Of a stretch of 64,000 nucleotides of DNA, positions 1 to 64,000 are shown in pieces. The notes beneath the pieces are model-generated. The model saw only the letters and a list, made by a program, of their open reading frames with translations, did not search any database and was not told the DNA's origin. Each line of letters begins with the position of its first letter. Position 1 is the first letter of the stretch. The translations under genes and the position numbers were made by a program. Source of the DNA: Pseudomonadota bacterium (GTDB lineage Bacteria; Pseudomonadota; Gammaproteobacteria; Burkholderiales; JAKAFK01); the NCBI GenBank assembly GCA_021817985.1, contig JAKAFK010000013.1, positions 1 through 64,000 on the forward strand, read 5' to 3'.

Positions 1-276
1 GTCGGCCCATAGCAGGGTGGTCACCGCGATCGCCACCAGGATCAGCGCGCCGCCCATGGTCGGGGTCCCCGCCTTGGCGAGATGAGTCTGCGGCCCGTCG
101 CTGCGCACGGCCTGGCCGATCTTGTAGGCGGTGAGCTTGCGGATCATGGCCGGTCCCACCAGGAAGGACAGGACAAGCGAGGTGAGGGTGGCGAGCACCG
201 CGCGCAGGGTGATGTAATCGAACACGTAAAACGTGCGCACGTCGCGCCCCAGCCAATTGAACAGCGCTAACAGCAT
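1..276 (-). CDS. mraY: MraY, phospho-N-acetylmuramoyl-pentapeptide transferase (N-terminal part)
   Basis: Integral membrane enzyme that transfers phospho-MurNAc-pentapeptide from UDP to undecaprenyl phosphate, giving lipid I. Only the first 92 residues lie in the window; the gene runs off the left edge. The start [20 protein letters not shown], followed by the membrane stretch [20 protein letters not shown] and the conserved [20 protein letters not shown] cytoplasmic loop, is typical of MraY. It follows murF by 37 bases and is the seventh gene of the division and cell-wall operon read from mraZ. Confidence 0.95.
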
Positions 277-313
277 CGCGCCCCCCCCTTCGCCGACTTG
301 AAGTCGCGCTCGA

Positions 314-1702
314 TCACCGCTTCACCTCGCGCACCACTTCGAAGCTCTTCACCACGCGTTCCATCTGCATGAAACGCGAGCCCTTGACCAGCACGGTGAC
401 GCCGGGCGCCATCAGGAGCTCGAGCTCGGCCAGGAGCTCCTCGATGCGCTCGAAATGGCGGGCGCCACGACCGAAGGCGTGCACCGCCTGCAAGCTCATG
501 TCCCCGAGTGCGAGCACCGCGTCGAGGCCTGCCTCCCGGGCCGCCAGCCCGATGCCCGCATGGAGCGCGGCGGCATCGGCGCCGAGTTCGCCCATGTCGC
601 CCAGCACCAGGATTTTCCGGCCCGGGGCCATGGCGAGCACCTGAATCGCCGCCTTGACCGACTCGGGATTGGCGTTGTAGGTGTCATCGATCAGGGTGGC
701 ACCGTTGAGGCCCTCCCGCCGCTGCAGGCGCCCACGCACGCCGGCGAACGCTTCCAGTCCGGCCACCACCGCTTCGAGCGGCGCGCCCGCGGCCAGGGCG
801 GCAGTCGCGGCCGCCGTCGCGTTGCGCACGTTGTGCAGGCCCGACACCCGAAGCCAGAGGGAGGCTTCGCCCAGCTCGCCCGTGAGCTCGAGGCGCGAGC
901 CCTGTTCGGACAACTCGTAGCGCGCGTTGACGGCGGCCGGGGCGTCGAGCCCGAAGTCGAGCACGCGGTGCGCGCCCGCGAGATGGCGCCACAGCGGCAT
1001 ATGCGGATCGTCCGCGTTGAGCACGGCGATGCCGGCCGCGCCGAGGCCTTCGAGGATCTCCCCTTTGGCACGGGCCACCGCCTCGACGCTCGTGAGCCCT
1101 TCCAGGTGGGCCGCCTGCGCATTGTTGATGAGCGCGATGTCGGGCTTCGCGAGGCCGGTCAGGTAGGACAGCTCGCCCGGATGGTTCATGCCCATCTCGA
1201 TCACGGCGAACCGGTGGTGGGTGCGCAAACCCAGCAAGGTCAGCGGCATGCCGATGTCGTTATTCAGGTTGCCTGCCGTGGCCAGCACGGCGTTGCCCAT
1301 CGAAGGGGTCTCGAGGTCGACCGCCGCGCGGAATATCGCGCTCAGCATTTCCTTCACGCTGGTCTTGCCGTTGCTTCCGGTCACCGCCACGAGCGGAATC
1401 GCGAACCGCGCGCGCCAGTGGGCCGCCAAGGCGCCCAGGGCGAGGCGCGTGTCCGCCACCCGCACCACCGGCAAGCCGGCGGGCGCCGAAAATTCGCCTT
1501 CGATGAGGGCGCCCACCGCGCCTTGCCCGGCCGCCGTTTGAACGTACGCGTGCCCGTCGAAACGCGGCCCCTTGAGGGCCACGAAAAGGTCGCCCGGGAC
1601 CACCGATCGGCTATCGGTGCTCACCCGCTCGAAGCGCGCATCCCCGCCCTCCCGTTGGGCGCCGAGTGCCTCCGCCGTCTCGGCCAGGCTAAGCATGCTC
1701 AT
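314..1702 (-). CDS. murF: MurF, UDP-MurNAc-tripeptide--D-alanyl-D-alanine ligase
   Basis: Cytoplasmic ATP-dependent ligase that adds D-Ala-D-Ala to UDP-MurNAc-tripeptide, completing the peptidoglycan pentapeptide. The 462-residue protein has the Mur N-terminal domain, the P-loop TGSNGKT at about residues 108-114, and the motif [11 protein letters not shown] followed by EMGMN and LINNAQAAH; length fits the family. The start ATG at 1702 overlaps the murE stop as ATGA. A longer reading upstream would run 22 codons into murE and lacks Mur similarity, so it was not used. Confidence 0.96.
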
Positions 1703-3198
1703 GTCGGCTCCTGATTGCGTCGATTGTCCAGAACGCGGGCGGCCACATCGAGGTCGCTGAAGGGCCAACGGGTGCCCGCGATGTCCTGATAAGGCTCATG
1801 CCCCTTCCCCGCGAGCAGCACGATGTCGGCCGGGCGGGCGCGCTCGATGGCATAGAGAATCGCTTCCGCGCGATCCGCGATCACGCGATGGTTGCCTTGA
1901 AGCCCCGCCAGGATGTCCGCGATGATGTCGCCGGGCGCCTCGTGGCGCGGGTTGTCGTTCGTCACCACCACTTCGTCGGCGAGCCTCGAGGCCACCGCCC
2001 CCATCAAGGGCCGCTTGCCTCGATCGCGTTCTCCTCCGCAGCCGAATAGCGCGATGAGGCGGGCATCGCCGGGCATGACCCCGCGCAGCGCCTCGAGCAC
2101 CTTCTCCAGCGCATCCGGCGTATGGGCATAGTCGACCACCACGAGCGGCCGGTCGCCGCCGCCCAGGCACTGCATGCGGCCGGGCACCGGGGTGATGCGC
2201 GCGAGGGTCTCGAGCACTTGGTCGAAAGGCATGTCGCTCGCCAGACAGCCGGCTGCAGTGGCAAGCAGGTTCGCGGCGTTGAAGCGTCCGAGCAGGCGGC
2301 TTTCCAGCAGGCCGCGCCCCCAGGGGGTGATCACTTCCATGGCGATCCCCTCGGGTCCCATCCGGACGAGGCGGCCTTGCACCTCGCCTTCCCCGAAGCC
2401 GTAGTTGAGCACCTTCACGCCGGCGGCGATGCGGTCCCGCAACTCCCGTCCGAACGGATCGTCCGCGTTCAGCACCGCGGCCTTCAGGGTTTCCCATTGG
2501 AAGAGCCCCGCCTTGGCGCGCGCGTACGACGCCATGTCGCCGTGGTAGTCGAGATGATCGCGCGACAGATTGGTCAGGATCGCCACATCGAACGCAACGC
2601 CATGCACACGCCCCTGGGCGAGCGCATGGGAGGAGACCTCCATCGCCACGGCCTGGGCACCGGCCTCCTCCAGGCGGCGCAGTTCCCGCTGCAACGCCAC
2701 GGCCTCCGGCGTGGTGTGCGTCGCGGCGACCAGCGCATCCGGAAACCCGTTGCCCAGGGTGCCCAGCACCGCGGTCCTGCGGCCGGCCTGCCCGAGCGCC
2801 TGCGCGAGCCAATGGGCGCAGGAGGTCTTGCCGTTGGTTCCGGTCACGCCGATCATCCACAGCCGCGCGGAAGGATCCCCATAGACCTGCGCCGCGATGA
2901 ACCCCGCGCGGGCGCGCAAATCGGCGATCCCCACGTTCGGAACGGTCCACAGGGGGTCCCAGGCGAACCCGCGGCTGTCCCAGATGACCGCGTTGGCACC
3001 CCGCGCGATCGCTTGGGCGATGAAGTCGCGGCCGTCGGCATGCTCTCCCGGATAGGCCAGAAAGGTGTCTCCGGCCTGGAGCTGGCGGCTGTCGATCACC
3101 AGGCGCGCGACCGGCACGCCGAGACCGCCGATCGCCTCGAGCACCGCTGCGCGATCGGCTGGGCCGAGAGGGCGGAAAGGAGGTGCCGAGACGCTCAT
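1699..3198 (-). CDS. murE: MurE, UDP-MurNAc-L-Ala-D-Glu--meso-DAP ligase
   Basis: Adds the third amino acid to the peptidoglycan stem. The 499-residue protein shows the P-loop TGTNGKT (about residues 119-125), the ATTHTTPEA and SSHAL regions, and DNPR at about 415-418. DNPR is the established signature for meso-diaminopimelate rather than lysine, so a Gram-negative DAP-type wall is expected. The C-terminal AGKGHEPYQ motif is present. Both ends overlap neighbours by four bases (ATGA with ftsI and with murF), indicating translational coupling. Confidence 0.96.
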   Translation of the reverse strand: MSVSAPPFRPLGPADRAAVLEAIGGLGVPVARLVIDSRQLQAGDTFLAYPGEHADGRDFIAQAIARGANAVIWDSRGFAWDPLWTVPNVGIADLRARAGFIAAQVYGDPSARLWMIGVTGTNGKTSCAHWLAQALGQAGRRTAVLGTLGNGFPDALVAATHTTPEAVALQRELRRLEEAGAQAVAMEVSSHALAQGRVHGVAFDVAILTNLSRDHLDYHGDMASYARAKAGLFQWETLKAAVLNADDPFGRELRDRIAAGVKVLNYGFGEGEVQGRLVRMGPEGIAMEVITPWGRGLLESRLLGRFNAANLLATAAGCLASDMPFDQVLETLARITPVPGRMQCLGGGDRPLVVVDYAHTPDALEKVLEALRGVMPGDARLIALFGCGGERDRGKRPLMGAVASRLADEVVVTNDNPRHEAPGDIIADILAGLQGNHRVIADRAEAILYAIERARPADIVLLAGKGHEPYQDIAGTRWPFSDLDVAARVLDNRRNQEPT

Positions 3199-4928
3199 GC
3201 GGCCTCCTTTGTCTTCTTGGCGGGGGCCGGGGGCGCCGCCTGCGCGTCCGGCGCATCGGGCGGCACGTCGAGACGCCGCAGGCTCGCGGCCATCACCTGC
3301 GCGAAGACCGGGGCGGCCACCTCACCCCCGTAGTAGTGGCCGGCCGACGGCTGATTGAGCGCGACGGCCACGATCAGGCGCGGATCGCTCGCCGGCGCCA
3401 TGCCCACGAAGGAAGCGATGTAGCGGTTGCGGGCGTAGCCGCCGTCCCGACGCACCTTGTGCGCGGTGCCGGTCTTGCCCGCGACGGTATAGCCCGGAAT
3501 ACGCGCATCGGGAGCGGTGCCGCCGGGTTCCACCACCAGTTCCAGCATGCGGCGCACTTCGTTGGCGACGGTCCTCGACATGACGCGGCGTCCCTGCACG
3601 GGCGAATCCACCTTGACAAAACTCAGGGGCATCAGCACGCCCCCATCGGCAAAGACCGTATAGGCGCGCGCGAGTTGCAAAAGACTCGCCGAGATGCCGT
3701 TGCCGTGCGCGATGGTTGCCTGGTCGATGGGGCGCCAGTCCGCGTAGGGACGCATATCGCCGGCCGTCTCGCCGGGGAAGCCCGTATCGGGGATCTGACC
3801 GAAACCCACCGCATGCAGCATGGTCCATTGCTGCTTGGGCGTAAGCCTCAGCGCAATCTTGGCGGCGCCGATGTTGGACGAGACCTGGAGCACTTGCGCC
3901 ACCGTGAGCAGCCCGTTGCGTTCCGCGTCGGAGATCGTCCAGCCGTCCAGGCTCATGACCCCCGGGGCCGTCTGGAATTGCGTGTTCGGCGTAATCACGC
4001 CGGCTTGCAACGCGGCGGCGATGGTGAACGGCTTCATCACCGAGCCCAGTTCGGCCGCGTCCGTCACCGCGCGGTTCCGGGTGTCGGAAGGGGCTGCCTT
4101 GTCGCGATTGTTGGGGTTGAACGAAGGCAGGTTCGCGAGCGCCAGCACTTCGCCGGTCTTCGCGTTCAGCACGATGAGGCTGCCCGATTCGGCCTGGCTG
4201 GCCACGACCGCGTTCTGCAGCGCGCGAAACGCCAGGTACTGGATGTCGCGATCGATGCTCAAGGTCAGGTCATGCCCTTTGCGGGGGGCCGTGATGTTCT
4301 CGACGTCCTGGACGATGTGTCCCAGCCGGTCCTTGATCACGCGGCGGCTGCCCGGCTTGCCCGCCAACCAATCCTGGTAGGCAAGCTCCAGGCCTTCCTG
4401 GCCCTTGTCGTCGACATCGGTGAAGCCGATGAGCTGCGCCGCCACGTCGCCGGTCGGATAGTAGCGCCGGTACTCGCGCTGCAGAAACACGCCCGGAATA
4501 TGCAACGCCGCGACTTGCTGCGCATCCGGGGGCGGCATGAGGCGCTTCAGGTAGACGAAATCGAGGGCGCGGTCGGCCAGGCGCGATTCGATATCCGCGG
4601 CGGGCAGCCCCAGCAAGCGGGACAGTTGCGCCATCTGGTCCGCGCTCGCACGAAAATCGGCCGGGCTCGCCCAGACCGACTTGACGGGCGTGCTGATCGC
4701 CAGCGGATGGCCATTGCGGTCCAGGATCATGCCCCGGTGGGCGGGGATCTCGATGATGCGGCTGTAACGCGCGCTGCCTTGATTGCGCAGGAAGCGGGAG
4801 CGCGGGCCCTGCAGGTAGATGTCGCGGCCTTCGAGCACCACGAACGCCGCGAGCAGCAGCGCCATGACCCAGTAGGCGCGCGCCGCCGGCAGCCGCAGGC
4901 CGGGGCCCGTGCGGGAAATGCTATTCAT
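3195..4928 (-). CDS. ftsI: FtsI (PBP3), septal peptidoglycan D,D-transpeptidase
   Basis: Class B penicillin-binding protein that cross-links septal peptidoglycan with FtsW. The 577-residue protein has a short cytoplasmic N-terminus, one membrane anchor (about residues 18-33), a PBP dimerisation region, and a transpeptidase domain with the catalytic tetrad SVMK (296-299, nucleophile S296), the SSN triad (350-352) and KTG (485-487). The C-terminal tail is rich in Ala, Pro and Lys. It overlaps ftsL by eight bases and murE by four. Confidence 0.96.
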   Translation of the reverse strand: MNSISRTGPGLRLPAARAYWVMALLLAAFVVLEGRDIYLQGPRSRFLRNQGSARYSRIIEIPAHRGMILDRNGHPLAISTPVKSVWASPADFRASADQMAQLSRLLGLPAADIESRLADRALDFVYLKRLMPPPDAQQVAALHIPGVFLQREYRRYYPTGDVAAQLIGFTDVDDKGQEGLELAYQDWLAGKPGSRRVIKDRLGHIVQDVENITAPRKGHDLTLSIDRDIQYLAFRALQNAVVASQAESGSLIVLNAKTGEVLALANLPSFNPNNRDKAAPSDTRNRAVTDAAELGSVMKPFTIAAALQAGVITPNTQFQTAPGVMSLDGWTISDAERNGLLTVAQVLQVSSNIGAAKIALRLTPKQQWTMLHAVGFGQIPDTGFPGETAGDMRPYADWRPIDQATIAHGNGISASLLQLARAYTVFADGGVLMPLSFVKVDSPVQGRRVMSRTVANEVRRMLELVVEPGGTAPDARIPGYTVAGKTGTAHKVRRDGGYARNRYIASFVGMAPASDPRLIVAVALNQPSAGHYYGGEVAAPVFAQVMAASLRRLDVPPDAPDAQAAPPAPAKKTKEAA

Positions 4929-5214
4929 GGCTGCCCCTCGGCAGACCCGCCGGCGGGACGACCGCGATATGGATCTGGGATGGATCGGGCACGCTCATGC
5001 CGAGCTCGCGCGTCGCGATGTGCTCGATGCGCGACTGCATGCCCCAGGTGCTCTGCTCGAGCTGAAGCTGCCCCCATTCCACCTTGAGATCGCGGGCCTG
5101 CGCGCGGGCCTGGTCGAGCTCGATGAACAGCCGCTGGGCCTCGTGGCGCACGGTGACGACCCCCAGCGCGAACCCGGCGAGCAGCATGAGCAGGGCCATG
5201 TTGAGCCTGATCAC
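4921..5214 (-). CDS. ftsL: FtsL, cell division protein
   Basis: Small bitopic membrane protein of the FtsQLB divisome subcomplex. The 97-residue protein starts at GTG (GTGA overlap with the rsmH stop), has a membrane helix [17 protein letters not shown] at about residues 6-22, then a periplasmic coiled coil rich in Arg, Glu and Gln ending near the conserved [12 protein letters not shown] segment. FtsL proteins diverge strongly in sequence; identity rests on this architecture and on its place between rsmH and ftsI. An internal ATG at 5199 is a less likely alternative start. Confidence 0.9.
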
Positions 5215-6146
5215 GCCGGAAATTCCGTGCGCGAGGCCGCGCGCAGGATGGCCGAGCGCGCGCGGGGATTGACCTGCACCTCCTCGTCGCTCGGCCGCAC
5301 GGCCTTCCCGAGAAGGACAAGGCGCGGCGCGTGCACGTCCAGCGCTCGAACCGGCAGCCTGGCGGGCAGACGGTCGGCGCGCGCGGCCTCGCGCATGAAG
5401 CGCTTGACGATGCGGTCTTCCAGGGAATGGAAGCTGATCACCACGAGCCGCCCTCCGGGCTTCAGCCAATGCAGGCTTTGCGCGAGCACTAGCGACAGTT
5501 CCTCAAGCTCTTGATTGATGTAAATCCGTATAGCCTGGAAGGTGCGCGTCGCCGGATCCTGCCCTGGCTCGCGCGTCCGTACGGCCTGGCCCACGACCCG
5601 GGCGAGCTCACGCGTTGTGGTGAGGGGGTGATGCGCTCGAGCCGCAACAATCGCCCTTGCAACCTGTTTAGCAAACCGCTCTTCACCATAATCCCTGATC
5701 ACCCCCCGGAGTTCATCCTCGGTGGCGCTTGCCAGCCACTCCCGCGCCGTCATGCCCTGCGTGGTGTCCATACGCATGTCGAGCGGCCCGTCCAGGCGAA
5801 AGCTGAAGCCGCGCGACGCCTCGTCGATCTGCGGGGACGACACGCCGAGGTCCAGCAAAAGCCCGTCCACCGGCCCCACCCCCAGCGCCTCCAGCACCTC
5901 GCCCAAATGGGCGAAACTGCGATGCACGGCGGTGACCCGCGGGTCCGCCCAGCTGCCCGCGACCGCCATGGCAGCAGGGTCGCGATCGAGGACGATGAGG
6001 CGTCCGCGCCCACCCAGGCGCTCAAGGATGAGCCGGCTGTGGCCGCCGCGCCCAAACGTCGCATCGACATAGGTGCCCGCGGGCTGGATGTCGAGCGCGG
6101 CCACCGCCTCTTGCGCCAAGACGCTTTGGTGCGCCGGAGCGCTCAC
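5211..6146 (-). CDS. rsmH: RsmH (MraW), 16S rRNA m4C1402 N4-methyltransferase
   Basis: Methylates N4 of cytidine 1402 in the P site of 16S rRNA using S-adenosylmethionine. The 311-residue protein opens with [13 protein letters not shown], has the SAM-binding [14 protein letters not shown] motif, [17 protein letters not shown], and [19 protein letters not shown] near the C-terminus, all diagnostic of the family. GTG start at 6146 overlaps the mraZ stop (GTGA). RsmI, which makes the 2'-O-methyl mark on the same nucleotide, is also in this window at 10769-11617. Confidence 0.96.
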
Positions 6147-6589
6147 AACGACAGGCTCTGCATCTCGGGCAGCAACGCCCCCGCCGGCAGCGCGATTGCC
6201 TCGTCGCGCTGCAGCATCCACTTCGCCTCGTCCCACAGTTCGAATTTGATGCCCTGCCCGACCAGCATGACGTGCTTTTGCAGCTCCGCGAACTCGCGCA
6301 AGGGCGTCGAGACCAGGAGCCGCCCCGCGCCGTCCATCTCGACGTCCTCGGCATGGCCGACCAGCAGCCGCTGCAGGGCGCGCGCCTGCGGGTGCAGGGC
6401 CGGCAACTGCATGATTTTTTCCTGGATGGGTTCCCACTCGGGCTGGGGATAGAGAAGCAGGCACTTGCTGGGATCGGCGGTGATGACCAGGCGGCCGGCG
6501 CAATCGGCCAGCAAGGCGTCACGGTAGCGGGCAGGCACCACCAGCCTCCCCTTGCCGTCAAGAGTCAATTTCGCCACGCCGCGGAACAT
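6143..6589 (-). CDS. mraZ: MraZ, transcriptional regulator of the division/cell-wall cluster
   Basis: AbrB-fold protein with two MraZ domains. The 148-residue sequence starts [20 protein letters not shown] and carries the second copy [16 protein letters not shown], i.e. two DxxGR loops. MraZ forms rings that bind tandem TGGGN repeats in its own promoter; four such repeats lie just upstream (6635-6669). The ATG at 6589 fits the family start; 20 further upstream codons are open but would run through the operator repeats and are unlikely to be translated. Confidence 0.95.
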
Positions 6590-6634
6590 GTTGTCTGGCT
6601 CGCCTCGGGGAACGCTAGAGGGTCGCCTTCTCCT

Positions 6635-6669
6635 CCCACAATTTCCCACTTTCTACCACTTTCGCCCAC
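6635..6669 (-). promoter_or_regulatory. MraZ operator: four tandem boxes with exact 10-bp spacing
   Basis: On the minus strand the pentamers GTGGG, GTGGT, GTGGG and GTGGG occur at 6669-6665, 6659-6655, 6649-6645 and 6639-6635, each exactly 10 bases from the next. Known MraZ operators are TGGGN repeats separated by 5 bases. The first box abuts the -10 element, so MraZ binding would autorepress the whole cluster. The second box has T instead of G at its last position. Confidence 0.9.
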
Positions 6670-6696
6670 TATAGTGAAAAACCTCTGGCCGGTCAA
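6668..6696 (-). promoter_or_regulatory. Sigma70-type promoter of the mra cluster (Pmra)
   Basis: Minus-strand -35 TTGACC (6696-6691), 17-base spacer, -10 TATAGT (6673-6668). Both hexamers match five of six consensus positions. The -10 overlaps the first MraZ box. The start codon of mraZ is about 80 bases downstream. Confidence 0.85.
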
Positions 6697-6960
6697 GGAA
6701 ATTTCAGGACCTTTTCATTGACGCGACAAAGACTTATCGGACGCAGCATGGGCGGTGTTAGTGCTTTGCAAATAAAGGGATAGCAAAATAAACGGAAGTG
6801 ATTTCTCAAATTGAGGCCCGATCGGGCCCATCAACGCGGCATAACGGGAAGAAAGAAACGTCGCAGTATCGTCTGGGGAATACGTCGAAAGGTCAGGCGG
6901 CAAGCCGCTGCGGGCCCGGGCACCGGGCACCGGGAAGCCCCGTCGCGGAGCGGGGGCCGT
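6697..6960. other. Intergenic region between the mra promoter and rnpB
   Basis: No gene is supported here. The stretch 6720-6890 is noticeably more AT-rich than its surroundings. It holds a perfect 14-base palindrome GGCCCGATCGGGCC at 6815-6828, without a T-run on either side, and a short tandem GGGCACC-type repeat near 6916-6932. Function unknown. Confidence 0.5.
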
Positions 6961-7324
6961 GAAAAAGAAGCTGGCCGATAAGCCGGGTTCTGTCGGGGAC
7001 AGTCATTCCTCTAGGTCCGCGGTTACCCGCGGACTCAAGCAACCTACCCGGGAACAGTGCGAGCCACACTATCGTTCCCCTATTTGGTCTTGCTCCGGGT
7101 GGGGTTTGCCCTGCCGTCCCTGTTGCCAGGAACGCGGTGCGCTCTTGCCGCACCTTTTCACCCTTGCCTGTGCATGCACGCATGCCATCGGCGGTATCGC
7201 TTTCTGTTGCACTTTCCATAGCCTCGCGGCTTCCGGCCGTTAGCCGGCACCCTGCTCTGTGGAGCCCGGACTTTCCTCTCCGCGACGGGCGAGCCCGCCG
7301 CGCAGCGACTGTCTGGCCAGCTTC
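6961..7324 (-). ncRNA. rnpB: RNase P RNA component (type A)
   Basis: Catalytic RNA that removes 5' leaders from tRNA precursors. Read on the minus strand the RNA begins GAAGCTGGCCAGACAGTCGC and ends in CCCGGCTTATCGGCCAGCTTC-like sequence, so the ends pair as helix P1 (GAAGCTGGCC with GGCCAGCTTC). Conserved internal elements are visible: GGAAAGTCCGGGCTCC, CAGGGTGCCGGCTAACGGCC, a GGGCAAACCCC-type segment and the ACAGAACCCGGCTTA 3' end. The mature 3' end is near 6967, and a TTTTTC tract (6966-6961) after the P1 strand can serve as terminator. Confidence 0.95.
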
Positions 7325-7330
7325 GGGGTC

Positions 7331-7336
7331 AGTATA
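7331..7336 (-). promoter_or_regulatory. Probable -10 element of rnpB
   Basis: TATACT on the minus strand (7336-7331), seven bases before the inferred 5' end of RNase P RNA at 7324. No convincing -35 hexamer is seen 16-18 bases upstream. Confidence 0.6.
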
Positions 7337-7398
7337 CTCCCTTCGCCGCCGGCAAACCAGCCACGGCCGCCCCTTTCCCCACGGCGCGGCGCGCCCCG

Positions 7399-8463
7399 TC
7401 AGTCCTTCAGGCGCCAGCGCATCTGTTCGCCCGCCCGCAAGGGCACCAGCGATTGCCCGCCGCATGCATACTCGCCCGGCACCGTCCACGCCTCGCGCAC
7501 CAGGGTCAACCGGTCCCGGTTGGGCGGCAGCCCGTAGAAACGGGCGCCATGGTGCGATGCGAAGGCCTCCAGCCGGTCGAGCCTTCCCGCCGCCTCGAAC
7601 ACTTCCGCATACAGCTCGAGCGCGGCAAAGGCGGTATAGATGCCTGCGCACCCGCAGCCCGCTTCCTTTGCCGCCCGCAAATGCGGGGCCGAGTCGGTGC
7701 CCAGGAAGAATTTGGGGTTCCCGCCGGTGGCCGCCCGGACCAGCGCCTCGCGGTGGGCCTCGCGCTTGAGTACGGGCAGGCAGTACATATGCGGGCGCAG
7801 CCCCCCGGCAAACATCGCGTTTCGGCTGTAGAGCAGGTGATGCGCGGTCACGGTCGCGGCAATCCGGGAAGATGCGCCTTCGACGAAGGCCACCGCCTGC
7901 CGCGTCGTGATGTGCTCGAACACGATCCTCAGCCGCGGGAACCGCTCGATCAGCGGAATCAGGACGCGGTCAATGAACGCCTCCTCGCGGTCGAAGACGT
8001 CGACCCGCGGGTCGGTGACCTCGCCATGAACGAGCAGCGGAAGGTCCTCCGCCTCCATCGCCGAGAGCGCCGCGAAACAACGGGTGATGTCGGTCACGCC
8101 CGACGCGGAATTCGTGGTTGCCCCGGCCGGATACAGCTTCACCCCATGGACGATGCCGCTCGCCCGCGCGCGCGCGATTTCCTGCGGGGTCGTGCGATCG
8201 GTCAAATAGAGCGCCATGAGGGGTTCGAATGCGGCCCCTGCGGGCAACGCCTCGAGAATGGCCGCGCGGTAGGCCCGGGCTTCTTCGGTCGTGGTCACGG
8301 GCGCCTTCAGGTTGGGCATGACGAGCGCCCGCCCGAAACGGCGCGCCGTGTCCGGCAGCACCGCCCGAAGCATGGCGCCCTCGCGCAGATGAACATGGAA
8401 ATCATCGGGACGCGCCAGCGTCAGCTCCTGCAACGTCTCCCCGCCTTCAAGTCCGCCGCTCAC
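7399..8463 (-). CDS. pyrC: PyrC, class II dihydroorotase
   Basis: Zinc enzyme that cyclises carbamoyl aspartate to dihydroorotate in pyrimidine synthesis. The 354-residue protein has the metal motif DDFHVHLREG (HVH at about residues 23-25), PNLKAPVTTT, the carbamylated lysine region HGVKLYPAG, the metal histidines in LLVHGEV and FEHITT, and the catalytic aspartate in FLGTDSAPH. Length matches the short E. coli-type PyrC. Start chosen at GTG 8463, overlapping the upstream stop as GTGA; reading further upstream enters the rhodanese gene. Confidence 0.94.
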   Translation of the reverse strand: MSGGLEGGETLQELTLARPDDFHVHLREGAMLRAVLPDTARRFGRALVMPNLKAPVTTTEEARAYRAAILEALPAGAAFEPLMALYLTDRTTPQEIARARASGIVHGVKLYPAGATTNSASGVTDITRCFAALSAMEAEDLPLLVHGEVTDPRVDVFDREEAFIDRVLIPLIERFPRLRIVFEHITTRQAVAFVEGASSRIAATVTAHHLLYSRNAMFAGGLRPHMYCLPVLKREAHREALVRAATGGNPKFFLGTDSAPHLRAAKEAGCGCAGIYTAFAALELYAEVFEAAGRLDRLEAFASHHGARFYGLPPNRDRLTLVREAWTVPGEYACGGQSLVPLRAGEQMRWRLKD

Positions 8464-9155
8464 CGCCCCGTTCCTCCCGGCGAGGGACCGCCGCCTTCCT
8501 CGACCGGCAATCCCGCCTGCTTCCATTCGGGGTAGCCGTTTTCCAGCCGGCGCGCCACGAATCCCTGGCCGCGCAGGCGGGCAACCGCCTCATACGCCAG
8601 CACGCAATACGGCCCCCGGCAGTAAGCGACGACCGCTTGCCCCTGCGGCAGGCGGGACAGATCCTTCTCCAGCTCCGCCAAGGGCACGCTGAGCGCGCCA
8701 GCCACGTGGCCCGCGGCATACTCTTCCACCGGCCGCACGTCGATCACGGTCACCAATCCGTCGCGCGCACGGTTCAAGAGCTCCTGGGCAGGCAGCGGCT
8801 CCAGGCTGTCCTTGACCGTCAGATACGCATCCACCAGCCTCGTCACCTCGGCCAAATGCGCCTGCGCCACGCGGCGCACCGAATCCAGCAGGGACATGAC
8901 GTCTTCCCCGGCCAGACGATAATAAACGTATTGGCCCTCCTTGCGCGTGACCACCAACCCGGCGTGACGCAATTGCTGGAGATGGGCGGACGCATTGGCG
9001 ATCGTGAGGCTCGACACCTTGGCCAGCGCCTCGACGCTGCGCTCCCCCTGCGCGAGGAACTCGAGGATCTCCAAACGGTGGCTGTTGCTCAGCGCCTTGC
9101 CGACGCGGGCAAACTCGGAAAACAGATCCTGCTTGAAATTGCTTTCGCTTGACAT
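8460..9155 (-). CDS. ArsR-family winged-helix regulator fused to a rhodanese domain
   Basis: 231-residue two-domain protein. Residues about 10-90 form an ArsR/SmtB winged helix (SNSHRLEILEFLAQGERSVE, then ANASAHLQQLRHAGLV and the wing RKEGQYVYYRL). No metal-binding ELCVCDL motif is present. Residues about 120-220 form a rhodanese domain with catalytic loop YCRGPYC (nucleophile C179, second Cys C183), suited to persulfide transfer or sensing. Fusions of this type are inferred, not shown here, to respond to reactive sulfur. A GTG two codons upstream (9161) is an alternative start. Coupled to pyrC and divergent from a methyltransferase, with a dyad between them at 9179-9196. Confidence 0.9.
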   Translation of the reverse strand: MSSESNFKQDLFSEFARVGKALSNSHRLEILEFLAQGERSVEALAKVSSLTIANASAHLQQLRHAGLVVTRKEGQYVYYRLAGEDVMSLLDSVRRVAQAHLAEVTRLVDAYLTVKDSLEPLPAQELLNRARDGLVTVIDVRPVEEYAAGHVAGALSVPLAELEKDLSRLPQGQAVVAYCRGPYCVLAYEAVARLRGQGFVARRLENGYPEWKQAGLPVEEGGGPSPGGTGR

Positions 9156-9178
9156 CGGCACCCCGGCAACGACAATTG

Positions 9179-9196
9179 TTCAAGAAATAATTTGAA
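9179..9196. promoter_or_regulatory. Dyad TTCAA-N8-TTGAA, candidate ArsR-rhodanese operator
   Basis: Inverted repeat TTCAA GAAATAAT TTGAA lies 24 bases from the regulator start and 31 bases before the divergent methyltransferase start. ArsR-family proteins bind dyads of about this size in their own promoters. The region is AT-rich, so the match is suggestive only. Confidence 0.5.
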
Positions 9197-9227
9197 GATT
9201 ACCACAAGGAGGCCCGTCCGGTTCGCC

Positions 9228-9902
9228 ATGTCCGCATCCTCACACGAAACGCCCGGGGCTGTGCCCCCAGACGCCTATGAGGCGTGGTATCACACGGCAC
9301 GCGGCCACTGGATCGCCGAGCGCGAATTCGCCTTATGCTCAAGGCTTATCGACCCTCGGCCGGGCCAAAGCCTGCTCGACGTCGGCACCGGGACTGGGCA
9401 CTTCGCCCGCCTTTTCGCACGCCGGGGCCTGCGGGTGACGGGCCTGGATCGCGATCACCGAGCGATTGCCTTCGCGGGCGCGCAAGGCGGCGACATCCGC
9501 TATCTGGCGGCCGATGCCTGCCGGCTCCCCTTCGCCGCCGAGCGCTTCGACTATGCCGCCGCCATCACCAGCCTGTGCTTCGTCGCGGATCCCGCCCGAG
9601 CGCTCGCCGAGATGTGGCGCGTCGCCAGGCGCGGCGTTCTCCTAGGCTTGCTGCATCGCCACAGCCTGCTCTATCGCAAGAAACGCGGGCAAGGCGCATA
9701 CGCCGGCGCGCGCTGGGATGATCTGGACGCCGTCCGCGCCTGGACGGCCGCCTGGGTCCCGGCTCCGCAGCTGGCATACGGCTATGCGATCGGGTGGCCC
9801 GCTGGCGGTCGGATGGCCCGCCTCGCGGAGCCCCTCCTCGCGGGTCTGCTGCCGTGGGGGGCCTTCCTGGCCGTCGCCCTCCGGAAGCAACCGGGCCACT
9901 GA
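9228..9902 (+). CDS. Class I SAM-dependent methyltransferase (UbiE/BioC-like)
   Basis: 224-residue Rossmann methyltransferase. Motif I is LLDVGTGTGHFARLFARRG, the acidic end of strand 2 is VTGLDRD, motif II region is YLAADACRLPFAAERFDYAA and motif III is RALAEMWRVARRGVLLGLL. The substrate cannot be read from sequence; the later half (HSLLYRKKRG, then a Trp-rich segment) resembles uncharacterised methyltransferases of the methyltransf_11 type. ATG 9228 was chosen; AAGGAGG at 9206-9212 is a good ribosome site but 15 bases away. Divergent from the ArsR-rhodanese gene and sharing its promoter region. Confidence 0.8.
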   Translation: MSASSHETPGAVPPDAYEAWYHTARGHWIAEREFALCSRLIDPRPGQSLLDVGTGTGHFARLFARRGLRVTGLDRDHRAIAFAGAQGGDIRYLAADACRLPFAAERFDYAAAITSLCFVADPARALAEMWRVARRGVLLGLLHRHSLLYRKKRGQGAYAGARWDDLDAVRAWTAAWVPAPQLAYGYAIGWPAGGRMARLAEPLLAGLLPWGAFLAVALRKQPGH

Positions 9903-10013
9903 CCGGGGCGCCCCGCAGCGGCGGCCGCTCCCCTTGCGATTTGACGGCCCCCCCACTACCATATTGAACCTCCGGCCCCTGGGGGCGCAGGCAAGAATAA
10001 CCTCACGAGCGCC

Positions 10014-10772
10014 ATGACTTTGAAGCATTACCTGCACTTGTCGGAAGCCAGCGAGTTCCTGGTGGCCTCAAAGGCCGAGCGGATGGCCTTTCTGCGCCCC
10101 CTGGTCGAGAACAGGACCCTGGTCACGGTCTATGATCCGCCGCACGACGCCATGATGATGAGCATGCTCGTCGCGGCGGAGCCGGCAGACAACCGGATCT
10201 TTCTCGATGCGCCGGTCGACTCGCCCAACGTGCAGCGTTTCTTGACGCTGGCGGCCTGGCACCTGGTGGCCTTCCCGGACAACATCCGTCTCCAGATGGT
10301 GGCGGCCGCCCCCCAGCGCGTCGACTACCAGTCGAAGCCCACCTTCATGCTCGAATTTCCTTCGCACATGTGGCGCGTTCAGCGACGTGAATTCCACCGG
10401 CTGGACGTCCCGCCGTCCGCCCCGGTCCGGCTCCACCTGCCTTGGAACGGAGAGCGTTTTCCGTTCCAAGTCCGGAACATGAGCTTGGCGGGGCTGTGCA
10501 TCGTGGGGGAATTCCCTGCCCATGCCAACGTTCGGGAAGGCCAGCGCCTCGACGGCTGCGATCTGCAGTTTCCCGTGGGCGCACAGACCGTGAGCATCAC
10601 CACCGATCTCGAGATCCGCAGCTGCCAACCCGCCGCCCAAGGCACCGCCGCGGCAACAACGACGGGATGTCGTTTCCTATCGCCTTTCCCGCCCGCGTCG
10701 CAGAAGCTCTTCCAGCGCTATCTCAACGCGTTGGAGTGCGATTATCTCGCAAGGCGTCGGCAGGCCCGCTAA
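10014..10772 (+). CDS. YcgR-like flagellar brake protein with PilZ domain
   Basis: 252 residues: an N-terminal YcgR-like domain (about 1-115) and a C-terminal PilZ domain. The c-di-GMP motif is complete: RREFHR (RxxxR) near residue 123 and NMSLAGL (D/NxSxxG) about 35 residues later. Such proteins slow flagellar rotation or alter adhesion when c-di-GMP rises. No flagellar gene is near in the window, so the exact target is open. Its stop overlaps the convergent rsmI stop. Confidence 0.85.
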   Translation: MTLKHYLHLSEASEFLVASKAERMAFLRPLVENRTLVTVYDPPHDAMMMSMLVAAEPADNRIFLDAPVDSPNVQRFLTLAAWHLVAFPDNIRLQMVAAAPQRVDYQSKPTFMLEFPSHMWRVQRREFHRLDVPPSAPVRLHLPWNGERFPFQVRNMSLAGLCIVGEFPAHANVREGQRLDGCDLQFPVGAQTVSITTDLEIRSCQPAAQGTAAATTTGCRFLSPFPPASQKLFQRYLNALECDYLARRRQAR

Positions 10773-11617
10773 GCGCCGCCAGACTCGGCGCGGATCGCAA
10801 GCGCACGCTGATAAAGATCGTTCCGTCCCTCGCCGGTCAATTTCGCCGCAAGCCCCACCGCCTGTTTCAGCGGCAATTCCTCCAGCAGAACGCGAAGGCA
10901 GCGTTCGCCCTCCTGGACGGGTTCCTTCGTCGCCTCCGGCAGGAGCCCTTCGACCAGAAGCACGAACTCCCCCTTCTGGTGGTGAGGATCCGCCTCGAGC
11001 CAGGACGACGCTTCGCGCAAGCGACAGGTGTGGAGCGTCTCGAAGCGCTTCGTCAACTCGCGCGCAAAGGTGATCGACCGCTCGCCGCCCAGCACTTCGC
11101 ACAGGTCGGCCGCGGTCGCCGCGACCCGGTGCGGCGCTTCGTAAAATACCAGGAGGTAAGGCAGCGTCTTGAGTCCGGCAATTTCCCGCAAGCGGGCACT
11201 CCGGCGGGGGGCCAGGAACCCATAAAATAGGAAATGCGGTGCCCGGATGCCCGAGGCGGACAGGGCCGTGATCGCCGCATTGGGGCCCGGGATGGGCACC
11301 ACCGCTACCCCGGCAGCGCGCGCCTGCGCCACCAGCCAAGCCCCAGGATCGCTGATCGCCGGTGTCCCCGCATCGCTCACCAGGGCCACCGTGCGCCCCT
11401 CCCTCAGCAGGGCAAGAAGCCGCGGGGCCGCTTCGCGCTCATTGTGCTCATGCAAGGCGACCAGCGTTCCCCCGAGCGAGTAATGCGCAAGCAGGTGGCG
11501 GGTCGTGCGCGTATCCTCCGCGGCAATGACGTCCGCTGCGGCGAGCACATCCAGCGCGCGCATCGAAAGGTCGCGCAGGTTTCCAATGGGGGTTGCGACC
11601 ACATATAATGTAGTCAT
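10769..11617 (-). CDS. rsmI: RsmI, 16S rRNA 2'-O-ribose C1402 methyltransferase
   Basis: 282-residue tetrapyrrole-methylase-fold enzyme that methylates the ribose of C1402 in 16S rRNA. Family markers are LYVVATPIGNLRDLS at the start, AAEDTRTTRHLL, VALVSDAGTPAISDPG, VVPIPGPNAAITALSASG and LVFYEAPHR. It is divergent from lpoA, the same arrangement as yraL-yraM in E. coli. It complements RsmH at 5211-6146, which modifies the base of the same nucleotide. Confidence 0.95.
   Translation of the reverse strand: MTTLYVVATPIGNLRDLSMRALDVLAAADVIAAEDTRTTRHLLAHYSLGGTLVALHEHNEREAAPRLLALLREGRTVALVSDAGTPAISDPGAWLVAQARAAGVAVVPIPGPNAAITALSASGIRAPHFLFYGFLAPRRSARLREIAGLKTLPYLLVFYEAPHRVAATAADLCEVLGGERSITFARELTKRFETLHTCRLREASSWLEADPHHQKGEFVLLVEGLLPEATKEPVQEGERCLRVLLEELPLKQAVGLAAKLTGEGRNDLYQRALAIRAESGGA
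11581..11609 (+). promoter_or_regulatory. Candidate lpoA promoter
   Basis: Perfect -10 TATAAT at 11604-11609 with a weak -35 TTCCAA at 11581-11586 (17-base spacer). It lies inside the first codons of the divergent rsmI gene, 34 bases before the lpoA start. Confidence 0.4.
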
Positions 11618-11643
11618 CGATTTGAAACCGAACGAGATTCGTA

Positions 11644-13516
<1,873 letters not shown>

Positions 13517-13716
13517 CCCTTGGCCGGTTGGCGGGTAGACGCCCGCGCCGATGAGACAAGGCGCAGGGGCGCCGAGAAGGAAAGCAGAACATTCAGGCCG
13601 CCGCACCTGTCGAAAGGATGCAAAGTCCCCCCGCCTGGCTGCGGCTGCGTGCCCGGGGCGCAGGGCGGACGCAAGTCCGGCGGTACCGCGGCCCATGCCG
13701 GCCGCCCGCCGTTTCT
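13517..13716 (+). other. Long untranslated stretch before dolP
   Basis: About 200 bases between the SIS gene and the hairpin before dolP, with no supported gene on either strand. It is GC-rich and may be a 5' leader of dolP. Confidence 0.4.
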
Positions 13717-13744
13717 CCCGCGCCACCGTCGCGGGTTTTCTTTG
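13717..13744 (+). terminator. Rho-independent terminator or attenuator just before dolP
   Basis: Stem CCCGCG (13717-13722), seven-base loop, CGCGGG (13730-13735), then TTTTCTTT. It ends only 16 bases before the dolP start, so it either ends upstream transcription or sits in the dolP leader as an attenuator. Confidence 0.7.
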
Positions 13745-13760
13745 CCGGAGATATTGGTCG

Positions 13761-14333
13761 ATGCGTAGAACAAGCCTTCTATTGGTGCTCCTCGCGGCCT
13801 TGACGCCCGCCCTGTCGGGGTGCTTTCCGCTGGTTGCCGCGGGCGCCGGCGCTACCGCCGTCGTCGCGTCCGATCGACGCACGGCGGGGACCTACATCGA
13901 CGATACCGAGATCGAGCTGAAGGCTCACGACGTCATCCGCGATTCGTTCGGCCCGAACGTGCACGTGGACGTGGGCAGCTTCAACCGCAATGTGCTGTTG
14001 GTCGGAGAGGCCCCCACCGAGACGCTCAAACACCAGGTCGAGGAGGCGGTCCAGGCTATCCCCAACGTGGCGCACGTGACGAACCTGATCAGCATCGAAA
14101 ACCCCACCTCCGACGCCGTACGCGCGAACGACGCCCTCCTCACGGCCAAGGTCAAGGCGCGCTATCTGGACGAAAACAAGTTCCAGATCAACTATGTCAA
14201 GGTGATCACCGAAAACGGGGTGGTCTACCTGATGGGGCTCGTGACGCACAAGGAAGCGGCCGATGCGGCCAACATCGCAGCCACCACCAGCGGCGTCCAG
14301 AAGGTCGTCAAGGTCTTTCAATACATCGACTGA
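13761..14333 (+). CDS. dolP: DolP/YraP-like outer-membrane lipoprotein with two BON domains
   Basis: 190-residue lipoprotein. Signal peptide with lipobox ALSGC places the lipidated Cys at about residue 21. BON domain 1 runs from about 45 to 115 (IELKAHDVIRDSFG, then VLLVGEAPTE and VAHVTNLISIENP), BON domain 2 from about 125 to 190 (LLTAKVKARYLDEN, VYLMGLVTHKEA, VQKVVKVFQYID). DolP supports outer-membrane integrity and acts near the septum. It follows the SIS gene as in E. coli diaA-yraP. GGAG at 13747-13750 is the ribosome site. Confidence 0.9.
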   Translation: MRRTSLLLVLLAALTPALSGCFPLVAAGAGATAVVASDRRTAGTYIDDTEIELKAHDVIRDSFGPNVHVDVGSFNRNVLLVGEAPTETLKHQVEEAVQAIPNVAHVTNLISIENPTSDAVRANDALLTAKVKARYLDENKFQINYVKVITENGVVYLMGLVTHKEAADAANIAATTSGVQKVVKVFQYID

Positions 14334-14343
14334 GGACGCGACC

Positions 14344-14847
14344 ATGACCGTCCCCTCTCCGGCCGCCTTCGAAGCCAAGCTCTGCCCGCCCGGAGAACTC
14401 GCCCAGCGGGTGCAAGGCTGCGCCCGCCCGCTGGTATTCACGAACGGCTGCTTCGACCTCCTGCACCGCGGCCATGTGACCTATCTCGCGCAAGCACGCG
14501 CCTTGGGCGGCAGCCTCGTGGTGGGGGTCAACAGCGACGCGTCGGTCAGACGGCAAGGAAAGGGTACGGATCGGCCGATCAACGCGCTGGACGATCGCAT
14601 GGCCGTGCTGGCCGCCCTCGAGAGCGTCTCTCTCGTGACCTGGTTCGACGAGGATACCCCCCTGGCCCTGATCCTCGCCGTGCGCCCGGACATCCTGGTC
14701 AAAGGCGGTGATTGGCCGGTCGAGCAGATGGTGGGCGCAAAGGAAGTCGCCTCATGGGGTGGGCGGGTCCATTCCATTCCCTTCGTCCACCAGCGGTCGA
14801 CGAGCGACACGCTCACCCGCATCCGGGAGGCGACGCCCGGCTCGTGA
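14344..14847 (+). CDS. rfaE2: RfaE2 (HldC), D-glycero-beta-D-manno-heptose 1-phosphate adenylyltransferase
   Basis: 167-residue stand-alone version of the second half of HldE. It activates heptose 1-phosphate with ATP to ADP-heptose for LPS core. Nucleotidyltransferase signatures are FTNGCFDLLHRGHVTYLAQA (HxGH), VGVNSDASVRR, KGGDWPVEQM and RSTSDTL. The kinase half (RfaE1) is not in the window. It starts 10 bases after dolP, suggesting co-transcription. Confidence 0.93.
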   Translation: MTVPSPAAFEAKLCPPGELAQRVQGCARPLVFTNGCFDLLHRGHVTYLAQARALGGSLVVGVNSDASVRRQGKGTDRPINALDDRMAVLAALESVSLVTWFDEDTPLALILAVRPDILVKGGDWPVEQMVGAKEVASWGGRVHSIPFVHQRSTSDTLTRIREATPGS

Positions 14848-14930
14848 ACGGTGGATCTAGCATATATAAATGCAATTTGCGTTAAAATAGGGGCCGAAGT
14901 CGCCCCGGGCATCACGGAAAACGCAACAAC

Positions 14931-16184
14931 ATGCAACTATTTGCTTTCGGCGTGAACCACCAGACCGCTCCCGTATCGGTGCGGGAACGCGTTGCGTTCA
15001 ACGCCGCGAGGCTCGATGAAGCGCTCCGGGATCTGGTCGGGTGCTCGCAGGTCGAAGAAGCGGCGATCATTTCGACGTGCAACCGCACCGAGCTCTACTG
15101 CAATACCGGCGAACCGGACCAGGCCATCGCCTGGCTGGCCGACTACCACCAAATCGCGCGCCCGCAACTGGCCCCTTATCTCTATACCCTGCCGCATGGG
15201 CAGGCCGTCAAGCATGCCTTTCGGGTGGCCAGCGGCCTCGATTCCATGGTCCTGGGCGAAGCGCAGATCCTGGGGCAGATGAAGCAGGCGGTCAAATCCG
15301 CCGAAAAGGCAGGCACGCTCGGCCTGCTCCTGCACAAGCTCTTTCAACGCACCTTCTCGGTGGCCAAGGAGGTTCGCTCGACCACCGAGATCGGCGCCAA
15401 CTCCGTGTCCATGGCCGCCGCCGCCGTGCGGCTGGCCGAGCGCATCTTCGCATCGATCGGGGAACAGCGAGTCCTGTTCATCGGCGCCGGCGAGATGATC
15501 GAGCTGTGCGCGCTGCATTTCGCCGCACAGCGCCCGCGCGGCATCACCGTCGCCAACCGCACCCTCGAGCGTGCGCAGGCCCTGGCCCAGCGGGTCGGCG
15601 GCACGGCGATCACCCTGAACGATCTGGCCGACCACCTGGCGAGCCAGGACATCATCGTCACCTCCACCGCCAGCCCGCTCCCCATCCTGGGACTGGGGAT
15701 GGTTGAGCGGGCCGTCAAGACGCGGCGCCACCGCCCGATGTTCATGGTCGATCTGGCCGTGCCGCGCGACATCGAGCCGGAGGTGGGGAAGCTCGACGAT
15801 GTCTTCCTGTACACCGTCGACGACCTGGCCCACGTCGTGCAAGACGGTCTCGACACGCGTCATGCGGCCGTCCTGGAAGCCGAGCAGATCATCGACTACA
15901 ACGTCGTCGACTTCATGCATTGGATGGAGTCTCGCGAACATGTTCCGATGATTCGCGCCTTGCGTGAGCATGCCGAACGCTACCGGCAACAGGAACAGGA
16001 GCGCGCCCTTCGCCTGCTGGCCAAGGGTGAGTCGCCGCAGCAAGTCATCGACAACCTGGCCCGGGCGCTCACGAACAAGTTCCTGCACATTCCGACCCAC
16101 GCGCTCAATCACACCGCCGGGGAAGACCGCGCCGAACTCGTCGCCTTGTTGCGCCGCCTGTATTCCCTTCACCACAACTCGTAG
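14931..16184 (+). CDS. hemA: HemA, glutamyl-tRNA reductase
   Basis: NADPH enzyme that reduces Glu-tRNA to glutamate 1-semialdehyde, the first step of tetrapyrrole synthesis by the C5 route. The 417-residue protein has [13 protein letters not shown], the catalytic Cys in [10 protein letters not shown] (C50), [16 protein letters not shown], and the NADP fold [16 protein letters not shown]-terminal dimerisation helix follows. AT-rich sequence at 14860-14890 (TATATA, TAAAAT) may hold its promoter, but no good -35 is seen. Start of the hemA-prfA-prmC(-grxD) order. Confidence 0.95.
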
Positions 16185-16191
16185 CCGGCCC

Positions 16192-17274
16192 GTGAAACCA
16201 AGCCTTGCCGCCAAGCTTGCTCTCTTAAGCGAGCGACTGGAAGAACTCAACCTGCTGCTGGCCGGCGAGTCGGTCACGTCCGACATGGACAACTTCCGCA
16301 AACTCAGCCGGGAACACGCCGAAATCTCGCCCATCGTCGCGCTCTATCACATCTACCTGCGCGCCGAACAGGATTTCGCCACCGCCGAGGAACTCCTGAG
16401 CGATCCCGCGATGCGCGAGTTTGCCCAGGCCGAGATGGGCGAGAGCCGACGCCGTATCGAGGACACCGAAGCGGAGCTGCAAAAGATGCTCCTGCCGCGC
16501 GACCCCAATGACGAGCGCAACGTGTTCCTCGAGGTGCGCGCCGGCACCGGAGGCAACGAATCGGCACTGTTCGCGGGTCAACTCTTCCGCATGTACGCCC
16601 GCTACGCGGAGCGTCAGGGATGGCGCGTCGAGATCATCTCCGAGAGCCTGGGCGAAGTGGGCGGCTACAAGGAAGTCATCGCCAAGGTGATTGGACAAGG
16701 CGCCTACTCGCAGCTCAAGTTCGAGTCCGGCGGCCATCGCGTGCAGCGCGTCCCGGAAACGGAAACCCAAGGACGCATCCATACCTCGGCCTGCACGGTC
16801 GCGGTCATGCCGGAGCCCGAAGAAATCGGCGAAGTGGAACTCAATCCGCAAGATCTGCGCATCGACACCTTCCGCTCCTCCGGCGCCGGTGGGCAACACA
16901 TCAACAAGACCGACTCCGCGGTGCGCATCACCCATCTGCCCACCGGCATCGTCGTGGAGTGCCAGGACGACCGCTCGCAGCACAAGAACAAGGCCCAAGC
17001 CCTCGCCATCCTCGCGGCGCGCATCAAGGACAAGCAGTTGCGCGAGCACCAGGCCAAGGAAGCGGCCACCCGCAAGTCGCTCATCGGCAGCGGAGACCGC
17101 TCCGAACGGATTCGCACATACAACTTTCCGCAAGGCCGCGTCACCGACCACCGGATCAACCTCACCCTGTACAAGATCGACGCCATCATGGACGGCGATC
17201 TCGATGAACTGATCCGGGCATTGGGAACGGAATACCAGGCGGAGCAGCTGGCCGCCCTGTCCGAAGAGGCCTGA
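16192..17274 (+). CDS. prfA: PrfA, peptide chain release factor 1
   Basis: Recognises UAA and UAG and triggers peptide release. The 360-residue protein matches E. coli length. The codon-recognition tripeptide is PET at 188-190 (PxT rule) and the catalytic GGQ is at 233-235 within [20 protein letters not shown] start at 16192, seven bases after hemA. Its Gln is the substrate of PrmC encoded next. Confidence 0.96.
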
Positions 17275-17279
17275 GGCCC

Positions 17280-18167
17280 TTGTCCGCCACTCTGGCAGAC
17301 ATCTGTCGACGCGACCAGCAGCGCCTGGCGCTCGCCCTGGGCCTGAGCGAGCGCGAGGCGCGCCTGGAAGTGCAGCTGCTGCTGGGGCACGTCCTGCAAA
17401 AGCCCAGAAGTCACCTGATCGCCCACGGCGAGTCCCCCCTCGAGCCGCCGATCGCGGGCCCGTATGAGGCCCTGCTCAGCCGCCGCCTGCAAGGCGAGCC
17501 CATGGCCTACATCCTGGGCCGCCGCGAGTTTTACGGGATGGAACTGCGCCTGTCTCCGGCTGTGCTCATCCCTCGCCCCGACACGGAAACCCTCGTCGAG
17601 GCCGCGTTGAGCCGCGTGCCGCCGGCGACGCGCTGCGCCGTGCTCGATCTCGGGACCGGAAGCGGCGCGATTGCCTTGGCGCTCGCCCTCCAGCGCCCCC
17701 AGTCTCAAGTCACCGCCAGCGACATTTCGCCCGATGCCCTGCGCATCGCCCAGGCAAACGCCCACCGCCTGGGCGTGCCCAACGTGGCCTGGCACCTCGG
17801 CGACTGGTTCGAGGGGCTGGGCGGGCGGTTCGATCTTATTGTCTCCAACCCGCCCTATATCCCCGCCCGGGATCCCCACCTGGACCGCGGCGACTTGCGC
17901 TTCGAACCGCCCCATGCCCTGGTGAGCGGCCCCGACGGGCTGGAGGCCATCCGGCGAATCATCGGTCAGGCGCATCGCCATTTGGGGGCCGGCGGCTCGC
18001 TCATGCTCGAGCATGGTTTCGACCAGGCGCAGCGCGTGCGCGACCTGCTGGCCGCTCACGGGTTCGAGGACGTATGCACGTTCCCCGACCTCGCCGGCAT
18101 CGAACGCGTGAGCGCAGGCCGCTGGCAGCCAGCCGGCGCGCCAACGGCGGCACCCACGGTGCCTTGA
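17280..18167 (+). CDS. prmC: PrmC (HemK), release-factor glutamine N5-methyltransferase
   Basis: Methylates the Gln of the GGQ motif in RF1 and RF2. 295 residues with an N-terminal helical substrate domain, the SAM motif VLDLGTGSGAIALALA (about 121-136), and the catalytic NPPY at 190-193. A TTG start at 17280, five bases after the prfA stop, is needed because the next in-frame ATG would remove the N-terminal domain. Confidence 0.95.
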   Translation: MSATLADICRRDQQRLALALGLSEREARLEVQLLLGHVLQKPRSHLIAHGESPLEPPIAGPYEALLSRRLQGEPMAYILGRREFYGMELRLSPAVLIPRPDTETLVEAALSRVPPATRCAVLDLGTGSGAIALALALQRPQSQVTASDISPDALRIAQANAHRLGVPNVAWHLGDWFEGLGGRFDLIVSNPPYIPARDPHLDRGDLRFEPPHALVSGPDGLEAIRRIIGQAHRHLGAGGSLMLEHGFDQAQRVRDLLAAHGFEDVCTFPDLAGIERVSAGRWQPAGAPTAAPTVP

Positions 18168-18192
18168 CTTCACACGACGCCGTCAGTATTAT
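18164..18192 (+). promoter_or_regulatory. Sigma70-type promoter of grxD
   Basis: -35 TTGACT (18164-18169), 17-base spacer, -10 TATTAT (18187-18192). The -35 overlaps the prmC stop codon. The overlap of the -10 with the IscR-like site gives a simple repression geometry. Confidence 0.75.
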
Positions 18193-18215
18193 AATTGACT
18201 AATTTAGTCGGGTAT
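18191..18215 (+). promoter_or_regulatory. IscR type-1-like binding site upstream of grxD
   Basis: The 25-base site reads ATAATTGACTAA followed by TTTAGTCGGGTAT. Against the published type-1 consensus ATASYYGACTRWWWYAGTCRRSTAT it departs only at position 4 (A for S). It covers the -10 and start-site region of the grxD promoter. [2Fe-2S]-IscR binding here would repress grxD when clusters are plentiful. Confidence 0.8.
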
Positions 18216-18284
18216 TGGGCGCGGGACATGCGCCCCGCACCCATCCCGGCGACTTTCGACAAACAGTGCACAATGGAGTGGTGT

Positions 18285-18590
18285 ATGAGCATTCAGGACG
18301 TCATCAAGGAACAGGTCACGACGCATCGCGTCGTTCTGTACATGAAGGGCAGCCCCCAATTTCCCCAATGCGGATTCAGCGCGAACGCCGCACAGATGCT
18401 GAAGTCCTGCGGCGTCACCGACTTCTTCCATGTCGACGTGCTCGCAAACCCCGAGATCCGGCAGGGGATCAAGGAATTCGCCAATTGGCCGACCATCCCG
18501 CAGCTCTATATCGGCGGTCAGTTCGTCGGCGGCGCCGACATCATGCGCGAGCTGTACCAACAAGGCGAACTGCAGAAACTGCTGGCCTGA
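18285..18590 (+). CDS. grxD: GrxD, monothiol CGFS glutaredoxin
   Basis: 101-residue monothiol glutaredoxin that binds a bridging [2Fe-2S] cluster with glutathione and carries clusters to targets. The active site CGFS is at 29-32 (after KGSPQFPQ), with the WPTIPQLYIGGQFVGG segment for glutathione binding. Start ATG 18285 gives the standard length. Its promoter carries an IscR-like site (18191-18215), which fits an iron-sulfur function. Confidence 0.95.
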   Translation: MSIQDVIKEQVTTHRVVLYMKGSPQFPQCGFSANAAQMLKSCGVTDFFHVDVLANPEIRQGIKEFANWPTIPQLYIGGQFVGGADIMRELYQQGELQKLLA

Positions 18591-18826
18591 AACAGGCCGT
18601 CACCGGCCCTTCAGCGGTTCCGGCGAGATCCTGTGCATATGCCAGAGGCATCAAGGGCCAATGGCGCCGGACGATCTTGTCCCGCCCTGAGGACTCCGAA
18701 CGGGGTTGTCGCGCTGCCCAAGAACACTTGCGCGAGGGCCTCCTTGGGCTTTCGGCCGCGCGGGGAGCCTCGACCGGATCGCCCGCTCGGAACCGGTGAA
18801 GGCCGCATCCCCTGCGCCGGGGACAG
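18591..18826. other. Intergenic region between grxD and the RND operon
   Basis: 236 bases where two transcripts converge. Open frames in it are short and resemble no known family. No terminator with a T-run is evident. Confidence 0.4.
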
Positions 18827-20170
18827 TCACGGGAGACGATCGGCCGCCTGGCCCTCCCGGCTGAATCGCCAGAGCTGGTGGGCGTCCAGCAAGAGGCGAT
18901 AGTGGGTCTCCGCAGCGTCGATCTGTGCCAGCGTTGCCGCCAACCGGGCATCGATGGCCTGCCGACGCGCCGTCAGGACGTCGGTGAGATTGGCTTCGCC
19001 GATCGCATAGGCACGCGACATCAAGTCGGCACTGCGCGCCATCCCCACGGCAGCAGCCTGAATGTTCTGCCAGCTCTGGTAGGCCGCAACGGCACCGGCG
19101 TACAGGTTGTCTGTTTCCGCGCCCACGGCGGCCAAGGTGGCTGCCTCGCGCTGACTGGCCATCGACGCCTGCGCCTCCAATGCATGGGCCGTGGCGCGAC
19201 GCGCTCCGCCGGGAAGAGGAATCGACAGGCTCAGCCCCACGATGCGCTCCTCGCCTCCACGCTCGCTGTCGTAATGGATCCCTACCGTCGGATCCGGGGT
19301 GAGGTCGCTTTGCGCACGCGCTGCGCTTAGGTCGGCCCGTTTGACTTCCGCACGGGCCAGGGCCAAACGGTGGCTACGGGCCAAGACTTGCTGCCGCCAG
19401 TAATCGAGATCCTGGGTAGGCGGCGTCGGCTCGAGGAGTGTCGGCTTGGGCGGCAGGACGATCTGGGGAAACCGCTTGTTCAGATTGGTCGCAGCCTGCT
19501 GCTCACGCAGTTGCGCCTGCCTGAACGCCGATTTCGCCTGGGCCAGGGCCGATTGTGCCAGGACAACCTCCAACTGGGGCGCATCGCCCGCTTTGACCCG
19601 CTTGTCGACGATATCGAGCTGCCCTTGGAGCACCTCGACCTGTTTTTGCCATTGGCGCACCTGCTCCGCTTCCCGTATCCACGCGAACCAAAGCGCCAGC
19701 AGCGCACGGCCCGCTTCGTGCAGGGCGTCTCCATAGGCCTGTTCCGAGACGGTGACGGCATTTTGCCCCAGTTCGCCGTCGATCCTGCGCTTGGCGGGAA
19801 GCCTGAACGGCTTCTCCAGCGCGACGCCCCATTCGCCAAAACGGTGGGTTGGCGCAACCGTAACCTGCCGCTGCTGAGCCCCCACCCGAACGCTGTATTC
19901 GTATGGCCCGGCCCGATACCTTGCTTGCTCCGCCTGCCCCACGGCGATCCCGGCCTGCGCGGCGAGCACCGATGGATGCTCGGACAGTGCACGCTCCACC
20001 AGGGCCGCAGGCGGCAGGTCGAGGGGCGCATGGGGCTCCGAGCCCACGGCCACAGCCGCACACGCCACCGCCGAAAGGCACAGGGCCACCGCGACCCTCG
20101 CGCGCATCGCCGTGCGCAGGACATGCGCGCAGGCACCTGGCGCCCCCCTGATCCATGCACGCCGGTTCAT
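18827..20170 (-). CDS. Outer-membrane factor of a heavy-metal RND efflux system (TolC/CzcC family)
   Basis: 447-residue protein with an N-terminal signal sequence and two OEP repeats rich in Ala, Gln and Leu that form the trans-periplasmic barrel. Recognisable pieces include PAALVERALSEHPSVLAAQA, PTVGIHYDSERGG and the second-repeat turn SRAYAIGEANLTDVLTAR. It would form the outer-membrane exit duct for the pump encoded upstream. ATG 20170 overlaps the DUF3240 stop (ATGA). Confidence 0.87.
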   Translation of the reverse strand: MNRRAWIRGAPGACAHVLRTAMRARVAVALCLSAVACAAVAVGSEPHAPLDLPPAALVERALSEHPSVLAAQAGIAVGQAEQARYRAGPYEYSVRVGAQQRQVTVAPTHRFGEWGVALEKPFRLPAKRRIDGELGQNAVTVSEQAYGDALHEAGRALLALWFAWIREAEQVRQWQKQVEVLQGQLDIVDKRVKAGDAPQLEVVLAQSALAQAKSAFRQAQLREQQAATNLNKRFPQIVLPPKPTLLEPTPPTQDLDYWRQQVLARSHRLALARAEVKRADLSAARAQSDLTPDPTVGIHYDSERGGEERIVGLSLSIPLPGGARRATAHALEAQASMASQREAATLAAVGAETDNLYAGAVAAYQSWQNIQAAAVGMARSADLMSRAYAIGEANLTDVLTARRQAIDARLAATLAQIDAAETHYRLLLDAHQLWRFSREGQAADRLP

Positions 20171-20478
20171 GCGAATCTCCCAAATTGCGCCACCGGAGAC
20201 AGCCAATAGGCCACTTCCGGATTCGGCAGCCTATCCTTGAGGTGCCTGATGAGCGCCATGGCGGCCTCGCCAGCCATCACGACTTGGATCTGTACCCGGC
20301 GAGAACGCCCTCGGACTTCCTCTCCCGTGCCATGCAGCGGCACGCCTTGGCCGTGCCCTTCCACGGCTTGGCTCGTAAAGCCGGGAACGAGTTCGGGGTG
20401 TTCGAGCAGATGATCGACCAGCGCTTCCTCCAAGGCTTTGGGACACACGATGGTCAGGCAGGTGTCATACGCGTCCAT
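20167..20478 (-). CDS. DUF3240 family protein of a metal RND operon
   Basis: 103-residue soluble protein, MDAYDTCLTIVCPKALEEAL at the start and ALIRHLKDRLPNPEVAYWL near the end. It looks like the small PII/CutA-like proteins (DUF3240) found in CzcA/CusA operons; the function is not established. Position between pump and outer-membrane factor, with coupled translation to the latter, supports a role in metal export, perhaps as a cytosolic metal sensor (inference). Confidence 0.75.
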   Translation of the reverse strand: MDAYDTCLTIVCPKALEEALVDHLLEHPELVPGFTSQAVEGHGQGVPLHGTGEEVRGRSRRVQIQVVMAGEAAMALIRHLKDRLPNPEVAYWLSPVAQFGRFA

Positions 20479-20511
20479 ACGCTTCGTTCTCCTTGGGATC
20501 GGGCCGCCCGA

Positions 20512-23500
20512 TCAGCCTCTTTGGGCGTTGGGGACGCCGAAACGGCGGTACAGGATCGGCAGCAGGATCAGGGTGAGCAAGGTGGAACTCACCAGTCCGC
20601 CGATCACCACCGTCGCCAGCGGCTTCTGGACTTCCGATCCGGGGCCGCTGGCGAACAGGAGGGGCATCAGGCCGAAGGCGGCGATGCTCGCGGTCATGAG
20701 CACCGGACGCAGCCTGCGGCGCGCGCCCTCGACCACGAGATCGGCAAGCTTCATCCCTTCTGCACGCAACTGGTTGAAGTAGGTCATCATCACGACGCCA
20801 TTGAGCACCGCGATGCCCAGCAACGCAATGAATCCGATCGAGGCGGGGACCGACAAATACTCACCCGACACGAACAGCCCGACGACCCCGCCGATGAGTG
20901 CAAAGGGAATATTTGCAAAAACCAGCAGGGCCTGGCGCACGTTCCCGAAAGTGGCAAACAGCAGCAGAAAAATGAGGCCAAGGGCGACCGGCACGACGAC
21001 GGCAAGGCGCGTCGCCGCGCGCTGCTGATTCTCGAACTGCCCACCCCAGACGATCGAATAGCCGGCAGGCAGGGGGACGTGGGCGTGCACCGCCTGCTTG
21101 GCTTCATCGACGAAGCCCACCAGATCGCGCCCACGGACGTTGGCCTGGACCACGACCATGCGCGACGCGTTCTCGCGATCGATCTTGACCGGCCCGTCCA
21201 CGCGCTCAAGCCTGGCCACGGCGGATAGGGGAACGGGATTGCCTGCCGCTGTCGTGAGGGTGAGTCCGGCGAACATGGGGGGCGAGCTGCGCAAGTCGCC
21301 GGACCCTCGAACCATCAACGGCGTGCGACGCACCCCTTCGAGGACCATGCCCACGTTACGGCCTTCGATCAGGGTCCGCAGGTCGTTTTCCACCGCGTCG
21401 CCGTTAAGACCCAGCCGCCCGACGGCCAAGCGGTCGACGTCCACCTTGAGGTACTGGACACCCTCGTTCTTGACGCTCAGGACGTCTTGGGCGCCCGGCA
21501 GGGATTGCAGCGTCGCCTTGATCTGTTCGGCCAACCGATTGAGGGTGGGCAGATCGGGCCCGAAAATCTTCACGGCCAGGTCACCGCGCACCCCGGTCAA
21601 CATTTCCGAGACGCGCATTTCGATGGGCTGCGTGAAGCTGTAGGAGATCCCCGGAAACTGCTCCGTCACCTTCCGGATCTGATCCACGAGCCACTCCTTG
21701 TCGTCGACGCGCCATTGGGCGCGTGGCTTCAGCACGAGGAAGCTGTCCGTCTGATTGAGCCCCATGGGGTCCAACCCCAGCTCATCGGCACCCGAGCGGG
21801 AAACGATGGTGCGTATTTCCGGCACTTGCGCCATCAGCGCCCGCTGGATCCGGGTATCGAGCCCAACGGTTTGGTCGAGCCCGATCGAAGGGAGCTTTTC
21901 CATTTGCATGATGAGGTCCCCCTCGTCCATGGCCGGCATGAACGTCTTGCCGACGAACGGATAGAGCGCCATTGCGCCAAACAGCAGCAGCACCGCGCCC
22001 GCCATCACGCTACGGGAATGCGCGAGCGCGTAACGCAGGGTCGGCTGGTAGACGGCAATGGCTTTGCGCACCAGCCACGGGTCCTGGTGGCTCCCCTGCT
22101 TGATCAGCCAGGACGCGAGCACCGGAATGACGGTCAGCGACAGCACCAGCGAACCGCTCAAGGCAAACACGATGGACAAGGCCACCGGAATGAACAGCTT
22201 GCCCTCCAGTCCTTGCAGGGTGAGCAGGGGCAGAAAAACGATGATGATGATCACGATGCCCGACGCGACAGGCACGGACACTTCGCGCACGGCCCGGTAG
22301 ACCATGTGAAGATGGGGAAGCCGCCGTTTATCGTCGGCGTGGGACAGGTGTGTGACGATGTTTTCCACCACCACCACGGCGGCATCGACCAGCATGCCGA
22401 TGGCGATGGCCAGTCCCCCGAGGCTCATCAGGTTCGCGGACATGCCGAACTGGCGCATCAGGATGAAGGTGATCAGCGCCGCCAGCGGCAAGGTGGCCGC
22501 CACAACCACGGCGGCGCGCAGGTTGCCCAGAAAAAGCAACAGCAGCAGGACCACCAGCACGATCGCCTCGGCCAAGGCCTCCGTGACCGTGCCCACGGCA
22601 CGCTCGACCAGGTCGCCGCGGTTGTAGAACACCTTCGTGGTCACGCCCTTGGGCAGCTGGGGCGCGAGTTCGGCCAGCTTTTTCTGGACGCCCTGGACCA
22701 CGTCCCGGGCATTGGCCCCGCGCAGCCCCAACACGAGGGCCTCCACGGCCTCGCCCTGCCCGTTTTTCGTCACGGCGCCATTGCGTGTGAGGCTGCCCAG
22801 CCGCACTTCGGCCACATCGCCCACCCGCACCGGCGTTCCCTCGCGGCTCGCCACCACGATGGAGCGCACGTCGTCGAGGGTCTTGATGCTTCCCTCGGAA
22901 CGCACCAGCAGGACTTCTTCCCCGTCCTTGAGGCGCCCGGCCCCATCGTTGCGATTGTTCTGTTCCAGCCCTTGCTGCAATGCGGTGAGGCTAAGGCCTC
23001 GGGCGTTCAAGGCCGCCATGTTGGGGACGACTTCGAAACTTCTCACCATCCCGCCCAGGGCGTTGACGTCGGCCACCCCCGGCACCGTACGCAGCGCAGG
23101 CCGGATCACCCAATCCAGGAGACTGCGGCGCTCCGCCAGCGACAGATGGCCGCCTTCGATGGTGAACATGAACATTTCGCCCAGGGGCGTCGTGATCGGC
23201 GCCAGCCCGCCCGTGACTCCCTGAGGCAAATCCTTCACGATATTGTTGAGTCGCTCCGTCACCTGCTGGCGCGCCCAATAGATGTCGGTGCCGTCCTCGA
23301 AATCGATGGTGATGTCGGCCAAGGCATACTTGGACACCGAGCGCAGAATTTTCTGGTGCGGGATGCCCAGCATTTCCGTCTCGATGGGTGCGGTAATGCG
23401 CGACTCCACCTCGGTCGGCGTCATTCCGGGCGCCTTCATGATGACTTTCACCTGCGTGGAGGAGACATCCGGATAGGCGTCGATGGGCAATTGCTTGAAC

Positions 23501-23589
23501 GCATAGATGCCCGCCCCGACCAAGACCAGGGTCAGCACCGCAATCAACAGCCGTTGCGTGAGCGCGAACTCGATGATGCGAGACAGCAT
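20512..23589 (-). CDS. Heavy-metal efflux RND pump (CzcA/CusA family)
   Basis: 1025-residue inner-membrane proton antiporter, the usual HME-RND length. Twelve membrane segments and two large periplasmic loops are visible: MLSRIIEFALTQRLLIAVLT at TM1, the TM4 proton-relay motif IGMLVDAAVVVVEN, and the C-terminal block GIAVLNGVVMMTYFNQLR. CusA-type methionine clusters are not obvious, so divalent cations such as Zn, Co or Cd are likelier than Cu/Ag, but substrate remains open. Lies one base after the adaptor gene. Confidence 0.92.
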   Translation of the reverse strand: MLSRIIEFALTQRLLIAVLTLVLVGAGIYAFKQLPIDAYPDVSSTQVKVIMKAPGMTPTEVESRITAPIETEMLGIPHQKILRSVSKYALADITIDFEDGTDIYWARQQVTERLNNIVKDLPQGVTGGLAPITTPLGEMFMFTIEGGHLSLAERRSLLDWVIRPALRTVPGVADVNALGGMVRSFEVVPNMAALNARGLSLTALQQGLEQNNRNDGAGRLKDGEEVLLVRSEGSIKTLDDVRSIVVASREGTPVRVGDVAEVRLGSLTRNGAVTKNGQGEAVEALVLGLRGANARDVVQGVQKKLAELAPQLPKGVTTKVFYNRGDLVERAVGTVTEALAEAIVLVVLLLLLFLGNLRAAVVVAATLPLAALITFILMRQFGMSANLMSLGGLAIAIGMLVDAAVVVVENIVTHLSHADDKRRLPHLHMVYRAVREVSVPVASGIVIIIIVFLPLLTLQGLEGKLFIPVALSIVFALSGSLVLSLTVIPVLASWLIKQGSHQDPWLVRKAIAVYQPTLRYALAHSRSVMAGAVLLLFGAMALYPFVGKTFMPAMDEGDLIMQMEKLPSIGLDQTVGLDTRIQRALMAQVPEIRTIVSRSGADELGLDPMGLNQTDSFLVLKPRAQWRVDDKEWLVDQIRKVTEQFPGISYSFTQPIEMRVSEMLTGVRGDLAVKIFGPDLPTLNRLAEQIKATLQSLPGAQDVLSVKNEGVQYLKVDVDRLAVGRLGLNGDAVENDLRTLIEGRNVGMVLEGVRRTPLMVRGSGDLRSSPPMFAGLTLTTAAGNPVPLSAVARLERVDGPVKIDRENASRMVVVQANVRGRDLVGFVDEAKQAVHAHVPLPAGYSIVWGGQFENQQRAATRLAVVVPVALGLIFLLLFATFGNVRQALLVFANIPFALIGGVVGLFVSGEYLSVPASIGFIALLGIAVLNGVVMMTYFNQLRAEGMKLADLVVEGARRRLRPVLMTASIAAFGLMPLLFASGPGSEVQKPLATVVIGGLVSSTLLTLILLPILYRRFGVPNAQRG

Positions 23590-23590
23590 G

Positions 23591-24703
23591 CTACTTTCCC
23601 CCGCCCACGCCGGTCCAGGCGGCCTTCAGCGCCGAAACGCCTCTCACCGCAATCCGGTCGCCGCCGTGCAAGTCCCCGGAAACGCCGGAAGTCTGCGCCG
23701 ACTGGTTGAGAATCGTCACGGGCTTTGCAATGAATCCGAACGCGGTTTGAACGAACACGTAGGGTCTTTCTGCCCGCCGGACGATCGCGCCGTTCGGGAT
23801 GCGCCATTCCTGGGGTGCCCTGGCCAGCCCCACCACCGCCTCGACGAGCTGGCCGGGGTGAAGCCGCTGCGCCCCTTCGCGGATTTCCGCACGCACAGTG
23901 ACCGTCTGCGTGGCAGGCTCCACCCGTTCACCCACCGACAGCACTTGTCCTGCCGCATGGTCAGCCGGCACTTCCACCCGGGCACCGGCCGCCAGGCCGC
24001 TCGTGCGGTTCACCGGCACATGAATCTCGAGCCACAGGGGCGTCAGATTCGCGACTTTATACAGGGGCGACGAAGCATCGACGCGCTGGCCCGAGGTCGC
24101 TAACTGCTCGAGCACGACCCCGGTGATCGGGGCGCGGACATCGACCGTGCTGCTCAGCTTGTGGGTGCGCGCGAGCTGTGCCATGGCCGGCCTGGACATC
24201 CCATACAATTCAAGGATCTGACGGCTTTCCGAGAGATTCGCTACGGCTTGAACGTAAGTGCTGCGGGTGGCCAGATAGCGGCTGCGGGCGATGATTCCGT
24301 CGGCCAGCAGGCGCTCGTCCCGCTTGAGATTGCCCTGGGCGAGCCCCGCCTGTACGGCGGCCTGAAGAAATGCGCGTTCACTCTCGACAAGGGTCGGGCT
24401 GTTCAGGCGCGCGAGGGGCTGACCGGCCTTCACGACATCGTTCGCCACCGCGTTCATGCTCACAATCAGCCCGGCAAGCGGAGCCGCAACGACTTGTACC
24501 TGATTGTTCGGGATGACGACCTGGGCAGGCATCCCGATGCCCTTTGCGCCAGCCTGCACCGACAGCGGTTCGGTTTCAATCCCGAGCATCCGGCTTTGCT
24601 TGGGCGTGATTCGTAGGGTGTCTTCGGCAGCCGATAGGGTGGAGGCCCACAGGGCGCCGGCCACCAGGAAAGTGGCGAAGACGAGGCGTGGCACGACAGA
24701 CAT
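23591..24703 (-). CDS. RND periplasmic adaptor subunit (CzcB/CusB family)
   Basis: 370-residue membrane-fusion protein. Signal peptide (cleavage near LSAAED), lipoyl/barrel-sandwich parts AAPLAGLIVSMNAVANDVVK and VDVRAPITGVVLEQLATSGQ, an alpha-hairpin between them, and a beta-barrel domain LTPLWLEIHVPV. No N-terminal His-rich metal-binding extension. It would join the pump to the outer-membrane channel. Ribosome site AAGGAG precedes ATG 24703. First gene of the operon. Confidence 0.9.
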   Translation of the reverse strand: MSVVPRLVFATFLVAGALWASTLSAAEDTLRITPKQSRMLGIETEPLSVQAGAKGIGMPAQVVIPNNQVQVVAAPLAGLIVSMNAVANDVVKAGQPLARLNSPTLVESERAFLQAAVQAGLAQGNLKRDERLLADGIIARSRYLATRSTYVQAVANLSESRQILELYGMSRPAMAQLARTHKLSSTVDVRAPITGVVLEQLATSGQRVDASSPLYKVANLTPLWLEIHVPVNRTSGLAAGARVEVPADHAAGQVLSVGERVEPATQTVTVRAEIREGAQRLHPGQLVEAVVGLARAPQEWRIPNGAIVRRAERPYVFVQTAFGFIAKPVTILNQSAQTSGVSGDLHGGDRIAVRGVSALKAAWTGVGGGK

Positions 24704-24771
24704 GAATTTCTCCTTCAGGCGCGGCCGGTTTGCTTCGCGCGATTCGAGGAGCGCAAGGCTACGCCGCGAGT

Positions 24772-24787
24772 CTTAAAGTTCTCTTAA
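24772..24787. promoter_or_regulatory. Tandem CTTAA-N6-CTTAA site near the RND operon
   Basis: CTTAA at 24772-24776 and 24783-24787, an 11-base period typical of OmpR/PhoB-family response regulators; PmrA and QseB recognise CTTAA repeats of this spacing. An inverted repeat AGTTCT-N4-AGAACT (24777-24792) overlaps it. On the minus strand, the direction of the RND genes, the repeat reads TTAAG-N6-TTAAG. Confidence 0.55.
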
Positions 24788-25071
24788 GAACTCGTGCGGG
24801 GGTGGAGAAATTGTTGTGTCTTGCCGCGAGTCCGCCCACGTTCGGCAAGCGATGCCTTGACCCGGCTTGCAACAGTACGAGAATGCGATCCTTTTATCTT
24901 GTTATATAGCAAAACCGGGACCGGGCCGGCAGGCACATTCCTCCCCCACGCGCCATCTACCCGACAGGACGCGCTTCGGCACGAGAGACCAAGGTAGGCA
25001 AGGCCATCGAATCCGAATGCCGCAAGGACCACACGCCGGTGCGTTCAAAGACAGACGGAGGACGGCATACC

Positions 25072-25087
25072 CTTAAGATTTCCTTAA
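25072..25087 (+). promoter_or_regulatory. Tandem CTTAA-N6-CTTAA site upstream of the PepSY gene
   Basis: CTTAA at 25072-25076 and 25083-25087, same 11-base spacing as the site at 24772-24787. It is 65 bases before the PepSY start codon, with a weak -10-like CATTAC at 25096-25101. This is the position expected for activation by a PmrA/QseB-type regulator. Confidence 0.6.
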
Positions 25088-25151
25088 TATTCTGTCATTA
25101 CAGTTCGATCGTCCTCGCACAGAGGTGAGTCACTTTCTTAAGGAGTCCATC

Positions 25152-25481
25152 ATGACCAAATCGTCTCGCATCGCAGTGTTCTGTCTGGCATCCCTGCCCG
25201 CATTGGGCTACCTGCCCAGTGTCCACGCCTCCGAGCTGATTCCTCCCAAGCTCGCGACCGAAGCCCAGGTCAGCGAATCCGCCGCGCGGGCGCAGGCGTT
25301 CAAGGCATATCCGGGCAACGTCCAAGGGGTGGAGCTCGAGCGCGCGGCCGGCGGCAGCGGGCTTCGCTATACCTTCGAGATGGAAAAGGGCGGCGAACAC
25401 CGTTCCGTCGCGGTCGACGCGAAGACGGGAAGCATTCTCGAGAACGTGCAAATGACCGACGCGCACGGCTCAGAAAGCTAA
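25152..25481 (+). CDS. Secreted PepSY-domain protein
   Basis: 109-residue periplasmic protein with a signal peptide (cleavage near SVHA-SE, about residue 26) and one PepSY domain: ALAFKAYPG-like helix, VQGVELERAAGGSGLRYTFE, then the VDAKTGSILENVQ hairpin. Single PepSY proteins are often encoded beside, and induced by, metal- or peptide-responsive two-component systems. Strong ribosome site AAGGAG at 25139-25144. Confidence 0.85.
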   Translation: MTKSSRIAVFCLASLPALGYLPSVHASELIPPKLATEAQVSESAARAQAFKAYPGNVQGVELERAAGGSGLRYTFEMEKGGEHRSVAVDAKTGSILENVQMTDAHGSES

Positions 25482-25518
25482 GCCGGTGGCATCGGGGCGC
25501 AAGCCCCGCCCCCGCGTG

Positions 25519-25558
25519 GGCGCTGCGGCCACCGAGAGTGGCCGCGCGCCTTTTTTTT
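25519..25558 (+). terminator. Rho-independent terminator after the PepSY gene
   Basis: Long stem GGCGC-t-GCGGCCAC / GTGGCCGC-GCGCC with loop CGAGA (25533-25537), followed directly by eight T at 25551-25558. Confidence 0.92.
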
Positions 25559-25684
25559 GCCCACCGCTACCCGCCCCGGCGAGACTGCCACCGGCGCGGC
25601 AAGGGCGACTGAGGGCACGCACCCTTAAATTTTGCGGCGAAGCGCCGATAGAACGGGTAGGACCAACCACAACGGCCTCGCCGG

Positions 25685-26584
25685 ATGACCTGCTCCTCCC
25701 CCTCGGACGACCCCCAACCGAAGGGCCTCGCCCAGCGCGAATTCACCTTCAGCGATCACGACTTCGAGCGCATCCGCACGCTCATTCGAGACCACGCGGG
25801 CATCGCGCTCGCGCCTCACAAGAAGGACATGGTTTACAGCCGCTTAGCCCGCAGGCTGCGGGCGACGGACACCCGCTCGTTTCGCGACTACTTAGCCCGC
25901 CTCGAGGGCGGCGACACCCGCGAGTTCGAAGCCTTCGTCAACGCGCTCACCACCAATCTCACATCGTTCTTCCGCGAGGCGCATCATTTTCGCATCCTGG
26001 CTGAACACCTGCTCAACCACAAGTCGCAAGACACACTCTCCATATGGTGCGGGGCGTGCTCCACCGGCGAGGAGGCCTATTCCATCGCCATGACGGCGCT
26101 GGAAACCCTGGGCAGCACGACCCGCGTCAAAATACTGGCCAGCGACCTCGACACCAACGTGCTTGCGATCGCCCGACAGGGCCTCTATCCGCTGCAGCGA
26201 TTGGAGAAGCTGCCCCCCGAAAAAGTCCGACGCTTCTTTGTCGCTGACCCCCAAACGCCGCCCGGACAGTTGCGCGCCGGCCCTGATCTGCAAAAAATGA
26301 TCACCTTCCAGCAAATCAATTTGTGTGCCGCTCACTGGCCGGTGAGAGGCCCGATCGATGCCATTTTCTGCCGCAATGTAATGATCTATCTAGATAAACA
26401 GACACAACGCCAGATCCTGTCCAAGTTTTCGCCGCTCCTGCGCCCTGATGGCTTGCTCTTCGCCGGGCATTCCGAGAGCTTTCACCACAGCACGGATCTT
26501 TTCAAGCTGCTTGGCCGCACGGTGTATCAGCTCGCACCCGGCCAGAAGGGCACCGGGCTTTCCACCCCTCGCCCCCGCCCGTGA
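25685..26584 (+). CDS. cheR: CheR, chemoreceptor glutamate methyltransferase
   Basis: 299 residues. The N-terminal CheR helical domain (FSDHDFERIRTLIRDHAGI to about residue 95) precedes a SAM-binding domain with IWCGACSTGEEAYSIAM, KILASDLDTNVL, CRNVMIYLDKQTQ and FAGHSES. It methylates glutamates on chemoreceptors. No TPR extension. It overlaps cheB (GTGA). No receptor, cheA or cheW is in the window. Confidence 0.94.
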   Translation: MTCSSPSDDPQPKGLAQREFTFSDHDFERIRTLIRDHAGIALAPHKKDMVYSRLARRLRATDTRSFRDYLARLEGGDTREFEAFVNALTTNLTSFFREAHHFRILAEHLLNHKSQDTLSIWCGACSTGEEAYSIAMTALETLGSTTRVKILASDLDTNVLAIARQGLYPLQRLEKLPPEKVRRFFVADPQTPPGQLRAGPDLQKMITFQQINLCAAHWPVRGPIDAIFCRNVMIYLDKQTQRQILSKFSPLLRPDGLLFAGHSESFHHSTDLFKLLGRTVYQLAPGQKGTGLSTPRPRP

Positions 26585-27192
26585 CCAGCGAACAGATCGT
26601 CTTCATTGGGGCTTCCACCGGCGGGACTGAAGCCATCAAGACCGTGCTCCAGGCCTTGCCGCGGGAGTGTCCGCCGATCCTGATCGCGCAGCATATGCCG
26701 GCCGCATTCACGAAACCGTTCGCCGAGCGCCTGGACGCGCTGTCCGCGATGGCCGTCACGGAGGCGGTGGAAGGTGAACTCCTCCGGCCCGGGCATGCCT
26801 ATGTCGCGCCCGGGGGCGCCCACCTCGAGGTGGCCCGCACCGGCAGCGGCTTCGTCACGCGGCTCACTCACGGCGCGCCCGTCAACCGCGTGCGGCCTTC
26901 GGTCGACGTGCTATTCTTCTCGGCAGCGGAGTGCGTCGGACCCTTGGGTGTCGGCGTGATCCTGACCGGCATGGGAAAGGACGGCGCGGCCGGGCTCATG
27001 GCGATGAAGCAAGCAGGAGCGCATACCTTCGCACAGGATGCTGCCAGTTGCGTGGTATTCGGCATGCCCAAGGCCGCCATTGCGATGGGCGCCGTCGACG
27101 AGATCGTTGCGATCGAAGCGATGGGGCAGCGCCTTCTCCAGCGTCTGGCATACCGTGCCAGATCAGCGGCCCCACGCGCCTCCCACCCTTGA
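26581..27192 (+). CDS. cheB: CheB-type methylesterase lacking the receiver domain
   Basis: 203 residues comprising only the CheB esterase domain. The catalytic triad is visible: Ser in FIGASTGGTEAI (about 12), His in IAQHMPAAF (about 38) and Asp in GMGKDGAAGL. Ordinary CheB has an N-terminal receiver of about 130 residues that gates activity; it is absent and there is no room for it because the gene overlaps cheR. It may be constitutive or controlled by a partner. Confidence 0.9.
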   Translation: MTSEQIVFIGASTGGTEAIKTVLQALPRECPPILIAQHMPAAFTKPFAERLDALSAMAVTEAVEGELLRPGHAYVAPGGAHLEVARTGSGFVTRLTHGAPVNRVRPSVDVLFFSAAECVGPLGVGVILTGMGKDGAAGLMAMKQAGAHTFAQDAASCVVFGMPKAAIAMGAVDEIVAIEAMGQRLLQRLAYRARSAAPRASHP

Positions 27193-27227
27193 GCGGCAAA
27201 CGCGCTCGCCCAGGAACGCCATCCGCG

Positions 27228-27680
27228 ATGACCGATTCTTGCACCTCAAACGAGCGCCCGCCCGTGCTTGCCGCAGGCGTGGTCGTCGTGCGGCGATTCA
27301 ATGGACACTGGAACTGCCTGTGTTTGCGGGCCTACCGGAACTGGGACTTTCCGAAAGGACTCGTCGAAACCGGGGAAGAGCCCCTCGATGCCGCGCGACG
27401 CGAGGTTCGCGAGGAAACCGGGCTCACCGACCTCGCTTTTCGGTGGGGACCTGCATTCGCGGAGACGGCGCCCTATGGGCCTCGTAAAATTGCGCGCTAT
27501 TATCTCGCCGAGGCCATCACCGGGGCGGTCTCATTGCCTCCCTCCCCCGCGCTGGGGCGAGCGGAGCATCACGAATACCGCTGGGTGACGCTCGCAGAGG
27601 CGGAGGCACTCCTGCCGCCGCGCCTGAAACCGATTCTCGCCTGGGCCCGTGCGCACCTGGACCCGGCCGGCGCTACTTGA
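27228..27680 (+). CDS. Nudix hydrolase
   Basis: 150-residue pyrophosphohydrolase with the complete Nudix box, G-x5-E-x7-REVREETGL, starting at GLVETGEE (about residue 46). The WDFPKG segment just before it is like that of diadenosine-polyphosphate and nucleotide-sugar hydrolases, but substrate cannot be assigned. Its 3' end overlaps the convergent OsmC-like gene by eight bases. Confidence 0.88.
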   Translation: MTDSCTSNERPPVLAAGVVVVRRFNGHWNCLCLRAYRNWDFPKGLVETGEEPLDAARREVREETGLTDLAFRWGPAFAETAPYGPRKIARYYLAEAITGAVSLPPSPALGRAEHHEYRWVTLAEAEALLPPRLKPILAWARAHLDPAGAT

Positions 27681-28050
27681 GCCGTACCTGGGTCTGGACC
27701 TGGGGCGGGTGAAGGAGGGTGTTGTGAATCGTGCACAAAGACGCCGCGCGCTTGGCCGCCTCGACTCTCGAACCCGGAAGGCCAGGCCAGACGATGTCCA
27801 TGTCGATGTGGCCGACCCGGTAAGGCTCTTCAACATATTCCCAGCGCACGCGCACGCTCGAGCCTTCGAGCCCGGCATGGATCTGCTCGCCATAGGCCAC
27901 CAGCACGGAGAATGTGCAAAGGGCGAGCGAGGCGCCGAACATCTGCAGCGCGCCGAACGCCGTCTCGGAATCCTCCGTGACGATCTCAAACCCTTCCTTC
28001 TGCCCGTCTTCCAGCGTCAGGTCCTGTTCCGAATGGAGAACAATCTTCAT
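27673..28050 (-). CDS. OsmC-family protein
   Basis: 125-residue protein of the OsmC/Ohr fold. One conserved Cys lies in GASLALCTFSVL and another in AASLCTIHNTL; these correspond loosely to the peroxidatic pair, but the spacing differs from Ohr, so peroxidase function is uncertain. ATG 28050 with AGGGGTAGG just upstream was preferred over an upstream GTG at 28065. It follows the kinase gene by 11 bases. Confidence 0.75.
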   Translation of the reverse strand: MKIVLHSEQDLTLEDGQKEGFEIVTEDSETAFGALQMFGASLALCTFSVLVAYGEQIHAGLEGSSVRVRWEYVEEPYRVGHIDMDIVWPGLPGSRVEAAKRAASLCTIHNTLLHPPQVQTQVRLK

Positions 28051-28061
28051 GATCCTACCCC

Positions 28062-28940
28062 TCACTTGATTTCGCTCAACAGGCGATCCACCATGTGTTC
28101 GGCCTGAAGGGCATAGCCTCCCCCGAAAAGGTGGTCATGGTTAAGGATATGATAAAGATTGTAGAGGGTTTTGCGCGTCCGATATCCGGCATCCACCGGC
28201 CAGGCCTCCCCGTAGGCGGCGTAGAAGCGTTCCGGAAATCCCCCGAAGAGTTCGGTCATCGCGAGGTCGGTCTCGCGGTCCCCGAAGTAGACCGCCGGAT
28301 CGTATAGGACGGCCCGCCCGTCGCGATCGGCTGCACAGTTGCCGCTCCAGAGGTCGCCATGAAGCAGCGAAGGGGCAGGCTCATGATCGTGGAAAAATGC
28401 ACCCAGCCCATCGAGAAGGCGCTCGCCTTTGGCGAGCAGCACTCGCGACGCGTCGCGACGCCTGGCAAGGCGAAGCTGATGTCCCAAGCGGCGCTCCTGC
28501 CAGAATGCGAGCCAGCTGACCGACGGGGCATTGGGCTGGGGCGTCGCGCCGATGGTGTTGTCCCGCTCCCAGCCATGCTGCCTGCCGATGTGCCGATGCA
28601 TTTGCGCAAGCTGCTGCCCGAAGCGCTCCCATGCGCCGCCACCCAGGCGGCCCATGGGAACATGCTCCATCACCAGGAACGCACTACGCTGCGCCACCCC
28701 GACACACAGCGGGCGCGGCACGCGGAGGGCGCCCGACTCGCCCAGCAGGCGCAATCCCGCCGCCTCGGCTTCGAACATCGGCAGCCCCTGCGCCGCATGG
28801 ACCTTGACGAAATAGCACGCGCTGCCACCCTCGAGACGATAGGCTCGATTGATGCACCCGCCTTCCACCGGCACCCAGTTTTGCGCACGAAAGGGCTTGC
28901 CGATCGCATCACTCAAGGCTTGACTGATCGCTTCCCACAT
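28062..28940 (-). CDS. Fructosamine kinase family protein
   Basis: 292-residue APH-like kinase: ATP region VEGGCINRAYRL and CYFVKVH, VMEHVPMG hinge, catalytic loop LLHGDLWSGN (about residue 192), metal-binding DPAVYFGDRETDLAMTELF. These proteins phosphorylate ketosamines on glycated proteins or small amines so they break down. E. coli YniA is the relative. Likely in an operon with the OsmC gene. Confidence 0.9.
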   Translation of the reverse strand: MWEAISQALSDAIGKPFRAQNWVPVEGGCINRAYRLEGGSACYFVKVHAAQGLPMFEAEAAGLRLLGESGALRVPRPLCVGVAQRSAFLVMEHVPMGRLGGGAWERFGQQLAQMHRHIGRQHGWERDNTIGATPQPNAPSVSWLAFWQERRLGHQLRLARRRDASRVLLAKGERLLDGLGAFFHDHEPAPSLLHGDLWSGNCAADRDGRAVLYDPAVYFGDRETDLAMTELFGGFPERFYAAYGEAWPVDAGYRTRKTLYNLYHILNHDHLFGGGYALQAEHMVDRLLSEIK

Positions 28941-28989
28941 AGCTGCTCCCCGCCGAGTGCGCCACTCTTCGCATTATGGCGCAACGTGT

Positions 28990-30306
28990 TCAGGGGCGCA
29001 TGGCGCAATCGGCATCCTGCTCGCCTGCGCCGTTGTTCAACAGCAATCGACGATGGACCCATGCAGCCCGCCCCATGTTCGCGCCCAGAAGCGCAAACGA
29101 CAGGCTCAATGCGACGGCGGCAGGCGCGAGCAGCGCCGGCCAGAACAGCGCCGCGGACACCAGCGCGAGACTGAGCGCATGGGCGCCCAAATGGGCATAC
29201 GCCGCGGCATCCGAAATAATCCCCTTCATGTTGCCGACGGGCCGAGACCCCGCTGTCTGGGCCTGCTGGGCGTGGAGCCAGACGAGAAACGGCACGATCT
29301 TGTAGAGCATCCCGCTAATGACCGACACCGCGAATCCATCGATGAACAGGAAACCCAGGAGCACCGTTTCCCTCGCGCCGCCCGCGAGCCTTGAAAAGGT
29401 CAGGGCGCCTGCGCCCGCGGCGACAACGATCAGGCACGCGAGGCCCAGGCGCCAGAAGTCCAGCGTGACGTCCCGCACGCGCCGACGCCGCCGTGCCTGG
29501 AGAGCAAGCGTCACCGCCGCAAAAAAAATGAGCGTCCCGCCCGTACCGACAACCCCAACGGCAGTGAGCACATGCGCCCTTAGAATCACGCCGGCGCTTC
29601 CCACCCCAAGGGAGAGAAACAACATCGGCACGAGCCGGCGCCTCACCCCGCGCGGATAAGGCGAGGTCAACTGGAACATGGGCACCACCACCCAGGCCAC
29701 GCCCATCACCAGGGCGGCCACCCAGCCGATCAGCCCCCAAGCCGCATGGACGTCGACCAACGACCAGCGCGGCACCGACCAGGTGCCCGCCAGCACGAGC
29801 GCGAGGGTGAAGCCGGCCGACACGGCGAGGAGGAGCGCGCCGCCTGCGAAGCCAATGACAGCGACCGTCGCATTGTGCGCTCTGGCGGTCTTGAGCGCAT
29901 GGCCCAGCATCAGAAGGAACACGCCGAAGGCGATCGCCAGAAGCACTCCCGCCAGTTCGAAAAGAAGCGGCCGCTCCAGCAGGAATGCCGCCGCAAGGCC
30001 AACCGTGCCGACGACCAGAGGCACATGCACGCACCCGCCCGAAGAGCAGCGCTTCGGAGACGCACTGCCCGCGACGACCGGCAGGATCTGCAGCAGCGCC
30101 CCGACCATGGACATGGCGATGAAGCCCAGCGTGAGCAGGTGCGTCGCGGCCAGCAACTCGGGGGCATAGCGGGTCACAGGCATGCCATGCGGCCAGAACA
30201 GCAAGACCACGCCGGCCACCACCCCGAACACCGGGGCCGTCAGGAAAAAGCGCAGGGGCACCGCAAGCGGCGGCGCCTGATCGAAGGACAGGCTTGCAAT
30301 GGCCAT
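28990..30306 (-). CDS. Twelve-helix haem-copper-oxidase-like membrane protein of the NO operon
   Basis: 438 residues, about 12 membrane segments. Conserved His residues sit in LLAATHLLTLGFIAMSMVGA, VDVHAAWGLIGWVAA and AAYAHLGAHALSLAL; the first resembles helix II of CcoN/NorB-type subunit I. There is no full CuB ligand set evident. Proteins like this occur beside nnrS, hemerythrin and DUF2249 genes. Role in NO handling is inferred from context only. Confidence 0.65.
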   Translation of the reverse strand: MAIASLSFDQAPPLAVPLRFFLTAPVFGVVAGVVLLFWPHGMPVTRYAPELLAATHLLTLGFIAMSMVGALLQILPVVAGSASPKRCSSGGCVHVPLVVGTVGLAAAFLLERPLLFELAGVLLAIAFGVFLLMLGHALKTARAHNATVAVIGFAGGALLLAVSAGFTLALVLAGTWSVPRWSLVDVHAAWGLIGWVAALVMGVAWVVVPMFQLTSPYPRGVRRRLVPMLFLSLGVGSAGVILRAHVLTAVGVVGTGGTLIFFAAVTLALQARRRRRVRDVTLDFWRLGLACLIVVAAGAGALTFSRLAGGARETVLLGFLFIDGFAVSVISGMLYKIVPFLVWLHAQQAQTAGSRPVGNMKGIISDAAAYAHLGAHALSLALVSAALFWPALLAPAAVALSLSFALLGANMGRAAWVHRRLLLNNGAGEQDADCAMRP

Positions 30307-30322
30307 GAGGGACAGGGGCGGG

Positions 30323-30553
30323 CTAAGGCGTGAGGGCGCGCCAGATCAGAATCTCGAAATGCCCCTCCCCCATCCGGCGGACGTGCCAAGCATACCCGCG
30401 CTGGGCAAGGATGCCATACAGGGGAAAGGGCTCGCGATGGTGGATCATTCGAAGCGCCCCCCCGGCCTCGATGTCGGGCAGGGCTTCCAGGATCCGTTCC
30501 ATGGGCTCAGGCGGCGGCAGCAGGCGCACATCGAGTTCGATCGGGGCGCCCAT
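30323..30553 (-). CDS. DUF2249 domain protein
   Basis: 76-residue small protein from ATG 30553, starting MGAPIELDVRLLPPPEPMER; a start at 30580 would add nine residues and overlap the hemerythrin gene. DUF2249 is a TusA/SirA-like fold seen in denitrification and NO-response loci. Expected ELDxR-PxP-PMxxI motif is present; function unknown. Confidence 0.8.
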   Translation of the reverse strand: MGAPIELDVRLLPPPEPMERILEALPDIEAGGALRMIHHREPFPLYGILAQRGYAWHVRRMGEGHFEILIWRALTP

Positions 30554-30557
30554 GGGG

Positions 30558-31004
30558 TCACCGGCCGGCATCGGCGCCATGCATCGCGTGCAGCAGCGCC
30601 TCCACTTTCGGCGCCAGGGCCTCGTCGGACATCGGATAAAGAATTTGCTCTTCCTTGAGGTTGTGCTGCTGCATCAGGATGAGCAGCGTCTCGGCGGTCC
30701 CCAGGCACGCTTGCGCATCCTTCACCTCGACCGCCTGCGTCAGGATCTCGAGAAGCCCGCGCATCCGGGCATGCTCCGTGCGCATGATGCGGGTCGGACC
30801 CTGGGGGCCGCCCATGGCCGCCTCCAGTTCCGGGAAGAGGATGTTCTCCTCCATTGCGAAATGGCGCTCCATCTCGGCCACAAACGCGCGCATGCGGGGC
30901 ACGGCGCGTTCCCAGTCGGCTTTGGCGGCAGCTTCTTCGGCCTCGCCGAACAGATCGTCGCATGATTTATGGTGCGCTGACATGCGCGCGGTCACAGTGT
31001 CCAT
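30558..31004 (-). CDS. Hemerythrin HHE-domain protein
   Basis: 148-residue four-helix di-iron protein. Metal-binding residues are spread as in hemerythrins: HHKSCDDLF, EMERHFAMEENILFPELE, RTEHARMRGLLE and MQQHNLKEEQILYPM. The paired HxxxE motifs suggest a role in NO or oxygen binding or in Fe-S repair, like YtfE. ATG 31004 follows GGAG. Second gene of the nnrS operon. Confidence 0.88.
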   Translation of the reverse strand: MDTVTARMSAHHKSCDDLFGEAEEAAAKADWERAVPRMRAFVAEMERHFAMEENILFPELEAAMGGPQGPTRIMRTEHARMRGLLEILTQAVEVKDAQACLGTAETLLILMQQHNLKEEQILYPMSDEALAPKVEALLHAMHGADAGR

Positions 31005-31038
31005 AGGAGCTCCGTTGTAAAAAAAGGGGCGAGGCACG

Positions 31039-32268
31039 CTAGCCGGGGCGCCCGTCGGCCCTGGTTCGAAGGTAGATCGGCGCGTATTTGGCAAACCAGG
31101 GCACAAAGCAGGCGAGCCAGGCCAGCGCCGCGACCGGGTAGAGGCGCGAAAGGGAATGACCGAAGACGGCTGCGATGTCCGGCGCCAGGCGAAGCGCCAC
31201 CACGGCCTGCAGCCCCCAGAACAGCACCCAGGTCGTCCCGTCGGCCATGAGGGGGCGCCCGCTGTGGCCGAGCGTGACGCGCGAGGCCATCGCAATGACC
31301 ATCCCGGCAAAATAGCCGATCGCCAGCGCATGCAAGGGTGCAAACCCCAGCGCATCGCGCCCGCCCCCGTTGAGAAGAACGATCAGGCTCGACGCCGCAT
31401 AGAGCAGGCAGGCGAGTCCCAGCCAGAGAAAGGAGACGTGCAGCACGGCGAGGAGCCTCACCTGGAAGGCGCGCCTGAGCCCCCAGGCAGCCGAGAGGGT
31501 CAAGGCAATGGCCGCCAGCGGCGCATCGGCCACCCAACGCCAGGCCGCCAGCCCGGCGAGCGAAAGACAGCCGTGAAGCGCCGCTAACCCCAGCGCCGCC
31601 CACAGAAGGCCATAGGGGCGCCACACCGTATAGTTCTCCAGGACGCAGCTCGAGAAAAACGGAATCATCCGATGGCTCACGGTCAGGAAGACCGGCACCA
31701 GACAGAACCAGATGCCCGCCGTCAAAGCGAAGGCGAGGGCCCCTGCATGGCCGGTCACAAGCCCGCCGATATACGCGAGGAGCCCGAGCCACCCCGCCCC
31801 GAGCGCGAACGTGGTCACTGCCGGATGGCGCTTGTCCGGGTGCGGGGTGCGCGCCCACAGGCGCGCCAGCGAGGACAGGGCGACCAGCCAACCGACCGCG
31901 AGAAGGCTCGCGCCGCCCGCCAGGAGGACCATCCCCCAGATCGTCCCCGCATAGAACAGGATCGTGCCCGCCGACATCAGGCAAAAGGTCGACACATAGA
32001 CGGGGGCGGTGACCTTCGGGGCGCTCATCCAGTTGGGATAAGTGGTAAACAGGAAGCCGAAAATGAAGAAGGGAAAGAAGGCGTAGATCATGAGGAACGC
32101 ATGAATCCATACCGCTGCGACCGAAAGCCCGGCGCTCGCCTCCGCCGGCCGCATCAGCGCATGCAGCCACCATGCGATGGCCGCCAGCGCTTGAACGGCG
32201 CCGGCCAGGAACATGACGCGGTGAGGCGCGGCCGTCAGAATCCGCCAGCGCAACAGGATGGATTTCAT
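31039..32268 (-). CDS. nnrS: NnrS family haem-copper membrane protein
   Basis: 409 residues with 12 predicted helices. Family motifs are IHAFLMIYAFFPFFIFGFLF, TYPNWM, FLTVSHRMIPFFSS and the C-terminal MASRVTLGHSGRPL. NnrS relieves damage from NO to metabolic iron. First gene of the operon nnrS-hemerythrin-DUF2249-28990 gene, behind an FNR/DNR-type box. Confidence 0.92.
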   Translation of the reverse strand: MKSILLRWRILTAAPHRVMFLAGAVQALAAIAWWLHALMRPAEASAGLSVAAVWIHAFLMIYAFFPFFIFGFLFTTYPNWMSAPKVTAPVYVSTFCLMSAGTILFYAGTIWGMVLLAGGASLLAVGWLVALSSLARLWARTPHPDKRHPAVTTFALGAGWLGLLAYIGGLVTGHAGALAFALTAGIWFCLVPVFLTVSHRMIPFFSSCVLENYTVWRPYGLLWAALGLAALHGCLSLAGLAAWRWVADAPLAAIALTLSAAWGLRRAFQVRLLAVLHVSFLWLGLACLLYAASSLIVLLNGGGRDALGFAPLHALAIGYFAGMVIAMASRVTLGHSGRPLMADGTTWVLFWGLQAVVALRLAPDIAAVFGHSLSRLYPVAALAWLACFVPWFAKYAPIYLRTRADGRPG

Positions 32269-32313
32269 GGGTATCTCGAAGCCCTCAGGGCTCGTTTGGG
32301 AGACGTCGCGGGA

Positions 32314-32356
32314 AGCATAAGCCTTGGGCAGACCCCAATGCCTTGATGCAGATCAA
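32314..32356 (-). promoter_or_regulatory. FNR/DNR-type box and -10 element of nnrS
   Basis: Perfect half-sites TTGAT-N4-ATCAA at 32343-32356. On the minus strand a -10-like TATGCT at 32319-32314 puts the start near 32307, so the box centre is about -42, the class II activating position. CRP/FNR-family NO or oxygen sensors use this site. Confidence 0.8.
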
Positions 32357-32408
32357 GGCACGCAGGACGGAACACGACAAACGTCCGCGCACAGCGCGCA
32401 CGGGATCC

Positions 32409-32819
32409 TCAGAATGAGGCGGGACGGACGAGATCGGCGAGGGTGTAGCGGTCGAGCGTCGCGAGAAAATTGGCGCGCGCCTCGACGAGCACGCCCTTCA
32501 GCCCACAGCCGGGCAGGAGCGCGCACCCTTGGATGTCGGAGTGGAAACACTCGGCGAGCGCCATGTTCTCCTCCATGGCGCGTACCACTTCGCCCAACCG
32601 GATGTCGTCAGGCAAGCGCGCGAGCCGCATGCCGCCGCCTTTGCCGCGCTGGGTGGCGATGAAGCCATGAAGCCCCAGCTGATGGACCACCTTCATCAGG
32701 TGGTTTTGGGAGATCCGGTGTGCCGTCGCCACCTCGGGAATAGTGGCCAAGCGTTCCGGATGCGCGGCAAGATAGATCAATACCCGCAGTGAGTAATCGG
32801 TGAAGCGCGTGAGCTGCAT
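32409..32819 (-). CDS. nsrR: NsrR-like Rrf2 repressor
   Basis: 136-residue Rrf2 winged-helix protein that starts MQLTRFTDYSLRVLIYLAAH. The recognition helix is ISQNHLMKVVHQL, followed by RGKGGGMRLA. Three Cys lie in CFHSDIQGCALLPGCGL, fitting the [4Fe-4S]/[2Fe-2S] centre that NsrR uses to sense NO. Just upstream of the nnrS operon in the same direction. IscR instead has a different Cys pattern, so NsrR is preferred. Confidence 0.88.
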   Translation of the reverse strand: MQLTRFTDYSLRVLIYLAAHPERLATIPEVATAHRISQNHLMKVVHQLGLHGFIATQRGKGGGMRLARLPDDIRLGEVVRAMEENMALAECFHSDIQGCALLPGCGLKGVLVEARANFLATLDRYTLADLVRPASF

Positions 32820-33023
32820 GGGGCGATCTCTGGGGCTGGTGCCGGCCGACGGACAGCACAAGACATACCAGCGATGATGATACCCGGACGGCGGCCTGCC
32901 GCGCAAATGACGGGCTGTCGCGACCGTGTTGCCGGACACGGCGGCGTCGGCACCGAGCCACGCCCCGGCCGGATGGAACACGCAGCGCCGTGAAGAACGG
33001 TCGCGACGGGCCCATCCCAGGGA

Positions 33024-33956
33024 TCACGCCATGAATCCGTCCACGTCTTCCGTGCCCAATTGGGCACGCAGTGCGGTCAGGGCCTCCTCCTGCAATTGCC
33101 GGACGCGCTCGCGTGTGAGCTTGACCCGCTTGGCCAGTTGTTCCAGGGTGCATGGCGAGTGGCCGTTGAGCCCGAAACGCCGTTCGATGATCCAGCGCTG
33201 GCGCTCGCTCAAGCCATCCAGCCAGCGGGCAATATGCGCGCTCACTTCGGTTGACTGGATGGCCTCCTCGACAGGCACGTGGTCCTCGTCCAGCACCGCG
33301 TCCGCGATGGTCACCGAGGAATCAGGATTGACAAGCGCATCGAGGGAGGTGATGGATTGCGACAGCCAGAGGATCCTCCGCACTTCCTCGGCGGGCTTGC
33401 CCAAGAGCTGGGCCACGTCCTCGGCGGTCGGATCGCGCCCGTCATGCGCCTCGCGCTCCAGGTGGCGCTGTGCCCGCAAGGACAGGTTGAGTTCCTTGAT
33501 GACATGCACCGGCAGTCGGATGGTGCGCCCGCAATTCATGATCGCCCGCTCGATGCTTTGCCGCACCCACCAGCTTGCGTAGGTGGTGAAGCGAAAGCCG
33601 CGTTGGGGATCGAACTTGTCCAGCGCATGCATGAGGCCCAGATTCCCCTCCTCGATGAGGTCCAGCAGGTCGAGCCCGCGATTGACGTACTTCTTCGCCA
33701 CGCTCACCACGAAACGCAGGTTGTGCTCGATCATCGCCTGGCGCGCTTGCTGATCGCCCTCCTTGGCCCGGCAGGCAAGCGCGTGCTCCTCCTTCGGCGT
33801 GAGCAATCGCTGGTGGCCGATCTCATTGAGATACATCTGGGTGATGTCCGCTTCCGGCTCGACGAAGTAGGCGGCTACTTCATCCATGACGCCCGCCGCT
33901 TCGGGGGACTCAAGATCCTCCCGCGTCGCCAGGTCCTCTTGATAGACGTCCTCCAT
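33024..33956 (-). CDS. rpoS: RpoS, stationary-phase sigma factor
   Basis: 310 residues. Region 1.2 is DITQMYLNEIGHQRLLTPKE; region 2 has EHNLRFVVSVAKKYVNRGLD and FTTYASWWVRQSIERAI; region 3 RTIRLPVHVIKELN; region 4 LSERQRWIIERRFGL and the helix-turn-helix TLEQLAKRVKLTRERVRQ. Short region 1.1 and length fit RpoS, not RpoD or RpoH. GGAGGAGAGGAG precedes ATG 33956. The typical nlpD neighbour is missing here. Confidence 0.93.
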   Translation of the reverse strand: MEDVYQEDLATREDLESPEAAGVMDEVAAYFVEPEADITQMYLNEIGHQRLLTPKEEHALACRAKEGDQQARQAMIEHNLRFVVSVAKKYVNRGLDLLDLIEEGNLGLMHALDKFDPQRGFRFTTYASWWVRQSIERAIMNCGRTIRLPVHVIKELNLSLRAQRHLEREAHDGRDPTAEDVAQLLGKPAEEVRRILWLSQSITSLDALVNPDSSVTIADAVLDEDHVPVEEAIQSTEVSAHIARWLDGLSERQRWIIERRFGLNGHSPCTLEQLAKRVKLTRERVRQLQEEALTALRAQLGTEDVDGFMA

Positions 33957-34000
33957 GGCGCTCCTCTCCTCCACACATCCCACCTTCACCATCATCAACG

Positions 34001-34006
34001 ATTGTA
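34001..34006 (-). promoter_or_regulatory. Candidate rpoS -10 element
   Basis: TACAAT on the minus strand, 45 bases before the rpoS start codon. The shared dyad at 34027-34046 lies about 20 bases further upstream, where a -35 or an activator would sit. Confidence 0.4.
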
Positions 34007-34026
34007 AGAGCCTGCACCCTGCGGGA

Positions 34027-34046
34027 ATATGCGCCTTCGCTCATAT
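34027..34046. promoter_or_regulatory. 20-base imperfect dyad upstream of rpoS, shared with 60599-60618
   Basis: ATATGCGCCTTCGCTCATAT: outer arms ATATG/CATAT and inner GC/GC pair around CTTC, with one mismatched pair. The central 17 bases (34028-34044) recur exactly at 60600-60616, again about 20 bases upstream of a minus-strand -10. Likely a binding site for an unknown dimeric regulator. Confidence 0.5.
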
Positions 34047-34074
34047 CGCCGATACCTGGTCCCAGACCTCGAGA

Positions 34075-34098
34075 TTTGCGGGGCGTACGCCCCGCAAA
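34075..34098. repeat. 24-base perfect palindrome upstream of rpoS
   Basis: Arm TTTGCGGGGCGT followed directly by its reverse complement. No loop and no T-run beyond the arms, so a simple terminator is not expected; operator or cruciform are possible. Confidence 0.6.
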
Positions 34099-34148
34099 CC
34101 GCCACGGCGCGCCAAACACTGCGCTTAAGGGGCAGACAGTCGCAGTCC

Positions 34149-34177
34149 TTCGTGTCACGCTCAAGACCTTGTATACT
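34149..34177 (+). promoter_or_regulatory. Candidate promoter of the HDOD gene
   Basis: -35-like TTCGTG (34149-34154), 17-base spacer, -10 TATACT (34172-34177). About 155 bases upstream of the start codon. Confidence 0.4.
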
Positions 34178-34332
34178 GAGCCCATTGGCGAGAAAAAGTT
34201 CGCGGCCGAATGGTCCCGGGGCTCCGATGCCTGAACTCGCCCGCACTGCGGGACGCTCTGCACGGAAAGCCGGTCACAGGCACGCCCGCGACGAACGCGA
34301 GACGTCAGCAGTGGGGAGCCGAAAGGGTTGCG

Positions 34333-35256
34333 ATGTTCCGGCGGCCATCGACCGCCGTGTTGGATCATAATCTCGGCGAATCGCACACGAATATCATGGA
34401 CGCTAAAATGGACAAGACGGGCGAGGCGCTCAAGGCACAACGCTTCCAGATGCTGGTCGACATCGCAGAAGAGCTTCGGGGCGATATCGCCTTCCCGAGC
34501 TACTTCGAGGTCACCTTGCGGCTGCGCAAGGCGCTCAACGACCCCAACGCCGACGAGAAGCGCATCGCGCAACTCATCTCCATGGAGCCGGTCATCGCCA
34601 GCAAGCTGATCTCCGTCGCCAACTCGGTCGCCTACAATGCCGCAGGACACAACGTGCGCGACCTCCTGGGCGCCATCGCGCGGCTCGGGCTGCGGACTGT
34701 GCACAGCATCGCGGTGCAGGTCGCCATGAAGCAGATGCTGCAAGCGAAGGACATGGCGTGCTTCGGCGACTTCGCCGAGAAGCTCTGGAAGCATTCCCTG
34801 CAAACCGCGGCGTATGCGGAAGTCATTGCCGAGCGGCTGACCCGGCTCAACTCGAACGAGGTTCGGATGATGGGCCTCATCCATGATCTGGGCGCGTTCT
34901 ACATGCTCTATCGTGCGGCGCATTACGAGGAGCTGCGCGCGCGTCCCGACACGGTGCGGCATTTGACCGTCCAATGGCACGAAAGCATCGGCGAAAGCCT
35001 GCTGCAAGCACTCGGCTTCGATGAGGAATTCGTCGCGGCCACCAGCAACCACGACCAGCCGCGAACGGTGCCCTACCCGCCCAGGACGCTCGCTGACATC
35101 CTCTACGTCGCCAACTTGCTGGCAGGCGGCCCGTATGTGCTGCTGCCGGACGACATAGAAGCGGACGGGCGCCGCGCGGAGCTGGGGGAGGATTATCTCG
35201 CGCTCGAGCCCGAAATGGCGGCCAAACTGGCGGAAATCACCGCATCCTTCGCGTGA
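34333..35256 (+). CDS. HDOD-domain protein
   Basis: 307 residues with one HDOD domain, about residues 55-260: FPSYFEVTLRLRKALNDPNA, SMEPVIASKLISVANSVAYN, IARLGLRTVHSIAVQVAMKQ, HSLQTAAYAEVIAERL, and MGLIHDLGAFYMLY. HDOD proteins are degenerate HD phosphohydrolases linked to c-di-GMP signalling, motility and stress. ATG 34333 follows AAAGGG; ATG 34396 is an alternative. Divergent from rpoS, so stress-linked expression is possible. Confidence 0.82.
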   Translation: MFRRPSTAVLDHNLGESHTNIMDAKMDKTGEALKAQRFQMLVDIAEELRGDIAFPSYFEVTLRLRKALNDPNADEKRIAQLISMEPVIASKLISVANSVAYNAAGHNVRDLLGAIARLGLRTVHSIAVQVAMKQMLQAKDMACFGDFAEKLWKHSLQTAAYAEVIAERLTRLNSNEVRMMGLIHDLGAFYMLYRAAHYEELRARPDTVRHLTVQWHESIGESLLQALGFDEEFVAATSNHDQPRTVPYPPRTLADILYVANLLAGGPYVLLPDDIEADGRRAELGEDYLALEPEMAAKLAEITASFA

Positions 35257-35277
35257 GTGGTGACCGACGGGCATCGG

Positions 35278-35754
35278 CTACTGCGCGCGCGACTTCCTCC
35301 GAATTTCCTGCGCGACGCACTCGGCCAGACGTCCAATGGCGCGCTGCAGCACGCGCCCGGCCCCTCGTTGCCGGCCGATGCCGCCGATCTCGATGCCCCA
35401 GACAATGACTTCGTTCGGCATCCCCCCAATGGCTTGGGCCAAGGCGAGCGCATCGGCAACCCCAAACCCATGGGTCGAACGCAGCGCAGTGCCTGTGACC
35501 GGCAGGTCGGCCGCCTCGAGGCGATGCAGCGCGCCGAGGACCGCCCCCGAGCGCACCGCGTCGAGCAGCCAAACCGCCCGCGCACCGTGCATGCGCCCGA
35601 CCAATTCGACACCCGGGCGATCGAGCACCTCGACGCAGACCCCGGGAAGGCTGAAGTGCGCCTGCAGCAGGCGGGCCGTCGCCCAGCCCACGCGATCCTC
35701 GCCGAAAGGCGAGCCGATGCCGAAAACGCGCCAAGCCGCCGAAGGCGCGCTCAT
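35278..35754 (-). CDS. Hydrogenase maturation endopeptidase (HyaD/HycI family)
   Basis: 158-residue nickel-dependent protease that trims the C-terminus of the hydrogenase large subunit after NiFe insertion. Family features: FGIGSPFGEDRVGW (metal Glu), WLLDAVRSG (metal Asp) and STHGFGVADALALAQAIG (metal His). The start overlaps the large-subunit stop as ATGA. The predicted substrate tail after the last His of DPCISCATH is nine residues long. Confidence 0.9.
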   Translation of the reverse strand: MSAPSAAWRVFGIGSPFGEDRVGWATARLLQAHFSLPGVCVEVLDRPGVELVGRMHGARAVWLLDAVRSGAVLGALHRLEAADLPVTGTALRSTHGFGVADALALAQAIGGMPNEVIVWGIEIGGIGRQRGAGRVLQRAIGRLAECVAQEIRRKSRAQ

Positions 35755-37040
35755 GACCGAGCCACCTCGAGGTTCAGGAAATGCGTTGCGCAGGAGATGC
35801 ACGGGTCGTAGTTGCGGATGACGGCCTCCGCGCGAAGTTTCAGCGCCTCGTCCGTACTGTCCGCCCCTAGGGCGGCAAGCTCCGTCCGCAGATCCTCTTC
35901 GATCCGGGCCTGATTCTGGCTCGTGGGCGGCACGATCCGCGCCCGCACGACCCGCCCGGCGGAATCCAGCTCGTAGCGGTGCCACAAGATCCCCCGAGGG
36001 GCCTCCGTACAGCCGAATCCGACGCCCGGGCGCGGCGACGGCACCGCGAAAGGCTGCTCAGGTACGGCGTAGCCCTCGAGAAGCGCCGCCGCCTCGACGA
36101 TCGCGCAGTGAATCTCCACCGCCCGTGCAATGACGCTGTGAAAAGGATTGTACGAGGGAAAGGCAATGCCGGACGCCCGCGCGTGTTCGGCCACGGAAGA
36201 GGGCAGGCGGTCGGCATTGAGATTCAGCCGGGCAAGCGGCCCCACCAGATACGGCTTGCCCCGATGGAGGCACTGCAGCGCGGTGGAATACGCGGCCTGC
36301 CGTTCCTGGAATTCCGCCTCGAAGTCGGCCGCCGCGATGTCGAGACCTCGGTTGGAGACGATCCGCCCCTCGTTCATGGGATACTCGTCCGGGTGGCGCA
36401 GGCTCACGCACTCGAACACCTGCTCGGTGGCGGGCAAAGGAAGCGATGCCGTCCAGCTGACCAGCGCCTTGGCATCCTCCGCAGCCTGATCGAGCCGTGC
36501 CCGCAGCGCGCGCACAGACGCCTCGTCGGGCGCATGGTAAAACCCCCCGATGCGGGCACCGACCGGATGGACGGAACGCCCGCCCAAGAGTCGGATGATG
36601 TCGTTGCCGAGCCCTTGCAAGGCGAGCCCTCGCCGGACGATCGCGGGGTGCTCCTTCGCCAGTTCCAATGCGCTGGGATACCCGAGGAAATCCGGTGCGG
36701 CGAGCAGGTGAATATGCAGGCTATGGGACTCGATCCACTCGCCGCAGTAAAACAGGCGCCGCATCCGCCGCACCCATGGGCCGGGGGCAACGCCAAGGAT
36801 ACCCTCGATGGCATGGCATGCGCTCATCTGGTAGGCGACCGGGCAGATGCCGCAGATGCGTGCGACGATGTCGGGCACCTCTTCGAAGCTTCGCCCCTCC
36901 AGCAGTTTCTCGAACAACCGCGGCGGCTCGAAAATGCGCAGTTGAAGCGCCTCGATCACGCCATCGCGCACCGTCAGCGCAAGCGCGCCCTCCCCTTCCA
37001 CCCGCGCGAGGAGCGGGACCTTGACGCTGATCTCGCGCAT
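35751..37040 (-). CDS. hydA: HydA, [NiFe] hydrogenase large (alpha) subunit, group 3b
   Basis: 429-residue catalytic subunit. The NiFe ligands come from RICGICPVAYQMSA (N-terminal L1 motif) and DPCISCATH (C-terminal L2 motif). GFGCTEAPRGILWH-like sequence and ESHSLHIHLLAAPDFLGYPS match the HydA/HyhL family of bifunctional NADP-linked hydrogenases. ATG 37040 gives the family length. A further 16 codons back to ATG 37088, which overlaps the small-subunit stop, would add an Arg-rich leader MSRKRRRRPVRRTRRA; either start is possible. Confidence 0.93.
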   Translation of the reverse strand: MREISVKVPLLARVEGEGALALTVRDGVIEALQLRIFEPPRLFEKLLEGRSFEEVPDIVARICGICPVAYQMSACHAIEGILGVAPGPWVRRMRRLFYCGEWIESHSLHIHLLAAPDFLGYPSALELAKEHPAIVRRGLALQGLGNDIIRLLGGRSVHPVGARIGGFYHAPDEASVRALRARLDQAAEDAKALVSWTASLPLPATEQVFECVSLRHPDEYPMNEGRIVSNRGLDIAAADFEAEFQERQAAYSTALQCLHRGKPYLVGPLARLNLNADRLPSSVAEHARASGIAFPSYNPFHSVIARAVEIHCAIVEAAALLEGYAVPEQPFAVPSPRPGVGFGCTEAPRGILWHRYELDSAGRVVRARIVPPTSQNQARIEEDLRTELAALGADSTDEALKLRAEAVIRNYDPCISCATHFLNLEVARS

Positions 37041-37084
37041 GGCCCGCCGTGTCCGCCGAACCGGACGCCGCCGTCGCTTGCGGC

Positions 37085-37864
37085 TCATCGGGGCTCCTTC
37101 GCTCGAAGGCCGGCTTCGGCGAACGGCCCGGCCGCATTGTTGATCGACAGGAATCGCCGGGCGATCGCTTCGGGGCCAAGCCCGAGGCTCGCGAAGCGCT
37201 GCGTCAGGGCCACACTGTTGACTTGCTCCGACGGGCCGTAGCACCCGTAGCAGGCCCGTCCGAAGCGGGGGCACAATGCGCCGCAGCCGGATCGCGTCAC
37301 CGGCCCCATGCACGGCTCGCCGTGGGCGACGAGCACACAGACGTTGGCCTCGCGCTTGCACGTCGCGCAGACGCTGTCCCCCGGATTGAGAGGCCTCACC
37401 CCAAGCGCAAGATCATGGATCGCCGAGAAGACCTGGCGGCTGTCCACGGGGCAGCCCCATAACTCGAGATCCACGGCGACATAGCGGGAGATGGCGTGCG
37501 AGGCGCCCAGCAGGCTCACATACGCCGGACTCGGATAAATGGCGGCCACCCATTCCCGCCCGTCCGTCTGGAGGTTGCGCAGGGCTTGGATCCCGCCCGC
37601 CGTCGCGCAGGCGCCGATCGTCACCAGCGTGCGGGCATTCTTGCGCAGCTCCCGGATGCGGATCTCCTCCTCCGGGGTCGAGACGCTCCCCTCCACGAAG
37701 GCCACATCCACCGGGGCGTCGGGATCCACGTACCCCAGTTCGGCGAAATGGACGAATTCCACCCGATCGGCAAGGCGCATCACCTCTTCGACACGGTTGA
37801 GCAGCGCGAGCTGGCATCCGTCGCAGGAGCTGAACTTGTGTACGGACACCCTGAGCCTCGCCAT
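37085..37864 (-). CDS. hydD: HydD, [NiFe] hydrogenase small (delta) subunit, group 3b
   Basis: 259 residues with cysteines for three Fe-S clusters. SSCDGCQLALL is the proximal-cluster start; FVEGSVSTPEEE and GACATAGGIQALRNL are group 3 small-subunit signatures; GEPCMGPVTRSGCGALCPRF then CYGCYGP binds the distal clusters. No Tat signal, so the enzyme is cytoplasmic. Ten bases separate it from the FAD subunit gene. Confidence 0.93.
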   Translation of the reverse strand: MARLRVSVHKFSSCDGCQLALLNRVEEVMRLADRVEFVHFAELGYVDPDAPVDVAFVEGSVSTPEEEIRIRELRKNARTLVTIGACATAGGIQALRNLQTDGREWVAAIYPSPAYVSLLGASHAISRYVAVDLELWGCPVDSRQVFSAIHDLALGVRPLNPGDSVCATCKREANVCVLVAHGEPCMGPVTRSGCGALCPRFGRACYGCYGPSEQVNSVALTQRFASLGLGPEAIARRFLSINNAAGPFAEAGLRAKEPR

Positions 37865-37874
37865 GCGCCCTCCG

Positions 37875-38708
37875 TCAATAGCCGCGCGTTCCGAGCAATG
37901 CCTTGACTTCAGGATAGGCAAAAACCGGCCCGTCCTTGCACACGAACTTGGCCCCATACTGGCAATGTCCGCACAGGCCGAGCGCACACTGCATGTTCCG
38001 CTCCATGCTGAGGAAGATGGACTCCTCCGGCAGCCCTGCCCGGAGGAGGCGGCGCACAGCGACAACCATCATGCCTTCGGGACCGCACAGCATGGCCAGG
38101 GTGCGCGACGGATCATAGGCGAGATCATCGAAAAGATCGGTCACCAGTCCCACATGCCACGGCCATGAGGTGTCGCCTTCGTCGGCTGCCAGCAGCACCC
38201 GTGTGTCCGGGACACCTCGCCACGCTTCGTAGCGGTCGCGGTAGATCAGCTCGTGCGCGCGCTTGACGCCCTGGACGATGGAAAGCCGCCCGAACTCGGA
38301 CCGCCGATGGATGATGTAGTTGATGACGGCCACCGTGGGGGCACATCCGAGCCCGCCGGTCACGATGATGACATCGCGCCCACGTGCCCGGTCCATAGGC
38401 CATCCGCGACCGTAAGGCCCGCGCAGTCCGACGCAATCGCCAGGCTGCAGGCGCGCCAGGCCTTCGGTGACGCGCCCCACGCGACGAATGGTGTGGTCGA
38501 GCAGGACATCGCTCTCGGGATCCGAGACGATCGAGATCGGAATCTCCCCCACGCCGAAGAGGTAAACCATGTTGAATTGCCCGGGCACGAACCGGGGGGA
38601 GGGCGATGGCGCCAAGGGACGCAGCCGCAACGTGAAGATGCTGTCCGATTCGTCGACCCGCCCTACGATGCGCGCCCCTTCGGGGCAATGGGAATCGATG
38701 CCGTTCAA
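37875..38708 (-). CDS. hydG: HydG, FAD/NAD(P)-binding (gamma) subunit of group 3b hydrogenase
   Basis: 277-residue protein of the ferredoxin-NADP reductase/PyrK type. FAD site: VPGQFNMVYLFGVGE then SIVSDPE; NAD(P) site: VIIVTGGLGCAPTVAVINYI and LCGPEGMM. A C-terminal [2Fe-2S] motif is CALGLCGHCQYGAKFVC. TTG 38708 overlaps the upstream stop as TTGA. It passes electrons between the hydrogenase and NAD(P). Confidence 0.92.
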   Translation of the reverse strand: MNGIDSHCPEGARIVGRVDESDSIFTLRLRPLAPSPSPRFVPGQFNMVYLFGVGEIPISIVSDPESDVLLDHTIRRVGRVTEGLARLQPGDCVGLRGPYGRGWPMDRARGRDVIIVTGGLGCAPTVAVINYIIHRRSEFGRLSIVQGVKRAHELIYRDRYEAWRGVPDTRVLLAADEGDTSWPWHVGLVTDLFDDLAYDPSRTLAMLCGPEGMMVVAVRRLLRAGLPEESIFLSMERNMQCALGLCGHCQYGAKFVCKDGPVFAYPEVKALLGTRGY

Positions 38709-39829
38709 GGGGTTGCGGCCCCGCACACGGCGGCAGCCTCCTCCGTGATATCGATGCCGACCGGGCACCAGGTGATGCAGCGGCCGCAACCGACACACCC
38801 GCTGCGGCCAAACTGGTCATGCCAGCTGCCCAACTTGTGGGTGAGCCACTGCCGGTAGCGCGATCGGATGTCGGGCCGCACCTGCCGGCCGTGAATCGAG
38901 GCGTGCCCCTCGCTGAAGCAGGAATCCCACTCGCGATAGTGCTCGGCGCTTGTGCCGTCACCGGACACCTCTTCCCGCTCGCAGTGGCAAAAGCACGTGG
39001 GGCAGACCAGCGCGCAGTTTCCGCACGACAAGCAGCGTCCAGCCACCTCATCCCAGCGCGGATGCATGAGGTTCGCAAAAAGCGCCGCCTGCAGATCCCG
39101 TCCCGGGAGGGCGCGCGTCTGGGCGGCCCCTGCCGCGGCGACGCGCGCGCGCGCCTCGGCCTCCCGCACGTCCCCCGCCGAAGCGAGCCCAAGGTCCGCC
39201 AATGCGCGCGCCCCGCGTTCAGAGCCCGAGGCCGCAACGAACCCATCATCGAGCTCCGTGAGCGCGATGTCGAATCCGTCTCGCGTGGCAGGACCGTCGC
39301 CTGTCGACGCGCAAAAACAAGTGGCGCTCGCATGCGTGCAGTTGACCGCCACGACGAACAGCCCCTCGCGTCGGGCCGCATAGGCGCCATCCGGGCGTTC
39401 CCCGCCCAGAAAATGCCGATCCTGGATGGCCATCGCCGCAAGGTCGCAGCTGCGTGCCCCGATCACGGCCAGCCGCGCGTCCTCGACCTCGGCCGGCTCG
39501 AACGCAAGCGCCGCCTTGCGCCCGTCGACGCGCCAGAGCGTCTCGCGCGGCGCGAACAGCCAGGGTTTGAGCCCCTGCGGGCCGTTGGCGAAGGCAAACA
39601 TGCGCGCATCGCCCGCGGCCTGCAGCGCATAGGATCCCTTCTCCTGGCGGTCGCGCCATCCGATGGGAAATTCGTCCGCCTGCGCGAGGGACGCGAACTG
39701 AATCGCCCCGTCGCGCACGACCGGCCCAAGGCATCGATACCCTTCCGAGCGAAGGTGATCCATCAGGGCGGACAATCGTTCGCGGGGCAGGAAGACCATG
39801 GACGAGCGCACGCCCGGCTGTCGTGACAT
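38705..39829 (-). CDS. hydB: HydB, 4Fe-4S (beta) subunit of group 3b hydrogenase
   Basis: 374 residues. An N-terminal part (about 1-230) with GARSCDLAAMAIQD and CFCASTGDGP resembles the P. furiosus HydB, and the C-terminal half binds two [4Fe-4S] clusters through CLSCGNCALVCPTC and CVGCGRCITWCPVG. In archaeal relatives this subunit gives sulfur reductase activity. It is first of the four structural genes, 59 bases after hoxX. Confidence 0.9.
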   Translation of the reverse strand: MSRQPGVRSSMVFLPRERLSALMDHLRSEGYRCLGPVVRDGAIQFASLAQADEFPIGWRDRQEKGSYALQAAGDARMFAFANGPQGLKPWLFAPRETLWRVDGRKAALAFEPAEVEDARLAVIGARSCDLAAMAIQDRHFLGGERPDGAYAARREGLFVVAVNCTHASATCFCASTGDGPATRDGFDIALTELDDGFVAASGSERGARALADLGLASAGDVREAEARARVAAAGAAQTRALPGRDLQAALFANLMHPRWDEVAGRCLSCGNCALVCPTCFCHCEREEVSGDGTSAEHYREWDSCFSEGHASIHGRQVRPDIRSRYRQWLTHKLGSWHDQFGRSGCVGCGRCITWCPVGIDITEEAAAVCGAATP

Positions 39830-39888
39830 TCCCGCTGTATCCTCTCAAGGGTGATGGACGCCGCTTACAGCAGTATAGATATTCGCCG

Positions 39889-41622
39889 TCAGGGCCGGTC
39901 CTGGCCGTCCGTCGGGCACCCTCGGGCGCGGTGTCGGGCGAGATGCACAGGGGTGCGCGAATAGGGCACCCGGTGGACGAAGTTGTAGCGCGCCACATGA
40001 TAGCTCGGATCGAACCCGTAGAAGTTGAGCGCCATTTGTGCCATTTCTTCGGCGCGATGCTGGGCGAGGGGCTTGCGCGCCTCGTCCTCCTGGCGTTGCC
40101 GGCGCTTGAACGCGAGCCGATCCGCATAGTCCGTCCGGACGGCCAGCCGCGACGCCCACGCCTCAACCCCGGCCGGAAATCCCGCCGGTTCGCCTGCCCA
40201 GCAGCCGTCGATCAGGCCAAGCTCCGCGGCACGGAGCGCGGCGAGGGGAAGGCGGCTGTCGGCGAGCGCCTGCGCACGCGCATGCCCCACCCGCTTGGGC
40301 AGGAGATAGGTCCAGTATTCCGAACCATGGAGATTTCCCATCCCCCGATAATGGGGATTCAACACGATGCCGGCGCGCGCGAACACATAGTCGGCCGCAA
40401 GCGCCAGGCATACCCCGCCGGCTGCCGCGTTGCCCCGCAGCGCGGCGACGGTGAGGTGCGTGTCGCATTCGATGATGGCGCGCACCAGATCATTCATCGC
40501 CTCGACGTTGCGCCAGGACTCATCGGCGGGAGACTCCGCGGCTTCGATCTCGTGCAGATGGATGCCGTTCGACCAGAAGTCCGCCCCGCCCTCCAGCACG
40601 ATGATGCGCGTATCGCGCCGTTGCGCGTGGCGGAAGGCTTCGAGCAGGCGCAGACACTGGTCCGCGCTCATCGCGCCGTTGTAGAAGTCGAACCGCAGAT
40701 AGCCCACCCGCGCCTTTTCTCGATAGCGGATGTCGCGATAGGTGCGCGGGCCATCCGGCGAAGCGAGCGGCACTGCGAGTTCCGGCAGCCGCGCCGCGAT
40801 CGTCCCGAGCACGCAGGTGGCGGGGAGCTTGGGCCCGCGCCCGTCCGGATGCTTTTCCTGCAGGTGCCCGATCCACACCGCGCCGTCGCGCGTCGCACGC
40901 AAAATGGCCCCGTGCCGGCGCGCGAGCAGCTCGCCCGGTCGCCGCCCGCGCACCACGTCCTCGGGGTGGGCGTCATAGAGGTAGACCTCTTGCCCGTCAA
41001 TCCGGTCGAGTACCCCGGGCGAGCCGTCGGCGGCCCGGATCTTGCGCAGGATCGCGAGGCTTCCGTCCGATGCCCAATCGATCACCCGATCGCACTGGCG
41101 CATGGGGGGATGCACGCGCCCTTTCATGCCCGGATCTCGATCATCCTGGGGCAGGGGCCGAAAATAGGGATCGCGCATGCGCGCGAGCACCTGCTGCACG
41201 GCCTCCCACGCGCAATCGGCCACCTCCCGCCGGTAGAGGCTTCCCTTGGTACCCTCGCGCAGGGTGAACGGCACGCTCGCCCAGATGTCGCCGGCGTCCC
41301 ACTGACCGTTCGCCTGCAAGGCGGTCACGCCCCATTCCTGTCGTCCTTCGGCCATCGCCCAGTCCAGCGCGGACGGACCGCGATCGCCGGGGATGCCGGG
41401 GTGGATCACGATGCTCAGCACGCTGCGCCAGATCGTCTCGGGAATGGCCCGTTTGAGAAAGGGCGCGAGAACCAGATGCGGGCAATAGCGCGCCGCCGCC
41501 TCCAAGGTGATGGCCTCGCTGATGTCGAATTCGACCGACACTTCATGGCCCAGACGCGCCAGCTCGCAATAAAGGCGCTGCGCCAGGCTATTGAACGCGT
41601 GGACCAGCAACAGGATGCGCAC
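39889..41622 (-). CDS. hoxX: HoxX, CO-forming maturation protein of [NiFe] hydrogenase
   Basis: 577 residues, two domains. The N-terminal formyl-transferase-like part starts VRILLLVHAFNSLAQRLY and has the SIVIHPGIPGDRGPSALDWA segment; the C-terminal enoyl-CoA-hydratase-like part has EGGADFWSNGIHLHEIEAAE and ALRGNAAAGGVCLALAADYV. HoxX converts formyl-THF via formyl-CoA to the CO ligand of the active site in aerobic conditions. GTG 41622 chosen, 11 bases after the hypE stop. Confidence 0.92.
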   Translation of the reverse strand: MRILLLVHAFNSLAQRLYCELARLGHEVSVEFDISEAITLEAAARYCPHLVLAPFLKRAIPETIWRSVLSIVIHPGIPGDRGPSALDWAMAEGRQEWGVTALQANGQWDAGDIWASVPFTLREGTKGSLYRREVADCAWEAVQQVLARMRDPYFRPLPQDDRDPGMKGRVHPPMRQCDRVIDWASDGSLAILRKIRAADGSPGVLDRIDGQEVYLYDAHPEDVVRGRRPGELLARRHGAILRATRDGAVWIGHLQEKHPDGRGPKLPATCVLGTIAARLPELAVPLASPDGPRTYRDIRYREKARVGYLRFDFYNGAMSADQCLRLLEAFRHAQRRDTRIIVLEGGADFWSNGIHLHEIEAAESPADESWRNVEAMNDLVRAIIECDTHLTVAALRGNAAAGGVCLALAADYVFARAGIVLNPHYRGMGNLHGSEYWTYLLPKRVGHARAQALADSRLPLAALRAAELGLIDGCWAGEPAGFPAGVEAWASRLAVRTDYADRLAFKRRQRQEDEARKPLAQHRAEEMAQMALNFYGFDPSYHVARYNFVHRVPYSRTPVHLARHRARGCPTDGQDRP

Positions 41623-41633
41623 GGGGCAAGGCG

Positions 41634-42686
41634 TCAGCAGATGCGCGGCAATTGGTCGCCGCGACGCCAATCGACATGGCGTTGCCCCCCCAGCCGCGTC
41701 GTCATCTGGACGAAGCACAGCGGATCGGCGGCCACTTCGCCGATGATCGCCGAGCGCTCGCCCAACGGGTGGGCGCGCATCGCCTCGAGCAGCGTCGGTG
41801 CCTGTCCCTTGGCGCAAATCGCCAGAAGCTTGCCCTCGTTGGCGAGATAAAGCGGATCGAAGCCGAAGAGCTCGCACGCCGCGGACACCTCCGGGCGAAT
41901 GGGAATGGACGCCTCCACGAGGTTCATCCCCACGCCCGAGGCCCATGCCAGCTCATTCAGGGCGGTGGCAAGCCCGCCGCGGGTCGGATCGCGCAAGCAA
42001 TGAATATCGGGCACCGCATCGGTCATTGCGGCGACCAGCCCGTGCAGCGCGCAGGTATCCGATTCGATGGGGCTTTCGAACCCTAAGGGCCCGCGCGCCG
42101 AAAGGATTGCCACGCCATGCTCTCCCAGGGTGCCGCTCACGATGATCGCGTCGGTGGGGCGCGCACGCTCGGCGGAAATCTCGACGCCGTCGCGGACCAG
42201 ACCGATGCCCGTGGTATTGATGAACAGGCCATCGCCCTTGCCGCGCTCGACGACCTTGGTATCCCCGGTCACCACCGCAACCCCGGCGGCGGCAGCCGCA
42301 CGGGCCATGGACTCGACGACGCGCTTCAAATCAGCCAGGGGAAATCCCTCCTCCAGGATGAAGCCGGCCGAAAGGTACAAAGGCCGGGCGCCTGCCATGG
42401 CGACGTCATTAATGGTGCCGTTCACGGCGAGTGCGCCGATGTCGCCGCCCGGGAAGAAGAGGGGCGAGACGACATGGCTGTCCGTCGCCATCACGATGCG
42501 GCCGGGCGGCAGCGCCAGCAGGGCCTGATCGTTGCCTTTGCGCAGCCACTCATTGTCGAACGCCGCCATGAAAAGCTCGTCGATGAGCTGTGCGGTCGCC
42601 TTGCCGCCGCTGCCATGGGTCATCTCGATGCGGCCGCCCACGAAGTCCAGCGGCCGGATATAGCCTTTCGTGCGGTGCACGATCAA
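41634..42686 (-). CDS. hypE: HypE, carbamoyl dehydratase for the cyanide ligands
   Basis: 350-residue PurM-like enzyme that dehydrates the thiocarboxamide on its own C-terminal Cys to thiocyanate; the protein ends PRIC as required. Other features: MTHGSGGKATAQLIDELF, ATDSHVVSPLFFPGGDIG, VVTGDTKVV and DPTRGGLATALNE. TTG 42686 overlaps hypD's stop (TTGA). Confidence 0.95.
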   Translation of the reverse strand: MIVHRTKGYIRPLDFVGGRIEMTHGSGGKATAQLIDELFMAAFDNEWLRKGNDQALLALPPGRIVMATDSHVVSPLFFPGGDIGALAVNGTINDVAMAGARPLYLSAGFILEEGFPLADLKRVVESMARAAAAAGVAVVTGDTKVVERGKGDGLFINTTGIGLVRDGVEISAERARPTDAIIVSGTLGEHGVAILSARGPLGFESPIESDTCALHGLVAAMTDAVPDIHCLRDPTRGGLATALNELAWASGVGMNLVEASIPIRPEVSAACELFGFDPLYLANEGKLLAICAKGQAPTLLEAMRAHPLGERSAIIGEVAADPLCFVQMTTRLGGQRHVDWRRGDQLPRIC

Positions 42687-43822
42687 GCACCTCCCTCACG
42701 GGCGGGCCGCCGGCGTCCATAGGCATAATGGGCGGCGCACGCCCCTTCCGCCGACACCATGCACGAGCCGATCGGGCTCTCCGGCGTGCATGCGGTCCCG
42801 AATATTTTGCACTGTTCCGGCGTCTTGATGCCGCGCACAACCGCCCCGCATTCGCACGCCCGGGGATCGGGGACGGCCCGGTAGTTGAGCCCGAAGCGCG
42901 TCTCGGCGTCGAAGGCCCGGAAACGCTCCTTGAGCTTGAGTGCGCTATACGGCACTTCCCCCAGCCCGCGCCACTCGAAAAGACGGCGCAGCTCGAAGAC
43001 TTCCGCGACCAGCGCCTGCGCCTTCCGATTGCCCTCGCGCGAGACCGCCCGCCGGTATTGGTTCTCCACCTGGGCGCGGCCTTCGTTCAGCTGGCCGATC
43101 AACATCAGGATCGCCTGCAGGAGATCGAGCGGCTCAAAGCCCGCGATCACCACAGGACATTGGTACTCGCGCGCAAAATACTCGAAGGACCGGCTGCCGA
43201 TGACCGTGCTCACGTGCGAGGGTCCGAGGAATCCGTCCACGGGCGCGGGTCCGGTCTCGCGCAGTGCGGGGGCTTCCAGGATATTGAGCATCGCCGCCGG
43301 CGTGACCACATGGTTGCAGAGCACGGTGAAGTTTCGCAGCCCTAGCGCGTGCGCCTGGCGGACCGCCACGGCGGTGGGCGGCGTCGTGGTTTCGAAGCCG
43401 ATGGCGAAAAGAACGACCTCGCGGCCGGGGTGCTCGCACGCGATGCGGATGGCATCGGCACTCGAGTAAAGGAGGCGCACGTCGGCGCCTTGCGCCTTGA
43501 CGGAAGCCAGGCTCGTGCCGCGGGAGGCCGGTACGCGCATCATATCGCCATAGGTGCACAAGATGACGTCCTCTCGGCCCGCCAGTTCGATCGCGCTGTC
43601 GAGCCGCCCGATGGGCAGCACGCAAACCGGGCACCCGGGCCCATGGATCATGCGGATGTTGTCGGGCAACAGGGCATCGATCCCGAAGCGCGCCAATGCG
43701 TGCGTGTGCCCCCCGCAAAACTCCATCAGGCGGTAGCGGCGACGGGAATCGGCCTGCCGCCGGATGGCGTCCACCAGGCCGCCCGCAAGGTGCGCGTCGC
43801 GAAATTCGTCGATATACTTCAC
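42683..43822 (-). CDS. hypD: HypD, Fe-S scaffold for Fe(CN)2CO assembly
   Basis: 379 residues. Conserved motifs: YRLMEFCGGHTHAL, IHGPGCPVCVLPIGR, ILCTYGDMMRVP, FAIGFETTTPPTA, and the C-terminal Cys cluster for the [4Fe-4S] centre (CECGAVVRGIKTPEQCKIFG, ESPIGSCMVSAEGACAAHY). Works with HypC and HypE. Overlaps hypC by four bases. Confidence 0.96.
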   Translation of the reverse strand: MKYIDEFRDAHLAGGLVDAIRRQADSRRRYRLMEFCGGHTHALARFGIDALLPDNIRMIHGPGCPVCVLPIGRLDSAIELAGREDVILCTYGDMMRVPASRGTSLASVKAQGADVRLLYSSADAIRIACEHPGREVVLFAIGFETTTPPTAVAVRQAHALGLRNFTVLCNHVVTPAAMLNILEAPALRETGPAPVDGFLGPSHVSTVIGSRSFEYFAREYQCPVVIAGFEPLDLLQAILMLIGQLNEGRAQVENQYRRAVSREGNRKAQALVAEVFELRRLFEWRGLGEVPYSALKLKERFRAFDAETRFGLNYRAVPDPRACECGAVVRGIKTPEQCKIFGTACTPESPIGSCMVSAEGACAAHYAYGRRRPAREGGA

Positions 43823-44052
43823 GGCTGCCCACCCCCCAGGGCCGCCATTTCGGCGAACAGGCGCAACGTCGTCTGTGCCTGCGCCGCATCCACCTTTGCC
43901 AGCGCGTAGCCGACATGGACGATGACGTAATCGCCCACCGCCACCTCCTCCAGCAGGGCCAGCGATATCTCCTTGCGCACCCCGCCCACGTCCGCGAGCG
44001 CCTGCTCACCCGCCCGAAGCTCAATCACTTGCGCCGGAATGGCTAGACACAT
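43819..44052 (-). CDS. hypC: HypC, hydrogenase assembly chaperone
   Basis: 77 residues. The N-terminal MCLAIPAQV carries the essential Cys2 that binds iron and the large-subunit precursor, followed by VGDYVIVHVGYAL. Operates with HypD in Fe(CN)2CO transfer. Confidence 0.95.
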   Translation of the reverse strand: MCLAIPAQVIELRAGEQALADVGGVRKEISLALLEEVAVGDYVIVHVGYALAKVDAAQAQTTLRLFAEMAALGGGQP

Positions 44053-44076
44053 CTTTGGTCCTCTGCGTGGGCCGTC

Positions 44077-46392
44077 TCAGTTTCCGGAAAGCATTCGCAT
44101 CGCCACCCAGGCCTGCCCGAGACTGATGCCGCCGTCGTTGGGAGGCGCCTGCCGCGCATGAAGCACCGTCAGGCCCTGGGCGCTCAAACGGGCAGCGAGC
44201 GACGCACTGAGGAGCCGGTTGACGAAGCAGCCGCCCCCCAGGGCGACCCGACGCACCCCGCGTCGCGCGGCGGCGGGAATGACCCATGCCGCAAGGCCGG
44301 CGCTGAGCGTGGCGTGGAACAGCGCAGCGCCCCGGCGCTGATCGGTGATGCCGGAAAGCGCATCGAGCAACGGCAGGAAATCAAGGGTCCCTTCCGCCGT
44401 GAGCCGATAGCCGCCCGCCAGCGGCGCGACCCCCCCGTGCTCCGCCGCCAGGCTCTCGAGCCGCATCGCGGCGTGCGCCTCGAAGCCTTGGCGATCGGAA
44501 ATGCCCAACAGACCGGCCGCCGCGTCGAACCAGCGCCCCGCACTGCTGGTCGGGGGGCTGTTGAGCCCGTGCGAGAGCATCGCGGCTATCGCCTGCCCCG
44601 GCGCCCCGTAACGCCGCCCGATCTCGTCTTGGCGACCGAGCAGATGCAGCGCGCCGCAGGCCATGCGCCAAGGTGCCTGCGCGGCCCGGTCGCCTCCCGG
44701 CAGCGGAAGCTCGCGCAGGTGTCCGATGCGGGTCATGGCCGATCCCGCCAGGTAAAGCAGTTCGCCGCCCCAAATGCCGCCGTCCGTCCCAAGCCCCATG
44801 CCGTCGAGCGCAATGCCGAGTGCTGCCTCGTCCCCGCCGTGTTCGGCCAGCACGGCGGCGATGTGCGCGTGATGATGCTGGACCGCGATCGTCGGAACCT
44901 CCCGCTCGCGCGCATACTCGGCGGCAAAGGTACTGCCGAAGAATTCGGGATGGCCATCGTGCGCCACGCCCTCCGGCATCACGCCGAGCAGCCGGGTCAG
45001 ATGGCGAACGGTCTCGCCCCATGCCCGGCAGCTCGCGCGATCGTCCAAATCGCCGATGTGGGGCGACAAGAACGCCTGGGCGCCCCGCGTGAGACATACC
45101 GTGTTCTTGAGCTCGGCGCCGCACGCCAGCACGGAAGGTCCGGCCTGAGGCAGCGCAATAGGCTGCGGGCTGAACCCGCGCCCGCGGCGGATAAAGGCGG
45201 GCCCGCCGGATCCGAGCAGCATCACGCTGTCGTCGCAGCGCGCCAGGATCGCGCGATCATGCACGAGAAAGGCGTCCGCGACCCCCGCAAGCCTGTCAAG
45301 CGCATCGGCGTTGTCCGTGACCAGGGGTTCTCCCCCCGGATTGGCGCTCGTCATGACGAGGACAAGCGGCGGTGGACAGCCCAGCCAGTGCGTGCCGTCG
45401 GGACGTCCGGCGGCCTCGTGGAACAGGAGCCAATGGACCGGCGCATAGGGAAGCATCGCCCCCAGCCACGCGAACCCGTCGGCCACGCCACGAAGACGTC
45501 CGTCGCATTCGGGCATTTTGCGCAGGAGCACGATGGGGCGCTCCCGCCCCTCGAGAAGGCTGCGCTCCTCCGGACTCAGCCACGCGTAGCCCGAGAGCGC
45601 CTCGCAGGTCGGGAACATCACGGCGAAGGGTTTGTCGTCGCGCCCCTTGCACGCCCGCAGCCGCGCGACGGCGTCGGCATTGCGCGCATCGCAGAGCAGA
45701 TGAAAGCCCCCCGCATCCTTGAGCGCCACGATCTCCCCTCGAGAAAGGCGCGCCAGCGCCGCCTCGATCGGATCGCCTGCGTCCGTGGCTCGCACCTGCG
45801 AGTCCACCAGCCGAAGCTGCGGCCCGCACGCGGGACAGGCATTGAGCTCGGCGTGAAAACGGCGGTCATGCGCATCTTCGTATTCGTGCCGGCACGCCGC
45901 GCACGACGGGAACGCCGCCATGCTGGTCCGCCCCCGATCGAAGGGCAGGGAGGCGGTTAGGCTGTAGCGCGGCCCGCAGGCCGTGCAGTGGGTGAAGGCG
46001 TATCGATAGCGACGGTTGCCGGGGTCGAACAGTTCCGCCAGGCACTCGGGACAAACGGCGGCATCGGGCGCGCTCGTGGTGGCCACGGCGCCTGCCCGGC
46101 TTGGCCGGATCGCGAACGTTTCGCCATCGGCGGCGGGCGCGCACTCTTCGGCGTCGAGGGCATCGATTCGGGCGAGCGCAGGGGCTTCATCAAGAAGCCG
46201 CCGGGCGAATGCCTCGAAGCCGCCGGGACCCTGCAGCTCGATCTCGACGCCGTACGCGTCGTTGCGAACCCAGCCGGCGAAGCCCATTTCGCGCGCGAGG
46301 CGGTACACGAGCGGACGAAAGCCGACGCCTTGCACCTGTCCGGAAACGCGCAGGCGCCACCGCGCGACGCGCGACGACTCCGCAGGGGCCAT
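44077..46392 (-). CDS. hypF: HypF, carbamoyltransferase
   Basis: 771 residues. Domain order is acylphosphatase (VSGQVQGVGFRPLVYRLA), two zinc-finger-like pairs (CPECLAELFDPGNRRY, HCTACGPRYS, CAACRHEYEDA, NACPACGPQ), YrdC-like (GEIVALKDAGGFHLLCDA), and a Kae1-like C-terminal domain (VQHHHAHIAAVLAEHG, ALDGMGLGTDGGIWGGE). It transfers a carbamoyl group to HypE. The ATG at 46392 lies four bases after the hypB stop. Confidence 0.95.
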   Translation of the reverse strand: MAPAESSRVARWRLRVSGQVQGVGFRPLVYRLAREMGFAGWVRNDAYGVEIELQGPGGFEAFARRLLDEAPALARIDALDAEECAPAADGETFAIRPSRAGAVATTSAPDAAVCPECLAELFDPGNRRYRYAFTHCTACGPRYSLTASLPFDRGRTSMAAFPSCAACRHEYEDAHDRRFHAELNACPACGPQLRLVDSQVRATDAGDPIEAALARLSRGEIVALKDAGGFHLLCDARNADAVARLRACKGRDDKPFAVMFPTCEALSGYAWLSPEERSLLEGRERPIVLLRKMPECDGRLRGVADGFAWLGAMLPYAPVHWLLFHEAAGRPDGTHWLGCPPPLVLVMTSANPGGEPLVTDNADALDRLAGVADAFLVHDRAILARCDDSVMLLGSGGPAFIRRGRGFSPQPIALPQAGPSVLACGAELKNTVCLTRGAQAFLSPHIGDLDDRASCRAWGETVRHLTRLLGVMPEGVAHDGHPEFFGSTFAAEYAREREVPTIAVQHHHAHIAAVLAEHGGDEAALGIALDGMGLGTDGGIWGGELLYLAGSAMTRIGHLRELPLPGGDRAAQAPWRMACGALHLLGRQDEIGRRYGAPGQAIAAMLSHGLNSPPTSSAGRWFDAAAGLLGISDRQGFEAHAAMRLESLAAEHGGVAPLAGGYRLTAEGTLDFLPLLDALSGITDQRRGAALFHATLSAGLAAWVIPAAARRGVRRVALGGGCFVNRLLSASLAARLSAQGLTVLHARQAPPNDGGISLGQAWVAMRMLSGN

Positions 46393-46396
46393 GACG

Positions 46397-47242
46397 TCAA
46401 GCCGCACGCGCACCCGCCTCGATCCAGGCCAGCCATTCCGAAAACCCCTGCCCGCCGGTGGCCGAGACCTCGATGACCCCAAGGTGCGGGTTGATCTCCC
46501 GCGCATAGCCGATGCAGGCTTCCACATCGAAGCTCACATAGGGCAGGAGGTCGACCTTGTTCACAAGCATCAGGTCGGCGGCGTGGAACATGTCGGGGTA
46601 CTTGAGCGGCTTGTCCTCCCCCTCCGTGACCGAAAGGATGACGACCTTGTGGTCTTCTCCCAGATCGAAAGCCGCCGGGCAGACCAGGTTGCCGACGTTT
46701 TCGATGAAGAGCACCCCGCCCGCCTCGAGCGGCAGGCTCTGCAGCGCCCGGCCCACGCGATGGGCGTCCAGATGGCAGCCCTTGCCGGTATTGATCTGAA
46801 CGGCGGGCACCCCGGCGCCCCGGATGCGCTCGGCATCCCGGGAGCTCGCCTGATCGCCTTCGATCACCCAGGCCGGGATGCGGGACTTGAGCGCGGCCAG
46901 CGTACGCACGAGAAGGGTCGTCTTGCCCGCCCCCGGGCTCGACACCAAATTGAGCGCGAAGATGCCGTGGTGCTTGAGCTGCGCCCGATTGCGCCGCGCC
47001 TCGTCATTGTTGCGCCCCAGGATCTCCTGCTCGATCCGCAGGCGCTGCGTCGCGCCGAGACCGGGCTCGTGGGCCATCGCCAAGGGGCCGCAGACCTGCG
47101 CCGATGCGCCCTGGAACCCGCCCGCGCGCGCAGCCCGCGGCGCGGTTGCGAGCAACGGCCATCGCCGTTGCCCGTCAAGCGGCCGGTATCGAACCGCCTG
47201 GGCCTCGGGCACGCCGTGCCCGCATCCGCATGTCACGCACAC
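46397..47242 (-). CDS. hypB: HypB, nickel-inserting GTPase
   Basis: 281 residues. An N-terminal MCVTCGCGHG motif fits the high-affinity Ni site of E. coli HypB; then a G domain with P-loop SSPGAGKTTLL, switch ENVGNLVCP, and NKVDLLPYV. No long His-rich stretch, so storage of Ni is limited. GTG start 47242 abuts the hypA stop. Confidence 0.95.
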   Translation of the reverse strand: MCVTCGCGHGVPEAQAVRYRPLDGQRRWPLLATAPRAARAGGFQGASAQVCGPLAMAHEPGLGATQRLRIEQEILGRNNDEARRNRAQLKHHGIFALNLVSSPGAGKTTLLVRTLAALKSRIPAWVIEGDQASSRDAERIRGAGVPAVQINTGKGCHLDAHRVGRALQSLPLEAGGVLFIENVGNLVCPAAFDLGEDHKVVILSVTEGEDKPLKYPDMFHAADLMLVNKVDLLPYVSFDVEACIGYAREINPHLGVIEVSATGGQGFSEWLAWIEAGARAA

Positions 47243-47243
47243 G

Positions 47244-47585
47244 CTAACTGGCCTCCATCTCCAACACCTTGAGCTCGCTGCCGCGCGTGACTTGCACGCC
47301 AGGATGCCCGCACGCCGGACAGGCGTCGTAGCGCCTTGCCAGCGCGACGCGTCGACCGCAGCCCGTGCAGCGCCCGCTGCCCGGCACGGCAACCAGATTC
47401 ACGCGGGCCTCTTGCGCGATGCTGCCCGTCAGGACGACGCGCAAGGCCAGCCGCAGCGCCTCGCGGTCCACCCCTGCAAGCTCGCCGACCTCGATGGCAA
47501 TCCCCGTCACGCGATGAAGCCTGTGGACGCGCGCGGATTCCTCGACGATTCTGAGCACGCTCTCGGCCATGAAAAACTCGTGCAT
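47244..47585 (-). CDS. hypA: HypA, nickel metallochaperone
   Basis: 113 residues. The N-terminal MHEFFMAESVLRIVEES supplies His2 for Ni binding; the zinc site is CTGC...CPAC. It works with HypB to load Ni into the large subunit. First hyp gene, 25 bases after a diheme cytochrome gene in the same direction. Confidence 0.94.
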   Translation of the reverse strand: MHEFFMAESVLRIVEESARVHRLHRVTGIAIEVGELAGVDREALRLALRVVLTGSIAQEARVNLVAVPGSGRCTGCGRRVALARRYDACPACGHPGVQVTRGSELKVLEMEAS

Positions 47586-47610
47586 GCCGCTCCTTAGGCG
47601 GGGTGCCGGA

Positions 47611-48258
47611 TCACCGCGACGGCGCAGACGGTGGCGCCGCATGGCGCTGGAGAAAGCCGATGATGGCCTTGGCCGCGGCCTCGCCCGTCACGCTCTTGCC
47701 CATCCCCACTTCATACCGCCGCATCCGCGCGACGACGGCCGGCCATTGGGCGGCCGTGTGCTGGAGGGGGCTCGGCAGCGTGTGGCACTGGGCGCACGCC
47801 GCACTGAATGCGCGGCCCGCAGGCGAATTCAAGGAGATCTGTGGCGGCGTGGAGGCCTGCTTGCGGGCATACTTCTCGAGGTAGGCGGTGATGAGCGCCG
47901 ACTGCTGCGCGGTGGGCGACGAAAATTGCCCCATCATCCCCCCCATGCCCGCTTGTTCCATGGCCTGCATGCGCGCGTTCATGCGCGCCACCACGCTCGG
48001 CCACTGCGCCGCCGTGTGCAAGGAAGGACTGGGCGCCAAGTGGCATGCGCTGCAGAACTGCTCGAACAGGCGCGCCCCCTGGGAGCCGCGATCGGGGAGC
48101 AATCGCGGATCGATGCCCGGCGGGAACCCATTCGAATAGGCACCGCCCATCGGGCCCCCGTAGGGTCCGCCCATCATCTGCGCACCCGAGGCCAGGCTTA
48201 CCGCCACCAACCCGAGCGCCAAAGCGATCCTCGTCGAACGGTGGGCATGCGTGCTCAT
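47611..48258 (-). CDS. Periplasmic diheme cytochrome c
   Basis: 215 residues with a signal peptide (cleavage near ASGAQMM) and two haem motifs: CSACH near residue 69 and CAQCH about 87 residues later. Each is followed by a matching block (APSPSLHTAAQWPSVVARM and LPSPLQHTAAQWPAVVARM), showing internal duplication; a Met in each repeat may be the distal ligand. The first part is Gly/Met-rich. Its stop is 25 bases before hypA, so it may head the hydrogenase operon. Confidence 0.85.
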   Translation of the reverse strand: MSTHAHRSTRIALALGLVAVSLASGAQMMGGPYGGPMGGAYSNGFPPGIDPRLLPDRGSQGARLFEQFCSACHLAPSPSLHTAAQWPSVVARMNARMQAMEQAGMGGMMGQFSSPTAQQSALITAYLEKYARKQASTPPQISLNSPAGRAFSAACAQCHTLPSPLQHTAAQWPAVVARMRRYEVGMGKSVTGEAAAKAIIGFLQRHAAPPSAPSR

Positions 48259-48293
48259 AGGTCCCTCCCTGGTGTCGTGCGCCGCCCGATTCT

Positions 48294-48316
48294 CGTCGGG
48301 CCTGGAAGGCCCGACG
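48294..48316. other. Stable hairpin in the cytochrome c leader
   Basis: CGTCGGGCC (48294-48302), loop TGGAA, GGCCCGACG (48308-48316): nine perfect pairs. Lies 36-58 bases upstream of the cytochrome start on the minus strand; no T-run follows on either strand, so termination is unlikely. A minus-strand -10-like TATACT is at 48334-48329. Confidence 0.6.
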
Positions 48317-48510
48317 CTCCCATGAAGAAGTATAGACAAGGCCAGCGTGCCGGAGCGGCGCGCCAAGGGGGGGCAGCTTTGCCCGGGCATGGGCCAAACG
48401 GCGCTGGCATGACGTCGGCGCGGCAGCTATGCTTGACTCATCCTGACGGCCGATCCGGACAGCGCGCAGGCCCCCGCGACGACAGCCGCAGGTTTCCTTG
48501 CAGAGGCTTT

Positions 48511-49575
48511 ATGAACAGCGCTCAGCGCAGCCCCGGCCGGTCCGGATGGGAGGGGCGCGCCGCCCTCATCCTGGGCGGCACCCTCGCTGCGGTCTTGATC
48601 GGGTTCGCAAGCCCGGGCGCACTCGTCGTTTTCACCGCGGCCGTGTTCGCGGTCGGGCTTGATGGCGCCACCGCCTTCGCCTGCAAGTACAGCCGCTTGC
48701 CGAGGGTGCTGGGTCTTATCGCCACCGTGGTCATCCTGACCGCGGGGGTGGGCGCCATCCTTTGGCTCGGGGCCGTCAGCGCCGCGGCCCAAGCACCCGC
48801 CTTGCAGCAGGATCTCCAGCAATCGATCCGCACGCTGCAGCATCTCCTGCGCCAGGCGGGGCTGGGCGCGAGCGAACCGACGGGCGCAGAGCATTTGCTG
48901 GCCAAACTGCTCACGCACTTTGTCACGATCCAGGGCACGATCGCCGGCACCGCGAACTTTGCCGCCGATCTGCTGGTCATCCTGGTCGCCGGCCTCTACT
49001 TCGCGATAGGGCCCCGATGGTATGTGGAAACGCTGGTCAAGCTGTTTCCGCTCGCGCGGCGCACTCGCGTGCGGGAGGTACTGGGCGCGATGGGCAACGC
49101 CTTGCGCCTGTGGCTGGCGGGGCGCCTTGCGGCGATGCTTTTGGTGGGGGTGGGCTCGGGCGTCGGGATGGCGATCCTGAACATCAGGCTGCCCGTGCTG
49201 CTCGGATTCATCGCCGGTACGCTCACCTTCATCCCCTACCTCGGGATGGTGATCGCCCTGATCCCGGCCGCGCTCATCGCCCTCCTCACCGGACCGGCGA
49301 GCGCCCTCTACGTGGTCCTACTCTACCTGGGCATCCACCTCCTCGAGGGTTACGTCCTGACCCCGATGATCCAGCAGGAGACCGTCGACCTTGCCCCGGG
49401 TTGGCTCATCGTGGCGCAGACGTTCGGATTTCTGCTCGCCGGCCTATTCGGCGCCACCATGGCCACGCCGGCCGCCATCGTCGCGACCGTCGCCGTCCAG
49501 ATGCTCTACGTCCAGGACCTCCTCGGAGACCACGTGCACATCCTGGGGCGCCGGAAGCCCAAGACGATGCCTTGA
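48511..49575 (+). CDS. AI-2E transporter/PerM family membrane protein
   Basis: 354 residues with about eight membrane segments. The family block near the C-terminus is FIPYLGMVIALIPAALIALL followed by HLLEGYVLTPMIQQETVDLA and FGATMATPAAIV. Members include TqsA and PerM permeases and Na+/H+ antiporters; substrate cannot be called. Divergent from the cytochrome-hydrogenase operon. Confidence 0.85.
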   Translation: MNSAQRSPGRSGWEGRAALILGGTLAAVLIGFASPGALVVFTAAVFAVGLDGATAFACKYSRLPRVLGLIATVVILTAGVGAILWLGAVSAAAQAPALQQDLQQSIRTLQHLLRQAGLGASEPTGAEHLLAKLLTHFVTIQGTIAGTANFAADLLVILVAGLYFAIGPRWYVETLVKLFPLARRTRVREVLGAMGNALRLWLAGRLAAMLLVGVGSGVGMAILNIRLPVLLGFIAGTLTFIPYLGMVIALIPAALIALLTGPASALYVVLLYLGIHLLEGYVLTPMIQQETVDLAPGWLIVAQTFGFLLAGLFGATMATPAAIVATVAVQMLYVQDLLGDHVHILGRRKPKTMP

Positions 49576-49633
49576 GGCCCTGGGACGGGGTGGTCCGCGC
49601 CGGGGGAAACCCGCCTCCGGCGACGGAGGGCGA

Positions 49634-49662
49634 TGGACGGCGCAAAGGCATCTGTCTAAAAT
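49634..49662 (+). promoter_or_regulatory. Candidate ppsA promoter
   Basis: -35 TGGACG (49634-49639), 17-base spacer, -10 TAAAAT (49657-49662). About 40 bases upstream of the start codon; a GAGGAG ribosome site is at 49689-49694. Confidence 0.45.
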
Positions 49663-49701
49663 GAGACTAGAGGCCTATCGGCGAGCCCGAGGAGTAAGCG
49701 C

Positions 49702-52131
49702 ATGCAAAATAAGAACAACTATATCCGCTTTTTCAGCGAAATCGTGATCGACGACGTGCCCTTGGTCGGCGGCAAGAATGCGTCCTTGGGCGAGATGTAC
49801 CGGGAACTCACGCCCAAGGGCGTGAAGGTCCCCAACGGGTTCGCCATCACCGCCGATGCCTATCGCTACGTGCTCGAGAGCGCCGGGGCCGTGGCCCGTT
49901 TGCACGAGACGCTGGACGGGCTCGACCCGGAAGACGTCACCGATCTCGCGGCGCGCGGCGCGCGCGCGCGGGACATCGTGTACGGGTCGCCGCTGCCGGC
50001 CGACTTGAAGGCGCAGATCCGGGCCGCCTATCTCCGGCTGCAGGCCGAATACGGGCCGGACGTGAGCGTCGCGGTACGCAGCTCCGCCACCGCCGAGGAC
50101 CTGCCGACCGCAAGCTTCGCCGGCCAGCAGGACACCTTCCTCAACGTACGCGGCGAAGAACGCCTGATGGACGCCTGCCGGCGCTGCTTCGCGAGCCTCT
50201 TCACCGATCGCGCCATCCATTACCGCATCGATCAGGGCTTCGATCACTTCAAGGTCGCCTTGTCCATCGGCATCATGAAAATGGTGCGCTCGGACCTCGC
50301 CGCGAGCGGGGTCATGTTCTCGCTCGACACCGAATCCGGCTTCAGCGACGTCGTGTTCATCACGGCGGCGTACGGCCTCGGCGAGAACGTGGTGCAAGGC
50401 GCGGTGGACCCCGACGAATTCTATGTGTTCAAGCCGACCTTTGCGCAGGGCCATCGGACCGTCCTGCGCCGCGCGCTGGGGAGCAAGAAGATCAAAATGG
50501 TCTATGCTGAGGGCGGCACGCGTGAAGCCACCCACAACATCCCCACGCCCAATCCGGACCGCAGCCGGTATTGCATCACCGATGAAGATGTCATGCGGCT
50601 GGCCGACTATGCGCTGACGGTCGAGGCGCATTACAGCGCCAAGGCGGGCCGCGCGAGGCCGATGGACATGGAATGGGCCAAGGACGGGCTGGACGGCCAC
50701 CTCTATATGGTGCAGGCGAGACCGGAGACGGTCGCCTCGCAAAGGCAAGGCACGCTGCTGGAGCGCTACGAGCTCACGGGCACGGGCCCCGTGCTGGCGA
50801 CCGGCCGCTCGGTGGGCGAGAAAATCGCCGTCGGGCCCGCGCATGTCATCCCGAGCGTCGCCCACCTGGCCGATTTCCGGCCCGGCGAGGTGCTCGTCGC
50901 CGACACCACGACGCCGGACTGGGAGCCCGTCATGAAACACGCCGCGGCGATCGTAACCAATCGCGGCGGACGAACCTGCCATGCCGCCATCGTCGCGCGC
51001 GAGCTCGGGATCCCCGCGGTCGTCGGCGCCGACGTGGCGACCACGCAGCTCACCACCGGGGAGACGGTGACGGTCTCCTGTGCGGAAGGCGACCAGGGAA
51101 GGATCTACCGCGGCGAAGTCCCCTTCGAAGTGCGCCGCACGGACCTCAAGGATCTGCCGCGGCCGGCCACCCGCATCATGATCAACCTGGGCAACCCGGA
51201 ACTCGCCTTCAAGACGAGCTTCCTGCCCAACGACGGCGTCGGGCTCGCGCGGATGGAATTCATCATCAACGAGTACATCAAGGTCCACCCGATGGCCCTC
51301 GTCCATCCCGAACGGGTGCAAGACAAGGCCGAACGCGCCGCCATCGCCCGTCTGTCGGCGGGCCATGCCCGCCCCACGGACTTTTTTGTGGAACGGCTGT
51401 CGGAAGGTGTTGGCACCATCGCCGCCGCGTTCTACCCCAAACCCGTGGTGGTGCGGATGTCCGACTTCAAGACCAACGAGTATGCCACGCTCATCGGCGG
51501 CCGCTGGTTCGAGCCTGGGGAGGCCAATCCCATGCTGGGCTTCCGGGGTGCCGCTCGCTATGCCCATCCGGCGTATGCCGAGGGCTTCGCCCTCGAGTGC
51601 ACGGCGATGAAGCGCGTGCGCGACGAGATGGGACTCGCCAACGTGCGCCTCATGATCCCGTTTTGCCGTCGCGTGCCGGAAGCGGAACAGGTCCTGCGCC
51701 GGATGGCGGAACTGGGCCTGGCGCGCGGCGAGAACGGCCTCGAGATCTACGTCATGTGCGAAATCCCCAACAACGTCATCCAGATCGACGCCTTCGCCCG
51801 CCATTTCGACGGCTTCTCGATCGGGTCCAACGACTTGACGCAGCTCACGCTGGGCGTTGACCGCGACTCCGAGATCGTCGCCTTCGACTATGATGAGCGG
51901 GACGAAGGCGTGAAGACGATGATCCGCCTCGCCGTCGAGGGGTGCCGCCGCAACGGCCGCCATTCCGGGCTTTGCGGCCAGGCGCCCTCGGACTATCCTG
52001 AAATGGCGGAATACTTGGTCGAGGTGGGCATCGATTCCATGAGCCTCAATCCCGATACCGTCATCAAGACCACGCTGCATGTCCTGGAGGTCGAGAAGCG
52101 CCTCGGCCGCAAGCCGCGAGAGCGCGCGTGA
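49702..52131 (+). CDS. ppsA: PpsA, phosphoenolpyruvate synthase
   Basis: 809 residues. Converts pyruvate and ATP to PEP, AMP and phosphate, for gluconeogenesis. The N-terminal ATP-grasp domain has VGGKNASLGEMYRELTPKG and VAVRSSATAEDLPTASFAGQ; the phosphohistidine is in NRGGRTCHAAIVARELGIP; the C-terminal PEP domain ends with GSNDLTQLTLGVDRD and CGQAPSDYPEMAEYLVE. Length separates it from PPDK (about 880). Two bases from the GTG alternative of gpmI. Confidence 0.95.
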   Translation: MQNKNNYIRFFSEIVIDDVPLVGGKNASLGEMYRELTPKGVKVPNGFAITADAYRYVLESAGAVARLHETLDGLDPEDVTDLAARGARARDIVYGSPLPADLKAQIRAAYLRLQAEYGPDVSVAVRSSATAEDLPTASFAGQQDTFLNVRGEERLMDACRRCFASLFTDRAIHYRIDQGFDHFKVALSIGIMKMVRSDLAASGVMFSLDTESGFSDVVFITAAYGLGENVVQGAVDPDEFYVFKPTFAQGHRTVLRRALGSKKIKMVYAEGGTREATHNIPTPNPDRSRYCITDEDVMRLADYALTVEAHYSAKAGRARPMDMEWAKDGLDGHLYMVQARPETVASQRQGTLLERYELTGTGPVLATGRSVGEKIAVGPAHVIPSVAHLADFRPGEVLVADTTTPDWEPVMKHAAAIVTNRGGRTCHAAIVARELGIPAVVGADVATTQLTTGETVTVSCAEGDQGRIYRGEVPFEVRRTDLKDLPRPATRIMINLGNPELAFKTSFLPNDGVGLARMEFIINEYIKVHPMALVHPERVQDKAERAAIARLSAGHARPTDFFVERLSEGVGTIAAAFYPKPVVVRMSDFKTNEYATLIGGRWFEPGEANPMLGFRGAARYAHPAYAEGFALECTAMKRVRDEMGLANVRLMIPFCRRVPEAEQVLRRMAELGLARGENGLEIYVMCEIPNNVIQIDAFARHFDGFSIGSNDLTQLTLGVDRDSEIVAFDYDERDEGVKTMIRLAVEGCRRNGRHSGLCGQAPSDYPEMAEYLVEVGIDSMSLNPDTVIKTTLHVLEVEKRLGRKPRERA

Positions 52132-52172
52132 GACGGCTCGCGGAAGACGCCGTCGGCCAACCCACCCTGCCC

Positions 52173-53714
52173 ATGAACACGAAACCCGTTCTCCTGATGA
52201 TCTTCGACGGCTTCGGCATCAATCCAAGCCGCGTCAACAATGCCTGGGCGCAAGCTCGTACCCCGCACCTGGACTACTATTTCGCGAATCACCCTCATAC
52301 CAGCCTGCAGACCTCGGGGCTGGCCGTCGGCCTACCCGACGGCCAGTTCGGCAGCTCGGAGGTGGGGCACCTCACCATGGGCGCAGGCCGCATCCTCCAG
52401 CAGGATCTCCTGCGCGTCCACGAGGCGATCGTCTCCGGCGCCCTCGCCCGGAATCCGGTGTGGACGCAGCTGCTCAAAGGCGCGCGCCGCCTGCATCTCA
52501 TCGGCATGGTGTCCGACGGCGGCGTGCATTCGCATATCGACCACCTCGTCGGCTTGCTCGACACGGTGGCGGCAGCCGGCGTCGAGCCGATCGTCCACAT
52601 GATCACCGATGGGCGGGACACGCCACCGCGCGCAGCCAGCGCCTATGCGGAGCGCATCGAGGCCGTCCTCGCGCGCCTGGGGCGCGGGCACATCGCCACG
52701 GTGAGCGGCCGATATTGCGCGATGGACCGTATCGCCCACTGGGATCGCACGGAGAAGGCCTGGGCGGCCATGATCCTGGGGCAGGGGCTGCGCGCCGACA
52801 GCGCGAAAGGCGCGATCGAGGCCGCCTATGCCCGCGGCGAAGGCGACGAATTCATCCTGCCGACGGTCGTGGGCGAGCCGGCGTCCTCGATCATCGGCCC
52901 CGACGAGCCGGTCCTGTTCTTCAACTTCCGCAGCGACCGCATGCGCCAGATTTCCGCGGCCATCGGCCTCGAGTCCTTCGACGCGTTCGCGCGGGGGGAT
53001 GCGGGCATCCGCAGAGTCGTCACGCTGACGCGCTACGACGCCAAGCTGCCGTTTCCCGTCCTCTTCACCCCCGAATTCCCTGAGCACGGGCTGGCGCAGG
53101 TGCTGAGCGAGGCGGGCCTGCGCCAGTTCCATTGCGCGGAGACGGAGAAATATCCCCACGTGACGTATTTCTTCAATGGCGGCCGCGAAGAGCCCTTCCC
53201 GGGCGAGGAACGGGCCATCATTGCCTCGCCGCGCATCGCCACCTACGACCTCAAGCCGGACATGAGCGCCCCTCTCGTCGCCGAGCGCGTCATCCAGGCG
53301 ATCGAAGAAGAGGCCTACGCGTTCATCCTCGTCAATTTCGCCAACGCAGACATGGTGGGCCACACCGCCAATCCGACTGCCATCGTCCGTGCGGTGGAAA
53401 CGCTCGATCTGCAAAGCCACCGGGTCATCCGCGCGGCGAGTGCGCGCGGCTACCGGGTCATCCTCACGGCCGACCATGGAAACTGTGAGGAAATGATCGA
53501 CCCCGAAACCGGCGAACCCAACACCCAACACACCCTCTATCCGGTACCCTTCCTGCTGATCGGCGTGCCGAGCGCGCATCTGGGGCACGGCCGGGGGCTT
53601 GCGGACGTGGCGCCGACCGTCCTCGATCTGCTGGGCATCGACAAACCTTCGGTGATGACCGGACACAGCTTGCTGCTCAAACCGGGCCTCGAACTGCCTT
53701 CCGGCGGCTCCTGA
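52173..53714 (+). CDS. gpmI: GpmI, cofactor-independent phosphoglycerate mutase
   Basis: 513 residues, Mn-dependent alkaline-phosphatase fold. The N-terminal metal motif is VLLMIFDGFG and the phosphoserine lies in QFGSSEVGHLTMGAGR (GSSEVGH in place of the common GNSEVGH). TDGRDTPP, FFNFRSDRMRQ, and NFANADMVGHT plus TADHGNCEEM are present. ATG 52173 fits the family; a GTG at 52128 overlapping ppsA would add 15 residues. With ppsA it makes a gluconeogenic unit. Confidence 0.94.
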   Translation: MNTKPVLLMIFDGFGINPSRVNNAWAQARTPHLDYYFANHPHTSLQTSGLAVGLPDGQFGSSEVGHLTMGAGRILQQDLLRVHEAIVSGALARNPVWTQLLKGARRLHLIGMVSDGGVHSHIDHLVGLLDTVAAAGVEPIVHMITDGRDTPPRAASAYAERIEAVLARLGRGHIATVSGRYCAMDRIAHWDRTEKAWAAMILGQGLRADSAKGAIEAAYARGEGDEFILPTVVGEPASSIIGPDEPVLFFNFRSDRMRQISAAIGLESFDAFARGDAGIRRVVTLTRYDAKLPFPVLFTPEFPEHGLAQVLSEAGLRQFHCAETEKYPHVTYFFNGGREEPFPGEERAIIASPRIATYDLKPDMSAPLVAERVIQAIEEEAYAFILVNFANADMVGHTANPTAIVRAVETLDLQSHRVIRAASARGYRVILTADHGNCEEMIDPETGEPNTQHTLYPVPFLLIGVPSAHLGHGRGLADVAPTVLDLLGIDKPSVMTGHSLLLKPGLELPSGGS

Positions 53715-53750
53715 GATCCCGCCACGGCCACCCCGGGAGACATCGTTGCC

Positions 53751-54698
53751 ATGAAAAGCCCGCTCTCGGCGATCTTGGGCCCGCGCCTCGCCGCCATCGT
53801 GGCGCGGGCCCGCGCGCTTGGGCCGATCCCGATGGCCGTGGTCGACGCGGCCGAGGAGCATGTGCTGGCCGGCGCGATCGAGGCGGCCGCCAGCGGCCTC
53901 ATCCAGCCGACCCTGGTCGGGCAACGCCGCTCGATCGAGGCCCTTTGGCAGGAACAGCGTCTGGCCGGCGAACCCTTCCCGATCATCGAGGCCGATTCGC
54001 AGGTCGACGCCGCGGAGAAGGCCGTCGCGGAGGTCCTGGCCGGGCGCGCCCAAGCACTGATGAAGGGCTGGATCCACACCGACATCCTGATGCATCCGGT
54101 CCTCGCGCACCTGCGCGCCGGCCGACGGGTCAGCCACGTCTTCGTGGCGGAACTCGCCACCTACCATAAGCTTTTGTTCGTGACGGATGCCGCCATCAAC
54201 ATCGAGCCCGACCTGGCGACCAAGGCGGCGATCGTGCAAAACGCCGTCGACCTCGCCCGCCTGCTCGGCATCGAGCGGCCCAAGGTCGCGGCCTTGTCGG
54301 CCGTGGAAGTCGTGCAACCCACGATCCGTTCGACGATCGATGCCGCCTGCCTGAGCAAGATGGCCGAGCGCGGGCAGATCGCGCACGCCTTCGTCGACGG
54401 GCCCCTGGCATTCGATAACGCGATCTCCAAGGAGGCCGCCCGCATCAAGCAGATCGACAGCCCGGTCGCCGGCGACGTCGACATTCTGCTCGCGCCCGAT
54501 CTGGCCGCCGGCAACATCCTCGCCAAGGACCTGGAATATCTCGCCAAGGCCACGCTGGCAGGCGTCGTGGTCGGGGCGACGGTGCCCATCGTCTTGCCTT
54601 CGCGCTCAGACCCCCCGGCGGCCCGGCTCGCCTCCTGCGCGGTTGCCCTCCTGGTGGGGCGGGAGTGGGACCGCGTGGCCGGCGGCGCCCCCGCGTAG
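53751..54698 (+). CDS. Phosphate acetyl/butyryltransferase family protein
   Basis: 315 residues with the PTA_PTB fold: LMKGWIHTDILMHPVLAHLR, RVSHVFVAELATYHKLLFVT, DAAINIEPDLATKAAIV, VAALSAVEVVQPTI, GPLAFDNAISKEAA and the C-terminal GNILAKDLEYLAKATLAG. It should swap CoA for phosphate on a short-chain acyl-CoA; acetyl versus butyryl cannot be told. No acetate kinase is beside it. Confidence 0.87.
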   Translation: MKSPLSAILGPRLAAIVARARALGPIPMAVVDAAEEHVLAGAIEAAASGLIQPTLVGQRRSIEALWQEQRLAGEPFPIIEADSQVDAAEKAVAEVLAGRAQALMKGWIHTDILMHPVLAHLRAGRRVSHVFVAELATYHKLLFVTDAAINIEPDLATKAAIVQNAVDLARLLGIERPKVAALSAVEVVQPTIRSTIDAACLSKMAERGQIAHAFVDGPLAFDNAISKEAARIKQIDSPVAGDVDILLAPDLAAGNILAKDLEYLAKATLAGVVVGATVPIVLPSRSDPPAARLASCAVALLVGREWDRVAGGAPA

Positions 54699-54782
54699 CC
54701 CGATGGTGTCGACCCCGACGGGCGAAGCCTCTAGCATTCCATTACAATAGCGGGTTCTCCTGCCATCATTTCCGGTCCGAGC

Positions 54783-56021
54783 ATGCCTGTCCCCGAAAAA
54801 ACCGCTCCCGCCCAGGAACCCACCCCCGCGTTCGGGGTGCTGGGTGCGCTGAGCCTGTCGCATTTCCTCAACGATACGATGCAGTCGCTGATCCTGGCGA
54901 CCTACCCGCTCTTCAAGGTGAAATTTCACCTTCAGTTCGCCCAGATCGGCCTCATCACCCTCGCCTTCCAGTTCACGGCATCGCTCCTGCAGCCGCTGGT
55001 CGGCGTCTACACCGATCGGCGGCCCTTGCCCTATTCGCTTGCGCTCGGCATGGGCTTCACCCTGTCCGGCCTCATCGCCCTCTCGGCGGCATCGTCCTTT
55101 CCGGCGCTGCTCGCCGCCGCCGCCCTGGTCGGCACCGGCTCGGCCGTGTTCCATCCGGAATCCTCACGCATCGCGCGGATGGCCTCCGGCGGCCGCCATG
55201 GGCTCGCGCAGTCCATCTTCCAGGTGGGCGGCAATACCGGCAGCGCGGTCGGACCGCTGCTCGCGGCGTGGATCATCCTGCCCCGCGGGCAACGCGCGAT
55301 CGCCTGGTTTTCCCTGGCGGCCCTGGCGGCCCTGGTGCTGCTGGTAGGCGTCGGTTCCTGGTACCGGCACCGACGCCATCAGGCGACAAAGGCTGCCCAC
55401 GCCCCCACCCACGCGCTGCCCGCCGGGCGGGTGGCGGCCACGCTCGCCGTACTCCTGGCGCTCATCTTTTCCAAGTTTTTCTATCTCGCGAGCATCACGA
55501 GCTACCTGATCTTCTATCTCCTGCACCAGTACCGGATCAGCACTCAGGTCGCGCAATACCACCTGTTCTACTTCCTGTTCGCGGTCGCGGCGGGAACGCT
55601 TCTCGGCGGGCCGATCGGCGACAGGATCGGGCGCAAGCAGGTCATCTGGGTTTCCATCCTGGGCATTGCGCCCTTCACGCTGGCATTGCCTTACGTGGGC
55701 CTCCACGCCTCCGTCTGGCTCACCATGATCATCGGCTTCCTGCTCGCCTCCGCGTTCCCCGCGATCGTCGTGTACGCGCAGGAACTCCTGCCGGGTCGCA
55801 TCGGCACCATCTCCGGCCTCTTCTTCGGGCTCGCCTTCGGTTTGGGCGGCATCGGAGCGGCGGTGCTGGGGCACTTGGCCGACCTGTGGGGCATCGTGGC
55901 GGTCTACAAGCTCTGCGCCTTCCTGCCCCTGATCGGCCTAAGCGCCGTGTTCCTCCCGGACCTCAGGAGCGGGCGCCACAAGCCCGCGGAGGAGGAACGC
56001 GCGGCACCGGGCATCGCCTAG
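54783..56021 (+). CDS. fsr: MFS exporter of the fosmidomycin-resistance (Fsr) type
   Basis: 412 residues, 12 membrane segments. The start LSLSHFLNDTMQSLILATYP and FAQIGLITLAFQFTASLLQP with GVYTDRRPLPYSL are close to E. coli Fsr. FHPESSRIARMASGGRHGLAQ and GPIGDRIGRKQVIW are MFS loop motifs. Natural substrate is not known. A TACAAT at 54743-54748 may be its -10. Confidence 0.85.
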   Translation: MPVPEKTAPAQEPTPAFGVLGALSLSHFLNDTMQSLILATYPLFKVKFHLQFAQIGLITLAFQFTASLLQPLVGVYTDRRPLPYSLALGMGFTLSGLIALSAASSFPALLAAAALVGTGSAVFHPESSRIARMASGGRHGLAQSIFQVGGNTGSAVGPLLAAWIILPRGQRAIAWFSLAALAALVLLVGVGSWYRHRRHQATKAAHAPTHALPAGRVAATLAVLLALIFSKFFYLASITSYLIFYLLHQYRISTQVAQYHLFYFLFAVAAGTLLGGPIGDRIGRKQVIWVSILGIAPFTLALPYVGLHASVWLTMIIGFLLASAFPAIVVYAQELLPGRIGTISGLFFGLAFGLGGIGAAVLGHLADLWGIVAVYKLCAFLPLIGLSAVFLPDLRSGRHKPAEEERAAPGIA

Positions 56022-56075
56022 CGGCATCCCCGCCGTCGAGCGCTGTCTCGGCGTTCCCACGACGACCGAACAGCG

Positions 56076-56465
56076 TCAGGCGGAAAGGGCATCGCGCACC
56101 CGCATGAGCCGCGCACGGGCCTCCTTGGCCACTTCCGCGACAGAAGGATTGTCCGTCAGCTTGAGCATGGCCGCCGGATCCTGAAATGCGACCGTCACCC
56201 GCCCCGCTTCTTCCTCCCTGACCACGACGTTGCAGGGCAAAAGCAGACCGATGTCCGGCTCCGCCTCAATGGCCCGATGCGCGAGTGTCGGATTGCACGC
56301 CCCCAGGATGCGGTAGGCCTGCCGGTCCACGTTGAGCTTGGCCTTCAGGGTTGCTTGCACGTCGATGTCGGTGAGCACGCCGAAACCTTCTCGCTTGAGT
56401 GCCTCGGTCACGCTTTCGATGGCGGCGCTGAAAGGAATGGGCAGGGAGGTACTGAACGCATACAT
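56076..56465 (-). CDS. DUF302 domain protein
   Basis: 129-residue protein: [60 protein letters not shown] and NVVVREEE. The complete DUF302 fold, cytosolic here. The Cys after LLPCN is conserved in the family. Function is unknown; often found near sulfur or metal redox genes. Confidence 0.85.
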
Positions 56466-56651
56466 GGGGAGCTCCTATGGCAGAAAAGGGATGCGGGGCA
56501 TTTCAAGATGCCGGAGGCCGCGAGCCGCATGCCTCAGGCTCGCCCAGCGTCGCGGCGTGGGCGCACTATAACAGCGTTCTTCTGAAAAGCAAGACCGGCA
56601 CGCTCGCACTCGCCAGGATCAAGCGCGCGCCCGCCGATTCGGAACCCACGG

Positions 56652-57158
56652 CTAAGCCGGCGGCGGCGCCACGGGTCTGCGACGCAATATCCACTGCGCC
56701 ATCGCCTTGATCTGCGCATCCGAAAGCTGGGGGTGCGGCGGCATCGCCACCCCGCCGGTATACTTCGACCACTTTCCGGTGGAACCGTCCTTGATGGACT
56801 TGCTCAGCAGGGCGAGCGCATCTTTCTTGCCCTTGTACCGGTCCGCCACCCATGCGTAAGCAGGTCCGACAAGCTTCCGGTGGACGGCATGGCAGGCGAA
56901 GCAGCCCGCCGCCTGCATCTGCGTCCGAACGCCCGCCATGGCGACAGGCCCGCTCGGCCCCTTGGAGGAGGTGCCGGGTGCTGCGGTGGTTGGCGCGGAA
57001 GGCGCAGCCGTGGCGGCGGGCGGTGCCGTGGCCGGTGTCGGCGGTGCGCCGGGCGCCATCGAAGGGGCGGTCGACGGCGGGGGAGGCGGCGGCTGAACCT
57101 TCTTGCCGCAGGCCGAGAGCAGGAAGGCACACGCCATCAGCAGGGCGATTCGACGCAT
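56652..57158 (-). CDS. Cytochrome c class I lipoprotein
   Basis: 168 residues. Lipobox LLSAC near residue 17, then a Pro/Ala/Thr-rich linker (about 22-70) and a monohaem domain with CFACH, KLVGPAYAWVADRYKGKKDA and the distal Met in GGVAMPPHPQLSDAQ. The fold resembles c551/c8 cytochromes; tethered to a membrane as an electron shuttle. Ribosome site AAGGAG precedes ATG 57158. Confidence 0.88.
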   Translation of the reverse strand: MRRIALLMACAFLLSACGKKVQPPPPPPSTAPSMAPGAPPTPATAPPAATAAPSAPTTAAPGTSSKGPSGPVAMAGVRTQMQAAGCFACHAVHRKLVGPAYAWVADRYKGKKDALALLSKSIKDGSTGKWSKYTGGVAMPPHPQLSDAQIKAMAQWILRRRPVAPPPA

Positions 57159-57389
57159 TGCGGACTCCTTTCGAATTTCGGCGGGCACGTTCGGTCGCCT
57201 CGCGCCGCACGGACGGCGACGCAAGCGGATGCCGCATGAGGATTTTGCCACCCGCCGACGCGCGTGCGGGCTGCGCGGATGCCAGGGCCATCGCAGGCGA
57301 GGCGTGCATCCTCGGGTGGATCAGGCTACTTTAGGGTTTAGCAGACGCGTCCGCAGCAGGCAAGGTCCAAGGCCTTGCTCACCGCGGCC

Positions 57390-58205
57390 CTAGCGCGGTG
57401 CGCCCGGGCGCAGCCACGGGCCGCCCCAGACCGCCGCCAGATAGACGAGGAAGCTGATGCCGGCAATCCACGTGCTGGCCGGATAGCCGATGTAATAGGA
57501 GGCCGCGATGCCGCTCCAGGTCTCCGCCAAGCCGATCAAGGCGGCGAGAAGGAGCCCGCCCTCGACGCTGCGGGCGAGCATGCGCGCGGCGGCGGGGGGG
57601 CCGATCAGCAGCGAGAAGATCAGCAACGCCCCGATGACCGGGACGCTGATGCTGACAGTCAGCGCCAGCAGCAGCACGAACACGACCCCCAAGGCACCCA
57701 CCGGCACGCCGCGCCCGAGCGCCGCATCCTGGTCAAGACTGGCCAGCCGCAGAGGGCGGTAGATGAGAGCCAGCACCGCGAGCACGCCGAGCGCGACCCC
57801 GGCCGAGAGCCAGGCCTGCGCACCGCTGATCCCGACGATGCTCCCGAAAAGGATGCCGATGGCCGCCGCCGCATTGGCGGTATAGAGATTCAGGAACAGC
57901 ACGCCGAGCCCCAGCGCGAACATGAGGACCATGCCGATGCCGACATCGCGCTCGCTCACGCGGCTTCCCAGAAGGGCGAGCCCCACCGCGGATGCCAGGG
58001 TAAAGGCGAACAGGCCCAGGTAAGGGCTCAGGCTCAGCAGGAGGGCCCCGGCGGCGCCGGCGAACCCCACGTGGGACAGCGCATGGGCCGCGAAGGCTTG
58101 GCGCCTCAGAAGAACAAGATAGCCCATGGGAGCGGACACCAGGGCAATCGCGCTGCCGGCGAACACCGCATGGCGCATGAACGCATATTCAAGTCCGAGG
58201 ATCAC
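57390..58205 (-). CDS. Metal ABC transporter permease (ZnuB/MntB type)
   Basis: 271 residues, about eight membrane segments of the ABC-3 family: SHVGFAGAAGALLLSLSPYL, RVSERDVGIGMVLMFALGLG, LFGSIVGISG, VPVIGALLIFSLLIGPPAAA. GTG 58205 overlaps the ATPase stop (GTGA). Membrane part of a cation importer with the two genes upstream. Confidence 0.9.
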   Translation of the reverse strand: MILGLEYAFMRHAVFAGSAIALVSAPMGYLVLLRRQAFAAHALSHVGFAGAAGALLLSLSPYLGLFAFTLASAVGLALLGSRVSERDVGIGMVLMFALGLGVLFLNLYTANAAAAIGILFGSIVGISGAQAWLSAGVALGVLAVLALIYRPLRLASLDQDAALGRGVPVGALGVVFVLLLALTVSISVPVIGALLIFSLLIGPPAAARMLARSVEGGLLLAALIGLAETWSGIAASYYIGYPASTWIAGISFLVYLAAVWGGPWLRPGAPR

Positions 58206-59017
58206 TTGCCCCCCGCGCAGTGGGGACAGCAGTCGGTGAGCTCGGGGATGAAGCCGCTGTCGGGATGGACGAATATCCGCCCGTCGACGCGGGTCGCCCG
58301 CATCGGCAGGCCATAGAGCGCGCTCAGGACATCCTCCTGCACCACCTCGTCCACGGTGCCCAGCCGACCCTGGCCGTTCGCCATGTAAAGAACGAGGTCG
58401 ATATATTCGAGCAAAGGATTGAGGTCGTGCGCACTCATCAGCACCGTGATGCCCTTGTCGAGGCACAGCCGTTTGGCCAGGCGCAAGACGGCTTGCTGCC
58501 CGCCCTGATCAAGGCTGGCGAGCGGTTCGTCCAGCAGGAGGAGCTGCGGGGCGTTGACCAGCGCCTGGGCGATGCGCACGCGCTGGCGCTGCCCGCCGGA
58601 AAGCTCCCCGAGCGGACGCTGCGCCAAAGCGCCCGCTTCGGCAGCGTCCAGGGCCTCCAGCGCGTGGCGCCGCTCAAGCCGCCAATGGAGCGGAAAACCC
58701 CACCGCTCGCCTTGGAACGCGGCGGCCACCGAGGCCACGGCGCTCAAATGCTGGGACATCTCCGGCGGCTCGCCCTGGCTCACATAGCCAATCGAGGCAC
58801 GCACCGCGCCGGGGTCCTTGCCCAGGACCTCGAGGCGGCCCTCCGTCCTGCGCGCCAGGCCCAGCAGACATCGCAGCAGGGTCGTCTTGCCGGCCCCGTT
58901 GGGGCCGAGCACGCCGACAAGCGCGCCGCGAGGGACGGCCAGATCCAGCCGGCTGAACACGGGCCTTGCCCCGAGGCGGCAGCCCAGGGCATGCGCCTCA
59001 ATGGCCCAGTGCGTCAT
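58202..59017 (-). CDS. Metal ABC transporter ATP-binding protein (ZnuC/MntA type)
   Basis: 271 residues: Walker A GPNGAGKTTLL, Q-loop VSQGEPPEM, signature [15 protein letters not shown], Walker B LLLLDEPLASLDQ and H-loop SAHDLNPLL. The C-terminus ends with DCCPHCAGGK, a small Cys/His cluster possibly able to bind the cargo metal. ATG 59017 overlaps the binding-protein stop. Confidence 0.92.
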   Translation of the reverse strand: MTHWAIEAHALGCRLGARPVFSRLDLAVPRGALVGVLGPNGAGKTTLLRCLLGLARRTEGRLEVLGKDPGAVRASIGYVSQGEPPEMSQHLSAVASVAAAFQGERWGFPLHWRLERRHALEALDAAEAGALAQRPLGELSGGQRQRVRIAQALVNAPQLLLLDEPLASLDQGGQQAVLRLAKRLCLDKGITVLMSAHDLNPLLEYIDLVLYMANGQGRLGTVDEVVQEDVLSALYGLPMRATRVDGRIFVHPDSGFIPELTDCCPHCAGGK

Positions 59018-59892
59018 CGCCGGGTCCCGTTGAGCGCGGCAGCCACCAACCGCAGGGTCGCGAGTTGCCACTGCGGGTACGACGAGCCCGCGGGCGCGAA
59101 TTCCGCAACGCCCACGACAGGGATGTGCACTTGGCGCGCGAGCGCCATCAGACGCTGCGTGAGCGGGCTTTGCACCTGGGCGTTGTAGACGAAGAGCCCG
59201 ACCGCATGCGTGCGCAACGACCGCTCGAAAGCGACCACCTCCTGCGGGCTCGGCTGGGTATCATTCATGACGTTCTGCTGCACGCGCTGGTTGACCACGC
59301 GATAGCCCAGCGCCCTCAGCATATAGCCGAACACGGGTTCGGTGCCGGTGGCCGCGAGGTTCGGGTGGGCCGCAATGATGGCCCCGATCTCCCCATAGAC
59401 GGGCAACAGCTGCTGAGAGAACGCGGCGAGATTCGCCCGGAACTGGGCGGCGTGCGCGGGGTCGAGGCCGGCAAACACCGTGGCCAAGCGGGCGGCCGTG
59501 ATGAGCGCCACCCGGGGATCGTAAAACACGTGCGGGTTGCGGTCAGGCATGATCAGATTGCTCGCCAGGTCGGCCGCCACCACCACCTGCCGACGCGGGT
59601 TGGGGCTGGCAAGGAGCAGCTTCTGCATCCAGGCGTCGTAACCGATGCCGTTCATGACGACCACCTGCGCGCGCGCGACCGCGACGGCCACCGCGGGCAT
59701 CGCCTCGAACAGATGCGGGTCGACCCGGGGGCTGGCAATGATGCTGCGCACGGCCACATAGGGGCCACCGATGGCCTGCGCAATCTCGCCGTAGGTGCTT
59801 TCAGCCGCCACCACCGCGATGGGTGCGGCGTGTGCCCCCCGGGCGGCCAGCAGAAAGAGGAACAATGCCAGAATACGGCGCGATGCGCGCAT
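59014..59892 (-). CDS. Metal-binding periplasmic protein of ABC importer (cluster A-I SBP)
   Basis: 292 residues with signal peptide (cleavage near AHAAP). Likely metal ligands are His in VDPHLFEAMP, His in NPHVFYDPR, Glu in GTEPVFGYML and an acidic residue in VGVAEFAPAGSS. The third ligand is Glu, as in Mn-binding PsaA/MntC, not His as in ZnuA, and there is no His-rich loop. This favours Mn or Fe over Zn (inference). GGAGG precedes ATG 59892. First gene of the importer operon. Confidence 0.85.
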   Translation of the reverse strand: MRASRRILALFLFLLAARGAHAAPIAVVAAESTYGEIAQAIGGPYVAVRSIIASPRVDPHLFEAMPAVAVAVARAQVVVMNGIGYDAWMQKLLLASPNPRRQVVVAADLASNLIMPDRNPHVFYDPRVALITAARLATVFAGLDPAHAAQFRANLAAFSQQLLPVYGEIGAIIAAHPNLAATGTEPVFGYMLRALGYRVVNQRVQQNVMNDTQPSPQEVVAFERSLRTHAVGLFVYNAQVQSPLTQRLMALARQVHIPVVGVAEFAPAGSSYPQWQLATLRLVAAALNGTRR

Positions 59893-59937
59893 GCGGCCTC
59901 CGTGAAGGTGCTCGACGAGATGGACCGAAAACCCGAT

Positions 59938-59967
59938 ATTCTTCGACGGTTGTCGGCTTCCTGTCAA
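59938..59967 (-). promoter_or_regulatory. Candidate promoter of the metal ABC importer
   Basis: Perfect -35 TTGACA (59967-59962) with AAGAAT as -10 (59943-59938), 18-base spacer. Confidence 0.45.
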
Positions 59968-60024
59968 GGTTCTGCAGGGAAGGCGCGAACAGAAGGGCGA
60001 AGGGCGGCCGCCCCGCCCGAGGCC

Positions 60025-60474
60025 TTAGAGCATGCTCATGGGCAGGTCGGCCAGGCGGTACTTGCCGGTCTTGACGGCCCGGGCGAGCTTGCCCGGCGTT
60101 TCCGTCCGCAGCACGCGCGCCAGTTTGTGCTTGATCGGCTTCCACTGCTTGTGGATCGGACAAGCGGTCTCGTCGGTGCATTCCTTCAGACCGAGCAGGC
60201 AGGCATCGGTGAATTGCGGCCCTTCGAGGTGCAGCAGGATCTGCATCAGATCCACTTTTTCGACCCCCTCGCGCAGACAAAAGCCGCCGTTGCGGCCGCG
60301 CGAGGAATACAGCAGATTTCCCCGCACGAGGGCCTGCAGCACCTTGGCAAGATATGGCGCCGGCACGTTGAGCTGCTCGGCGAGATCGCGGTTGAGCACG
60401 AATGTCCCCTGCGGTTGCATCGCCATCAGGATAACCGCCTGGATCGCATACTGGCTTGCTCGAGAGAGGATCAT
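60025..60474 (-). CDS. Rrf2-family transcriptional regulator
   Basis: 149 residues. Winged helix MILSRASQYAIQAVILMAMQ, recognition helix VPAPYLAKVLQALVRG, wing SSRGRNGGFCL. Cys residues lie in CLLGLKECTDETACP, spaced for an Fe-S centre as in IscR/NsrR/RsrR relatives, but the pattern is none of these exactly. Upstream of the metal importer in the same direction; its promoter carries the dyad shared with rpoS. Confidence 0.88.
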   Translation of the reverse strand: MILSRASQYAIQAVILMAMQPQGTFVLNRDLAEQLNVPAPYLAKVLQALVRGNLLYSSRGRNGGFCLREGVEKVDLMQILLHLEGPQFTDACLLGLKECTDETACPIHKQWKPIKHKLARVLRTETPGKLARAVKTGKYRLADLPMSML

Positions 60475-60575
60475 TCCACGGGTGGCTCTACAGTAATGGG
60501 CTCAAACGCCGGATTCGCTATCGCCGCATAGACGTCGCGCGAACTTTAAAGAGGAGTTACATATCTACAAGTAGC

Positions 60576-60584
60576 ATTATAACA
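60576..60584 (-). promoter_or_regulatory. Extended -10 promoter of the Rrf2 gene
   Basis: Minus-strand TGTTATAAT (60584-60576), i.e. a perfect TATAAT with a TGn extension. No good -35; the dyad at 60599-60618 occupies that position. Confidence 0.65.
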
Positions 60585-60598
60585 GAAGCATGCCGGCT

Positions 60599-60618
60599 GT
60601 ATGCGCCTTCGCTCATTA
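60599..60618. promoter_or_regulatory. Dyad at the Rrf2 promoter, same as upstream of rpoS
   Basis: TATGCGCCTTCGCTCAT at 60600-60616 is identical to 34028-34044. It lies 18 bases upstream of the -10 on the minus strand. Inner and outer arms form ATG-x-GC / GC-x-CAT. Confidence 0.5.
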
Positions 60619-60801
60619 TTCTGCAATAATCAGACGATAAGTGACTGGCGGATCGTACGATTTGTTGGGAAATCGGCAAGAATGGAAGCCCATCGGACGT
60701 GCGGGCGGCAGGTGCGCAAGGCGGGGAATTTTGGGGCGAGCGGCCCGGGCGTGGCCATCCTGCGGGACGCCGCTTGCGCTGCCACGCCGACGGCACCTGC
60801 G

Positions 60802-61875
60802 CTAGGCGCGGCCGGCCATGGGGTAACCCTGTCTTGCGAAATACTCGTCGAGCGAGCGGGTCCACGCCTCGCGCTGCGCCTCATCGACCCAGGCAGCTTC
60901 GAAGCTGTTGCGCGCCAGGACGTACCATTCGGCGGCGGACAAATGAAACGCGCCCGCCACGGCGCGGATATTGTCGTTGAGGTAGCCGCCGAAATAGGCC
61001 GGATCGTCGCTGTTGATCGTCACGCACAGCCCCGCCCGCAGGAGCGCGGGCAGGTTGTGGGCGGTCATTTCCGGGAATACCCGCAACCGGACGTTGGACA
61101 ACGGGCATACCGTCAGCGGAATGCGGCTCGCGACAAGACGCCTCACCAGCGCCGGATCTTCCAGGGCGCGCACGCCATGATCGATCCGGCGGGCCTTCAG
61201 GAGGTCGAGCGCCTCCCAGATATAGGCGGGCGGCCCCTCCTCGCCCGCATGCGCGACCACCGGACGCCCCAGCGAGCGCACCCGTGCGAAGACCTCGGCG
61301 AACTGCGACGGCGGATGGCCACGCTCCGAAGAATCGAGTCCGAAACCATCGATGGCCTCGAGATGGGGTTCCGCCTGTGCCAGCGCAGCGAAGGCCTCCG
61401 CTTGGCTCAAATGGCGCAGGAAGCACATGATCAGCCGGCCGCTCAACCCCAGGATGCGCCCCGCCTCCAGCCCTCGCCGCAATCCCCGGAGCACCGTCTC
61501 AAACGCGATCCCCCGTGCCGTATGGGTCTGAGGGTCGAAAAAGATCTCCACATGGACGATGCCGTCGGCGGCCGCACGGCGCAGATAGGCCACCATCAGT
61601 TCGTAGAAGTCCTGTTCGGTGCGAAGCACCGAGGCGCAGGCGTAGTAGAGGTCGAGAAAGGACTGCAGATCCCGAAAGCGGCATGCGGCCCGCAACGCCT
61701 CCTCGCTCGGGTAGGCGAGCGCCACGCCATTGCGCCGGGCGAGCGACATCACCAGCCCAGGCTCCAGCGTGCCTTCGATATGCACGTGCAGCTCCGCCTT
61801 GGGCATGCCGCACGCGAGTTCGACGACCGACTTCTCCCGGGTCGTCCCGGCCCCTTCCGATGCGTGGCGGCGCAT
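60802..61875 (-). CDS. Adenine deaminase (adenosine-deaminase superfamily)
   Basis: 357 residues. Zinc motif ELHVHIEGTLEP at the N-terminus, GRPVVAHAGEEG and DHGVRALEDP for further ligands, CPLSNVRL and INSDDPAYFGG. The substrate loop GLDSSERGHPP has the S-S-E-x-G form of adenine deaminases; adenosine deaminases read GDE there. It should turn adenine into hypoxanthine. ATG 61875 overlaps the TPR gene stop (TGATG). Confidence 0.85.
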   Translation of the reverse strand: MRRHASEGAGTTREKSVVELACGMPKAELHVHIEGTLEPGLVMSLARRNGVALAYPSEEALRAACRFRDLQSFLDLYYACASVLRTEQDFYELMVAYLRRAAADGIVHVEIFFDPQTHTARGIAFETVLRGLRRGLEAGRILGLSGRLIMCFLRHLSQAEAFAALAQAEPHLEAIDGFGLDSSERGHPPSQFAEVFARVRSLGRPVVAHAGEEGPPAYIWEALDLLKARRIDHGVRALEDPALVRRLVASRIPLTVCPLSNVRLRVFPEMTAHNLPALLRAGLCVTINSDDPAYFGGYLNDNIRAVAGAFHLSAAEWYVLARNSFEAAWVDEAQREAWTRSLDEYFARQGYPMAGRA

Positions 61876-63485
61876 CAACGGCCCTTATGCAGCCCGAATT
61901 TCGTCCGAATGCCCTGCGCCATGTTCTTCAGCATCGCAAGCTTCGGGTGGGCCCCGTCCCGCTTCTCGATCTCCTCCAGATAGGTTTGCGCCGCTTGCCA
62001 GTAGAGCGGCTCCATGCCGGTGCGCTGCAACAGCGCAAGACACGCCTGCGCCGCGTTGGCGACGATGCGAAGATTCTCGGGCAACTGCTCGGCCGCTTTC
62101 ATCAGCGCGTCGGCCGCTCCCTTGAGATCCCCCTTCTGCGCAAGCACAACGGCATCGTTGTTGATCTGGATGACTTCGGCATCGCTCTTCCGGGCGATCT
62201 CCTCACCCAGCTCGGCCCGCCCCATCGAAGTGAGGATTTTCTGGGCCTTGGCAATGAACGTCTCGCTCCCCTGATGCCTGTGCAAGATCGCCATGCCCAC
62301 CTCTTCCTGCCCGGCGGCGAGGTGGGCGTGCGCCAGATCGAGGCGGGCGTCCATGCCGGGCGCGAGCTCATGCTCGCTCACGAGCGACTCGGCACGCGCA
62401 AGCGCGGCCACCGCCTCATCCGGGTTGCCCGCCTTGGAGTGGGCGAACGATTCGACGAGCGTCGCGCGGTAGTCCGCATAGGGGTCCGCAAACAGCTTCC
62501 TGGCGCCTTTGAGCGTCGAAATCGCCTCCTTCGCCCCCCCGCTGTCCGCCTGCACCTTGGCCAGGGAAAGGTAATCGCCCAGCTCCTTGATGGCCCCGCC
62601 CCGATCCACGACCGTTTGCAGCGCTTCCTTGGCGAGCGCCGACTGCCCGGCGTCGGCCGCGAGCTGGCCCAGCTTGCGAAAGCGCACCACGCGGTTCGGC
62701 GAACGCTTCGCCGCCTCATGGAGCACCTCCACCGCGCGATCCATGGCGCCGCTTGCGGCCTCCACCTCGGCCAACAGATCAATGGCCTCGATATAGTGCT
62801 GCGACTCGCCCACGAGCTCCGCCAGGATTTCCCGAGCCGCGTCGAGCTCCTGCCGGGCACGCAGGGCCTTCGCCAATCCCATCTTGGCCCACGGCACGGC
62901 ACGAGAGGTCAGCACCTCCTCATAAAGCGGCTGCGCCTCTTCCGCGCGGCCCGCCGCGATCAACAGCTCCGCTTTGAGCCGCAAGGCGTCCAGATGATAA
63001 GGGCTCGCCTTGGCCAGCAACAGGTCGCAGGCCCCGAGGGCTCCATCCAGATTGCCGGCATCGAGCTCGCGATGGATCTCGGCGAAGGCGCTCTTCTTTT
63101 CGCGGATGCGATAGAGGCGCTCCATGATGAGCGCCGCCGAGAAGGGCTTGATCAGGTAGTCGTCCGGGGCCAGTTCCGCCGCCGCGACCACCCGCTCGTA
63201 GGAGCGCTCCCCTGTCACCATGATGAAAACGGTGGACGAGGGCAGCAGCCCCGCATGACGGATCGTCTCCAGAAGCTCCTGGCCATTCATGGTGCCCGGG
63301 GCGAGCATGTAGTCGCACACCACCAGCGCATAGCGCGTGTTCTTGATCCGGAACAGCGCGTCCGCCGCGCCGGAAGCCACGTCAATCGCGGTAAAGCCCA
63401 AGTCGGCCAGCACGGTGCGAAGGGCTTGCCGCGCGGTCGCGCTGTCATCGATCACCAAGGCCCTTTGGCCGGTAAAATCGCTCAT
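61875..63485 (-). CDS. Response regulator receiver with TPR repeats
   Basis: 536 residues. Receiver domain about 1-125: LVIDDSATARQALR, phosphoacceptor in VVCDYMLAPG, switch Thr in VTGERSYE, and IKPFSAALI. A helical linker follows, then about ten TPR-like pairs from 150 to the end with Ala/Leu-rich repeats such as ALRLKAELLIAAGRAEEAQP. No DNA-binding or enzymatic output, so it likely acts by protein contacts. Coupled to adenine deaminase. Confidence 0.88.
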   Translation of the reverse strand: MSDFTGQRALVIDDSATARQALRTVLADLGFTAIDVASGAADALFRIKNTRYALVVCDYMLAPGTMNGQELLETIRHAGLLPSSTVFIMVTGERSYERVVAAAELAPDDYLIKPFSAALIMERLYRIREKKSAFAEIHRELDAGNLDGALGACDLLLAKASPYHLDALRLKAELLIAAGRAEEAQPLYEEVLTSRAVPWAKMGLAKALRARQELDAAREILAELVGESQHYIEAIDLLAEVEAASGAMDRAVEVLHEAAKRSPNRVVRFRKLGQLAADAGQSALAKEALQTVVDRGGAIKELGDYLSLAKVQADSGGAKEAISTLKGARKLFADPYADYRATLVESFAHSKAGNPDEAVAALARAESLVSEHELAPGMDARLDLAHAHLAAGQEEVGMAILHRHQGSETFIAKAQKILTSMGRAELGEEIARKSDAEVIQINNDAVVLAQKGDLKGAADALMKAAEQLPENLRIVANAAQACLALLQRTGMEPLYWQAAQTYLEEIEKRDGAHPKLAMLKNMAQGIRTKFGLHKGR

Positions 63486-63647
63486 CGGTCCCTGAGAGGA
63501 ATTGTCGTGGCCGACAGGCACCAGGCAAAATCGCCTTGCGAGCGGCCTCGCCTATTATCGCGCAAGTTCGCAAATAATAAAGCAATTTCTCGGGCGCAGC
63601 GAGCGAGCGCCCGCGGCGGGAGGAGATTTTACGATATCCAGGAACGA

Positions 63648-64000
63648 CTAGAGGCCGAGCTGCAATTGCGCGAGCCGGGCATACAACCCGCCTTGGCCAC
63701 GCAGGTCCGCGGGCGTGCCGGTTTCGATAAGCCGGCCTGCGTCCATGACAATGATCCGGTCGACCTTCTGCACGGTCGCAAGGCGGTGCGCAATGACCAG
63801 AGTGGTACGCCCTTCCATGGCGGCGGCCAGACCTTGCTGCACCAGGATTTCCGATTCCGCATCGAGAGCGCTCGTCGCTTCGTCGAGCAGCAGCAGCGGT
63901 GCCCCCTTCAGAATCGCCCGCGCGATCGCAATGCGCTGGCGTTGCCCCCCTGACAGGCGCGTTCCGCGCTCACCCAGAAACGTCCGATAGCCTTCGGGAA
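63648..64000 (-). CDS. ABC exporter with fused membrane and ATPase domains (C-terminal end)
   Basis: Final 117 residues of an MsbA/HlyB-type exporter, cut by the right edge. Visible: [20 protein letters not shown] (signature), Walker [16 protein letters not shown], and H-loop VIAHRLATV. The part ends [11 protein letters not shown]. Substrate unknown. Confidence 0.9.

Follow-up and report, generated by a model that had tools for sequence, protein, structure and literature searches.

The hydrogenase locus

In the window (the whole 64,000 nt stretch of DNA that was analysed), we find one minus-strand operon with genes transcribed in the order hypA-B-F-C-D-E-hoxX-hydB-G-D-A-protease. In Table 1, we report the coordinates of the genes and the matches by which they were assigned. 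The initial annotation had placed hoxX between hypE and hydB and assigned it to a group 3b hydrogenase operon, and both statements hold: hoxX is a full-length gene that reads from a GTG start at 41622 to a stop at 39889 and encodes 577 amino acids, its neighbours are verified by family models, and it is separated from hypE by 11 nt and from hydB by 59 nt in an operon with matches to the 3b subunits. The hoxX-hydB spacer (39830-39888) is similar in a congener and contains the sequence TATACT; a separate promoter for hydBGDA may lie there. Elsewhere in the window (31039-32981), an NnrS-type protein adjoins an Rrf2-type regulator, a pair that hints at a response to nitric oxide encoded next to the hydrogenase genes.

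Table 1. Genes of the operon in order of transcription, with assigned product and supporting evidence.
Gene	Product	Coordinates	Strand	Evidence
hypA	nickel metallochaperone	47244..47585	-	TIGR00100 90.1 bits, above cut-off
hypB	nickel GTPase (start inferred)	46397..47242	-	TIGR00073 278.8 bits
hypF	carbamoyltransferase	44077..46392	-	TIGR00143 722 bits
hypC	scaffold chaperone	43819..44052	-	TIGR00074 86.5 bits
hypD	Fe-S scaffold	42683..43822	-	TIGR00075 458.6 bits; HoxX-type lineage
hypE	cyanide-ligand dehydratase	41634..42686	-	TIGR02124 454.9 bits; HoxX-type lineage
hoxX/hypX	predicted N10-formyl-THF:CoA formyltransferase / formyl-CoA decarbonylase (CO-ligand synthase)	39889..41622	-	PDB 6j0p, residues, domains
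hydB	3b beta subunit (Fe-S)	38705..39829	-	NF040833 4.5e-40, under curated cut-off; Fer4_22
hydG	3b gamma subunit (FAD/NAD(P) reductase; start inferred)	37875..38708	-	NF040835 5.8e-49; NAD_binding_1, DHODB Fe-S
hydD	3b small subunit	37085..37864	-	NF040836 1.3e-45; Oxidored_q6
hydA	3b large subunit	35751..37040	-	NF040828 4.8e-74; 9nez 1.3e-63; RICGIC and DPCISCATH
	hydrogenase maturation protease	35278..35754	-	TIGR00072 77.5 bits, above cut-off

All four structural subunits (HydB, HydG, HydD and HydA) match sulfhydrogenase subunit models, in each case under the curated cut-off of the equivalog, and the sulfhydrogenase gamma model is outscored on HydG by AsrB and by a related gamma-subunit model. 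The best solved relatives of HydA are sulfhydrogenase 1 alpha chains (9nez, 218.9 bits, E 1.3e-63), compared with 166 bits for the 3c, 150.7 bits for the 3d and 134 bits for the 3a-like solved enzymes of group 3. The nickel-ligand motifs RICGIC and DPCISCATH of HydA are shared with nearly all the 3b large subunits that we compared, and the Pyrococcus-type sulfhydrogenase 1 (HydBGDA) has the same four subunits with RICGIC and DPCISC. The affinity to sulfhydrogenase alpha chains and the nickel-ligand motifs give the assignment to group 3b good support at the sequence level. The operon encodes an NAD(P)-binding reductase subunit (HydG), and the enzyme is probably NADP(H)-linked. Group 3b hydrogenases are usually assigned to low-oxygen metabolism. 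In the HydDB worked examples, their role is mainly fermentative (PMC5037454).

HoxX and its target

The nearest solved structure to the HoxX of the window is Aquifex aeolicus HypX (6j0p, E 3e-168), to which it aligns over residues 1-566. The Formyl_trans_C and ECH_1 domains score above the Pfam cut-offs and Formyl_trans_N slightly under it, and the protein has both an N-terminal formyl-THF transferase domain and a C-terminal domain similar to enoyl-CoA hydratase. The catalytic residues proposed for A. aeolicus HypX are H74, D80, D109, Y416 and E426 (PMC6802093). All five are identical in the window, as H74, D80, D109, Y425 and E435, and the five positions are invariant across 100/100 compared HoxX sequences. 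Decay of the window gene is not supported, as the gene is full length, its catalytic residues are intact and it has changes at 3 of 120 near-invariant columns; neither is its divergence, for its lineage, above that of HypD and HypE. HypX passes the formyl group of formyl-THF to CoA and then decarbonylates the product to CO, a chemistry associated with comparatively high O2 (PMC12134894). The route from N10-formyl-THF to CO via formyl-CoA is known for Cupriavidus necator HypX (reviewed in PMC12134894), and a HypC-HypD-HypX complex has been reported in A. aeolicus (PMC6802093). The window HoxX is thus predicted to have CO-synthase activity.

The genome of the window is a 3.97 Mb draft in 184 contigs, 96% complete, in which a further hydrogenase could be missed. 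A search with the [NiFe] large-subunit family returns the HydA of the window and one weak match. Another hydrogenase elsewhere in the genome would have spoken against the initial annotation, and no second intact [NiFe] large subunit is found at this completeness; with no intact [NiFe]-hydrogenase found besides the 3b enzyme, this enzyme is the only visible target of HoxX. The weak match to PF00374 (L003, contig C59, 7301-10501) is rejected as a target: it reads RISGDST, and it has neither the terminal CxxC nor the nickel ligands. This large subunit lies beside membrane-arm-like and small-subunit-like frames, and from the RISGDST motif, the missing terminal CxxC and the membrane-arm-like neighbours, it looks like part of a nickel-less complex of the hydrogenase-4/Nuo kind.

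Frequency of the HoxX-3b pairing

Amongst 399 genomes of the order, HoxX is present in 35, a 3b large subunit in 29, and both in three (the window genome, G011 and G801), compared with 2.5 expected by chance. Amongst 398 genomes of the phylum, the numbers are 22 for HoxX and 28 for 3b, with two genomes carrying both (the window genome and G241, where the pair is unlinked) and 1.5 expected. Co-occurrence is about at chance level in the two samples, and the window is the only case in either where HoxX and 3b share a locus, so that the pairing is as unusual as had been proposed.

From data with one genome per species, we also collected the 80 closest HoxX loci by sequence. The large subunits within reach are mostly group 1-type or group 2-type, as judged from motifs and spot-checked via solved relatives. 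A 3b search in 50 of the genomes found linked HoxX and 3b genes at two loci, one in a Rhodospirillales MAG (L071) and one in a Hyphomicrobiales MAG (L080) in which the 3b enzyme is the sole clear [NiFe] large subunit. In these two alphaproteobacterial lineages, the pairing is independent of that in the window. A gammaproteobacterial MAG (L108) has HoxX and, on a separate contig, 3b as its sole [NiFe] enzyme. The pairing is rare, and no report of hypX together with a sulfhydrogenase was met in the literature searched. HoxX also occurs with hypDE in many Nitrosomonas-type ammonia oxidisers (L031, L039, L047, L049, L079 and others). For the Nitrosomonas genomes, the 3b search gives weak, distant matches only, and three Nitrosomonas-related loci that we read have a 3d-type motif, one of them confirmed by its nearest solved relative, the NAD-reducing hydrogenase 5xf9.

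Ancestry of the operon

HoxX loci across the order have the arrangement hypA-B-F-C-D-E-hoxX in common, as in G771, G534, G516 and G801. The sampled 3b operons differ from that of the window in being mostly without hoxX; in those without it, the adjacent hyp genes are absent or belong to another lineage, as in an example with the order protease-hypF-C-D-E and much lower similarity to the hyp genes of the window. In the HypD+HypE tree, the window and its congener fall among HoxX-linked cassettes of other hydrogenases, with a support of 94/97 that falls just short of the tool's star, and a tree constrained to join the window HypD/HypE to the 3b-type hyp proteins is rejected (p-AU 0.0007). The window proteins appear to share their lineage with HoxX-linked cassettes that serve enzymes of groups 1, 2 and 3d. 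In the HydA tree, the window lies inside a 3b clade without linked HoxX (support 96/89 for the grouping with G029 and 97/88 for the larger clade around it). A single origin of the HoxX-3b pairing is rejected for HydA, where the HoxX-linked 3b large subunits do not form one clade (p-AU 1e-8), and the HoxX tree needs three changes to explain the 3b linkage, at least two of which are forced by well-supported branches. The simplest reading, which draws on two gene trees with some long branches, has an entire maturation cassette of the HoxX type joining a resident 3b structural operon. As for direction and time, an intact hypABFCDE-hoxX cassette of the group 1, 2 and 3d lineage would have been placed upstream of the 3b operon in the ancestor of the genus. 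HoxX probably did not evolve for the 3b enzyme.

A congener with a decayed hoxX

Our searches returned one further genome of the genus (G001, 92% complete). It carries a syntenic operon with the same neighbours (an HDOD protein, RpoS and Rrf2) at about 88% DNA identity, and one [NiFe] locus was found in it. The hoxX gene is absent between its hypE and hydB. Local alignment against the window hoxX detects two scraps in that interval (L172 6963-7200, contig C58 of G001). The first has about 69 nt matching the start of hoxX and scores 42, where the best of 500 shuffles scores 20. The second, which scores 47 against 23 for the best of 300 shuffles, has 93 nt corresponding to hoxX codons 82-112, of which 70 are identical, and includes an in-frame stop. 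In this second scrap, a short piece, the differences are distributed as 5/12/6 over the codon positions and the divergence of 0.30 equals the dS of the operon (0.24-0.39), as expected for free decay. Between window and congener, dN/dS is 0.15-0.37 for hypA-F and hydB, G, D and A, and the hyp and hyd genes of the congener are still under purifying selection. Because the scraps are at the same site, hoxX was present in the operon of the common ancestor and was lost in one line, and we reject a separate gain of hoxX, in the window alone, by an operon that had never carried it. Its loss in a species that keeps the hydrogenase makes HoxX conditionally dispensable.

Oxygen and CO2 fixation

The window genome has aa3-type, cbb3-type and bd oxidases. 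The congener has aa3 and bd, and no cbb3 oxidase was found in its 92% complete genome. RuBisCO genes are present in both genomes, each with about three large-chain-like genes. Strong matches to the heme-copper oxidase family, which can include NO reductases, occur in 16 of the 19 other 3b genomes without HoxX, so that 3b enzymes in respiring bacteria need no HoxX, and aerobic capacity and 3b without HoxX appear to be commonly combined. The loss of hoxX in a congener bearing aa3 and bd suggests that this hydrogenase may depend little on HoxX. What HoxX informs on is maturation; it says nothing of catalysis in O2. The initial annotation had expected from HoxX that the 3b enzyme is matured in air, and had suggested an aerobic H2 metabolism. 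Neither can be deduced from hoxX alone, given a cassette of the type tied to other hydrogenases, the loss of the gene in the congener and the 16/19 cases without HoxX. Maturation in air stays plausible.

Interpretation

We think it fairly probable that HoxX is an active CO-ligand synthase for the sole [NiFe]-hydrogenase of this bacterium, the 3b enzyme, with a benefit conditional on O2. We see it as borrowed with its cassette and conditionally dispensable because the operon is a mosaic and the congener has lost hoxX. The N-terminal domain would hand the formyl group of N10-formyl-THF to CoA, and the C-terminal domain would decarbonylate formyl-CoA to CO. HypCD would receive the CO on its iron, and its Fe(CN)2CO unit would be placed into HydA, which the protease of the operon would then trim. 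The benefit that we propose is that HoxX would permit assembly of the 3b enzyme while O2 blocks the other source of CO. More tentatively, a 3b enzyme with a borrowed HoxX cassette could be assembled in air and turn H2 into NADPH for CO2 fixation, as the soluble hydrogenase of C. necator does; the same reading has the cassette borrowed at least two times, with species within one genus differing.

It is rather unlikely, in our judgement, that HoxX owes its selection to a 3b enzyme which requires it and which is matured and works in air, with H2 giving NADPH for aerobic CO2 fixation. An intact HoxX inside the operon of the sole hydrogenase found would fit, as would the three oxidases and the RuBisCO genes of the window genome and the recurrence of the pairing in the Hyphomicrobiales MAG and, twice, in the Rhodospirillales MAG. 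However, the congener without hoxX retains its 3b operon, aa3, bd and RuBisCO, oxidase-family genes are frequent in 3b genomes without HoxX, and the role of HoxX is in maturation. Since the cassette is of a type tied to other hydrogenases, hoxX may also be baggage that arrived in a hyp cassette whose own hydrogenase has since been lost, without benefit for 3b and in the course of being lost. Such an origin agrees with the HoxX-type ancestry of the hyp genes and with the pattern of decay in the congener, but it sits poorly with a window copy that is full length, keeps its catalytic residues and all but 3 of the 120 near-invariant columns, and diverges no more than HypD/HypE, and we regard it as improbable. 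Least credible, and very unlikely indeed, is that HoxX serves another hydrogenase absent from the draft assembly: HoxX cassettes are usually near group 1, 2 or 3d enzymes and the assembly is fragmented, but no second intact large subunit appears at 96% completeness, the congener likewise has one [NiFe] locus found, and hoxX is inside the 3b operon.

Comparison with known systems

In C. necator, hyp genes with hoxX (hypX) accompany an O2-tolerant soluble hydrogenase (3d) and a membrane-bound one (1d). The window resembles C. necator in the domain architecture of HoxX, in having hypX in the hyp cluster, in serving a soluble NAD(P)-linked hydrogenase and in the CO2-fixing host (general knowledge and PMC12134894), whereas the target in the window is of the sulfhydrogenase type and is the sole hydrogenase found. 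A. aeolicus has the HypX most directly comparable in structure, with its hypX in what we take to be a different genomic setting. HypX and a group 3b enzyme were both reported in the Neptuniibacter caesariensis genome in 2010 (PMC2974642). Unlike the window genome, it encodes further hydrogenases of membrane-bound, cyanobacterial-type and sensor kinds (PMC2974642), and the target of its HypX is not defined because of these further enzymes. The Rhodospirillales MAG BS150m-G3 (L071/L177, L178) and the Hyphomicrobiales MAG Centralia_MAG_73 (L080/L176) are like the window in the clustering of 3b genes, protease, hyp and hoxX. They differ in having hyp-hoxX downstream of hydA, where the window has it upstream of hydB, and in that their HydA and HoxX fall outside the clades of the window.

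The operon brings a known maturase into a rarely seen partnership, and a sister species has naturally lost that maturase. It separates having HoxX from having an O2-tolerant uptake hydrogenase, two things that are often merged, and it warns that aerobic H2 use is not readable from hoxX alone. The window and its congener provide a natural comparison with and without hoxX. The origin of CO without HoxX, a question raised in PMC12134894, is open to study in these two species, which have closely similar HydA and HypCD, one of them with HoxX and the other lacking it.

The Rhodospirillales MAG (G474; L177, L178) has the cluster hydBGDA-protease-hypABFCDE-hoxX twice, together with a group 1 enzyme. 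The two clusters possibly come from two strains in one bin.
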